A DNA stretch of 35,999 bases from a virus, in IMG/VR virus record IMGVR_UViG_3300031688_000056, positions 1-35,999 of that record, one strand, 5' to 3'. The notes beneath the pieces were generated by a model. The model saw nothing but the letters and a program-made list of their open reading frames with translations. It searched no databases and was not told the DNA's origin. The stretch's first letter is position 1, and the number at the start of each line of letters is the position of its first letter. Shown piece by piece: positions 1 through 35,999 of this stretch. The translations under genes and the position numbers were made by a program.

Positions 1-29
1 CTTAAGTGTCCTATCATAAAGGACATAAG
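1..29. repeat. Terminal 11-bp direct repeat and inverted repeat at the window edge
   Basis: Bases 1-11 (CTTAAGTGTCC) are identical to 35989-35999. The left copy is also one arm of an inverted repeat: TGTCCT (7-12) pairs with AGGACA (20-25) and CTTA (1-4) with TAAG (26-29), with a 2-base bulge. The DNA is inside the tape measure coding sequence and keeps the frame when the two copies are merged. The simplest reading is a circular assembly cut here. A physical end is possible but unlikely inside a gene. Confidence 0.8.
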
Positions 30-1484
30 CCTTACAAGTGCTGAGAATATAGGTTTTAATTGGTCTCCTAACAATATTTTTTGCTCCCTCCATTCAGCAT
101 TCAGCTTGTCTACTCTTTTTTGTAAAGTTTTCTGTACTAATTCATTTGCCTGTGCTAACGAAGAATTTTCTCCAAAATCATTATTAACTATTTTTAGTAT
201 TTCATCATACTCAGCTAATTGCTCAGTACCTAATGCTCCTACCCCTGTTAATGCTTTAATGTTCGGTATAAGTTCTGCTAGTACATCTACGTTGTCCTCA
301 CCTGCTGCTGATATTTGTCCTAAAATATTCATCAACCCTTCAGATTGCATAGCACTTGCACCATAAGATATACCTAATTCATCAAACTTTTTCTTTGCTT
401 GTTCACTAGGTTTTTGTAATGCTGATATTGTTGCTCTTAATGCTGTCGCTGCTACATCTGTTTTAATCCCTTGTTTTGTAAGTACAGCCATAGATGATAA
501 GAGTTCTTTGTATCCTACTCCTGCCTGTACTGCTATTGGTGCTACACCCCCGATTGCATTTGATAACTCCTCCACAGTTGTCTTACCAAATTTTTGTGCC
601 GAGAAAAATGCTGCTGTAATTTCTGAAGTCTTAGATGATTCAACTCCAAAAGCATTCATTACGGAAGTAACCCCATCTACTGCTGTAGTTAAGTCAGTTG
701 CTCCACCTGTAGCTAACATAGCTGTTTCACGCATAAATGATATAGCATCGGCTGCAGGTATTCCTGCTGACACGGCATCAAACATTGCCTTATTCATATC
801 TGCTACTTCTAAACCAAATTCATTCATTACATCTATAGCACCATCTTGTAATTCTTTACCGAATTTCTGTATATCATCACCTGACATTAAAGACATAATG
901 TTTGCCATTCCTGATTCAAACTCCATAAAATCCTTAGTAGCGAACTTAACTGCTCCACTTATAGCTTGAAACGCTACAACTGCTGCTCCAACTGCCATAC
1001 CAACTCCTGTAAGTTTAGCCTTCATATTACCAAGTGCTGAACCATAGTTTCCTACGTTACGTTGGTTGTTTCCTAAACTACCATCAAATTCTTTTAAAGA
1101 CTGATTGTTTTTAACATATTCAGCCTTCATTTTTTTCATTGATTCGGTGTTAGAGTTCATACCACCCTTAGCACTCTTCATTTTAATAATAAGGTCTTTA
1201 TTCCTTGTTACCAAACTATTGTAAGAACCATCAAGTTTTTTAGATGCATTTGTTGAAGCAATAATTGCCTTAGTCTCCATAGCACGTTCACCTCTCAAAA
1301 GCTTCAATTTCACTTTCGTATTATTGATATTCTTTTGGTGAATTTTTTGCATTCCTGCGTTCTTCTTACCTGCTGCACTCATCTGCTTCAACCTCTTTTC
1401 GGTTTTAGCTATTTCGTTTTCTAGTTTATGAAGAGCCTCAGTACCAACAACCTTCAGGTCAATTATTTTAGTTATATCTGCCAT
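1..1484 (-). CDS. Tail tape measure protein, N-terminal part (gene continues across the window ends)
   Basis: This is the first 494 codons of the phage tape measure protein, which sets tail length and is ejected with the DNA. The ATG at 1484 follows an AAATAAAATGG leader, 1 bp after the upstream tail gene. Residues ~15-130 are Lys/Glu-rich and coiled-coil-like. Residues ~160-450 carry the conserved core of the TP901 family (PhageMin_Tail), for example EFESGMANIMSL, then AGIPAADAISFMRETAML and TDLTTAVDGVTSVMNAFGV. The frame is open to base 3. Because bases 1-11 repeat 35989-35999, it continues in frame into the ORF ending at 33699, giving 1,257 aa in total (1484 + 2290 nt = 1258 codons). At about 1.5 angstrom per residue this predicts a tail near 190 nm (inference). 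Family assignment is strong. Confidence 0.93.
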   Translation of the reverse strand, partial: MADITKIIDLKVVGTEALHKLENEIAKTEKRLKQMSAAGKKNAGMQKIHQKNINNTKVKLKLLRGERAMETKAIIASTNASKKLDGSYNSLVTRNKDLIIKMKSAKGGMNSNTESMKKMKAEYVKNNQSLKEFDGSLGNNQRNVGNYGSALGNMKAKLTGVGMAVGAAVVAFQAISGAVKFATKDFMEFESGMANIMSLMSGDDIQKFGKELQDGAIDVMNEFGLEVADMNKAMFDAVSAGIPAADAISFMRETAMLATGGATDLTTAVDGVTSVMNAFGVESSKTSEITAAFFSAQKFGKTTVEELSNAIGGVAPIAVQAGVGYKELLSSMAVLTKQGIKTDVAATALRATISALQKPSEQAKKKFDELGISYGASAMQSEGLMNILGQISAAGEDNVDVLAELIPNIKALTGVGALGTEQLAEYDEILKIVNNDFGENSSLAQANELVQKTLQKRVDKLNAEWREQKILLGDQLKPIFSALVRLMSFMIGHL

Positions 1485-1485
1485 T

Positions 1486-4400
1486 TTATTTTATTACTTT
1501 TGTAGTGTTACCATCTGATTCTGTATACAAATCTATTATATTACCCGACTCATCTTTAGTTACCATATTCATACCACCTTCACCCATCATTATACTTCCA
1601 TCTTTTTTTACTGTTAAAATATTTCTTCTATTGCTTTCATCTGTACCTCCACCTATAACTAATATAGCATCATCATCTCTTTTATTAAATTGACCTAATG
1701 CTATTTGATTATTTTTATAAGAAATTAAGTTATTACCTAACGCTACTTGCCCATTATTTTGAAATACTAAATTGTTATTTCTGTTAGTCACGGAAGGGCT
1801 TTTCCTTATTGTAACATCTCTAGCCAAATCTGCGTCTCTATTTCGTATATTTACTCCACCCCCTAAAGTTGAGGTAGATGATTTAGAATTTGCTGACTTA
1901 CTACGTGTGCTATAACTTTCATTTGAAATTGCTTTTACAACTAAACCTCCAACTAAAGTATTTTCTTTTTTTGTTGTTTTTTGTTGCCAATACTCTTTAG
2001 TCTGTAATTCAGCTAATTCAGATTCCACTTCTACTGACGATAATCTAGCTGAACTTCCACGTCTTGCTGAACTTCCACCTCCTGACCTCTTAATCATTTC
2101 AGTAGGTATTGCTAATTGAATCAACTCAACATCGGTTAGCGAATCGTGGTGTGGTGCATAGTCAATAATTTTATGTATAATCCAATACTGACCATTTGCG
2201 TGTCCTGACTCTTCTATGAAAACAGGTTTTCGCAAATCTAACTCAGCTATATCGTGGGGTTCTAGCCTTACTTTTATTGTTTTTATTCTAGGATTTGTAG
2301 CCAACATATCAATATAATGTTTCCAAAATCTACTATACAATCCTGCCTGTCCTGAGTCTGCATTATCATCATAATCTAAATTAGTGAATGCTCCATTTTT
2401 TGAAAACGATACTGCACAAGGATATTCTGTTGCTTCACCATCAAATGCATTTGAACCTGCAGGTGGATTTGTTGACCCTGAATTTAATGAGTGCCTAGCC
2501 GACATCCAAAATACTTCATTTGATTGCTGTAGCCCTTCATAAGAACATATACGAGGCGAGTAACCTTCAGTAATTTCAGGCAATAGTGAATTTGAGGGGT
2601 CTTGCGTATAGTCTGATAGTCGCATAGGGACATAAGGACCATCACTAGATGTTTCGGTAAGTTGACTAAAGTTAAACATAAAAGTAGATGCGAAAAAGTC
2701 AGTTCCCAAAACTTTAGTGTCAGGCAAAAAGCCAAATCCAAAATCTAGTAATACAGAATGCCAAGCCTTTGCTTGTATATCAGATACTTCTTGTACGTGT
2801 CCATCTTTACCATCATCAAGATATTTATACTCAACAAATCTATTTATTCGGTCAATCAAAAACTCAACTCTATGTGGATTATGATAGTCTACTTTATCAG
2901 TCCAATTTACTACTTCATCTGTTAAAGGATTATTATAGAAAGTAGAGAAAGGCTCTACATATACTGTCTTAGCTTTTTCATCTGTATACCAATGTAAATT
3001 AAAAAGCCCTGTTAACCCTGAAATAAAGTCTGACTTAGTTTTATCACAAGGTAAAACGGTAGCTATATTAAAATAATCACCCTCTGCAATCTCAGTAGAT
3101 TTTTCAAATTTTATAAAAGTTCTACGAGACTGATGTAGCCCTGCTATTGAGGGGTGTTCAGGCATACCTACTGTACCATTAGATGTTATTTGAGCATCTT
3201 TATTCCCTAAAGCTTTCTCTGCTACAAAAACAGGGTGGATACAATCCCACATTTGAGTATCTTGCGTCAATACATAAGCTATTCCTGAATCTATTTGTAC
3301 TCCTGGCAAATTTACAGGTTCTACCCAAGCTTCAACTACCACTCCATCACCATAATCAAACCATTGTAACGGGATATCTATAGATACATCTTTATATTGT
3401 AAAGCCTTAAAACGAGGTTGTTTCCAAATATTCCAAAGCTGAGATTGTGCTGTACTTGAATTTGCTGTAGTGCTAAGTGTAGTATTAAATATACTTACTG
3501 TATCACCTGCAGGTGGTGAAGGAAAATGAAATGTACCTGCGTTACCTGAATTATAACCACCTGAAATATATTCCTTCCAACAAGGACAGGAGTCATTAAC
3601 TCCGTGTGAACCTCCTTGATAACATTGTCTTACAATTATTTTAACTTTTGAATTTTCTCCAACTGCTAAAGCTATATTACCTGTTACATTATAGTACCCT
3701 GATTGTTTACACCTCCACTCAAATACATTACCATTTCTACTCCACTCTTGCGTTGTACCAAATTTACTATGCGCACCTGAAGGAGCAGGATTAGTCCCTG
3801 TATAATGATTTGCTCCAAACCAATCTTCATCATCAGGATACCAATATCCTAATACTGTAGGAAACCTAGTACGAGTTGGCATATATCCTGTTTTAACAGG
3901 TTTGTCAGTAGCAAAACCATAATAAGGAAACAATCCTGTAACCCACGAAACTCCTCCATTTAATACTGCCCAATTTGTGTGTGGCATTAGATAGGTCAAG
4001 TAATTTGCTCCACCACCACCTGCGTCAGTAAAATAATTTCCTATTGCACAAACATTAGGAACAGGATAATCAGGGTCGTTAGCTGACATTGTATATGCTG
4101 CCTTTGCATCATCTCGGACTACTACATTAAATGGTATTGATAGCAAAGGACCTGACATTCTAGGCTCTGCCTTGCTACTCATTAAGTAACAATTATTATA
4201 AACATAATCTTTGAATCCTAATGAATCTGTACCTGTACCAAAATCGGAATCGGGTATTTCAGCATTATGACCTGACCCGTTCTGATATCTAAATTCATAC
4301 TCAGCATCAAACCTCTCCATTCCACCACCATCACCACCTCCATTATGATTAAATGAACTCCTATCAAGTAGCATTACAAGTTTCTTAAACTCTGTAGTAT

Positions 4401-5184
4401 TCATAAATGAACTAACTACTTCATAACCTGCCTCTTTAAAAAAGTTGTATACTAATGATTTGATAAAAGGAGCAGGTAATTGCTCCATCAACGTAGCTTT
4501 AAATGCTCCCTGACCATTCAATACACTTCCTATAGGTGCAGCATAAGGAGTCATAGGTTGACCATCACATACTAAAGGTATTGTAAAGTCAAAGTCATCA
4601 GACGTTTGTACGTTCTGATTAATCCAATTCCAAAAACCATCTACCCATTGTCTTTTTATAGGCTCTCCTGCTACCCAATTAATATAAGGGTCGCCTAAGT
4701 CATTATCAAATTCTGCAATATCCATACCTGTAGACTCACACATCTTTTGATTCTGAAAATCAAAAAGCCAATTATTATTATCACCAATAAGTGAAACTTC
4801 ATAAGACATAGGCTTATCATCTTTGATAATCGCTTTAACCAATAGCATTCCAGAGAAAACTAGGTTACCATTTGCCCAAACTCTTGCCTTTACATTGTCA
4901 TTTACTAGGTTTTCTATACTTGCTATTCCATCTGAGTGCAGTTGATTTAATACTTTATTGTTATTTGGTGTCGCAGGAAGTTTAATTGTTTTAGAATAAT
5001 TACCTGCTGTCTCACCTATATTATCAATATTTTTAACTTGAAAAGTTAGTGCTATAGGTAACTCATTAATATCGTAGGTATCCAAAACCCCCTCTACCTG
5101 AACTACCGAATATAAATCAGGCTTTTGCCCTGTATATACAATTTGATTGTAAAGTATATCAATTTTAATTTCGTTATATGCCAT
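1486..5184 (-). CDS. Large tail structural protein with a YadA-head-like C-terminus
   Basis: A 1,232-aa protein immediately upstream of the tape measure gene; its TAATG start overlaps the stop of the preceding 606-aa tail gene, so the two are probably translationally coupled. The N-terminal ~140 residues contain a pattern (NIDNIGETAGNYSKTIKLP) that I associate with distal-tail or baseplate-type proteins of Bacteroidota phages. The centre is Gly/Trp/Tyr-rich and looks beta-rich. The last ~110 residues contain NNQIALGQFN, VIGGGTD and LTVKKDGSIMMGEG, resembling the left-handed beta-roll repeats of YadA-like heads and of trimeric tail fibres. Likely role: tail-tip or baseplate protein, possibly with receptor contact. 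The size and position are firm; the exact role is inferred. Confidence 0.7.
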   Translation of the reverse strand: MAYNEIKIDILYNQIVYTGQKPDLYSVVQVEGVLDTYDINELPIALTFQVKNIDNIGETAGNYSKTIKLPATPNNNKVLNQLHSDGIASIENLVNDNVKARVWANGNLVFSGMLLVKAIIKDDKPMSYEVSLIGDNNNWLFDFQNQKMCESTGMDIAEFDNDLGDPYINWVAGEPIKRQWVDGFWNWINQNVQTSDDFDFTIPLVCDGQPMTPYAAPIGSVLNGQGAFKATLMEQLPAPFIKSLVYNFFKEAGYEVVSSFMNTTEFKKLVMLLDRSSFNHNGGGDGGGMERFDAEYEFRYQNGSGHNAEIPDSDFGTGTDSLGFKDYVYNNCYLMSSKAEPRMSGPLLSIPFNVVVRDDAKAAYTMSANDPDYPVPNVCAIGNYFTDAGGGGANYLTYLMPHTNWAVLNGGVSWVTGLFPYYGFATDKPVKTGYMPTRTRFPTVLGYWYPDDEDWFGANHYTGTNPAPSGAHSKFGTTQEWSRNGNVFEWRCKQSGYYNVTGNIALAVGENSKVKIIVRQCYQGGSHGVNDSCPCWKEYISGGYNSGNAGTFHFPSPPAGDTVSIFNTTLSTTANSSTAQSQLWNIWKQPRFKALQYKDVSIDIPLQWFDYGDGVVVEAWVEPVNLPGVQIDSGIAYVLTQDTQMWDCIHPVFVAEKALGNKDAQITSNGTVGMPEHPSIAGLHQSRRTFIKFEKSTEIAEGDYFNIATVLPCDKTKSDFISGLTGLFNLHWYTDEKAKTVYVEPFSTFYNNPLTDEVVNWTDKVDYHNPHRVEFLIDRINRFVEYKYLDDGKDGHVQEVSDIQAKAWHSVLLDFGFGFLPDTKVLGTDFFASTFMFNFSQLTETSSDGPYVPMRLSDYTQDPSNSLLPEITEGYSPRICSYEGLQQSNEVFWMSARHSLNSGSTNPPAGSNAFDGEATEYPCAVSFSKNGAFTNLDYDDNADSGQAGLYSRFWKHYIDMLATNPRIKTIKVRLEPHDIAELDLRKPVFIEESGHANGQYWIIHKIIDYAPHHDSLTDVELIQLAIPTEMIKRSGGGSSARRGSSARLSSVEVESELAELQTKEYWQQKTTKKENTLVGGLVVKAISNESYSTRSKSANSKSSTSTLGGGVNIRNRDADLARDVTIRKSPSVTNRNNNLVFQNNGQVALGNNLISYKNNQIALGQFNKRDDDAILVIGGGTDESNRRNILTVKKDGSIMMGEGGMNMVTKDESGNIIDLYTESDGNTTKVIK

Positions 5185-7004
5185 TACCTTTGAGTTACCT
5201 GTTTAATTTCGTTATAAACTAATTCAATTCTAGCTAAATTTTCGTCCATCGGTTTCCATACTATTTCTGCTGACGTTACTAATACAGGGACTCTAGTGTC
5301 TCTGTTATACTGATTTGTCCAATGCTTGTCTTCATCTTTTACTTTCCAAACATAAGGCGATGTTACTATTTCTTTAACCCACTCTAATTCTTTTTTATTA
5401 AACCATTGAGAAACAAGACGTTCGCTCTCACTATGATTAATATTTATTTTTTGCTTTTGGTGTTTTCGTTGACCAAACTTGTTTATTATTGCAAATGGAT
5501 TACCTGTCGCTGAAGGCATACTCTCATCATCACTCTCCCTATGACCTAATGCAGTTTCCCAAATTTCATTTGACGTAGTGGTCATCTGCTCTTTTGCTCC
5601 CATAAAAGTAATACCATCTAACCCTCCTTTTTGGTTTTTCCAAAACAATCTCTGAAATCCTTTACCACAACAATTATTTTCAACAATCTTATATTCTATT
5701 TTTTCACTAAACCTTCTTGAAATGCTGTTAGGGTCTTGTGACGAATTATTCGGATTTGACGTTGCTCTAGCTAGATGAACGGTATATTTAGCTATCGGTA
5801 TGGTTATGAAATTAGCTATAGAAGGCAATGTAGTGTATGAATTTGATATACCACAATATGCATATCCATTATTTATTATAAATTGAATCCAATTTAGACC
5901 AACATCATATACTAGATATTTCTCACTCTTAGTATACATTCTTGACGCATTACTAATCGGCATCCAATGTGAAGCACCATTTACGTTTGTAATATACGCC
6001 CACATACATATATTATTACCAAATCTAGCATCGTGAAAAATACATACATAATCATCAAACCCTGCACATTCCTTAATTGCTCCTACCTTCTGAGTTGGTC
6101 TGTTTGTTAAAAATTTTAACCACCTTCCTATCCTAGTATAATCATACGTAGCTAATTCAAAATTATAGTCTTCTAACCATCTTTTCTGATGCTTATAAGC
6201 TGTTTCGTGTCCTTGTACTATTGCATCTATATAATCAGAACCCGTTGCCATACGTATCCAATTTTCTTCATTTGGGTCATAAGTTAGCAACCCATCAGTA
6301 CCATAAGCCTCACCTGTGCAAAGTATACCTATTTCTAAAGAGCCGTTTCTTACAAACCACATACCACCATTATAGTTTTGCTTGGCTGCTGTAAGAGCAT
6401 AATTCTTAGCTAGTGACATAGGTATGAAATGATTAATATGCGAATTGACTATTGTAGTAACATCAATTTCATAATACGGGCTACCTCCTACTGATGGTTG
6501 TCTTAGCAATGTACTAATATCCTGCCAAGTGCCACCCCAATCTCTAGTCATTTGTACTTTGTATATAACATTAGCTGCACCACCAATTCCAAAATGAAGT
6601 ATCGGTCTAGTAGTTGGATACAGCTTCATTTTAGATACAGACTGAGGGAACTCGTCATATGCTGCTTGTGCCTGTGATACAAAGCCATAACTTGGACTTG
6701 CAACACTTGTATCATTCATCGGACTCGCTATTTCTTGAATTTTAAAAGGGTCTAACATAGGGTTGCTACTTGCAAAATTACCATAAACAGATTCTTGTTG
6801 TAAAGCCGAACCATTGTTAGTGTCAAGTGTCTTTACAGGTTGTATAGGATAAGTACCATCTACGTGTATTCTTTTATTTGGTAGATTACTCATTGCCTTA
6901 GCCTTCTCATTTAACTCTGATAATCTACTTAAGTAATTACTTGACACCTTCCTGCCTTCTGCTTCACTTATATATTCACACCCTAATTTATTTTCTGTTT
7001 TCAT
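5184..7004 (-). CDS. Tail structural protein, 606 aa
   Basis: The ATG at 7004 overlaps the stop of the preceding gene (ATGA), and its own stop overlaps the start of the 1,232-aa tail gene. The protein is rich in aromatic residues and Asn/Thr, without signal peptide or membrane segment. The middle part (~130-400) has Gly-Trp/Tyr-rich beta-strand-like sequence (for example MTRDWGGTWQDIS). Residues ~445-485 contain NNCCGKGFQRLFWKNQKGG, and the C-terminal ~90 residues are charged. I recognise no catalytic motif. Position between neck/tail genes and the tape measure makes a tail-tip or tail-associated structural role most likely. Alternatives are a baseplate hub or side-fibre attachment protein. 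Confidence 0.6.
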   Translation of the reverse strand: MKTENKLGCEYISEAEGRKVSSNYLSRLSELNEKAKAMSNLPNKRIHVDGTYPIQPVKTLDTNNGSALQQESVYGNFASSNPMLDPFKIQEIASPMNDTSVASPSYGFVSQAQAAYDEFPQSVSKMKLYPTTRPILHFGIGGAANVIYKVQMTRDWGGTWQDISTLLRQPSVGGSPYYEIDVTTIVNSHINHFIPMSLAKNYALTAAKQNYNGGMWFVRNGSLEIGILCTGEAYGTDGLLTYDPNEENWIRMATGSDYIDAIVQGHETAYKHQKRWLEDYNFELATYDYTRIGRWLKFLTNRPTQKVGAIKECAGFDDYVCIFHDARFGNNICMWAYITNVNGASHWMPISNASRMYTKSEKYLVYDVGLNWIQFIINNGYAYCGISNSYTTLPSIANFITIPIAKYTVHLARATSNPNNSSQDPNSISRRFSEKIEYKIVENNCCGKGFQRLFWKNQKGGLDGITFMGAKEQMTTTSNEIWETALGHRESDDESMPSATGNPFAIINKFGQRKHQKQKININHSESERLVSQWFNKKELEWVKEIVTSPYVWKVKDEDKHWTNQYNRDTRVPVLVTSAEIVWKPMDENLARIELVYNEIKQVTQR

Positions 7005-7474
7005 AATTTGTTTAATATTAATTGAACTGACTCGTCAAATACAGTTGAAACTTCTTTACCTATCTTAGCCTTATCTCTTGCCCAAGACTTGTCAATAAAA
7101 TTTAATCTACTCTTATCTCTTCTACCATTCATCGTTGGCATTCCTTTTTTCCCGTGAGTAGATGCTATAGCGTATGCTATACTTCTTATCTGTTTGTTGC
7201 CCGAACCTATACCTTTACGCATCAACCATTTGATTAATCCATTTATTCTTGCAGGAGCGAATGGACTTTTAATATCTGAAGCACTCACTCCCTTATCTAC
7301 AAACCTCCAATAATGATTACCTAATATACTAACAGAATCACTACTTTCTGATTTTGCTTTTAATGAATTTATAAGTCCACCTGCCCTCTTACTTCTACCC
7401 TGTTGTACTAGAGTAACTCCAAATGAAGTAGCGACTATCATTCCTATTCTCTCTAATTGACTTATTGTTAACAT
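7001..7474 (-). CDS. HK97 gp10-like neck/tail component (putative)
   Basis: A basic 157-aa protein with the pattern of the HK97 gp10-like family of head-tail joining or tail components: an N-terminal helix, a conserved middle with HYWRFVDKGVSASD, then Lys/Arg-rich SIAYAIASTHGKKGMPT. It lies 2 bp after the preceding gene and its stop overlaps the next start (ATGA), so it belongs to the tail operon. The start at 7474 is the only one giving a full N-terminal helix. Family assignment rests on length, position and the Y/F-x-D-x-G pattern and is moderate. Confidence 0.5.
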   Translation of the reverse strand: MLTISQLERIGMIVATSFGVTLVQQGRSKRAGGLINSLKAKSESSDSVSILGNHYWRFVDKGVSASDIKSPFAPARINGLIKWLMRKGIGSGNKQIRSIAYAIASTHGKKGMPTMNGRRDKSRLNFIDKSWARDKAKIGKEVSTVFDESVQLILNKL

Positions 7475-7476
7475 TA

Positions 7477-7974
7477 TTATTCTGTATAGGTAGGGTCAGA
7501 ATTACTTAACTTTAAGCAATGTCTAAACCCTTGTATTTGTAAACTTACTTCTATACCAACTAAATTATCATTAAATTCGTGGCTTACACGTTCAATATCC
7601 CAACTACCTGTTATAATAAAGTTATGCTCATTATTTGCACAAAACACTTCTATTAAGGTTAAAAAATGGTTTTGAAGTAAGTCAAACTTGTTTTCTAAAG
7701 AGTAGTTAGGTGGCAATAATGCTCCTGTCAAAGCACCCCCACTACGTCCATTATCATAAGTATCATAACAATAAAACTTACAATTATAAGTTTCATCATT
7801 TTTAAAAGGATTACTTTGCCTTGTAGATGGTGGCATTAATAATATTAAAGGATATGAAGTGTTGTGCATTTCATTAATCTCACCTAGATATCCAAACTTA
7901 TAGGTGTTAAATGTAGTAGTAGCTACTCTAGCTGCCTCTATTTGTGTACTTAAAATACCTAAGTCTGTTATCAT
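7477..7974 (-). CDS. Putative tail completion/terminator protein, 165 aa
   Basis: The gene starts by an ATGA overlap with the end of the frameshifted chaperone frame. The protein (MITDLGILSTQIEAARVAT...) has a mixed alpha/beta look with a conserved-looking end (GIEVSLQIQGFRHCL) that I have seen in tail-completion-like proteins of Bacteroidota phages. No catalytic motif is visible. Position next to a gp10-like protein and just after the tail assembly chaperone supports a neck or tail-terminator role, which is inference. Confidence 0.45.
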   Translation of the reverse strand: MITDLGILSTQIEAARVATTTFNTYKFGYLGEINEMHNTSYPLILLMPPSTRQSNPFKNDETYNCKFYCYDTYDNGRSGGALTGALLPPNYSLENKFDLLQNHFLTLIEVFCANNEHNFIITGSWDIERVSHEFNDNLVGIEVSLQIQGFRHCLKLSNSDPTYTE

Positions 7975-8285
7975 TTCATTTTTTGTTTACGTTCTTCTTG
8001 TTTACTATGTAACTTTTGATACTCGTGTTTATAATCACCCTGTGCTGTTTTCCAACTCATATATGTTAGTACATCATATACTTTTGCTTCTTCTATTGAT
8101 TCTACTGCACTATATGGTTCTTTAGTAAATATACCATCTTTTGCTATCTCATATATTGAGTTTAACCAACCATATCCTGAGATGATTCCTGCGAGTTTTT
8201 TTGCGATAGGGTCTCTATGACCACCTTTGAGGTTTGGGTACTTCTGCTCAACAAACTTGCTTGACGAGTCAAAAAAAAAGCCCAT
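7971..8285 (-). CDS. Tail assembly chaperone, -1 frame extension (GT-like)
   Basis: This open frame overlaps the last ~120 nt of the 232-aa chaperone gene in the -1 frame. Its only ATG (8285) sits on the slippery run and has no separate leader, so it is best explained as the C-terminal part of a frameshift fusion, like lambda gpG-gpT. If ribosomes slip at 8273-8279, 196 residues of the upstream frame join 100 residues of this one to give a 296-aa protein. The extension is Lys-rich and ends in a charged, probably helical tail (KLHSKQEERKQ). It ends by an ATGA overlap with the next tail gene. Confidence 0.65.
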   Translation of the reverse strand: MGFFFDSSSKFVEQKYPNLKGGHRDPIAKKLAGIISGYGWLNSIYEIAKDGIFTKEPYSAVESIEEAKVYDVLTYMSWKTAQGDYKHEYQKLHSKQEERKQKMK

Positions 8286-8860
8286 TTCATAACGGTTTCC
8301 ATATCAATTCCTTGAAACAATTTACTTCGCTCTTCAAGGTCATAATCATCTTTACCCTCTTTATGTTTCCTACAAGACCTAGCCATCTGCATCGGTATAA
8401 ATTCAAATCTATTAACTACCTCCTTACCATAAATATCTCTGATTTGTTGTAACTCTGCAAACTCCCCAAAAGTCATACTCTCAAAATTAATTTTAGGAAA
8501 ATAATATATCTCACCCTCAAAAGTGAACCCCCATAACGACCAAGATTCAGAAGTTTCTTCATCTATAGCTTTACGATTCATCATATTATTGAAAATTTCT
8601 ACAACCTCTACAGCACGTTCAAATGGTACTCTTCTAGTGTCTTCTATACTCATACCAAGCAGGTTAGAACATATTTCTAAAGTACATTGATGCTCCATCT
8701 CTACGACTTTAGTTACATCTACGTCCCCTTCTACATTCTTTAGGGAGTCAGTATCATACTTACAGAGGACTTTCCACAATTCATTAAAACGTGATACAGA
8801 AATATCCTTATACTCTGAAGGTATTTTAATTACTTTCTCATCTACTTTTACTATTATCAT
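8162..8860 (-). CDS. Tail assembly chaperone, upstream frame (G-like)
   Basis: First gene of the tail operon, 232 aa, acidic and helical, without signal or membrane segment. The start ATG (8860) lies only 6 nt after a TAAATTTG promoter box. Near the C-terminus (codons 194-197) the run GCT TTT TTT TTG is a good -1 slippery site, and a long overlapping -1 frame follows. Small acidic protein plus -1 frame extension upstream of the tape measure is the standard signature of tail assembly chaperones (lambda G/GT), which coat the tape measure during tail building. The sequence identity of the family is not recognised by itself; the call rests on the frameshift layout and position. Confidence 0.7.
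   Translation of the reverse strand: MIIVKVDEKVIKIPSEYKDISVSRFNELWKVLCKYDTDSLKNVEGDVDVTKVVEMEHQCTLEICSNLLGMSIEDTRRVPFERAVEVVEIFNNMMNRKAIDEETSESWSLWGFTFEGEIYYFPKINFESMTFGEFAELQQIRDIYGKEVVNRFEFIPMQMARSCRKHKEGKDDYDLEERSKLFQGIDMETVMKWAFFLTRQASLLSRSTQTSKVVIETLSQKNSQESSQDMVG
8273..8279 (-). promoter_or_regulatory. Programmed -1 ribosomal frameshift site (T TTT TTT)
   Basis: The minus strand reads GGGC followed by nine T and then GACTCG. In the zero frame the codons are GCT TTT TTT TTG, so T TTT TTT (8279-8273) allows both tRNAs to re-pair after a -1 slip. A short inverted repeat (TTGA-CTCG-TCAA) follows at once. The -1 frame then stays open for 100 codons. Location inside a tail chaperone gene matches the known use of such sites. 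Confidence 0.65.
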
Positions 8861-8866
8861 ACTTTA

Positions 8867-8906
8867 CAAATTTAAGTTATAACTTCGGATTACTTACGCA
8901 GTTTTT
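8867..8906 (-). promoter_or_regulatory. Late promoter of the tail operon
   Basis: Reading the minus strand: TTAAAAACTGCGTAA (8908-8894), then 19 bp, then TAAATTTG (8874-8867), which fits the Bacteroidota -7 consensus TAnnTTTG, followed by TAAA. The same block with the same 19-bp spacing occurs before the protease gene at 32914-32953. The usual -33 TTTG is replaced by the CTGCGTAA element, suggesting a phage-specific activator. Only 6 nt separate the -7 box from the ATG, so the transcript is probably leaderless. Confidence 0.7.
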
Positions 8907-8908
8907 AA

Positions 8909-10204
8909 TCAACCATAGTACGTAATTCTAGTTTTATTTAATTCACCATATATTCTCATCATAAGTGCATCGGCATAATCTGGAGACCTGCCAATATACT
9001 CTTTTATTTTATCTTTACCAATTATACTCAGCTTATTATCCTTGTCAATATCCTTCATCTGTACTACCTCTAACTCCTGCACAATACTCTGTTTATTTTC
9101 TTCACTCCTTATAAATACTTTGCCCTGATTAACTTTCTCTGCAAATTTATAGTAGCATTGACTCTTAAGATTTGAGTAGTTTTCTTTAGCTAAAGCCCTA
9201 CTTCCATTAACGAATCCTTTGCAACCCGAAACGATATCACATAATCCACCTCCTACCCCGTCTTCATCAATAATAATATTTGACCTCTGTACCCTATTGT
9301 CATTTGCCAAAGCAAGAACCTTAGTAGATAATTCTGTTAGTGGCAACTTAGTGTACGTATGTATTGACTCACATCTATAGCCTGACCAACTACACACAAC
9401 TGATTTGTCCTTACCAAATCTAGCGACATCTACTGTTAGAAATCTATCACCCTGCTCTACGTATGTATTCGTAAAACAATCTATTATTTTATCGTAAACA
9501 AATAACTTAGTGTCATCATCATCATACTCCCAATTACCATACAATAGCCTTTCCTTAGATATCTTATCTAATGCTTGAAGCTGTGTTATATAGTGTTTGC
9601 TAATTGACGGATTATCAGTTACTAAGGACTTCAGGAACTTATGGTTTTTAGGTAGCCTCTCTTCTTTGTCTAATTTGTAAAACTCATTATATAACCAATT
9701 CTTTGAAGGGTTACAAGTCATTAATACTTTAGGTATTAAATTATGTTTGTCTAACGAGAATCTTATCCTACTACTTAATATTTGATATGCCTTTTGATTT
9801 ACCTCTGCTGCTTCATCAATAAATGCTCCTGTAATCTCCATACCACCTAACGCTGTATAATCGGGGTCTGACGGATAATAATACAGGTCTTTTAAAATTA
9901 TTTCACTTTTGGTTTGATAGAATGTTATTGTACTACTTGTGCTGTTATATTTGTAATGGTCAATAGTTATACCTTGCATAGCCATCACCTCAAATAGTGT
10001 TTTGAGGGTGGTCTCTTTGAGCGTTTTTAGTTTCGCTCTTCCGATTATCCATCTTGTATTCGGATACTTTAGACATTGTTTTAATATCCAAAAACAACCT
10101 AATACACTCTTACCTCCTCCTGCTCCTCCACCAAACAATAAAACATTATTGGTATCGTCTTCTAATATATCTAAAGCCTGAGTCTGTTTAACTGTTAATA
10201 TCAT
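8909..10204 (-). CDS. terL: Terminase large subunit
   Basis: A 431-aa DNA packaging motor: ATPase plus nuclease that cuts concatemers and pumps DNA through the portal. Seen directly: Walker A GGGAGGGKS (25-33), Walker B ITGAFIDEAAE (about 124-134), coupling motif MTCNPS (162-167), then the RNase H-like nuclease with FLTVDVARFGKDKS (D259), IIIDEDGVGGG, and a C-terminal SPDYADALMM. Length is typical. It follows a 22-aa membrane ORF and the HNH gene; the next operon starts 49 bp downstream from its own late promoter. Identification is secure. Confidence 0.96.
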   Translation of the reverse strand: MILTVKQTQALDILEDDTNNVLLFGGGAGGGKSVLGCFWILKQCLKYPNTRWIIGRAKLKTLKETTLKTLFEVMAMQGITIDHYKYNSTSSTITFYQTKSEIILKDLYYYPSDPDYTALGGMEITGAFIDEAAEVNQKAYQILSSRIRFSLDKHNLIPKVLMTCNPSKNWLYNEFYKLDKEERLPKNHKFLKSLVTDNPSISKHYITQLQALDKISKERLLYGNWEYDDDDTKLFVYDKIIDCFTNTYVEQGDRFLTVDVARFGKDKSVVCSWSGYRCESIHTYTKLPLTELSTKVLALANDNRVQRSNIIIDEDGVGGGLCDIVSGCKGFVNGSRALAKENYSNLKSQCYYKFAEKVNQGKVFIRSEENKQSIVQELEVVQMKDIDKDNKLSIIGKDKIKEYIGRSPDYADALMMRIYGELNKTRITYYG

Positions 10205-10208
10205 TACT

Positions 10209-10277
10209 TTAAATTAGTATAAGAATTATTATTAAAGCTATATATAACATAAATATAATAACTAAATCTTTTTTCAT
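10209..10277 (-). CDS. 22-aa single-pass membrane peptide between HNH and terL
   Basis: A tiny ORF whose ATG overlaps the HNH stop codon (ATGA) and which ends 4 nt before the terL start, filling the gap exactly. The product is MKKDLVIIFMLYIALIIILI plus two residues: two lysines and an aspartate followed by one hydrophobic stretch, a classic inner-membrane anchor. The overlap arrangement and exact gap filling argue that it is translated. No known function; it could affect membrane state, lysis timing or simply be a translational bridge to terL. Confidence 0.5.
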   Translation of the reverse strand: MKKDLVIIFMLYIALIIILILI

Positions 10278-10528
10278 CTACTTAGTAATTTGTATTTTTC
10301 TTTACCTTGAAAATCAAAAGCGTAATGACATTCCATACATAATAATTGTATGTTATCCTTATCGTACTTAAGTTCAGGGTACGCTCCTTTACCTTTTACG
10401 TGTGAAAAATAATGTGCTATTGCTTCATCACCTAAGTGCCTTTTGCAATTAGTACATCTATGCTCACGTTCATTCCAAATTTCAAAAAACATTTTTTTCT
10501 CCCTACCCTTATTCTGTTTCTTTGTCAT
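10274..10528 (-). CDS. HNH endonuclease of the packaging module
   Basis: A basic 84-aa protein with C25-x2-C28, H39 and H43 in AHYFSHVKGKG, N59 in DKDNIQLLC, and C64-x2-C67-H68: the zinc-coordinated beta-beta-alpha metal fold of HNH nucleases. Such proteins next to terminase genes (HK97 gp74 type) assist terminase cleavage of phage DNA. It lies between the small and large terminase genes, consistent with that role. A free-standing homing nuclease is the alternative, but there is no sign that it interrupts a gene. Confidence 0.85.
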   Translation of the reverse strand: MTKKQNKGREKKMFFEIWNEREHRCTNCKRHLGDEAIAHYFSHVKGKGAYPELKYDKDNIQLLCMECHYAFDFQGKEKYKLLSR

Positions 10529-10580
10529 CTTTAGTATATAGTATCCACGCTATTAACAATAGCAGAAAATTAATTATCAT
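10509..10580 (-). CDS. 23-aa single-pass membrane peptide between terS and HNH
   Basis: The ATG (10580) lies inside the last codons of the small terminase gene and the stop lies 20 nt inside the HNH frame. The product starts MIINFLLLLIAWILYT and ends with charged KDDKETE, i.e. one membrane span and a short acidic tail. The reading frame bridges the ~40-nt gap between terS and HNH. Like the peptide at 10209-10277 it is below usual gene-calling limits. Function unknown; translation is inferred from overlaps only. Confidence 0.4.
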   Translation of the reverse strand: MIINFLLLLIAWILYTKDDKETE

Positions 10581-10977
10581 CTTTTTTGTATGTTTTAACC
10601 TCCTTAAATATAATCGGTTTGTCTTCTACTCCACTATGTTCAAATCGCTCTACATAACCTCTACTCTTCCCACGAGTCTTTAAATGAAAAATTGTAGCTG
10701 TTGTATTTTCTTTAGCTATCTGTATAAATAAAGAAGTTTCTGATGCGTCTAGCGAAATATTATCTATATCCAAAACCTGTGCCTTATACTCAGGGTCTTC
10801 CTGCATCCACCTGTAATGAGTTGACCTATGTATGTTAGTTTTTATACAGGCAGGTGTTACTATACCCATTGATTTCATTAAAGCCTCTAATAATTTTTTC
10901 TTTTTAGGGTGTCTTATTTGTCTTATTTCTTCAAACTTTTCTTCTTGCTCTTTTGTCAGCTTATTTTCTTCGCTCAT
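10570..10977 (-). CDS. terS: Terminase small subunit (putative)
   Basis: A 135-aa protein with a Lys/Glu-rich N-terminus and a helix-turn-helix at ~28-60 (KLLEALMKSMGIVTPAC then IHRSTHYRWMQEDPEY), followed by an oligomerisation-type helix region (ISLDASETSLFIQIAKENT) and KTRGKSRGYVER. This layout is typical of small terminase subunits that bind pac or cos DNA and recruit TerL. Its start overlaps the end of the epimerase gene by 17 nt, linking packaging and sugar genes in one operon. Position two genes before terL supports the call. Confidence 0.8.
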   Translation of the reverse strand: MSEENKLTKEQEEKFEEIRQIRHPKKKKLLEALMKSMGIVTPACIKTNIHRSTHYRWMQEDPEYKAQVLDIDNISLDASETSLFIQIAKENTTATIFHLKTRGKSRGYVERFEHSGVEDKPIIFKEVKTYKKDDN

Positions 10978-11803
10978 CTCTATAATTATTTAAAAAGTCT
11001 ATTACATTATGCTTGAATTTAAAGTCCACTAACTTATGGTTCTGAGTCTTTGCCTTACTCTCTTTACTTTCGTATTTTAATGACTTCTTTTTGTTAGCCT
11101 TTACTCCACTAGCCTTTATGATATCAATAATTTTCTCAGGTTTACCCATACCTAACTCTAAATTAGCGTGGTATTTCTTATCTATTAACTTAACTAGATT
11201 ATCAATTACGTCTTCAATATGAGTGCAGTCCCTTAATTTCTCACCATCACCATATAGATTAATCTCGGTGTTAGTATCTATAGCATTCAACAAATTACCT
11301 ATTAATGTAGTGTTTATTTTTCTTGGCATTGTTTCACCATAAACATTAAATAGTCTAATTATATTGTTTTTGAATCCATTGAACAACATAATTTTTTCAC
11401 TTATCAATTTGGACATTGAATAAGGGCTTAACTCTGTATCGGATTCTACTGATGAAGAACTTATTAAAAATAGCTTAGAATCGTTTTTAACGGCTTGTAA
11501 TGATACATTGTAAGTTGACACTATATTGTTATACAAAAAGTCATTTGCGTCCTTTAAAGACTCTTGTACTCGTGCCTTTGCTGCTAAATGGTATATAACA
11601 TCTGTATCTTTCCAAAATTCAGGACTTATTTGATTAATGCAACTAACTTCTACTGCCCATTCTGATTCTAGTCTTTTATGATAAAACTCGTCATCATTTG
11701 TAGACATATTATCAATACATTTTACTTTATGACCTAAACTATGTAATTTCTTACATAATTCATATCCAACAAAGCCTAACCCACCCGTTACAATTACATT
11801 CAT
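10961..11803 (-). CDS. NAD-dependent sugar-nucleotide epimerase/dehydratase (extended SDR)
   Basis: A 280-aa extended short-chain dehydrogenase/reductase. The N-terminal Rossmann motif TGGLGFVG is at 6-13, NAD-pocket acidic residue D31, HLAAKARV at 72-79, SSSSVES at 115-121, catalytic Y128-x3-K132, RLFNVYG at 150-156 and the substrate-side YGDGEKLRDCTHIEDV at 184-199. This family (GalE-like) converts nucleotide-sugars. The ATG overlaps the stop of the glycosyltransferase (ATGA), so it most likely makes the donor sugar for that enzyme. The C-terminal ~50 residues are Lys-rich. The precise substrate cannot be read from sequence. Confidence 0.88.
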   Translation of the reverse strand: MNVIVTGGLGFVGYELCKKLHSLGHKVKCIDNMSTNDDEFYHKRLESEWAVEVSCINQISPEFWKDTDVIYHLAAKARVQESLKDANDFLYNNIVSTYNVSLQAVKNDSKLFLISSSSVESDTELSPYSMSKLISEKIMLFNGFKNNIIRLFNVYGETMPRKINTTLIGNLLNAIDTNTEINLYGDGEKLRDCTHIEDVIDNLVKLIDKKYHANLELGMGKPEKIIDIIKASGVKANKKKSLKYESKESKAKTQNHKLVDFKFKHNVIDFLNNYRDERRK

Positions 11804-12534
11804 ATTGTTATCTGTTGTTTTCGTGGTACTTTAACTCTAGTTTGTTCTTTATTTTTAGTTTGACCAATCGTAAGATACTTACCCCACTTTTCTTCAAGAT
11901 ACTCCATTTCTAAAATTGTAGCCTCTTTTGTTCTGTATTTACTATTACCTCCTTTATTCGTGTCTCTAATCTGAGAAACACTAAAGCGTTCGTCAAGCAA
12001 GATTATTCTATTGTGCAATAACTGTTGTAGCGTATAATCTACATCTACCTTAAATTTATTTTGCTCTGTAAACCTTAACTCATTTGATATGATTCCTACT
12101 GCACAACCAATATACGTTGACGTTAAAGAAAATGGTTGGTTTGGCATATACTTCCTTACATCAGCTTTTTGACTAAATCCAAAAAACTTTACGTCCATAT
12201 CTAAGGCTGTATTATATAGATTATCTATTAACCCCTCAATAGTATTCGGCTCACTTATTCTTAATGGTCGCTCCCTTGTTAAGTTTAACCACTCTTTAAT
12301 ATCATCATCAAATATCATAATATCCTGACCCTTGAACATATCAATACAATAATTTCTTATTTTACCAAGACCAACTATTTCATCAGGTATGGTTCTTATT
12401 TCACAAGTATCTAACATTACGTCTTCATATTCGGCTTTTTCACTAACAGGAACAATAAGAATAAAGTCTGTTAATAGCCTGTGCGTTGTTATGGTTTTCC
12501 ACCTACTTCTACTAATGACTACCTTCTGCAACAT
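11800..12534 (-). CDS. Glycosyltransferase-A fold enzyme, TET-associated (TAGT)-like
   Basis: A 244-aa protein with features of a GT-A glycosyltransferase: an N-terminal strand with TTHRLLTDFILIVPV, IPDEIVGLGKIRNYCID (49-65), the metal/nucleotide-binding triad FDDDIKE (D76-D78), a later acidic VDVDYTLQ (163-170), then NKGGNSKYR and an aromatic EYLEEKWGKY. This resembles TAGT-type phage enzymes proposed to glycosylate modified bases. No TET/JBP dioxygenase or hydroxymethylase is found in the window. It overlaps the ParB-like gene by 23 nt and the epimerase by 4 nt. Glycosyltransferase is likely; DNA as acceptor is inference, with virion proteins as the alternative. Confidence 0.65.
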   Translation of the reverse strand: MLQKVVISRSRWKTITTHRLLTDFILIVPVSEKAEYEDVMLDTCEIRTIPDEIVGLGKIRNYCIDMFKGQDIMIFDDDIKEWLNLTRERPLRISEPNTIEGLIDNLYNTALDMDVKFFGFSQKADVRKYMPNQPFSLTSTYIGCAVGIISNELRFTEQNKFKVDVDYTLQQLLHNRIILLDERFSVSQIRDTNKGGNSKYRTKEATILEMEYLEEKWGKYLTIGQTKNKEQTRVKVPRKQQITI

Positions 12535-13168
12535 AATCTTTTAATTTATTATAAAAAGTTTCACTCTTCAGGACTCTACCAATACCTGTTTTTTTGTGTT
12601 TTTCACTCATACTAACATCAACTCTCCTGATATCAAAAATATTAACTGCCTTTAAAAAGTCTTGAAAATGGTCAAACTTTATAATTAAATAATCGTGATG
12701 CTCATACAAAAACGTCTCCATTTTCTCAATCTCCATTTCTTCTTTTACATTATCTTGCAACTCATCCATAGACTCTTTTAAGTCCCACAAATCAAAACCA
12801 TAATCAATTAACTGAGTATGCGTAAAAAAAGTATCTAATAACGAGTCATCAAATTGACCTCCATTTTTATTAAGCCTTATGTTTAACTCTTTCTCTAACT
12901 CTAAATTTAGATTAACGAACTTACAAGGTATGATTTCGTGTCCTAACTCTACCCACAATCTTAGCCTTTGGTGACCACCTACAATAACATTTTCCCTACC
13001 CTTATGTTTGTTAACTATCAAAGCATCTACTACCCCAAACTTTTCCATTGACGTTTTAAGGTCGTATAATTCTTTACTACTTATTTTTCTAGGATTGTAT
13101 TCTGCCTTATTCAACTCATTCACAGGGACATCGTAAACTACAAAGTCTTTTGATTGCTTGTATTTCAT
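12512..13168 (-). CDS. ParB/sulfiredoxin-fold domain protein
   Basis: A 218-aa protein with a ParB N-terminal-like fold: YDVPVNELN, then NPRKIS (25-30) and the signature VGGHQRLRLW (63-72). ParB-fold enzymes bind or hydrolyse nucleotides. In phages they often sit beside DNA-modifying or packaging genes. The C-terminal half (90-218) is charged and has no partition-protein HTH that I can see, and there is no ParA, so plasmid-type partition is unlikely. It is the first gene after a strong terminator and a putative promoter (13184-13215), and leads the glycosyltransferase/epimerase/terminase operon. Confidence 0.75.
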   Translation of the reverse strand: MKYKQSKDFVVYDVPVNELNKAEYNPRKISSKELYDLKTSMEKFGVVDALIVNKHKGRENVIVGGHQRLRLWVELGHEIIPCKFVNLNLELEKELNIRLNKNGGQFDDSLLDTFFTHTQLIDYGFDLWDLKESMDELQDNVKEEMEIEKMETFLYEHHDYLIIKFDHFQDFLKAVNIFDIRRVDVSMSEKHKKTGIGRVLKSETFYNKLKDYVAEGSH

Positions 13169-13183
13169 ATCATAAATTTATTG

Positions 13184-13215
13184 CAATTATACGAAAAATA
13201 TTTCAACTATACAAA
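13184..13215 (-). promoter_or_regulatory. Promoter of the ParB/glycosyltransferase/terminase operon (putative)
   Basis: On the minus strand TTTG (13215-13212) is followed after 20 bp by TATAATTG (13191-13184), close to the Bacteroidota TTTG / TAnnTTTG pair. It starts in the T-run of the upstream terminator and ends 15 nt before the ATG at 13168, predicting a very short leader. Confidence 0.45.
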
Positions 13216-13242
13216 AAAAAGAGACTAAATTAATAGTCTCTT
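13213..13242 (-). terminator. Intrinsic terminator ending the early region
   Basis: On the minus strand AAGAGACTA, a 6-nt loop TTAATT, then TAGTCTCTT is a perfect 9-bp stem, followed by TTTTTT. It separates the early genes from the ParB/terminase operon, and is also the 3' end of the candidate RNA at 13213-13304. Confidence 0.85.
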
Positions 13243-13304
13243 ATTCTCATTTTATAAAACCCCAACTATAAGGCTTTAACGGCAGTTTCACCTATGAATA
13301 AAGC
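13213..13304 (-). ncRNA. Candidate small RNA, about 90 nt
   Basis: A gap without any ORF holds, in order on the minus strand, a perfect -7 box TATCTTTG (13317-13310), about 60 nt with possible stems (GCTTTA with TAAAGC; TTCA-TAGG-TGAA; AACT with AGTT) and a strong intrinsic terminator. This promoter, structured body and terminator arrangement is what a short non-coding RNA gene looks like. The -33 region is weak. Alternatively it is just the 3' untranslated end of the early operon. Confidence 0.35.
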
Positions 13305-13309
13305 GTACA

Positions 13310-13317
13310 CAAAGATA
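13310..13317 (-). promoter_or_regulatory. Perfect -7 box TATCTTTG upstream of the candidate small RNA
   Basis: TATCTTTG matches TAnnTTTG exactly and lies just after the stop of the 70-aa gene at 13324. No TTTG is found at the proper distance upstream (CGTG instead), so strength is uncertain. Confidence 0.35.
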
Positions 13318-13323
13318 CGTTAA

Positions 13324-13536
13324 TTATTCTGTATTATCACGCTCTTTGAAGTAATTTTTGACTTTTGGTTCATCATCTCTAGTATTTTTAAAAACAAATT
13401 TATGCATCTCTACAGAATACCACAATGCTATGCACTCTATGTGGTTCACCATTTCTTCTGTAGTTACGTACTGATTCCTATAGTCATTTAACAATTCCTT
13501 TAATTCATTACTAAAATTACTCTTCTGTTTTGCCAT
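13324..13536 (-). CDS. Small hypothetical protein, 70 aa
   Basis: A charged soluble protein starting MAKQKSNFSNELKELLNDY and containing MVNHIECIALWYSVEMHKF. No membrane segment or known motif is visible. Its start overlaps the previous small gene by 20 nt. It is the last gene of the early cluster before the terminator at 13213. Similar small proteins in phages often act as host-takeover factors, but nothing in the sequence shows a function. Confidence 0.65.
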   Translation of the reverse strand: MAKQKSNFSNELKELLNDYRNQYVTTEEMVNHIECIALWYSVEMHKFVFKNTRDDEPKVKNYFKERDNTE

Positions 13537-13729
13537 TTTTTTCTTTTTTTTGTTTTTCTTCTATTGCGTCTAACAACTGCTGTGCTGTGTAGATTTTTAG
13601 TTTATCATCTATGCTTAAATACAAGCATATAAATTCTTCATTTTTACCTTGAATCCAATTCCATAATAACTTCTCTTTACTCGCTAGATGTTTTTTCAGT
13701 ATCCACTTTATGCTTTTGTACGATTTCAT
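13517..13729 (-). CDS. Small hypothetical protein, 70 aa
   Basis: Lys-rich protein (MKSYKSIKWILKKHLASKE at the N-terminus, KIYTAQQLLDAIEEKQKKE near the C-terminus), probably helical and soluble. It overlaps the preceding gene by 53 nt and the following one by 20 nt, in the compact style of this early cluster. No recognised family. The large overlap on the left leaves some doubt about the start; no other in-frame ATG gives a long product. Confidence 0.55.
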   Translation of the reverse strand: MKSYKSIKWILKKHLASKEKLLWNWIQGKNEEFICLYLSIDDKLKIYTAQQLLDAIEEKQKKEKNGKTEE

Positions 13730-13868
13730 CTATATTTTTTTTAATATAAGTTCCACGTTGGTTACTATTCCAATACAAAACTCCTTTTAATCTTTTTTTA
13801 TCAATTAATTTTTCTACCCGTCTTCTTAGCTTAAAGTCTGACCAACTTTCGTTTTCATCTCTTTTCAT
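13677..13868 (-). CDS. Small basic hypothetical protein, 63 aa
   Basis: Starts by an ATGA overlap with the small lipoprotein gene. The product (MKRDENESWSDFKLRRRVEKL...) is rich in Arg/Lys/Glu, with GVLYWNSNQRGTYIKKNIDEI in the middle; it may bind nucleic acid, but that is only from composition. Soluble, no known domain. Confidence 0.6.
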   Translation of the reverse strand: MKRDENESWSDFKLRRRVEKLIDKKRLKGVLYWNSNQRGTYIKKNIDEIVQKHKVDTEKTSSE

Positions 13869-13996
13869 TCATAAAATTTTTGACCATTACCACCAATCCA
13901 TTCACGTTCGGTGTCATTAATCTGATTTGTTACATTACAATTCGTTAATAATAAAATCAATAAAACAAGTAAACTATTTATTTTTAAACTTTTCAT
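13865..13996 (-). CDS. Small phage lipoprotein, 43 aa
   Basis: An ORF ending by an ATGA overlap with the next gene (13868). The N-terminus MKSLKINSLLVLLILLLTNC is a lipoprotein signal peptide with lipobox LTNC, so the mature protein would be ~24 residues (from C20: NVTNQINDTEREWIGG...). Lipoprotein export is directly suggested by the sequence. Roles seen for small phage lipoproteins are outer-membrane spanin (Rz1-like) or superinfection exclusion. It starts inside the 41-aa membrane protein gene, like Rz/Rz1, but it sits far from the lysis genes. Confidence 0.6.
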   Translation of the reverse strand: MKSLKINSLLVLLILLLTNCNVTNQINDTEREWIGGNGQKFYE

Positions 13997-14099
13997 AGTT
14001 TTTCATATTCTCTTCTAATTTATTCCTGTACTTTTTTATCGGCATTGAAATCCATAATACAGCTACGATAAATAAGATTATGTAAATAATAATAAGCAT
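13974..14099 (-). CDS. Small membrane protein with charged tail, 41 aa
   Basis: The ATG overlaps the stop of the 184-aa gene (TAATG). Product MLIIIYIILFIVAVLWISMP, then a Lys/Glu-rich helix of ~20 residues: one N-terminal membrane span and a short charged, possibly coiled cytoplasmic or periplasmic tail. The lipoprotein gene begins 23 nt before its stop in another frame. The pair has the architecture of a miniature i-spanin/o-spanin set, though it is unusually short. Confidence 0.5.
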   Translation of the reverse strand: MLIIIYIILFIVAVLWISMPIKKYRNKLEENMKNYEKFKNK

Positions 14100-14653
14100 T
14101 ATACAAGGTCATCAAATAAACCAATTTGTAGTATCGGTGTTAAACATTCTCGCTCTGAAATAAAAAAATCATCTTTTGTTTTACCCATCTGTTTTCCCTT
14201 TCTTGTGTGGCAATCATACGTATAATTCGGCATTCTACAAGTATTTAAGTTGTCTAATTTACTGACGTACTTATGCACCTCTTCATCTGTAATTCCTTTT
14301 TTCTTATCATAAACTAGACATTGTAAAGAATCGGGGTCTCTATTTTTATACCACTTACATAGTATAAGAATTGCCTTGCTAACGAATATACGTCCCTTGT
14401 CCTGTGGTTTGTTTCCTTTGTTTATCATAGTCCACGACTTATACAAAGAATAAATTTCGGTTGTTATTATTCCATCACAATCCTCAGCAGATACAGTCAA
14501 TAGTCTTTTCCATACATATTGCTTGTATCCTGACATAAATAATTCTAGTCCAAAATAACCTGCTATTTTGAGGTCATTTCTTCTGATTCCTTTTTGAAGT
14601 GCAGAGGCACATTCGTAAAAATCATAGTGTCTGTTTGTTAATATTTTTGGCAT
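14099..14653 (-). CDS. Stand-alone RarA/MgsA C-terminal-like protein
   Basis: 184 aa without an ATPase domain. Residues ~9-60 (YECASALQKGIRRNDLKIAGYFGLELFMSGY..VWKRLLTVSAEDC, abridged) match the pattern of the C-terminal helical domain of RarA/MgsA clamp-loader-like recombination factors (SAL-K-R-D-A-Y, RRL...SED). Residues ~147-170 contain CHTRKGKQMGKTKDDFF, an extra conserved-looking motif. In RarA this domain mediates tetramerisation and partner binding at stalled forks. The leader reads AAAACAACTAAAATG with a TATCTTTA box 19 nt upstream of the ATG. A replication-fork role in the phage, or interference with host RarA, is inference. Confidence 0.6.
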   Translation of the reverse strand: MPKILTNRHYDFYECASALQKGIRRNDLKIAGYFGLELFMSGYKQYVWKRLLTVSAEDCDGIITTEIYSLYKSWTMINKGNKPQDKGRIFVSKAILILCKWYKNRDPDSLQCLVYDKKKGITDEEVHKYVSKLDNLNTCRMPNYTYDCHTRKGKQMGKTKDDFFISERECLTPILQIGLFDDLV

Positions 14654-14671
14654 TTTAGTTGTTTTATTTTG

Positions 14672-14679
14672 TAAAGATA
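14672..14679 (-). promoter_or_regulatory. Putative -7 box for the 184-aa gene
   Basis: TATCTTTA on the minus strand (TAnnTTTG with one change), followed by an AAAACAACTAAAATG leader. No good -33 TTTG is seen; the upstream 20 bp are A-rich. Confidence 0.35.
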
Positions 14680-14703
14680 GTTTTTTTTAAAGAAATATCC
14701 TAA

Positions 14704-15012
14704 TTATTTGATATAATTTTGCTTGGTCATAAGTACGTTTCCTTTCAACATAGTTGTACGTCCGTATTTATAATACATACTCCCTCTTATATTTTCTTGG
14801 AATAATTTTCCTAACCCTGCCTCTTCATTTACAATAAGAATAAAACCATCTTCATTACAAGGTAACATCTGTATATAACCCTCTACCATACTCTGCATAC
14901 GCTCTAACGTAAAAGATGATTTGTTTTTTGGCTCTACTGATTCGTAACTCCCATCAGGTTTTATCAATACTGCTTTTTTATTTTTTAGATTCATAATGTT
15001 TTTTTTTGTCAT
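14704..15012 (-). CDS. DUF3846 domain protein
   Basis: 102 aa. After a Lys-rich start (MTKKNIMNLKNKKAVLIKPD) the protein shows GSYESVEPKN, a helix ERMQSMVEGYIQML, then FILIVNEEAGLGKLFQEN and LKGNVLMTKQ, the pattern of DUF3846 proteins common in phages and plasmids; function unknown. The start at 15012 has AAGGAG 7 nt upstream, rare here; M at 14994 is an alternative. The longer frame to 15063 is rejected since it overlaps a good upstream small gene. Confidence 0.7.
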   Translation of the reverse strand: MTKKNIMNLKNKKAVLIKPDGSYESVEPKNKSSFTLERMQSMVEGYIQMLPCNEDGFILIVNEEAGLGKLFQENIRGSMYYKYGRTTMLKGNVLMTKQNYIK

Positions 15013-15145
15013 TATTATACTCCTTAGCGTCTCCATTTTCATCAAAATCACCCATAGTTTCATACGATATAATCTGTAGGGCTTTTCTTATTTTGGGCAA
15101 TTCTTTTATTATTGTATCGTAAAATCGCATTTCTAGTGTAGTCAT
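14978..15145 (-). CDS. Small hypothetical protein, 55 aa
   Basis: An ORF from ATG at 15145 (A-rich leader AAAAAAAGTTGAAAATG) to TAA at 14978, overlapping the DUF3846 gene start by 35 nt. Product begins MTTLEMRFYDTIIKELPKIR and ends with an acidic/basic tail (YNNDKKKHYESKK). Probably soluble and helical. It fills the otherwise empty gap before the DUF3846 gene. No known family. Confidence 0.5.
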   Translation of the reverse strand: MTTLEMRFYDTIIKELPKIRKALQIISYETMGDFDENGDAKEYNNDKKKHYESKK

Positions 15146-15171
15146 TTTCAACTTTTTTTATTATTTATAAA

Positions 15172-15240
15172 AGGTAGGGAGCAGTAATAACAGCAAATTT
15201 TAGTTATCTTTCTGTGCGCACTCGCTCCTGCTCCCAACCT
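15172..15240. other. GC-rich structured element, possible RNA fold
   Basis: AGGTAGGGAGCAG (15172-15184) pairs with CTGCTCCCAACCT (15228-15240) over 12 bp with one mismatch, enclosing 43 nt with possible inner stems (ATAAC with GTTAT; a palindrome GTGCGCAC). GC is far above the surrounding DNA. On the minus strand it lies downstream of the HTH gene and upstream of the 55-aa gene and is followed by TTTTAT, so it could act as a weak terminator, RNA stabiliser or regulatory RNA. It does not fit a tRNA. Confidence 0.45.
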
Positions 15241-15243
15241 ATA

Positions 15244-15528
15244 TTATTTTAAATTATTAACTATATTATTAAATTGTTTTTGAGATGTAACTCCTGCGTT
15301 TACATAGTCATTATCTACAAGATAATACTTACAAAGATTTACATTATGACCAAATCTGTTTGTACTTTTAATAGGTATTGATTCTATATGACTACCCTCT
15401 TTGCGTAGGTTGAAAATTATAGCACCTAATCTTTGTGTGCCTATTTCAGTATAAGCCTCTTCTTGCGTTAGCGTTTTACCTGTTTTCAGGTGTTGGAATA
15501 CTGCTTGTTTTTGCGTTGTTGGTTTCAT
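15244..15528 (-). CDS. Winged helix-turn-helix protein
   Basis: 94 aa with an N-terminal HTH: TTQKQAVFQHLKTGKTLTQ (4-22), then EEAYTEIGTQRLGAIIFNLR (recognition region) and KEGSHIESIPI as a wing. This is the small phage/prophage 'helix-turn-helix domain' family seen in Bacteroidota. The leader is CCAACTAAAGATG. It probably regulates phage or host promoters; the target is not known. Confidence 0.7.
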   Translation of the reverse strand: MKPTTQKQAVFQHLKTGKTLTQEEAYTEIGTQRLGAIIFNLRKEGSHIESIPIKSTNRFGHNVNLCKYYLVDNDYVNAGVTSQKQFNNIVNNLK

Positions 15529-15652
15529 CTTTAGTTGGTTTTAGTGAGTACGTTGCTCTTACTCGGTTTGTAATTAATGTATCAATTTTTTTCAATTTTT
15601 CAATTTCATCATAAATTGCCTTAAGCGTTCTTTTACTTCCTATTATTTCCAT
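15476..15652 (-). CDS. Small hypothetical protein, 58 aa
   Basis: An ORF that starts inside the last codons of the 49-aa gene (ATGG overlapping its end) and overlaps the HTH gene by 53 nt. N-terminus MEIIGSKRTLKAIYDEIEKL, Lys/Glu-rich and probably helical. Tight packing with neighbours supports it; the long overlap on the 3' side lowers confidence. Confidence 0.4.
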   Translation of the reverse strand: MEIIGSKRTLKAIYDEIEKLKKIDTLITNRVRATYSLKPTKDETNNAKTSSIPTPENR

Positions 15653-15792
15653 AATATATTTTTAATATAATTTATTTGATTATTTTTATGAGCCATTCTG
15701 TATTCTGCTACTAACCTTTTTGCCTCTTGCAATGAGTCTGTAGTGTCTATTATTTCAGTACACCCCCTGCGTGTTTCAATTATTTTATACAT
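15643..15792 (-). CDS. Small hypothetical protein, 49 aa
   Basis: Begins 13 nt inside the end of the 66-aa gene and stops just after the next start. Product MYKIIETRRGCTEIIDTTDS followed by LQEAKRLVAEYRMAHKNNQI: a short beta-like start and an amphipathic helix. The D-S-x-x-E-A-x-x-L-V-x-x-Y pattern looks like small phage proteins seen across Bacteroidota viruses. Function unknown. Confidence 0.5.
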   Translation of the reverse strand: MYKIIETRRGCTEIIDTTDSLQEAKRLVAEYRMAHKNNQINYIKNILWK

Positions 15793-15980
15793 TTTATTTT
15801 TTTAAGGATTCTTAATTGACTTATTTTTCTACTTATTTCTAGTAACTCTTTTTCCATTCTAGCAATAGTATGGTAATAGCCATAAGGATAGTTTAAGTCA
15901 TCAGCCTCTTGCTTCAGGGCATTAATTTCTTTTACCTTATCTTGCAAATGACCTTCAAGTATTTTAATTAAATTAGACAT
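15780..15980 (-). CDS. Coiled-coil hypothetical protein, 66 aa
   Basis: Start chosen at 15980 because it carries the CCAACTAAAAAAAACAAAATG leader and leaves the upstream gene intact; the longer frame to 16049 would overlap that gene. The product (MSNLIKILEGHLQDKVKEIN, then YGYYHTIARMEKELLEISRK) is mostly a Glu/Lys/Leu coiled coil. Cytoplasmic, unknown function, possibly a small binding partner. Confidence 0.65.
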   Translation of the reverse strand: MSNLIKILEGHLQDKVKEINALKQEADDLNYPYGYYHTIARMEKELLEISRKISQLRILKKIKCIK

Positions 15981-16002
15981 TTTGTTTTTTTTAGTTGGTT
16001 TA

Positions 16003-16329
16003 TTATCTAGTAAATTTAGTGCCTTTAAAAAGTTTGCCATCTTTGTCAAGAAATAATCTTGTTTCTGATTGCATTGCTAAAGAGTCGGATAAACCTTTTC
16101 TACCCCATCTCTTCATATCAGTAGTGTCGGCTTTTGTACTTTCCTTCCACATATCCAACCATTCTCCTGCTGTGCCTTGAAAAGCATTATCGCTCTGCAG
16201 TTGAGTGTCTTCATCTAATGAGAAAAGTAACTCTAATTCTTGCGTGTTTAAGTGCATTCTCGCACCTCCTCCTGCTGCAAATCTCATTCCTAATGATTGT
16301 CCTTGTAGTGTTTCAGTTCTTGTAGCCAT
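16003..16329 (-). CDS. Hypothetical protein, 108 aa
   Basis: First gene after the promoter module at 16361-16460, with a double leader CAACTAAACAACTAG before ATG. The N-terminus has GQSLGMRFAAGGGARM, then an acidic helix LNTQELELLFSLDED, Trp residues (EWLDMWKES) and a charged end. No membrane segment or known motif. Being first behind a conserved early promoter, it is likely to be highly expressed; function unknown. Confidence 0.7.
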   Translation of the reverse strand: MATRTETLQGQSLGMRFAAGGGARMHLNTQELELLFSLDEDTQLQSDNAFQGTAGEWLDMWKESTKADTTDMKRWGRKGLSDSLAMQSETRLFLDKDGKLFKGTKFTR

Positions 16330-16360
16330 AATTTCTAGTTGTTTAGTTGATTAATGTATT

Positions 16361-16460
16361 GTAAATATAAGGCAAAATAATGCTTCACTGACAAATAAGG
16401 TCATTTATTTTCAAATTATTTTGCATTTTCTTTGTAATACTTTGGTTTGTAGTAAGTTAA
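16361..16460 (-). promoter_or_regulatory. Early promoter module A
   Basis: Minus strand: a 28-bp block TTAACTTACTACAAACCAAA GTATTACA (16460-16433), then an AT-rich spacer, TGACCTTATTTGTCAGTGA around the -33 TTTG (16395-16392), 22 bp, and TATATTTAC (16369-16361) as -7. The 28-bp block and CCTTATTTGTC..GTGA plus GCCTTATATTTAC recur in module B at identical distances (72 bp between the block and -7). Short inverted arms flank the -33 site (TGAC/GTCA), suggesting an operator. Confidence 0.65.
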
Positions 16461-16468
16461 ACATTGAA

Positions 16469-17224
16469 TTATATTGTAATTTTCTCAACTTTTGGTAAAA
16501 TTGTTGCCGATTCACAGGTGTTTAAGTGTGGACAGGAGTGGCATAACTTTGGATTATCAGTTGGATAACCTACAAATTCATCTAAGTCTTCCCAAAGATT
16601 AACCACTATATTGCTATGCTGTTTTAGTGTTTCATCTGTTATTTCTATTTGCAGGAATTTAACCCAACCACTCTTACCGAAAATAAGATAATAAAAAGGC
16701 AGGTCTTCACCCATTATTTGTTTTGCCATATAAACATAATGGATAGCTTGTGTATAATCTTTTTGTGAAATATCACCACCCCAAGCGTAAGGATTCCACC
16801 TACAATTATCGTCTTCTTTTGTCTGCGTAAACTTAATATCTATGAGTATTTTCTTACCCTCATATTCTGCTACTAAGTCGGGGTGTCCGATACAAGAATC
16901 TGTTTTCCATTCAGGCTGCACATCTACTAACTTTATACCCATATTGTGCATAGTTATTTTTGACGACTCTGCTAGATTCCTTACGTCCTGTTCGGGTTTA
17001 CCCATTGCTCCACTTTTCAGTTTAGGTATAAGGTCTCCATTAAAAGAACCTCCACGACTTTCACCGATTAATAAGGTTTCAAATAACAATCCTAACTGCA
17101 TAGATAAGGAACTACGGGTTGGTTCTTTTAGCCAAAATTCCTTATACATTCTCAGCTTACAATTCCATTCGTTTAGATAGTCTTTTATTAAAGACTGACT
17201 AATTAAGGGCTTTTCTATTTTCAT
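16469..17224 (-). CDS. Cas4-like PD-(D/E)XK nuclease with four cysteines
   Basis: 251 aa. Nuclease motifs: H114-P-D116 in CIGHPDLVAEYEG, D129-I-K131 in KKILIDIKFT, and Q159-x3-Y163 in TQAIHYVYM, as in the RecB/Cas4 exonuclease family. C22 near the N-terminus and C228-x2-C231-x5-C237 at the C-terminus fit the iron-sulfur cluster ligands of Cas4/AddB-type enzymes. Likely processes DNA ends during phage recombination-dependent replication or packaging. No cas genes or CRISPR arrays are nearby. Start at 17224 overlaps the preceding gene by 26 nt. Confidence 0.85.
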   Translation of the reverse strand: MKIEKPLISQSLIKDYLNEWNCKLRMYKEFWLKEPTRSSLSMQLGLLFETLLIGESRGGSFNGDLIPKLKSGAMGKPEQDVRNLAESSKITMHNMGIKLVDVQPEWKTDSCIGHPDLVAEYEGKKILIDIKFTQTKEDDNCRWNPYAWGGDISQKDYTQAIHYVYMAKQIMGEDLPFYYLIFGKSGWVKFLQIEITDETLKQHSNIVVNLWEDLDEFVGYPTDNPKLCHSCPHLNTCESATILPKVEKITI

Positions 17225-17441
17225 TTATTTTATTTATATATAATTTTTCCATTTTTGTTTCAAACTCTCTATACATTTCATCAGTATCTACCACATAGCC
17301 ATTATCAAAATAATAATATACTCCCACGTCTATTGTTTTAGAATTTTTGCTGACTCTTTTATATATGTAGTCAAGATTACTGCCTACATACAATCCGATA
17401 CTAATGCCTATCATTAATATTAAAATTAGCCAAAATATCAT
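17199..17441 (-). CDS. Small membrane-anchored protein, 80 aa
   Basis: Starts with an ATGA overlap with the 84-aa gene. The N-terminus MIFWLILILMIGISIGLYVG is one membrane span, followed by a charged soluble part with GVYYYFDNGYVVDTDEMYRE and a Lys-rich helix. Probably inner-membrane with a cytoplasmic tail. No known family. Confidence 0.65.
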   Translation of the reverse strand: MIFWLILILMIGISIGLYVGSNLDYIYKRVSKNSKTIDVGVYYYFDNGYVVDTDEMYREFETKMEKLYINKINENRKALN

Positions 17442-17692
17442 TTTATATTTATTGATTCTACCTGCATAAGTGTTGCATTATTTACTACATCTTTTATGTA
17501 AGTGTCTCCTGTCTCAAAAATACCATAAGTATAAGGGCTTTTTACTGCACATAGCCATCTTGCATATTGATTCTTTTTTTCATTTTCAGGACTTTGGTAT
17601 TTTTTTAATACCCTCCATTGCCAATCACCTGATACCCATATCTCATAAGGATTATCTATTGGTCTAGTTTTACCACATTCGTTTTTTGCCAT
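17438..17692 (-). CDS. Hypothetical protein, 84 aa, conserved-looking phage family
   Basis: Soluble protein rich in Trp/Tyr: RPIDNPYEIWVSGDWQW, then KNQYARWLCAVKSPYTYG and FETGDTYIKDV. The pattern is one I associate with small uncharacterised proteins shared by many Bacteroidota phages. Leader CAACGAAACTAAATAAAATGG. Compact beta-type fold likely; role unknown. Confidence 0.7.
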   Translation of the reverse strand: MAKNECGKTRPIDNPYEIWVSGDWQWRVLKKYQSPENEKKNQYARWLCAVKSPYTYGIFETGDTYIKDVVNNATLMQVESINIK

Positions 17693-17693
17693 T

Positions 17694-17837
17694 TTATTTA
17701 GTTTCGTTGTTTATTTCCTTTAAAGTTCCTTTAGGTAATAAGATTAATAACTGATACAATTCGCTTTGTATTTCTTCTTTGCTTTTGGTATAAGCCCAAA
17801 TTTTTGCTACCCTGTTTGCTATCTGTTGACTATTCAT
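17694..17837 (-). CDS. Small hypothetical protein, 47 aa
   Basis: An ORF fitting exactly between two genes: it starts 2 nt after the preceding stop region (ATG 17837, leader ATAAAAATG) and stops 1 nt before the next ATG. Product MNSQQIANRVAKIWAYTKSK, then EEIQSELYQLLILLPKGTLK: helical, amphipathic, soluble. Exact fit supports a real gene; function unknown. Confidence 0.6.
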   Translation of the reverse strand: MNSQQIANRVAKIWAYTKSKEEIQSELYQLLILLPKGTLKEINNETK

Positions 17838-17839
17838 TT

Positions 17840-18103
17840 TTATAATGTTTTATTATAGTTAATTATTCCTTTTTGTGCTACCATTTTACATATTGCATCT
17901 ATTTTTTGTGCGTGTACCACCTGTATGGTTTCATACAAATCTAGCGTTAACTCTATGAGATGTTCTCTTTGCAACTCGTGTATCAGCATACCTAAAGTTT
18001 GTGCTTGTGATTTAGGTGACCAATCTCTCATTTCACCGATTTCTTTTGCTACTCTTTCTTTAATAGCTAAAGACCTTAAAAGTTTTTCTGTATTCTTATC
18101 CAT
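17840..18103 (-). CDS. Helical hypothetical protein, 87 aa
   Basis: Starts 1 nt after the preceding stop. Entirely alpha-helical by composition (TEKLLRSLAIKERVAKEIGE, HELQREHLIELTLDLYETIQ). No membrane segment or motif. Part of the 18503-13324 early cluster. Confidence 0.6.
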   Translation of the reverse strand: MDKNTEKLLRSLAIKERVAKEIGEMRDWSPKSQAQTLGMLIHELQREHLIELTLDLYETIQVVHAQKIDAICKMVAQKGIINYNKTL

Positions 18104-18104
18104 A

Positions 18105-18503
18105 TTAATTATAATTTATATACATTGTTTTTTCTTCAAAATTTATCTCTACATTTGTCGGCTGAATACAATCCGTAGTAAGTTCTTTTTCACCCTCTTC
18201 TATTGACCACGATTCATCTTTATCTGTGTCAATTTCTATTGTATGCTCTGTAGCATCATCATTAATTTCATCAGTATAAATAGTTACAGTCAACGAGTAA
18301 ACTATTCTAGTTGTGTAATAGCATATTCCTTTTACACCCCACTCTCTCATTTCAATATCAAAACTCCAATCTACTACGATATTTTCGTCCTCAATATCTA
18401 AGTCATATATTTTCTTTGCTACTTCTTTTTTTAGCAAATACTCTTTTAGATTTAATACATCAATATCAATTCCATCGTTGTCCCTTGTTACAAATTTTTC
18501 CAT
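18105..18503 (-). CDS. Acidic hypothetical protein, 132 aa
   Basis: Preceded by two CAACTAAA leader copies (CAACTAAAAAACAACTAAAG) and a TATATTTA box. The protein is strongly acidic (DIEDENIVVDWSFDIEM, EIDTDKDESWSIEEGE) and beta-strand rich. Acidic small phage proteins can be DNA mimics, but nothing specific shows that here. Function unknown. Confidence 0.65.
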   Translation of the reverse strand: MEKFVTRDNDGIDIDVLNLKEYLLKKEVAKKIYDLDIEDENIVVDWSFDIEMREWGVKGICYYTTRIVYSLTVTIYTDEINDDATEHTIEIDTDKDESWSIEEGEKELTTDCIQPTNVEINFEEKTMYINYN

Positions 18504-18535
18504 AGCTTTAGTTGTTTTTTAGTTGTTTAATACTG

Positions 18536-18567
18536 TAAATATAGTAAAATTATTTAATATAAATGCA
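18536..18567 (-). promoter_or_regulatory. Putative promoter for the 132-aa gene
   Basis: TATATTTA (18543-18536) as -7; the 15 bp upstream (AAATAATTTTACTAT) are shared with the promoter of the SSB-like gene at 22895. AAAACTGC lies 25 bp before the -7 box, similar to the late promoter element, but the spacing differs by 2 bp. Confidence 0.4.
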
Positions 18568-18579
18568 GTTTTTTTTGTT

Positions 18580-18813
18580 TTATATTTCCCAATCTTTTAT
18601 TAAGTCTAACTCTTTGGCTACATAGTTTATATGTTTAGTTGTGGTTGGCGAAGACGTTTTACCATCTACCTCCCACTCTACCTTTATAATTATGTCTCCT
18701 GATATTCTTGCTACTAATGTGCCGTAAGAATAAACTTTGTAATTTTCTTGTAGCCCTTTTCTTTTTGACTCTTTAGATTCAATTACTTCTAGGTTTTGTT
18801 TATACTTTTTCAT
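18580..18813 (-). CDS. Hypothetical protein, 77 aa (partner of the LPD29 protein)
   Basis: The start is set at 18813 because it overlaps the LPD29 gene stop (ATGA). Basic N-terminal helix, then NYKVYSYGTLVARISGD and KVEWEVDGKTSSPTTTKH. The YSYGTLVA pattern is common in small phage/plasmid proteins next to LPD29 proteins. Probably a small beta-rich protein; role unknown. Confidence 0.65.
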   Translation of the reverse strand: MKKYKQNLEVIESKESKRKGLQENYKVYSYGTLVARISGDIIIKVEWEVDGKTSSPTTTKHINYVAKELDLIKDWEI

Positions 18814-19277
18814 AAGCCCATTTCTTGAATTTGTCTCCAAACGAATTGCGTAGTGTAGGTGTTCATATTTGGCAAAAACTCATCATTTGTTATATTAAAG
18901 TTGTCCCAACCTTTTCTCCACGAACTCGCACTTATTTCATATTTTATATTTAAGCCAAATTTCTGATTAATTTCATCAACTGCCTTAGCTTGTGTTTGTG
19001 CTGTTAAGTCTCTAGTCAAGGATATGTATTTAACTTGTGGCAAATCATCATTACAATTACTCATTTCGTACATATCAATCATACCATTAAAGTTACCATA
19101 TTTATACTTGCCTGTTATTTCAGAAATATCATCTGTAGATGGACCTTCAATCCACTCTACATTTACTGAGTTTCCACCTGCAAAGTTTTCTGACGTTACT
19201 GAGAATTTAGTCTCAGGATACTTTGCTTTCAATTCGTTTTTAATTGCCTTTGAGCAATTTGCTGATGTTGTTGCCAT
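18810..19277 (-). CDS. LPD29 domain protein (large polyvalent protein-associated domain 29)
   Basis: 155 aa. SKAIKNELKAKYPETKFSVT followed by AGGNSVNVEWIEGPSTDDI and a YKYGNFNGMIDMYE segment match the LPD29 pattern (KELK..P.TKFSV......GNS..V.W.DGP). Such domains are found in phage and plasmid polyvalent proteins thought to be delivered or used in host takeover; biochemical activity unknown. Leader AACAACTAAAAAAAATGG. Confidence 0.75.
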   Translation of the reverse strand: MATTSANCSKAIKNELKAKYPETKFSVTSENFAGGNSVNVEWIEGPSTDDISEITGKYKYGNFNGMIDMYEMSNCNDDLPQVKYISLTRDLTAQTQAKAVDEINQKFGLNIKYEISASSWRKGWDNFNITNDEFLPNMNTYTTQFVWRQIQEMGL

Positions 19278-19305
19278 TTTTTTTAGTTGTTTTAAAAATT
19301 AATAA

Positions 19306-19548
19306 TTATGCTAATATATCTCCAAAGTAATATCCTACCACATCTTGACTCTGTATTCTAAAACCATCTTCACATTTCTCAGTAAAAAGATTTTCAAATC
19401 TTGCTCTTAAATTATACATTCTCTTACTTTCACATTTTTTAAGATATGGAGTTTTTGAGCCATTGTTTAAGTAGTCGTTTACTTCTGTGATTATTGCCTC
19501 TATCTCTGTTGAGGTTTTAGTTCCGAATTTGTCTTTGTAAATTAGCAT
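19306..19548 (-). CDS. Hypothetical protein, 80 aa
   Basis: First gene behind promoter module B, leader CAACTAAACAACAAGAAAAGATG. Soluble, charged: EIEAIITEVNDYLNNGSK, then MYNLRARFENLF and VVGYYFGDILA at the end. No recognised domain. Its position mirrors that of the 108-aa gene behind module A. Confidence 0.65.
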   Translation of the reverse strand: MLIYKDKFGTKTSTEIEAIITEVNDYLNNGSKTPYLKKCESKRMYNLRARFENLFTEKCEDGFRIQSQDVVGYYFGDILA

Positions 19549-19580
19549 CTTTTCTTGTTGTTTAGTTGTTTATTATTAAT

Positions 19581-19685
19581 GTAAATATAAGGCATAATGA
19601 TACCTCACCGACAAATAAGGTGAAGAAATTTGATATTTTTTAACATATTATCTGTAATACTTTGGTTTGTAGTAAGTTAAGCAGT
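19581..19685 (-). promoter_or_regulatory. Early promoter module B
   Basis: Minus strand: AACTGCTTAAC (19685-19675), overlapping a 28-bp block identical to module A (19680-19653), then TCACCTTATTTGTCGGTGA around the -33 TTTG (19615-19612), 22 bp, and TATATTTAC (19589-19581). The -33 element is flanked by a perfect 5-bp inverted repeat TCACC/GGTGA. All distances equal those in module A. Confidence 0.65.
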
Positions 19686-19723
19686 TAAAAAAAGTTAAAA
19701 AAAAGTGTAAATAAACTTAATTA

Positions 19724-20164
19724 TTACTTTTTTATACTATTTTTTTTTAGTATTTTAGTAGTCTTTTTGCTTTTAATAGACTTTTTCTCTGACCCAAGAT
19801 ACCAATTAATCCTGTTTATTACCATCTCATAATCAGTAACTACCTCTGCATAGTAGCCATTTTTTTGTAATTTCAGTATCCATTCCTTTTGCTCGGGACT
19901 AGGATAATTACCCTTCACCTTCAGCTCTAAAGCACAACCACAATATGGGATTTCATCTACTCTTCTAGGTGCATAAATAAATAAATCAGGAAAACCCTTA
20001 CTGCTACCTGTTGCCTTCATTTTCATTGCCTGACTCATAGATGTTCTGACTCCACCTGCCGAACCATTAAACAATACATTTGGATATTTTATCTGTATAT
20101 AAGATACTATCGCTCTTTGTAATTCGTATTCAGGTTGACTCCTGCGTATTCTTTTAATACTCAT
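19724..20164 (-). CDS. VRR-NUC domain nuclease
   Basis: 146 aa. QPEYELQRAIVSYIQIKYP, GVRTSMSQAMKMKATG, GFPDLFIY (D60), ALELKVKG (E80, K82) and SPEQKEWILKLQKNGYYAEV match the VRR-NUC family of PD-(D/E)XK nucleases; stand-alone phage members are structure-specific (Holliday-junction-like) nucleases. The last 20 residues are Lys-rich, possibly DNA-binding. It overlaps the NinB-like gene by 11 nt and closes a replication/recombination operon before module B. Confidence 0.9.
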   Translation of the reverse strand: MSIKRIRRSQPEYELQRAIVSYIQIKYPNVLFNGSAGGVRTSMSQAMKMKATGSSKGFPDLFIYAPRRVDEIPYCGCALELKVKGNYPSPEQKEWILKLQKNGYYAEVVTDYEMVINRINWYLGSEKKSIKSKKTTKILKKNSIKK

Positions 20165-20537
20165 TTGGTAACATTAAGTTTATATTCAATTCGGTACTTG
20201 CCCATATCCTTACTTTTTCTACATACATTTCAAACTCTTTTGTATTGAGTCTGCTAGTAGACTGAACATACAATACTCCTGCTTTTTTATCTTGGTGTTC
20301 TAAAATTTGGTATTCACTTAAAAATTTAGCCTTTAAAATTTCGTGCATTTCATCTGAAAAATAGCCCAAATCATCAGCCATAACCTGAACAATACATCTC
20401 CAATAATAAGCATTTTGATTCAAACTACGATTGTTTTTTTGCTCCTTAATTTCAACTACATAATCCTTATCCTGAAGTTGTTTTAAATAATTATACAACC
20501 TTAATTTATCATCATCTGTTTTAATTATGAACTTCAT
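20154..20537 (-). CDS. NinB-like recombination protein
   Basis: 127 aa. Start at 20537 is fixed by the ATGA overlap with the helicase loader. Motif NRSLNQNAYYWRCIVQVMADDLGY, abridged: RSLNQNAYYW at ~38-47, then DEMHEILKAKFL and STSRLNTKEFEMYVEKVRIW. This is the pattern of NinB-type phage recombination mediators (lambda ninB/Orf family of Bacteroidota phages), which help single-strand annealing at forks. Neighbours (SSB-like, loader, VRR-NUC) fit. Confidence 0.75.
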   Translation of the reverse strand: MKFIIKTDDDKLRLYNYLKQLQDKDYVVEIKEQKNNRSLNQNAYYWRCIVQVMADDLGYFSDEMHEILKAKFLSEYQILEHQDKKAGVLYVQSTSRLNTKEFEMYVEKVRIWASTELNINLMLPNEY

Positions 20538-21115
20538 TTTCTTAAAGACTTTCCTTTGAACGGAATTATATTGCACAACCTATATATCCTGTCTAGTATC
20601 CTTGTGCCGTAACGCTCTAGCAGTTGTTTAGAGTTTAAGTTTGTGGACAATATTAATAGCCTATTTTGGTCTTCAGCCTTAGATATTGCTAATTCAACGT
20701 GGTCAATTTTCGTGCCGTATTTGTTCTGTATTTCTTCTTGACCGATTTCATCAATTACAATGAAGAACGGTAAATTCTCAATTTTAGATAATTCACGTGC
20801 AGGTATTGGTGTTAATCTTTTTCCATACATAGCTTTAAAGAACAAAGGAAGTAGTGAATTTATTATAACGGATTTGCCACGTCCATTACTCCCTGCTAAA
20901 AGCAACCCTTTTCCTTGCGTATTTGACATCCATTTTATTACTTCATCATATTCAGGCAGGTGTTGGTATTCATTAATTTCGTTAACAGTTTCATCTACAA
21001 GGCAAAATACTTCTTCAAATTTAGGTCTCAGTATATCTATTGAGCCAAAAGAATAACTTTTATTTTTTCTCACAAATATATGCTCGTCAAGATGTTTTTT
21101 AAAATCTACTTTCAT
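20534..21115 (-). CDS. DnaC/IstB-like replicative helicase loader ATPase
   Basis: 193 aa AAA+ ATPase: Walker A GSNGRGKS (75-82), Walker B FFIVIDEIG (117-125), sensor-1 LILSTNLNSKQL (154-165) and arginine-finger region RYGTRILDRIYRL (168-180), in the order of DnaC-type loaders. It follows the HTH initiator by 3 nt, the classic initiator/loader pair (lambda O/P logic). No phage helicase or polymerase is seen, so it probably recruits the host DnaB-type helicase. Confidence 0.88.
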   Translation of the reverse strand: MKVDFKKHLDEHIFVRKNKSYSFGSIDILRPKFEEVFCLVDETVNEINEYQHLPEYDEVIKWMSNTQGKGLLLAGSNGRGKSVIINSLLPLFFKAMYGKRLTPIPARELSKIENLPFFIVIDEIGQEEIQNKYGTKIDHVELAISKAEDQNRLLILSTNLNSKQLLERYGTRILDRIYRLCNIIPFKGKSLRK

Positions 21116-21118
21116 TTT

Positions 21119-21787
21119 TTAAAAATTAAAATCATTAATATTATTTTTTATGTACCTGCCCTTATTGTCATTATTTTTTAATGCATAAAAAGAAGTCCAA
21201 CCATTGTCTAGCGTTTGCTCTAAAATAGCGTATCCTGTTTCTACATCATTATTACTAAGTTTCTCAATAGTCTTTAAATTACCACGAATTGCACGTTCTG
21301 TTAAAGATGCCCTTTTTCGTTTTTTTAATGGTATGTATTCTGATTCCCACAATTCAATAAATTGTTCAGTACAAATAACAAAATCTGCATATATATTATT
21401 ATTTATAGTATTAATGCTAGTAGTATTATCCTTAGCCTTTTTCTTTATAGGAGTATTAACAATATTGCTAATAGGGGTGTTAACATTATCGGCTATAGGT
21501 ATTATCATAATTTTTCTACGTTTAATCTGTTTGCTGTTTTGCTCATATTCTAATTGTATGGTTACGTGTTTATTTTTTACAAGTTGACTTATCCATTTAG
21601 AGATTGTAATTTTGCTAACATTATATAACTCAGCGAAGTATCTGTTAGTAGCAAAGCAATATCCTAACTTATTTGATAGACAGGTGATTTCACCATATAA
21701 CAATTTAGCATTAGCAGTTATATTGATATCATAACGAATATTGGCAGGTATGATTGCGTAATAGTTGGGTTTTTCTTTTTGATTCAT
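21119..21787 (-). CDS. Replication initiator with N-terminal helix-turn-helix
   Basis: 222 aa. N-terminal YYAIIPANIRYDINITANAK, then LLYGEITCLSNKLGYCFATN and RYFAELYNVSKITISKWISQ: the winged HTH of phage replication proteins (HTH_36 type). The centre has an 8-residue repeat (NVNTPIS/NIVNTPIK) caused by 24-bp DNA repeats at 21446-21505. The C-terminal part (ERAIRGNLKTIEKLSNND) resembles DnaD-like helicase-loading regions. Together with the adjacent loader it likely opens the origin, perhaps inside this gene. Confidence 0.75.
   Translation of the reverse strand: MNQKEKPNYYAIIPANIRYDINITANAKLLYGEITCLSNKLGYCFATNRYFAELYNVSKITISKWISQLVKNKHVTIQLEYEQNSKQIKRRKIMIIPIADNVNTPISNIVNTPIKKKAKDNTTSINTINNNIYADFVICTEQFIELWESEYIPLKKRKRASLTERAIRGNLKTIEKLSNNDVETGYAILEQTLDNGWTSFYALKNNDNKGRYIKNNINDFNF
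21446..21505. repeat. 24-bp tandem repeats inside the initiator gene (possible origin iterons)
   Basis: TATAGGAGTATTAACAATAT starts at 21446, TAATAGGGGTGTTAACATTA at 21469 and TATAGGTATTATC at 21494: two full and one partial copy, with AGG spaced 24 bp apart (21449-21451, 21473-21475, 21497-21499). The period keeps the reading frame. Repeats in an initiator gene are the arrangement of lambda-type origins. Confidence 0.5.
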
Positions 21788-21815
21788 AGCTGTAATATAT
21801 GAAAAAAATATGAAT

Positions 21816-21998
21816 CTAAATTACTTGACTTAGCCATTGTGCAAAAGTTATCTGTTTATTAATTATCATATCAACAACATAAGTAGGCAATTTAATTTTC
21901 ACATACCCCTTATCTTTAAAGTCTCCAACTACTCCATTGCATACTGATAATACACGTACTTTTTGGTGTTTGTCTTTAATTTGCAATAACAATTCCAT
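21816..21998 (-). CDS. Small hypothetical protein, 60 aa
   Basis: Overlaps the HTH gene end by 23 nt. Product MELLLQIKDKHQKVRVLSVC, then GVVGDFKDKGYVKIKLPTYVV: beta-strand-rich, soluble, with no membrane segment. No known family. Sits between the HTH protein and the initiator; could modulate either. Confidence 0.55.
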   Translation of the reverse strand: MELLLQIKDKHQKVRVLSVCNGVVGDFKDKGYVKIKLPTYVVDMIINKQITFAQWLSQVI

Positions 21999-22215
21999 CA
22001 GCCTTATCTACAATAAGTTTTTTTTCACCCAAAATTAAATCAATAACATTACGAGGGTCTTCCTTACAGGCTTCAGCTATACTCACTACTTGGCTTATTC
22101 TTAATCGCTCAGGCTGTTTTAATAACAATAAAGTAGTCGGCTGAGACGTGTTTAATAATTTGCTAATTTGACCCTTATTGAGTCCATTAACTTTTAACAA
22201 TCTTTCTAGTATCAT
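21976..22215 (-). CDS. Small HTH DNA-binding protein (Cro/XRE-like)
   Basis: 79 aa. GLNKGQISKLLNTSQPTTLL (11-30) and LRISQVVSIAEACKEDPRNV (38-57) form a helix-turn-helix of the XRE/Cro type with the usual following helices. Leader AAAAAATATGATAC region, start 9 nt after the SSB-like gene. Candidate regulator of the early promoters (A, B, C modules); that link is inference. Confidence 0.7.
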   Translation of the reverse strand: MILERLLKVNGLNKGQISKLLNTSQPTTLLLLKQPERLRISQVVSIAEACKEDPRNVIDLILGEKKLIVDKADGIVIAN

Positions 22216-22224
22216 ATTTTTTAT

Positions 22225-22863
22225 TTAAAATGGAAGGTCATTACCTTTATGGTCTAACCCCTCTTCTATTATTATCCTGTCATTTTGTTCGTTTAACGAA
22301 TTTATACGTCCTAAATATTCAGGTGTTTGTCTTATCATATCCTGCAAGAATACAGGAGCAGATTTTAACCATTCAGTATCAAAACAATCATCAAAATTAA
22401 ACTCAAACGATGGATTAATTTGTGGTGGTGCAGTAATGCCTTTTGGTAGTTTTGATATACCTCCAATATTAGCATACGTATTGTTATTCTTAGCTGTAGA
22501 ATGTATTATTGATAGGTAGCAGGGTTGACCAATAAGTTTAGATACATCAAAATTTTCTGTCTCAGAATCATCAAACTTCTTACCCCTCCACGTTTCTAAT
22601 TCTTTACGTAGATTTGATTTTTCGTGCAAAGACAATGTATATTCTTTTGAAATAACCATCGGCTGTTCACCGTTATCTGCATTAAATATTCTCAATTCAT
22701 CAGGAAGTTCAAAAGTTAAACGAACCTTATCTGTATTTTTAATTTCACCCTGATAAGTCCATTCAACCGTTCCAACGTGAACCATTGAGTAACATCGTGC
22801 AAGATGAGTTCCTGCAGGTATTATGTTTTTTTGTGCAATACCACCACTTGTCGCTTTAATCAT
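22225..22863 (-). CDS. Single-stranded DNA-binding-like protein
   Basis: 212 aa. The N-terminal half has an OB-like beta-rich pattern (PAGTHLARCYSMVHVGTVEW, then KVRLTFELPDELRIF and KLIGQPCYLSIIHS) that I associate with phage SSB-type proteins of Bacteroidota phages. The C-terminus ends GNDLPF, like the acidic DDIPF tip of bacterial SSB that recruits partners. It is first behind a TATCTTTG promoter and leads the replication operon. A DNA-repair annealing protein is an alternative. Confidence 0.65.
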   Translation of the reverse strand: MIKATSGGIAQKNIIPAGTHLARCYSMVHVGTVEWTYQGEIKNTDKVRLTFELPDELRIFNADNGEQPMVISKEYTLSLHEKSNLRKELETWRGKKFDDSETENFDVSKLIGQPCYLSIIHSTAKNNNTYANIGGISKLPKGITAPPQINPSFEFNFDDCFDTEWLKSAPVFLQDMIRQTPEYLGRINSLNEQNDRIIIEEGLDHKGNDLPF

Positions 22864-22894
22864 TTTTTTTAAGTTTAAGTTTATAAATAGTTTA

Positions 22895-22917
22895 CAAAGA
22901 TAGTAAAATTATTTTAA
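22895..22917 (-). promoter_or_regulatory. Promoter of the replication operon (putative)
   Basis: Perfect -7 box TATCTTTG (22902-22895) preceded by AAATAATTTTAC, a block shared with the 18536 promoter. No TTTG is seen at -33. The leader to the ATG at 22863 is about 28 nt and A/T-rich. Confidence 0.45.
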
Positions 22918-22932
22918 ATAATACTATATTTT

Positions 22933-23181
22933 TTAGTCTAAATTTGGAGTCCTACCCCTAGCTTCATCAATTTTAATGCACTCGGCTATTGCCTTTCCCA
23001 TCAGGTCTTCTTTTGGCTCTACTGCGTTTTCCCAAATAAACTTTGCAGCGTCTTCAATATCGTGCATTTTGGAATAGTCGCTGTAATACCCTAAGTGGTG
23101 TTCAGTTCCGAATTTGTCAGTTACAGATACACTATAATGCGAGTTATTTCTGTATTTTGAGATGTTAATTTTTTGTGCCAT
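22933..23181 (-). CDS. Hypothetical protein, 82 aa
   Basis: Leader AACAACTAGAAATTATGG. Soluble protein: NISKYRNNSHYSVSVTDKFG, then HHLGYYSDYSKMHDIEDAAK and AECIKIDEARG. Looks like a small alpha/beta protein with an N-terminal hairpin. No recognised domain. Confidence 0.65.
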   Translation of the reverse strand: MAQKINISKYRNNSHYSVSVTDKFGTEHHLGYYSDYSKMHDIEDAAKFIWENAVEPKEDLMGKAIAECIKIDEARGRTPNLD

Positions 23182-23212
23182 AATTTCTAGTTGTTTTTTT
23201 TTATTAATTTTT

Positions 23213-23560
23213 TTATATTTTTTCTATCATAGACATTGGTACATTGTAAATTTCTCCATTAAAATCTATTTTACATTTTTTAGTATTTACCTTTTCTATT
23301 GTCCCGACAATTCCACTAACTTTTGGGTGTCCACAAGTTACTTGGTCTCCTATTTTAAAGGTTTTAGCTAGACCTCCTTTAAGGTCTATCATTTGCTTAC
23401 ATTGTCTCACCAAGTCGTTCAATTCATATATTGACATTAAGTGTAGCATATCTAATTGTTGTGCCTTTTTTGGTTCTGATTGTTGGTGCGTTTTTTCATC
23501 TTGTGCTGCTAATTTATTTAGTGCATTTGTTAAGATGTTTTCTAATTCTGAATTTTTCAT
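23213..23560 (-). CDS. Hypothetical protein with C-terminal KOW/SH3-like barrel, 115 aa
   Basis: Start at 23560 chosen for the AACAACTAAAAGTAATAAAATG leader; the frame is open to 23599 but would overlap the promoter. N-terminal ~60 residues are helical and Gln-rich. The C-terminal part, FKIGDQVTCGHPKVSGIVG then IEKVNTKKCKIDFNGEIYN, has the short-strand pattern of a small SH3/KOW-like barrel. First gene behind module C. Unknown function. Confidence 0.65.
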   Translation of the reverse strand: MKNSELENILTNALNKLAAQDEKTHQQSEPKKAQQLDMLHLMSIYELNDLVRQCKQMIDLKGGLAKTFKIGDQVTCGHPKVSGIVGTIEKVNTKKCKIDFNGEIYNVPMSMIEKI

Positions 23561-23598
23561 TTTATTACTTTTAGTTGTTTTTATCATTATTGATACCA

Positions 23599-23702
23599 TA
23601 AAGATAACAAAAATATCTTATCAATTACAATTTAATTGAAGAAATGTGAAATTATTTTGCCTTTTTCTTATTAAACTTTGAGTTTCAATAAGTTAGGCAG
23701 TA
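23599..23702 (-). promoter_or_regulatory. Early promoter module C
   Basis: Minus strand: ACTGCCTAACTTATTGAAAC (from 23701) followed by CAAAGTTTAA, then AAGGCAAAATAATTT (also in module A), TTG-N21-TATCTTTA (-7 at 23606-23599). The upstream block is a diverged copy of that in modules A and B and lies within 1 bp of the same distance from -7. An AATTAAATT palindrome lies near -33. Confidence 0.55.
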
Positions 23703-23706
23703 AGAT

Positions 23707-24933
23707 TTATCTGATATTTATGAAAAATTGTGCGTAAAGACCCTCATTTTTATTCCAAATGAAGCATTCACAACCCTGTAAAGATATATAACCCTTCTGA
23801 AAATGCCAAGCATCTGAACCTGATAAACTTCTCATATAACGAATAGTTGCTCCTTTATACTCCTGTGTAGATGTATATTTTATTTCTCTTTTATGATGTA
23901 AATGACCTAAATGCCACTCACGATAAAAAGTGTCATTCCATTTTTCTTTTTGCTCACTTGCCATAATAAGAGGCAGGTCTGCTGCTTTTTCATTATGCCC
24001 GTGCGTATACCCAATTAAACATTTTCCGTACTGATAATATTTTCTAGCACTAGCGTTATTATTGACAGTAACAAATTTATTATTATTATACCAACACTCT
24101 AAAGCATCACCTACATAAAAACTCCTTTGCCAATCGTGGTTTCCCTGCACTATAACGACATCTACGGGTGCTATTTTGGATAATAAGTCTATGCCCTCAA
24201 TTAACATTTTACGTCCTGCACGGAACGTCTTTTGCCAACGTACGTCTTCATCTTGAAACGTACCTGCCGTAGTGGTATTATTTAACGTGTCTGTATTATA
24301 GAAATCATTACCAACAGGGAAAACTACTCGCTCTATTTTATACGTCTCTACCTTTTGTATTATTTCGTTAATTGCAGCAATGAATCTTTTATAAGCAATT
24401 TTTGTATCATAATTGTCTCCTGTTTCTTCACTCCAACAAAGTTTTCCAAAATGCAAATCAAATATATTTACTTCTAGTAAATTTTCTGACCCTAAAGCTA
24501 GAGGTTTACCAAACGCATAAGAAGGAGCATACGCTTTTAACTCTCGCATAATCTCCTTTTTAACCATCTTACTCCTTGTTGTAGATTTGTTTTTTCTTAA
24601 CCAAACCTTAACCTGAAATAGAGGCTCTACAATTATTTCACCATCTACGGCACTTCCTACTTCCCACTTATTTACATTGTAACGCTCTATGTCCCATTGC
24701 TCCAAGTCAATTTCACTAACGATAATTAAGTCTTCTAAAGTTTTTATTCTCAACGACTTGGCAACCCCAAGTGTTGCAGTATCACCTTTATTATCAAATG
24801 TTATTTCTCGCTTATCGCCTTTTGCTAATGGATTAAGGTATTCAATTTGAGCCTCTACAGGAAGTGCCTTTAGTCTAGTAATGTACTTAATTACTTTTTC
24901 GTTCCATCTAGGACGAAACGAGTAATTTGTCAT
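23707..24933 (-). CDS. Metallophosphoesterase (calcineurin-like)
   Basis: 408 aa. Metal-binding motifs in order: D159-x-H161 (FDLHFGK), VGND (207-210) with N213, GNHD (264-267), THGH (310-313) and GHLHH (343-347), the full set of calcineurin-like phosphoesterases. The N-terminal ~130 residues (FRPRWNEKVIKYITRLKAL...) are an extra charged domain. Such phage enzymes act as DNA exonucleases or phosphatases; which is not readable. TAATG overlap with the small membrane gene upstream puts it at the end of the lysis operon. Confidence 0.9.
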   Translation of the reverse strand: MTNYSFRPRWNEKVIKYITRLKALPVEAQIEYLNPLAKGDKREITFDNKGDTATLGVAKSLRIKTLEDLIIVSEIDLEQWDIERYNVNKWEVGSAVDGEIIVEPLFQVKVWLRKNKSTTRSKMVKKEIMRELKAYAPSYAFGKPLALGSENLLEVNIFDLHFGKLCWSEETGDNYDTKIAYKRFIAAINEIIQKVETYKIERVVFPVGNDFYNTDTLNNTTTAGTFQDEDVRWQKTFRAGRKMLIEGIDLLSKIAPVDVVIVQGNHDWQRSFYVGDALECWYNNNKFVTVNNNASARKYYQYGKCLIGYTHGHNEKAADLPLIMASEQKEKWNDTFYREWHLGHLHHKREIKYTSTQEYKGATIRYMRSLSGSDAWHFQKGYISLQGCECFIWNKNEGLYAQFFINIR

Positions 24934-25115
24934 TATTTTGTATTGATATCAGCTATACCTTGCGCTCCTGTTAAGGATACTAATGCCCAAAATATATTTG
25001 AAACACTTTGTTCATCTACTCCAAGTGAACTTGCTACCATAGGAATTACTATAGCTGCTATAGTATACCATACTTTTTTTGACTTTAACATCGTCATTAA
25101 TAACCATTTTTTCAT
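24933..25115 (-). CDS. Small membrane protein, holin-like, 60 aa
   Basis: N-terminal basic residues then WYTIAAIVIPMVASSLGV and a second hydrophobic stretch NIFWALVSLTGAQGIA. Two weak membrane spans in 60 residues, directly after the DUF5675 lysis gene (3 nt gap), suggest a holin or antiholin. No family pattern beyond hydropathy. Confidence 0.6.
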   Translation of the reverse strand: MKKWLLMTMLKSKKVWYTIAAIVIPMVASSLGVDEQSVSNIFWALVSLTGAQGIADINTK

Positions 25116-25118
25116 AAC

Positions 25119-25592
25119 TTATTTATTTTTAATTGTTAAACTTATGTTTTCCGACAAATTGTTCTCTATTATAGAATCCATTAACTCAGCGTGAGCAATA
25201 GATGATTGTCCTAACCAATTTTTCTTAACTGTTTTTCCTGTCAATATACACCCACGAGTATCTTTAGGACTATTTCCTATATGCATAAGAATATAATCTC
25301 TATCAGGAACGTCTTTTACGAGCAAATGCATATAATCTCTTGTTGCTGATTCTCTTGGCAATCTCAACCTACAGTTATACGTCCCTTCAGGTATACAACT
25401 AATACTTCTTTTATTATTTAAGTCAGGCAATTCTAACGTGTACGAATGAAATTTATTATTTAAAAACAATTCACCCATCGTACTTTTATTCGTAAATAAT
25501 TTTCGCACCAATAATAGGTCTGCACTAAGTATCATTTTACCTTGTAGTTTAGCAAGTAAAAAATTTATTATTTTACTTATTATGTTTCTCAT
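25119..25592 (-). CDS. DUF5675 family protein, probable endolysin
   Basis: 157 aa. Hydrophobic/basic N-terminal helix (NIISKIINFLLAKLQGK), then motifs of DUF5675: YTLELPD (E54), SCIPEGTYNCRLR (65-77), VPDRDYILMHIGNS (95-108, H104) and DTRGCILTG (111-119, C115). The His/Gly-Cys pair resembles a cysteine-peptidase or YkuD-like active site. DUF5675 proteins occur in phage lysis cassettes of Bacteroidota. Flanked by two holin-like membrane genes; overlaps the upstream one by 20 nt. Confidence 0.75.
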   Translation of the reverse strand: MRNIISKIINFLLAKLQGKMILSADLLLVRKLFTNKSTMGELFLNNKFHSYTLELPDLNNKRSISCIPEGTYNCRLRLPRESATRDYMHLLVKDVPDRDYILMHIGNSPKDTRGCILTGKTVKKNWLGQSSIAHAELMDSIIENNLSENISLTIKNK

Positions 25593-25767
25593 TATACAAC
25601 TTAATCTCTGCTCTAATTTTTAAAATTGTCCAAACTATTGCTACTGCATAACTGACTATTTTTAATCCTTGCTCTACTTCACTCATTCCTATTCCGACTG
25701 CTCCAATATTCAATAAAATTGTTGGTAAGCATATTCTTTCTGTTATTTCTATCATTTTATTTTGCAT
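25573..25767 (-). CDS. Holin-like membrane protein, 64 aa
   Basis: Two hydrophobic segments (ICLPTILLNIGAVGIGM and KIVSYAVAIVWTILKI) and a charged tail (RAEIKLYNEKHNK): a class II holin layout. Start placed at 25767 just after the fibre stop (TAAAATG). M at 25755, with an AAAATAAAATG leader, is equally possible. A longer frame to 25785 would overlap the fibre gene. Likely permeabilises the inner membrane for the DUF5675 enzyme. Confidence 0.65.
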   Translation of the reverse strand: MQNKMIEITERICLPTILLNIGAVGIGMSEVEQGLKIVSYAVAIVWTILKIRAEIKLYNEKHNK

Positions 25768-25768
25768 T

Positions 25769-27541
25769 TTAAAAAGTGTCTTCAAACCTTAAGGTTACTG
25801 TACCCCTTACATCTACATCTCCCATTTCTTCTACATCCTCCATCAGTATAACTACACCGTCTCCATCTGCTAATGTGCAATCATCTACTGAACCTAATGA
25901 TACATTGAAGGGATTTGTGTCTGTATTTTGACTTCCTGTTATTGCAAATGTGCCCATTAAAGTCATTGGAACATTTCCAGTTGCACTATCTAAATCAGCC
26001 TTCCAAAGTGTGATTTTATAAGTAGATGAATTTTCTCCACTTCCTATAAGACTTCCTCCAACTAATTTGGTAGTAACACCATTTACTGCAACTTCAATAC
26101 AACCCTTACCTGCTATCTGATGATTCATAGCAGAAGTATCACAAGCTGTATAAAATAGATTTGATTTGTTATTATTTTCCTCTGTAAAAATCCAAGCAGG
26201 ATTAGTACCTGATGTGTTATTTGTTCCGACTAAATTGTTTGCCGAATATCTTAATGAGTTCGTATGATAAGACTTTGCTAATTTAACGTCTCCACTTGTA
26301 ACAGTAAAGTCATTTTCATCAAAAGTTGCTATTCCTTTTACACTATCTGTTGCTAATAATTCTCCTTTTGTTTCTAACTCTTGTAATGCTTGTTTAATAT
26401 CACTACTATCATTAATAGTACCTCCTGAAAAAACTCCTAAATTTGCAGTTGCTGCTCCAACAATAGATTCTATTCTAGTTTCTATTGCCTGAAATATATC
26501 TTTAATACTCAATCCATCTCCGATAGTACCTCCTGTAAAAGTTCCTAAATCATTACCTGCAACCCCTGTTAGTGAATCAATATCTGATTTGCTTTTCTTT
26601 TCTAAACTTTCTGATATTGTAATTCTAGTTCCACTAACAGAAGTCGTTATTCCTGTCCCTCCTAGAAACTCTAAAGTCACATCTCCATTTGCGACAGTTC
26701 CTGCTGCACTTCCATTTGCCAATCTAACTGATTCTACCCTATCCCCTAAGTCTACTGTAGGTACTTGCCAACTACAAGTTCCGTCTCCATCTGCTCTAAG
26801 AAATTTAGTCACTAACTCCCCTGTTGAAACTACTGCCGTTCCTTCTGGCGTTCCACTTCCACCTGTCGCTACAAAGTCTAATGTATTATCTGCATCATCA
26901 TAAGTAACTGTAATATTTGTCTCGGTATTACCTGATACCATTGCTCCCACTACATCTGCTACTGCTTCATTAAGGTCAATAAATTTTAAATTACCTGAAT
27001 CACTTTGGTCTGATATCATTATTTGGTCAACACTTGGCTCGGTACTTGTGGTTATTACGCTAGACCAAACAATATTACTTGAATCTATTTTTTTCCTAGC
27101 CGTATACACAAACGTAACTACATTACTAGCAATAGAAGAAATATAGTCGTTAGAAAAATACTCATCTATTGAAGCTTTTATTCTAGCAGCACATTCAGTT
27201 GTTGAAGCATTATTTGCAATACTCATGTTATAAACACCTGCACAATTATCAGGCTTTATAAATGCTGCTGTTTGCCCTATTACACTAAGGTAAAAAGCTA
27301 TTGCATCTTTATTATTTTTACCATAACAAATGAAATAAGAATTATGTAAACTACCTGATACATCAGCTTCAGTAGTTATTTCTGTACTATGACTAACTCC
27401 TCTATAAATATACCCCACATCTAGTCCATCTGTTTCGTGTATACTAGATTCTACTATCATTAAAGACTGAGCCTCTGCATCGCTTAATTTTCTTGGCTTG
27501 TGTACTTGACTTCCTGTTTGTTTACTATGTAGATTGCTCAT
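25769..27541 (-). CDS. Tail fibre / receptor-binding protein
   Basis: 590 aa, Gly/Ser/Thr/Asn-rich with no membrane segment. Residues 243-261 (LVTKFLRADGDGTCSWQVP) carry the TKFLRADG...W-V-P motif of tail fibres. Two 24-residue repeats, LGTFTGGTIGDGLSIKDIF (332-350) and LGVFSGGTINDSSDIKQAL (368-386), are spaced 36 residues. The last ~200 residues are beta-rich, like a receptor-binding tip. N-terminus probably binds the virion. It precedes the lysis genes, as fibres commonly do. Confidence 0.75.
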   Translation of the reverse strand: MSNLHSKQTGSQVHKPRKLSDAEAQSLMIVESSIHETDGLDVGYIYRGVSHSTEITTEADVSGSLHNSYFICYGKNNKDAIAFYLSVIGQTAAFIKPDNCAGVYNMSIANNASTTECAARIKASIDEYFSNDYISSIASNVVTFVYTARKKIDSSNIVWSSVITTSTEPSVDQIMISDQSDSGNLKFIDLNEAVADVVGAMVSGNTETNITVTYDDADNTLDFVATGGSGTPEGTAVVSTGELVTKFLRADGDGTCSWQVPTVDLGDRVESVRLANGSAAGTVANGDVTLEFLGGTGITTSVSGTRITISESLEKKSKSDIDSLTGVAGNDLGTFTGGTIGDGLSIKDIFQAIETRIESIVGAATANLGVFSGGTINDSSDIKQALQELETKGELLATDSVKGIATFDENDFTVTSGDVKLAKSYHTNSLRYSANNLVGTNNTSGTNPAWIFTEENNNKSNLFYTACDTSAMNHQIAGKGCIEVAVNGVTTKLVGGSLIGSGENSSTYKITLWKADLDSATGNVPMTLMGTFAITGSQNTDTNPFNVSLGSVDDCTLADGDGVVILMEDVEEMGDVDVRGTVTLRFEDTF

Positions 27542-27546
27542 AAGTA

Positions 27547-28080
27547 TTAATAAAAGATTATACCACTATTTTTATTTGTAGTACCGTCATTATGTGTGGA
27601 CGAATTACCTGCGTATTTTTTGTACGTTGGGAACAAAGATAGATTATCATTCATAAAATCCAACATATCTTGCAAAAATAAATTTGCTTTTCTTAATACG
27701 TCTTGTTTCATTAAGTCAAATTGTCTAGGACTGACTGCTGTGCTAAAATCATCTATATTCATAACAACACCACTACTTGTTATTTTATACATTGATTCAT
27801 TTAAAACTTCAAATTTAACGAACCAAGATAAACAAAGAACTAAATAATCGTCCATTAAGTCTTGATTATTTGCACTTAATGTTCCTGAAGTATCGTGCTG
27901 TGTTACTAACTCTTCATAAAACTCCCTACTGATAGCCTTTTCCAAATGACTAATTTCAGCTATTTTAACCAAAGACGATGTAATTAGCTGTTGGTCAAAT
28001 TGACCTTGACTAAAAGCGTTACCTCTAACCTCATTGGCAGTAACTAATCGTGCTAAATTATTTATATTAATAATCGGCAT
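27547..28080 (-). CDS. Putative head-tail connector protein, 177 aa
   Basis: Helical protein: LVTANEVRGNAFSQGQFDQQ, then SREFYEELVTQHD, LMDDYLVLCLSWFVKFEVL and RKANLFLQDMLDFMNDNL. The length and mostly helical pattern match head-tail adaptor proteins of Bacteroidota phages that bind beneath the portal. Start is 1 nt after the upstream stop. No motif proves it; position after the portal supports it. Confidence 0.5.
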   Translation of the reverse strand: MPIININNLARLVTANEVRGNAFSQGQFDQQLITSSLVKIAEISHLEKAISREFYEELVTQHDTSGTLSANNQDLMDDYLVLCLSWFVKFEVLNESMYKITSSGVVMNIDDFSTAVSPRQFDLMKQDVLRKANLFLQDMLDFMNDNLSLFPTYKKYAGNSSTHNDGTTNKNSGIIFY

Positions 28081-28081
28081 T

Positions 28082-28540
28082 TTAAGCTGTAACTGCTAAA
28101 AATTCAATATCAACTGCTACAGTAGCTTTTGCTTTTATTAAGAAAATATCTTCTAATGCGTAACCTCCTGAATTATCAGCCTCAATAGCTATTTGATTAT
28201 TCATTAATATAAAAGACTCTTTTTTATCTAAAAGAATTGTTACCTGACCATCGGTTTCACCTGATTGGTCAATACCTAAATTTATCCAAACACTATTCGT
28301 ATCATCTAAATTCGTAACTCTAAAATAAGCTAATGCATCACCTACTACTGCACCTAGCCCATCTGCTGTACTTAAACTAAAAATAGTTGTTTCCGATGTG
28401 CCTACATTCATTACTCTTTGAACGACCTCACCTTGCGTGTCAATAGTATGTGATATAGTATTGCCGTAAGTATGACCATTTAACGAAATACTTTCTGTTA
28501 AAGTAGACGTTAGTTTTGTTGGTGTTATTGTACTTGCCAT
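28082..28540 (-). CDS. Beta-rich virion protein, 152 aa
   Basis: Starts MASTITPTKLTSTLTESISL; leader AAATAAAATGG. Ser/Thr/Val-rich with alternate hydrophobic residues (VWINLGIDQSGETDGQVTIL, KATVAVDIEFLAVTA), typical of a compact beta-sandwich such as a capsid decoration or fibre-accessory protein. Located between portal and connector-like genes. Role inferred from composition and place only. Confidence 0.55.
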   Translation of the reverse strand: MASTITPTKLTSTLTESISLNGHTYGNTISHTIDTQGEVVQRVMNVGTSETTIFSLSTADGLGAVVGDALAYFRVTNLDDTNSVWINLGIDQSGETDGQVTILLDKKESFILMNNQIAIEADNSGGYALEDIFLIKAKATVAVDIEFLAVTA

Positions 28541-28552
28541 TTTATTTGTTTT

Positions 28553-29854
28553 TTATTTGTTATTTTTTTCTACTTTTTCCACTTCCTCTTCAACCACTTT
28601 TTCGTCATCTACTAATTCTGTATCCTCTACTTCTTTTTGGTTACTTAGTTTATCGTAAGTATCCTTTGGCTCATAACCTAAAATTTCTCTTAACTCATTA
28701 ATTTCAAGTATTGTGTCAATTTTAATATCAGACATAAACGAAATTGGTGGCTCGTATTTTACTTTTAAGTCATCACAATCAAACCCATTATCTATAAGAA
28801 TTTTTCTTACAGGATTCAACAAAGTCTCTGCTACTCCCTTTACTACTGTACTCATTACCATTTCATAAGCAATTCTTATCTCACTTCCTGTATTACTCAT
28901 TTTACCTGCACTTACTATTCCACTTAAAGATGGTTGCCACCTATGAGCAGTAATTATGTTTTGGTTCGTGACATTTTGTAATTCCATAAAATTACCATCA
29001 CTTCTATCATCTATATTTGTAACTGTAGCAGGAGAACTATCACCATTTTTAACTAGGAACAGTATTTTACCATTATTGCCTTCCCCTGTAAATTTGGTTC
29101 TAGCCTCTTCTACTAAGTTTTCTGCGTCTTCATCAGACATATCACCATTAATTTCAACTATACTTGAAGGTTGAAAATGATTCTTAAATTTGGTATTATT
29201 CCACCTACCTATTTCATAATCAACTGAAATAGATTCTAAGGCTGCTACATAATCAGGCAATCCATAGAAATTAAACTCAGGCTCATAATCCTTAATATGT
29301 ATTACACTCCTTTTACCTCCTTTTGAATTTACGAAATTAGGATAAAACGGAATTACTCTTGCTTCATCTTTAGTCTGCATATACCTGTCCCATTGATTAT
29401 GTATTATAACATTTTCTTGGTCTTTAGATATACGTACTTTTGTTGAGTCAATATGATAAAAAGAAACTCCACCTTTATAGTGTACTATCTCTAAATAAGA
29501 ATTACCAAACGAATAATAATCATCAACTAAATTTTTCCAAACATCTAAAAAACTTTGGTCATTTGCATTTACCGATTTTAAATATTCTAATGTTTTTTCA
29601 CTTTCAGTTAGAAACCCTGCTCCTGTAGTAAATATAGTCTTTTGTGCTAATATAGCCCTATGCGTAGAGGACTTCCTTTTAAGGTCGGCTAAGTGTTGAG
29701 GAAAATCATTTTTAGCCTTATCACCAAATGGTATAAAATCATACGATAATACATCTAAGTTTTTTTCCTCTAAGTAGTCTCTTTGTGTGACTAAATTGAG
29801 AACATCAAATGCCACCACCCCTTTTGGTCTACTTAATTTTTTTTTCTTTGCCAT
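28553..29854 (-). CDS. Portal protein
   Basis: 433 aa. Segments AILAQKTIFTTGAGFL, DDYYSFGNSYLEIV, VSFYHIDSTKVRI, VIHIKDYEPEFNFYGLPDYV, then FQPSSIVEINGDMSD and LSGIVSAGKMSNTGSEIR are in the order of HK97/PBSX-type portals. The last ~45 residues are acidic (DTELVDDEKVVEEEVEKVEK). It forms the dodecameric DNA channel at the capsid vertex and binds the terminase. Unusually it lies downstream of the protease and major capsid genes. Confidence 0.88.
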   Translation of the reverse strand: MAKKKKLSRPKGVVAFDVLNLVTQRDYLEEKNLDVLSYDFIPFGDKAKNDFPQHLADLKRKSSTHRAILAQKTIFTTGAGFLTESEKTLEYLKSVNANDQSFLDVWKNLVDDYYSFGNSYLEIVHYKGGVSFYHIDSTKVRISKDQENVIIHNQWDRYMQTKDEARVIPFYPNFVNSKGGKRSVIHIKDYEPEFNFYGLPDYVAALESISVDYEIGRWNNTKFKNHFQPSSIVEINGDMSDEDAENLVEEARTKFTGEGNNGKILFLVKNGDSSPATVTNIDDRSDGNFMELQNVTNQNIITAHRWQPSLSGIVSAGKMSNTGSEIRIAYEMVMSTVVKGVAETLLNPVRKILIDNGFDCDDLKVKYEPPISFMSDIKIDTILEINELREILGYEPKDTYDKLSNQKEVEDTELVDDEKVVEEEVEKVEKNNK

Positions 29855-29911
29855 TTTATCCTGTAATGTAAGTAAACTTTATATTATAAGTTATGCAGGT
29901 AGTCCACATTT

Positions 29912-30151
29912 TTATTTATCCTTTTTAGGAGGACTTATAGTGTCAACGACAATACTAGAATGACCTGCATCATAATATGCCTTCATTACTTGTTGCGACA
30001 TAGTTCCTGCTACTACTTTTTCACCACGTAATCTCAAAACAGCAGTAGAACCCACTTTACTTGCTAATTTATATTTTAAATTATTTTTCATTTGTCTAAT
30101 TTTTTGTGCTAAGTTATTAATTTTTGTGTCATCTTGACAATTACAGCCCAT
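29912..30151 (-). CDS. Small hypothetical protein, 79 aa, in the head region
   Basis: MGCNCQDDTKINNLAQKIRQ then Lys-rich helix and VGSTAVLRLRGEKVVAGT, SQQVMKAYYDAGHSSIVVDT. N-terminal Cys-x-Cys. It follows the terminator at 30170, so it is expressed by read-through or from a weak start. Probably a minor virion or assembly protein; no family recognised. Confidence 0.6.
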   Translation of the reverse strand: MGCNCQDDTKINNLAQKIRQMKNNLKYKLASKVGSTAVLRLRGEKVVAGTMSQQVMKAYYDAGHSSIVVDTISPPKKDK

Positions 30152-30169
30152 TAATTTAGTTTTTTAATT

Positions 30170-30207
30170 AAAAAAAAAGGAGGCAAGGCTTGTACCTACA
30201 CCTCCTT
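30170..30207 (-). terminator. Intrinsic terminator after the capsid/tail-tube genes
   Basis: On the minus strand AAGGAGG (30207-30201 complement side to 30177-30183) forms a 7-bp stem AAGGAGG/CCTCCTT around a 17-nt loop with an inner AGG/CCT pair, followed by a run of T's. It lies 28 nt after the tail-tube-like gene and before the 79-aa and portal genes, so it should lower downstream transcription. Confidence 0.8.
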
Positions 30208-30234
30208 AATTTATTTATAAACTTAAAACTATTC

Positions 30235-30837
30235 CTATGTAAGAGTGTAAGAGTTTATTGAAGCAGTCTCAACAGCAATAGTCCCGTTATATGCTCTTGG
30301 GTATTCAGCCATAAAACCTTTCAACTTAACTACTGTTTCATTTGGGTCTTGTAATGAAGTTCCTGAGTTTTGCTCTGCACTTGAAAATTCAAGAAAAGCG
30401 TCAGGTGAAAATACTTCATCATATCCGATTACAAATTTATAAGTTACAGGAGTTGCTGCTCCGTTATCTGCAAAAGTTTCTACGATTGCAAAAAGTCCAC
30501 AAGTTTCTTTTAACTCCTCTAACCTTGCCTGAACAGCAGGTGTTACTTTAGGAATTGAAAAACCTACTTCTGTTTCTACAATAGTTGAGCCATTTTCACG
30601 AGATGCGTTTGCTGCAAAATAAGCTGTTTCTCTATCAAACTCCATTTTCCAAACATTCTTATTGTCGGGTGCTGTTCCTGTTGTACCTGCAAAACCATCC
30701 ATTGTTGCATAGTTATGAGGCGTTGCTGTTGTTGTTGCAATTACATTTGCTACCTCACCTAGCCAAATATTTTTAATACCTCCTCTACGATTTCTGTCCT
30801 CGCATAAGATAATATGTCCTGCTGTTAATACTCCCAT
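30235..30837 (-). CDS. Putative major tail (tube) protein
   Basis: 200 aa, leader AAAATAAAATGG. Beta-rich with MGVLTAGHIILCEDRN at the start, EFDRETAYFAANASRENGST, VETEVGFSIPKVT, a helical LEELKETCGLFAIVE, and VVKLKGFMAEYPRAYNG near the end; this fits a tail-tube fold better than a capsid accessory. It lies directly after the major capsid gene and before a strong terminator, implying high-copy expression. A capsid decoration protein is the alternative. Confidence 0.55.
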   Translation of the reverse strand: MGVLTAGHIILCEDRNRRGGIKNIWLGEVANVIATTTATPHNYATMDGFAGTTGTAPDNKNVWKMEFDRETAYFAANASRENGSTIVETEVGFSIPKVTPAVQARLEELKETCGLFAIVETFADNGAATPVTYKFVIGYDEVFSPDAFLEFSSAEQNSGTSLQDPNETVVKLKGFMAEYPRAYNGTIAVETASINSYTLT

Positions 30838-30866
30838 TTTATTTTATTTTTTAATTGATTATTAGA

Positions 30867-31889
30867 TTAAACTCTACTATCAGCAGTTACAGTCAATTCA
30901 GTATTCTTGAAATTAACACCAACTACATACTCTAATCTGAATCTGTTAAATTTGTCTTTTTTATCATACCACATATCAGCTCCACTTACTGAGTCATAAT
31001 CTGTTGCAACTACTATATTGTTTTTAACAGTTAACACAGCAATATGTCCATCAAATTTCTTAGTATTATTATGTAAAGATGGAGCAGTTAAAGGTGTAGC
31101 TACATTTGAATCTGCTGTAATAACCGTATCCCACAATCCCATTTCTACTATTTCTATTCCTTGATAAGCTAATTTCGTTACTCCATTAACTAAAGCAGCG
31201 TAACTAGAATCAGTTCCTGTTGCTGTTAATGTTGCTCTGTAATTATCTGCTACTGAACGAGTAACCATAAATACAAGGTCTGCTCTGTTTTCTAACCCTT
31301 CATTTGGCATTGCTCCTAACATAGCATCAAATGTAGCTTGTGATAAGTTTGCAGCCATTGCTCCTGAAGTAATTTGTAATTTTTGCGCTGTAGGAAGTGC
31401 TGCTAATGCTACGAAAATACCATCATACGCATTGTAATCTACATAAGTAGATGCTGCATTTGAATCATCTCCAAACCAGATTTGACGTTCTAAATCTCTT
31501 TGCACTCCTCTCATAAATATATCTGCTACGATTTGTTGTAAAACCGTTCCTGAAATATCATCTTTATTAAGTCCTGCTCTTAACATTTCACCTTTAATCG
31601 TATTGAAAAAAGTACCTCCTGCTTGTTCTACTTCTGCCTCCATACGTGCTACAGATATAGTTCTTTGATTGTAATTGTTAGATGTACCTGCTACACCTGC
31701 AAAACCTGAAGCCTCTGCTAAAGTGATTTTTTCTAACTTACTAAATTTGTCTAGTTTCTGATTGGATTTCACTCCCGTCATAACCTCAAAGTAGTCCATT
31801 GCTTTGTTACCTACGAACAAAGGTTGTAAGAAATACTTTTGTGCGTCTTCTTTAGTGTACGAAAGAGACGTTGTAATTAAATTTGCCAT
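30867..31889 (-). CDS. Major capsid protein (HK97 fold)
   Basis: 340 aa. N-arm TTSLSYTKEDAQKYFLQPLF, then NKAMDYFEVMTGVKSN, a long helix (VLQQIVADIFMRGVQRDLER), ADLVFMVTRSVADNYRATL in the A-domain, and YQGIEIVEMGLWD and RFRLEYVVGVNFKNTEL at the C-terminus: the order of HK97-fold capsid proteins. Follows the protease/scaffold gene (29 nt gap). Length is typical. Confidence 0.9.
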   Translation of the reverse strand: MANLITTSLSYTKEDAQKYFLQPLFVGNKAMDYFEVMTGVKSNQKLDKFSKLEKITLAEASGFAGVAGTSNNYNQRTISVARMEAEVEQAGGTFFNTIKGEMLRAGLNKDDISGTVLQQIVADIFMRGVQRDLERQIWFGDDSNAASTYVDYNAYDGIFVALAALPTAQKLQITSGAMAANLSQATFDAMLGAMPNEGLENRADLVFMVTRSVADNYRATLTATGTDSSYAALVNGVTKLAYQGIEIVEMGLWDTVITADSNVATPLTAPSLHNNTKKFDGHIAVLTVKNNIVVATDYDSVSGADMWYDKKDKFNRFRLEYVVGVNFKNTELTVTADSRV

Positions 31890-31918
31890 TTTCTTTTTTT
31901 ATTTATTTATTAATTTAT

Positions 31919-32899
31919 TTATTTTTTGAATTGAAAAGCTGTATCAGTTTTGAACATATCTGCTGCACTATCAAATCCTGTTTTATCTACTGAACTTTCT
32001 TCTATTACAGGGTCAGAAATTGGTGCTACTTCGTCTGTAGTTGGTGTTGCGTTTGCCTTAGAAATTTCACTCTCTAACTCAGTTACTTTTTCTTCACGTG
32101 CTGATATTGTTTCTTCATACGTAGCTAATAAACCCTTAAGTTCCGTAACTTCATTAACCATAGAAGTATTCTCTACTTCTTGCTCGTTTAATTTTTCAGC
32201 GAAAGTAACTATTTGATTCTTTATTGAATCATCATCTGAAATAGTTACACTCTTTGGCTGTACTTCTTTAAAGATAGATATTGAATTTTTAAGTTCAGCT
32301 AACAATTCTTTTAGTTTTTCCATAGTTTTATCATTTACGTTTTTTTTATTATAAGATGCCGTTACCCACTCAGGCGTTTGATATTCTGTTAAGTCAAAAT
32401 GTGCTGCTACTTTTATAGCGTCAGTTACATTATCTACCAACCCCATTTCTGAAGCTTCACTTGCTGTTAGCCAAGTTTCTTTATCCATCATAACCGAAAT
32501 ATCAGATGTTTCCTTACCTGTTTTTTCAGCATATACTGCTAACATTTGCTCTTTAATCTTGTCTAACAATTCAGCTTTACTTGTCAAGTCTTTAGACTCA
32601 CCCTGTATTCCAACGCTAGGATTGTGTATCATAATCAACGAGTTCTCACTAGCATCTATATTGTCTCCTGCTAACATAATAACTGAAGCCATTGACGCTG
32701 CTATACCCTCTATTGAAACATTTACTTTTCCTGTATGTTTTTTAAGTGCGTTATAAATTGCTATTCCTTCAAATACGTCCCCACCAACTGAGTTGATTCT
32801 TACGTTAACGTCTTCACCTTCTTTTAATTGTTCTATGACAGACATTGAGGTTACCCCCATTGAGCCTATCATATCATATATAAAAATTTCCTTACTCAT
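31919..32899 (-). CDS. ClpP-type prohead protease with scaffold-like C-terminus
   Basis: 326 aa. Residues 1-165 are a ClpP/S49-like peptidase: INSVGGDVFEGIAIYNAL, catalytic S69 in EGIAASMASV, H92 in LIMIHNPS and a probable D139 in SVMMDKETWLTA. Residues ~190-300 are a charged coiled coil like lambda-type scaffold, ending TAFQFKK. M193 (32323) has an A-rich leader and could start a nested 134-aa scaffold. Processes and shapes the prohead. First gene behind the second late promoter. Confidence 0.9.
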   Translation of the reverse strand: MSKEIFIYDMIGSMGVTSMSVIEQLKEGEDVNVRINSVGGDVFEGIAIYNALKKHTGKVNVSIEGIAASMASVIMLAGDNIDASENSLIMIHNPSVGIQGESKDLTSKAELLDKIKEQMLAVYAEKTGKETSDISVMMDKETWLTASEASEMGLVDNVTDAIKVAAHFDLTEYQTPEWVTASYNKKNVNDKTMEKLKELLAELKNSISIFKEVQPKSVTISDDDSIKNQIVTFAEKLNEQEVENTSMVNEVTELKGLLATYEETISAREEKVTELESEISKANATPTTDEVAPISDPVIEESSVDKTGFDSAADMFKTDTAFQFKK

Positions 32900-32913
32900 A
32901 TTATTATTTTTTA

Positions 32914-32953
32914 CAAAAATAGAAATACTTTTTGTTTTTGTTACGCAGTTTTA
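32914..32953 (-). promoter_or_regulatory. Late promoter of the head operon
   Basis: Minus strand: TTAAAACTGCGTAA (32954-32941), 19 bp, TATTTTTG (32921-32914), then TAAA and the ATG at 32899 after 14 nt. Same element and spacing as the tail promoter at 8867-8906. The block begins at the stop of the preceding HTH-like gene. Confidence 0.7.
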
Positions 32954-33271
32954 ACGAAATAAATTATTTTTTGGTTGGAACTTCTTTTGATACTCATATA
33001 TTATAGTCTGAATTTGTCGCTCACTCAAATCATACTCAATACTCATATCCATAACTGTATGAGTAATATGCCCTTCATTAATTTTTAGCTGTTTATAAAA
33101 AGAATCTACTATTAAATAATTTCTTATTACTATTGGTCGTATTATTCCTTTTTCACTAAGATGATATACGAGGTCTTTTATGGTAGGATAAGAGCCATAT
33201 CTTAATACTATCTGCTCAGATAAAATAGAGCAAAAATCTTGAACAGCCGTTATACTATTTCTTTTTGCCAT
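32951..33271 (-). CDS. HTH-like protein, 106 aa (possible late regulator)
   Basis: MAKRNSITAVQDFCSILSEQ, then SYPTIKDLVYHLSEKGIIRP, and a C-terminal HTH-like MSIEYDLSERQIQTIIYEYQ. The last part resembles Mor/Martha-type activator helix-turn-helix ends (SERQI..I...Y). It is the last gene before the head late promoter and could activate it; that is inference. Overlaps the previous gene by 22 nt. Confidence 0.5.
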   Translation of the reverse strand: MAKRNSITAVQDFCSILSEQIVLRYGSYPTIKDLVYHLSEKGIIRPIVIRNYLIVDSFYKQLKINEGHITHTVMDMSIEYDLSERQIQTIIYEYQKKFQPKNNLFR

Positions 33272-33525
33272 ATATCAAATAAGATTGTACTCCAAAATTT
33301 TATAATTGTATTAACACACTCTTCACAATTTTCGTCTTCCTTTTCAAATTTTTGTAACATTACGAAATATTTATTGAAATAACGAAATAATTTAGATATA
33401 TATTTTGTATGGTGTTTATTGTTAGCAGAAAAATAATCTGCATTACTTAAGAAAACCCTAAGTATTTCATTTTGTTCTGTAGCTTTTATACTCCTAGCTA
33501 CGTCTTCCATTTCTGTATCGGACAT
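33250..33525 (-). CDS. Hypothetical protein, 91 aa
   Basis: Helical, charged: MSDTEMEDVARSIKATEQNE, KYISKLFRYFNKYFVMLQKF and a C-terminal CEECVNTIIKFWSTILFDIW. Overlaps both neighbours (28 nt with the zinc-ribbon-like gene). Unknown function, in the late tail operon tail end. Confidence 0.55.
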   Translation of the reverse strand: MSDTEMEDVARSIKATEQNEILRVFLSNADYFSANNKHHTKYISKLFRYFNKYFVMLQKFEKEDENCEECVNTIIKFWSTILFDIWQKEIV

Positions 33526-33695
33526 TTTGCTGATTTTAATTTAGTTTTTTTGGGTATTGAGCATTTACATAAGCCGCAAGAGTCTTCTTTAAATATAACT
33601 AACCACCTATCTGTTTTGTGTTCACACTTATTGCATATTGCCATACGCTCCTTTTGTATATCGTTTTTTACGAAAAAATTATTAAACATATTCAT
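33498..33695 (-). CDS. Small zinc-ribbon-like protein, 65 aa
   Basis: MAICNKCEHKTDRW (C21-x2-C24), CGLCKCSIPKK (C40-x2-C43, C45) and SAKCPIQKW (C58): a CxxC...CxxC zinc ribbon with a CP..KW end, common in small phage proteins near tail genes. Starts 3 nt after the tape measure stop. Function unknown, possibly an assembly or nucleic-acid-binding factor. Confidence 0.65.
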   Translation of the reverse strand: MNMFNNFFVKNDIQKERMAICNKCEHKTDRWLVIFKEDSCGLCKCSIPKKTKLKSAKCPIQKWKT

Positions 33696-33698
33696 ATT

Positions 33699-35999
33699 TT
33701 AAAAGCTTACTCTACTTTCGGCTGTTTTCACATTCCTTTGTGTTTGTGTTATTTGAGTCTCAGTAACTCTTACTTGTTGCGAATTGATTAACATTCCTAA
33801 ATTAGCAATATCACGTCCTGATAATGAGTTTTGTAATTGAGCGTCTTTACGTATTTGGTTCTGCATTACCATTCCACCATTAGCAAATTTTGTTCCACCA
33901 CCTGCTGCATTCATAGATGATAGTTGAGATTTGAACATAGACGTTGAGCGTTTATTTATTACTGCCTCACCCCCCTCTAATTCCATTACACGACCACCTA
34001 CTGCAAATTTTTCTCCACCTTGCTCGTGAGATTTACCAACTACCATTCCACCCTTTGCAAACTTCTTTGCTATATGACCTTTTGGTATCGGTTTACCCCC
34101 TTCTGCTATCAAACCTCCAAGCCTACCCCCAAACTCTTGTGAATCTATAGCTGCAACCTGCATACCTGTCATAGCAAGTTGTGCTGCCATTAATATTCCT
34201 GTAGTAATTCCAAAATCACCTTTAGGTACATCGGCTGCTATTCTCATTAATGCCATTGCTCCTGCCATAATAGCTTGTTTCTTTTGGAATTTTTTAGAGC
34301 GTTCAAACTCTACTCTCTTTAACTCTAACTGACTAGCATCATAGTCTTCATTTATATCCTTTAGAGCGTCTGCTTTTTGCTCTTCAGTCATTGCTTCAAA
34401 TTCTGCTGACGTCTCCATATCTGATAGTGCTGTTTCACGTTCAGTTTCGCTACGCAACATTGAATTGTCAAATTCTATTTGTGCCTGTTTATCCATCATA
34501 TCCATAACACCCATTGCAGCACCCATAACTGCCATTACGTTCTTCATTTTAGCTGACGTACCTTCACCAAATAATGAATCAGCCCACGTACTTGTTTTAG
34601 CCTGATTATCTAGGTCATCTATTTTCATTTGTATTTCACCAATCCTATCTAACTCATCACTTGTCAACTCTTCACCTGCCATTCCTTTAGCTACTAACCC
34701 ATCCATTTCAGCCTTTAATATATTTTTGTTTGCTTTTGAAACTTCATCTTGACCTCCATCTATTTGCTCAAAAATACCCTTCATTTTAGTATTCTTATCT
34801 ATTACTTCATCTAAAGCGTCCAACTCTTTTTTTAATCCATCAACACTTCCACCAACTGCTGCATTATAATCATTTGTATGTTTAGTTAAGGTTGCTTGTG
34901 CTGTTGTTAATGTTAATTTTGCTGCTACCATATCATCAGTTACGTCCCCACCTTTTGACTCTGTTATAAGCAAATCGTGTATAATTTTCTCTGCATCACT
35001 AACTGCTTTTTGTAGTCCTTGAAATGCTGTAGCAGCCGTAGATATTCCACCACTCAAATCATCATTTACATCAACCAAACCTCCTGTAGTACCCAAGATA
35101 TCATCTAAGTTATCTGATGCAGTCTTCATTTCACTATTTGATTTCTTTTGATTACCCCTTGACAAAGTTAGTGCGTCATTATAAGTATTATACAAAGCAT
35201 TAGTATCTTTAATTTTATTATTGAAATGCTGATACAGACTTGATTGTTTTAATTTTTCTGCTGCCTCTTTTTTCCCTGCTGACGTACTTTCATCTATAAA
35301 ACCTACTGCTTTACTACGCTCTTCATTTACCTTTTGCATTTCAACTTTAAGCTGTTCTTCTAGCATTTTTAAGTTAGTATTGATATCAGCCGAGTTACCT
35401 AAAGTTTCTTGCAATTCTTTTTCTAACGTGATTTCATCTTGTATAAATAAATTTAGTTTTTCTGATGCCTGTTCTGCTAGTATTTTCTGTTTAATAGAAC
35501 CTACTACTAATTGATAAGCGTTTGACAATTCAACTGCAAATTTCTTTTCATCTTTAAGGTTTTGTAGTGTTGTGCCGTATTTGTTATTTACTTCATCTAT
35601 TAATTTACCCCTTTCTTTTCGTGTTAGATTCTCATTTTTTATAGCATCAAATAATCCTTTAGCAGTTGACAATTCCTTAACTTGTTGTTGACCAAAAGTT
35701 TTTGAAATATCAGATAACCTCTTCATTCTTGCCTCTTGTTCTTTTTGAGCAACATTCATTGCCTCTGTTTCTTTATTACCCCTAAATAATAAAGGTATAA
35801 GTAGAGTTAATCCTGCTACAAGCAACCCTATAGGGTTCATTTTCATAGCTAAATTCAAAGCTTTTTGTGCTATAGTATAAGACTTAGTACCAATAGTTAA
35901 AGTTTTAAGCCCTCCACTCATTACAAATACTGCCGTTTTATATGCTATAAATGCTATAGTCCCTCTTTTAACTACTGTAGCAATGGTACTTAAGTGTCC
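33699..35999 (-). CDS. Tail tape measure protein, C-terminal part (gene begins at 1484)
   Basis: In-frame continuation of the tape measure gene past the window edge. The frame is open from 35999 through to the stop at 33699. It has a membrane-like segment (KMNPIGLLVAGLTLLIPLLF), long coiled-coil segments (LNLFIQDEITLEKELQETLG), a second hydrophobic stretch (KQAIMAGAMALMRIAADVP) and a Gly-rich end with AKGGMVVGKSHEQGGEKFAV and GGRVMELEGGEAVINKRSTS, which I have seen at the C-terminus of Bacteroidota phage tape measures. Ends TAESRVSF. Confidence 0.93.
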   Translation of the reverse strand, partial: GHLSTIATVVKRGTIAFIAYKTAVFVMSGGLKTLTIGTKSYTIAQKALNLAMKMNPIGLLVAGLTLLIPLLFRGNKETEAMNVAQKEQEARMKRLSDISKTFGQQQVKELSTAKGLFDAIKNENLTRKERGKLIDEVNNKYGTTLQNLKDEKKFAVELSNAYQLVVGSIKQKILAEQASEKLNLFIQDEITLEKELQETLGNSADINTNLKMLEEQLKVEMQKVNEERSKAVGFIDESTSAGKKEAAEKLKQSSLYQHFNNKIKDTNALYNTYNDALTLSRGNQKKSNSEMKTASDNLDDILGTTGGLVDVNDDLSGGISTAATAFQGLQKAVSDAEKIIHDLLITESKGGDVTDDMVAAKLTLTTAQATLTKHTNDYNAAVGGSVDGLKKELDALDEVIDKNTKMKGIFEQIDGGQDEVSKANKNILKAEMDGLVAKGMAGEELTSDELDRIGEIQMKIDDLDNQAKTSTWADSLFGEGTSAKMKNVMAVMGAAMGVMDMMDKQAQIEFDNSMLRSETERETALSDMETSAEFEAMTEEQKADALKDINEDYDASQLELKRVEFERSKKFQKKQAIMAGAMALMRIAADVPKGDFGITTGILMAAQLAMTGMQVAAIDSQEFGGRLGGLIAEGGKPIPKGHIAKKFAKGGMVVGKSHEQGGEKFAVGGRVMELEGGEAVINKRSTSMFKSQLSSMNAAGGGTKFANGGMVMQNQIRKDAQLQNSLSGRDIANLGMLINSQQVRVTETQITQTQRNVKTAESRVSF
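35989..35999. repeat. Right copy of the 11-bp terminal repeat
   Basis: CTTAAGTGTCC, identical to bases 1-11. Merging the two copies restores one tape measure frame. Confidence 0.8.

Follow-up and report, generated by a model that had tools for sequence, protein, structure and literature searches.

What does a phage operon do that couples a ParB-fold protein to a glycosyltransferase (GT) and a sugar-nucleotide enzyme and runs directly into the terminase genes, and which molecule receives the sugar? Glycosylated phage DNA is known mainly from hydroxymethyl or hydroxy bases. The window analysed here, the 35,999 nucleotides of IMGVR_UViG_3300031688_000056, is the entire IMG/VR record, and an exact 11-bp repeat is common to its two ends (1-11 and 35989-35999). 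Because joining the ends at this repeat closes a single open frame of 1,259 codons, the tape measure, the genome of about 35,988 bp is probably complete and closes into a circle. This closure lends weight to the absence of base-preparing families: Pfam searches of the record found no TET/Tet_JBP, no thymidylate synthase or hydroxymethylase, and no C5- or N6/N4-methyltransferase (MTase), in agreement with the first-pass annotation, which had listed no TET, hydroxymethylase or thymidylate-synthase-like gene. These empty searches speak against a standard route to hmC being encoded at some other place in the genome. Likewise, no first-sugar enzyme was recognised in the genome.

The operon and the terminase genes that it runs into comprise the following features:

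12512-13168, minus strand: ParB_N / ParB-Srx-fold protein, 218 aa, with which the module opens (Pfam ParB_N, E 3.8e-8; ParB-structure profile matches; fold model)
12923-13135, minus strand: ParB_N domain, residues 12-82, with N25 and G65-x-x-R68, and N100 downstream (aligns with ParB nucleotide-binding motifs)
12563-12703, minus strand: C-terminal region, residues 156-202, conserved among GT-associated ParBs (E156, Y160, F165, D170, G197-R198-V199)
11800-12534, minus strand: TAGT-family GT-A glycosyltransferase, 244 aa (PF20691, PHROG_842; AlphaFold model)
12301-12309, minus strand: DDD metal/nucleotide-sugar motif, residues 76-78 (invariant in 39/39 family members)
12037-12051, minus strand: K162-x-D164-x-D166 motif (invariant in 39/39 family members)
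10961-11803, minus strand: short extended-SDR NAD-dependent sugar-nucleotide epimerase/dehydratase/decarboxylase, 280 aa (Pfam Epimerase, E 8.5e-31)
10570-10977, minus strand: terminase small subunit (HTH), following the SDR in the same operon (PHROG terS, E 1.7e-4; same order in L004)
10274-10528, minus strand: HNH protein between terS and terL (Pfam HNH, E 7.3e-6)
8909-10204, minus strand: terminase large subunit (Pfam Terminase_6N, E 3.8e-12; PHROG_2, E 1e-33)

The ParB, GT and SDR frames each begin with ATG, and neighbouring genes overlap by 23 bp (ParB/GT, 12512-12534), 4 bp (GT/SDR, 11800-11803) and 17 bp (SDR/terS, 10961-10977). The terS is weak by HMM but precedes the HNH gene and a clear terL. 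The first-pass annotation had described three overlapping minus-strand frames running into terS, and these were recovered exactly; its family calls (ParB-like protein, TAGT-like GT and sugar epimerase) were likewise confirmed by Pfam and PHROG matches.

Against PF20691 the GT scores 30.3 bits (gathering cut-off 27.5; E 4.9e-7), and it matches PHROG_842, ‘beta-glucosyl-HMC-alpha-glucosyltransferase’, at E 3e-20; TAGT is matched by 38 of 39 module GTs. A profile search against solved structures returned no relative by sequence. The AlphaFold model, built from a 39-sequence alignment (pLDDT 88.8), is a GT-A fold whose best structural neighbour is cellulose synthase (Z 14.2 over 202 residues, 3.5 A), followed by GalNAc-transferases and WrtF, and the structure prediction that had been named as a check on this protein thereby upheld the fold. 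In a viral structure library, the model matches a T-even-type beta-glucosyl-HMC-alpha-glucosyltransferase at TM 0.78, and the module GT profile finds a Klebsiella phage beta-glucosyl-HMC-alpha-GT at E 6.6e-19. Residues invariant among the 39 family members are DDD 76-78, D125, K162/D164/D166, G195-G196, R201 and W217-G218, and K162-x-D164-x-D166 is the probable catalytic-base region. The T-even enzymes of T2 and T6 belong to the same Pfam family (PF20691, PHROG_842) and have in common with it the GT-A fold and two motifs, DDD and a conserved GG; glucosyl-hmC in DNA is the acceptor to which the T2/T6 TAGT attaches glucose (PMC13216743). Since these T-even transferases are homologs of the module GT, they support DNA as its acceptor. 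The T-even TAGT adjoins a dCMP hydroxymethylase and adds the second glucose to glucosyl-hmC, whereas the module has no hydroxymethylase and always has ParB attached; the T-even-type phage Mineola has no such ParB.

The SDR carries GxxGxxG (TGGLGFVG) and YxxxK (YSMSK) motifs, and the solved structures nearest to it are Pal, UDP-glucuronate decarboxylase and UDP-Glc 4-epimerase. It had been read, together with the GT, as a donor-plus-transferase combination beside ParB; the families and the operon stand, while the trio as a conserved unit does not, and the search for the same trio in other phages that had been suggested instead found the ParB-GT pair recurring with its third gene replaced or absent. 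For example, the pair occurs in 56 records of cultured Microbacterium phages, and in these phages (Gina) the order is ParB-GT-sugar enzyme, with a GT of ~30% identity to that of the window and a third gene that is UDP-glucose-dehydrogenase-like, not an SDR epimerase. In another example, Streptococcus phage Javan291, whose GT gave no plasmid match, has ParB-GT-terS-terL with the third gene absent. Record L004 has the same gene order as the window, including terS. With a third gene that belongs to different families or is absent altogether, the trio is rejected as a unit; the sugar enzyme is a lineage extra.

How firmly the two remaining genes are bound to each other was apparent when IMG/VR was scanned with GT queries. 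These scans, which rest on short peptide patterns, yielded 159 usable viral loci, including near-duplicates, and many of the records are fragments. All 138 loci with at least 700 bp of upstream sequence have a ParB gene ahead of the (first) GT, at most two genes away, as do 122/122 with at least 1500 bp; because this gene order holds in 138/138 loci, the association is not due to chance. ParB and GT are directly adjacent in 121 of the 148 ParB-positive loci, and where a gene intervenes, it mostly encodes another copy of the GT or a methyltransferase of the class-I SAM or FkbM type. ParB distances and GT distances correlate (r 0.47) across the 72 loci left after dropping GTs closer than 25% distance, a value reached by none of 2000 permutations (best 0.27). 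The pair was also present at all six loci from bacterial genomes (Bacteroides, Treponema, Phascolarctobacterium, Roseibacillus and two Victivallaceae). The conserved unit is the ParB-GT pair, whose members are essentially invariable neighbours, usually just upstream of the terminase genes. Tandem GT copies lie between ParB and the main GT in L019, L024, L029, L031, L033, L039 and L153, and such duplicates might transfer two sugars or serve two sites.

The terminase-side position itself invites an explanation. terL follows within five genes of the pair in at least 77 of the 101 loci with 4 kb downstream (three terL clusters), and the pair sits by several unrelated terS and terL clusters. Such constancy, together with the ability of ParB-fold proteins to bind DNA, would suit a packaging-linked mark in which only special sites (e.g., pac/cos) are glycosylated, mainly to regulate the terminase and not to counter restriction. 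We hold this to be improbable, for in Microbacterium phages terS is the first gene (gene 1) of the left genome end, whereas the module is found at the right end and is followed by more genes, and ordinary DNA methylases occupy the same slot in relatives, which fits anti-restriction.

The ParB-fold protein offers further clues. Its profile matches include CTP/CDP-bound ParB structures, and the best match to solved ParBs stops before or early in the HTH region, leaving the partition HTH uncovered; no ParA was seen among the scanned genes. These two points were weighed against a partition ParB, which would have a parS-binding HTH domain and act together with ParA. The fold model (pLDDT 81, with the C-terminal part less certain) matches Noc/ParB, PadC, sulfiredoxin (Srx), serine kinase (SerK) and SbnI. 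N25, G65-x-x-R68 and N100 are kept in 44 members and, when aligned to 6sdk (a CDP-bound ParB), fall on its GERR and EN positions; the nucleotide-binding motif positions are thus retained, and nucleotide binding is putative. Because these 44 ParBs, once aligned, proved too divergent to search the collection with, a single ParB served as query. Conservation of the C-terminal region equals or exceeds that of the ParB domain, and this region may be in contact with the GT.

A suspicion of DNA chemistry, voiced in the first-pass annotation on account of the ParB fold, gains support from what lies beside or within ParB relatives. In L078 (4295-8298), the order is ParB-Tet_JBP-TAGT-terS-terL with all genes overlapping (Tet_JBP PF12851, 4e-13), such that a predicted DNA-base dioxygenase (TET) is inside the module; a DNA-pattern search in L078 returned nothing. 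In L170, whose terL is 65% identical to that of the window, a ParB_N-N6_N4 DNA methylase fusion fills the slot before terS-HNH-terL, and L172, a close terminase relative, has two ParBs in the same slot. In a further terminase relative, L183 (2552-6389), a pair of PAPS-reductase-like genes, one of which has DUF3440, stands between two ParB genes before terS-HNH-terL, possibly constituting another ParB-linked modification system. Likewise, in Streptococcus phages the genes for a ParB-adenine MTase and Dcm immediately precede terS-terL, a place taken by ParB-GT in Javan291, and 30 of 58 loci with relatives of the Javan291 ParB have a DNA-MTase fusion, as judged by length and a PPY-type motif. Among these relatives, the ParB of L218 (2884-4094) is directly followed by a Mom-family gene (PF25680, 3.7e-38), and those of L215 and L243 adjoin other TAGTs. 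DNA is favoured as the acceptor because of the TET in the L078 module, the ParB-DNA-methylase in the L170 slot and Mom beside the L218 ParB. Two other loci of this set hold different neighbours: in L246 (2914-4783), a 366-aa ParB is followed by an ADP-ribosyltransferase-exoenzyme-like phage protein, and in L251 (3001-4802), a ParB gene is followed by a radical-SAM-like protein.

The choice between DNA and a virion protein as acceptor had been left open, and the comparative evidence now favours DNA, an acceptor that is inferred from neighbours and homologs. Were the GT and sugar enzymes to glycosylate capsid, tail or terminase proteins, with the ParB gene as a co-travelling regulator, the GT-A fold would be no surprise, as it is common to protein and polysaccharide glycosyltransferases; the genes also adjoin the late/packaging operon, and a virion glycan would likewise be consistent with the FkbM-type and other (class-I) SAM methyltransferases of some modules and with the sugar enzymes, which lie between the two genes or beyond them. 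Nevertheless, this explanation is unlikely, given the unbroken coupling to a ParB whose relatives are fused to DNA methylases, the TET inside one module and the fact that the closest characterised GT homolog works on DNA.

A different possibility is raised by P-loop proteins. In L215 (2917-5153), ParB is followed by a P-loop kinase-like domain fused at the N-terminus of a different TAGT subfamily, and in L137 a separate P-loop gene lies between ParB and GT; these parts hint, as no more than a lead, that some versions use a phosphorylated intermediate. They would also agree with a nucleotide-level or counter-defence system in which the ParB-fold protein, as a kinase or NTPase, acts on free nucleotides and the target of the GT is a nucleotide or some host molecule, as would the inclusion of a free-serine kinase and SbnI within the ParB/Srx fold and the structural neighbour AvpGT, which was solved with the nucleoside Ara-A. 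The probability of this arrangement is nonetheless small, as the DNA methylase, Mom and TET links point to polymer DNA and the module is without a conserved nucleotide-pool gene.

On the comparative sequence evidence, we consider it likely that ParB-GT is a phage DNA-glycosylation module with a ParB/Srx-fold partner. The GT would use a nucleotide-sugar as donor to glycosylate phage DNA, either ahead of packaging or at about that stage, and the ParB-fold protein would be its dedicated DNA-engaging NTPase or targeting partner. This partner role is likened to that of DpdB, a ParB-like ATPase that drives the insertion of a 7-deazaguanine base into DNA by DpdA (PMC12839542), and to the ParB_N domains fused to phage DNA methylases. 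In the window, the SDR would reshape the nucleotide-sugar such that the phage adds an uncommon sugar, and the likely benefit would be escape from restriction and other DNA-targeting defence.

By raw count among 45 records searched, most of which may be fragments, thymidylate synthase/hydroxymethylase and C5-MTase were found in none and TET in L078 only. Given this single TET, the lack of a hydroxymethylase in these records and the lack of a recognised hydroxymethyl-base enzyme in the window genome, the acceptor could be a canonical base, a base modified by the host or one that an unrecognised enzyme prepares. It is conceivable, though less likely than not, that a widespread ParB-fold NTPase and GT put a sugar directly on an ordinary or host-modified base, with no hydroxymethylation or oxidation, an undescribed route with exchangeable sugar-tailoring genes. 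Against DNA glycosylation by the pair, TAGT is known to act on a sugar that DNA already bears and not on a base, while the window genome has no recognised first-sugar enzyme; the slot beside the terminase is also common to unrelated cargo.

Several known systems resemble the module in part. TET/JBP-TAGT hypermodification systems are approached by L078, with Tet_JBP between ParB and TAGT, and differ from the other 44 of the 45 records, the window genome included, which are without TET. In the Dpd system (DpdA and DpdB), a base-modifying enzyme that acts on DNA is likewise assisted by a ParB-fold ATPase, with a TGT where the ParB-GT module has a glycosyltransferase (PMC12839542); no 7-deazaguanine genes or TGT were seen among the families and genes scanned in the window genome. 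ParB_N-DNA methyltransferase fusions (PHROG_498) have a related ParB domain (P0001 versus PHROG_498, E 8e-27) and the same genomic slot; they are single proteins, whereas the module consists of separate proteins, with a GT as partner and a ParB that has its own conserved C-terminal region. Finally, TAGT without alpha-GT or beta-GT was reported in 288 of 753 phage genomes, and the authors suspected novel transferases (PMC13216743). The module resembles these solitary TAGT homologs in lacking both enzymes; that work makes no mention of ParB, and the ParB pairing and terminase-side position are new here.

Literature on ParB with glycosyltransferases or hypermodification yielded no paper describing the pair; a prior mention is possible in Iyer et al. 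2013 (NAR gkt573), reportedly a survey of phage base-modification systems. Many ‘solitary TAGT’ phages gain a concrete partner in ParB. If the proposed function is correct, the pair would represent a further chemical route to sugar-coated DNA, one without known base-preparing enzymes, and ParB-fold proteins would have a general role as helpers of DNA-modifying enzymes.

A minor observation concerns another gene near the module. At 14099-14653 of the window, a PHROG_16866 protein resembles Gina gp91 (‘AAA-ATPase’), the product of the gene right after the Gina trio, and a gene of this type near the module is thus a further gene common to two distant phages.
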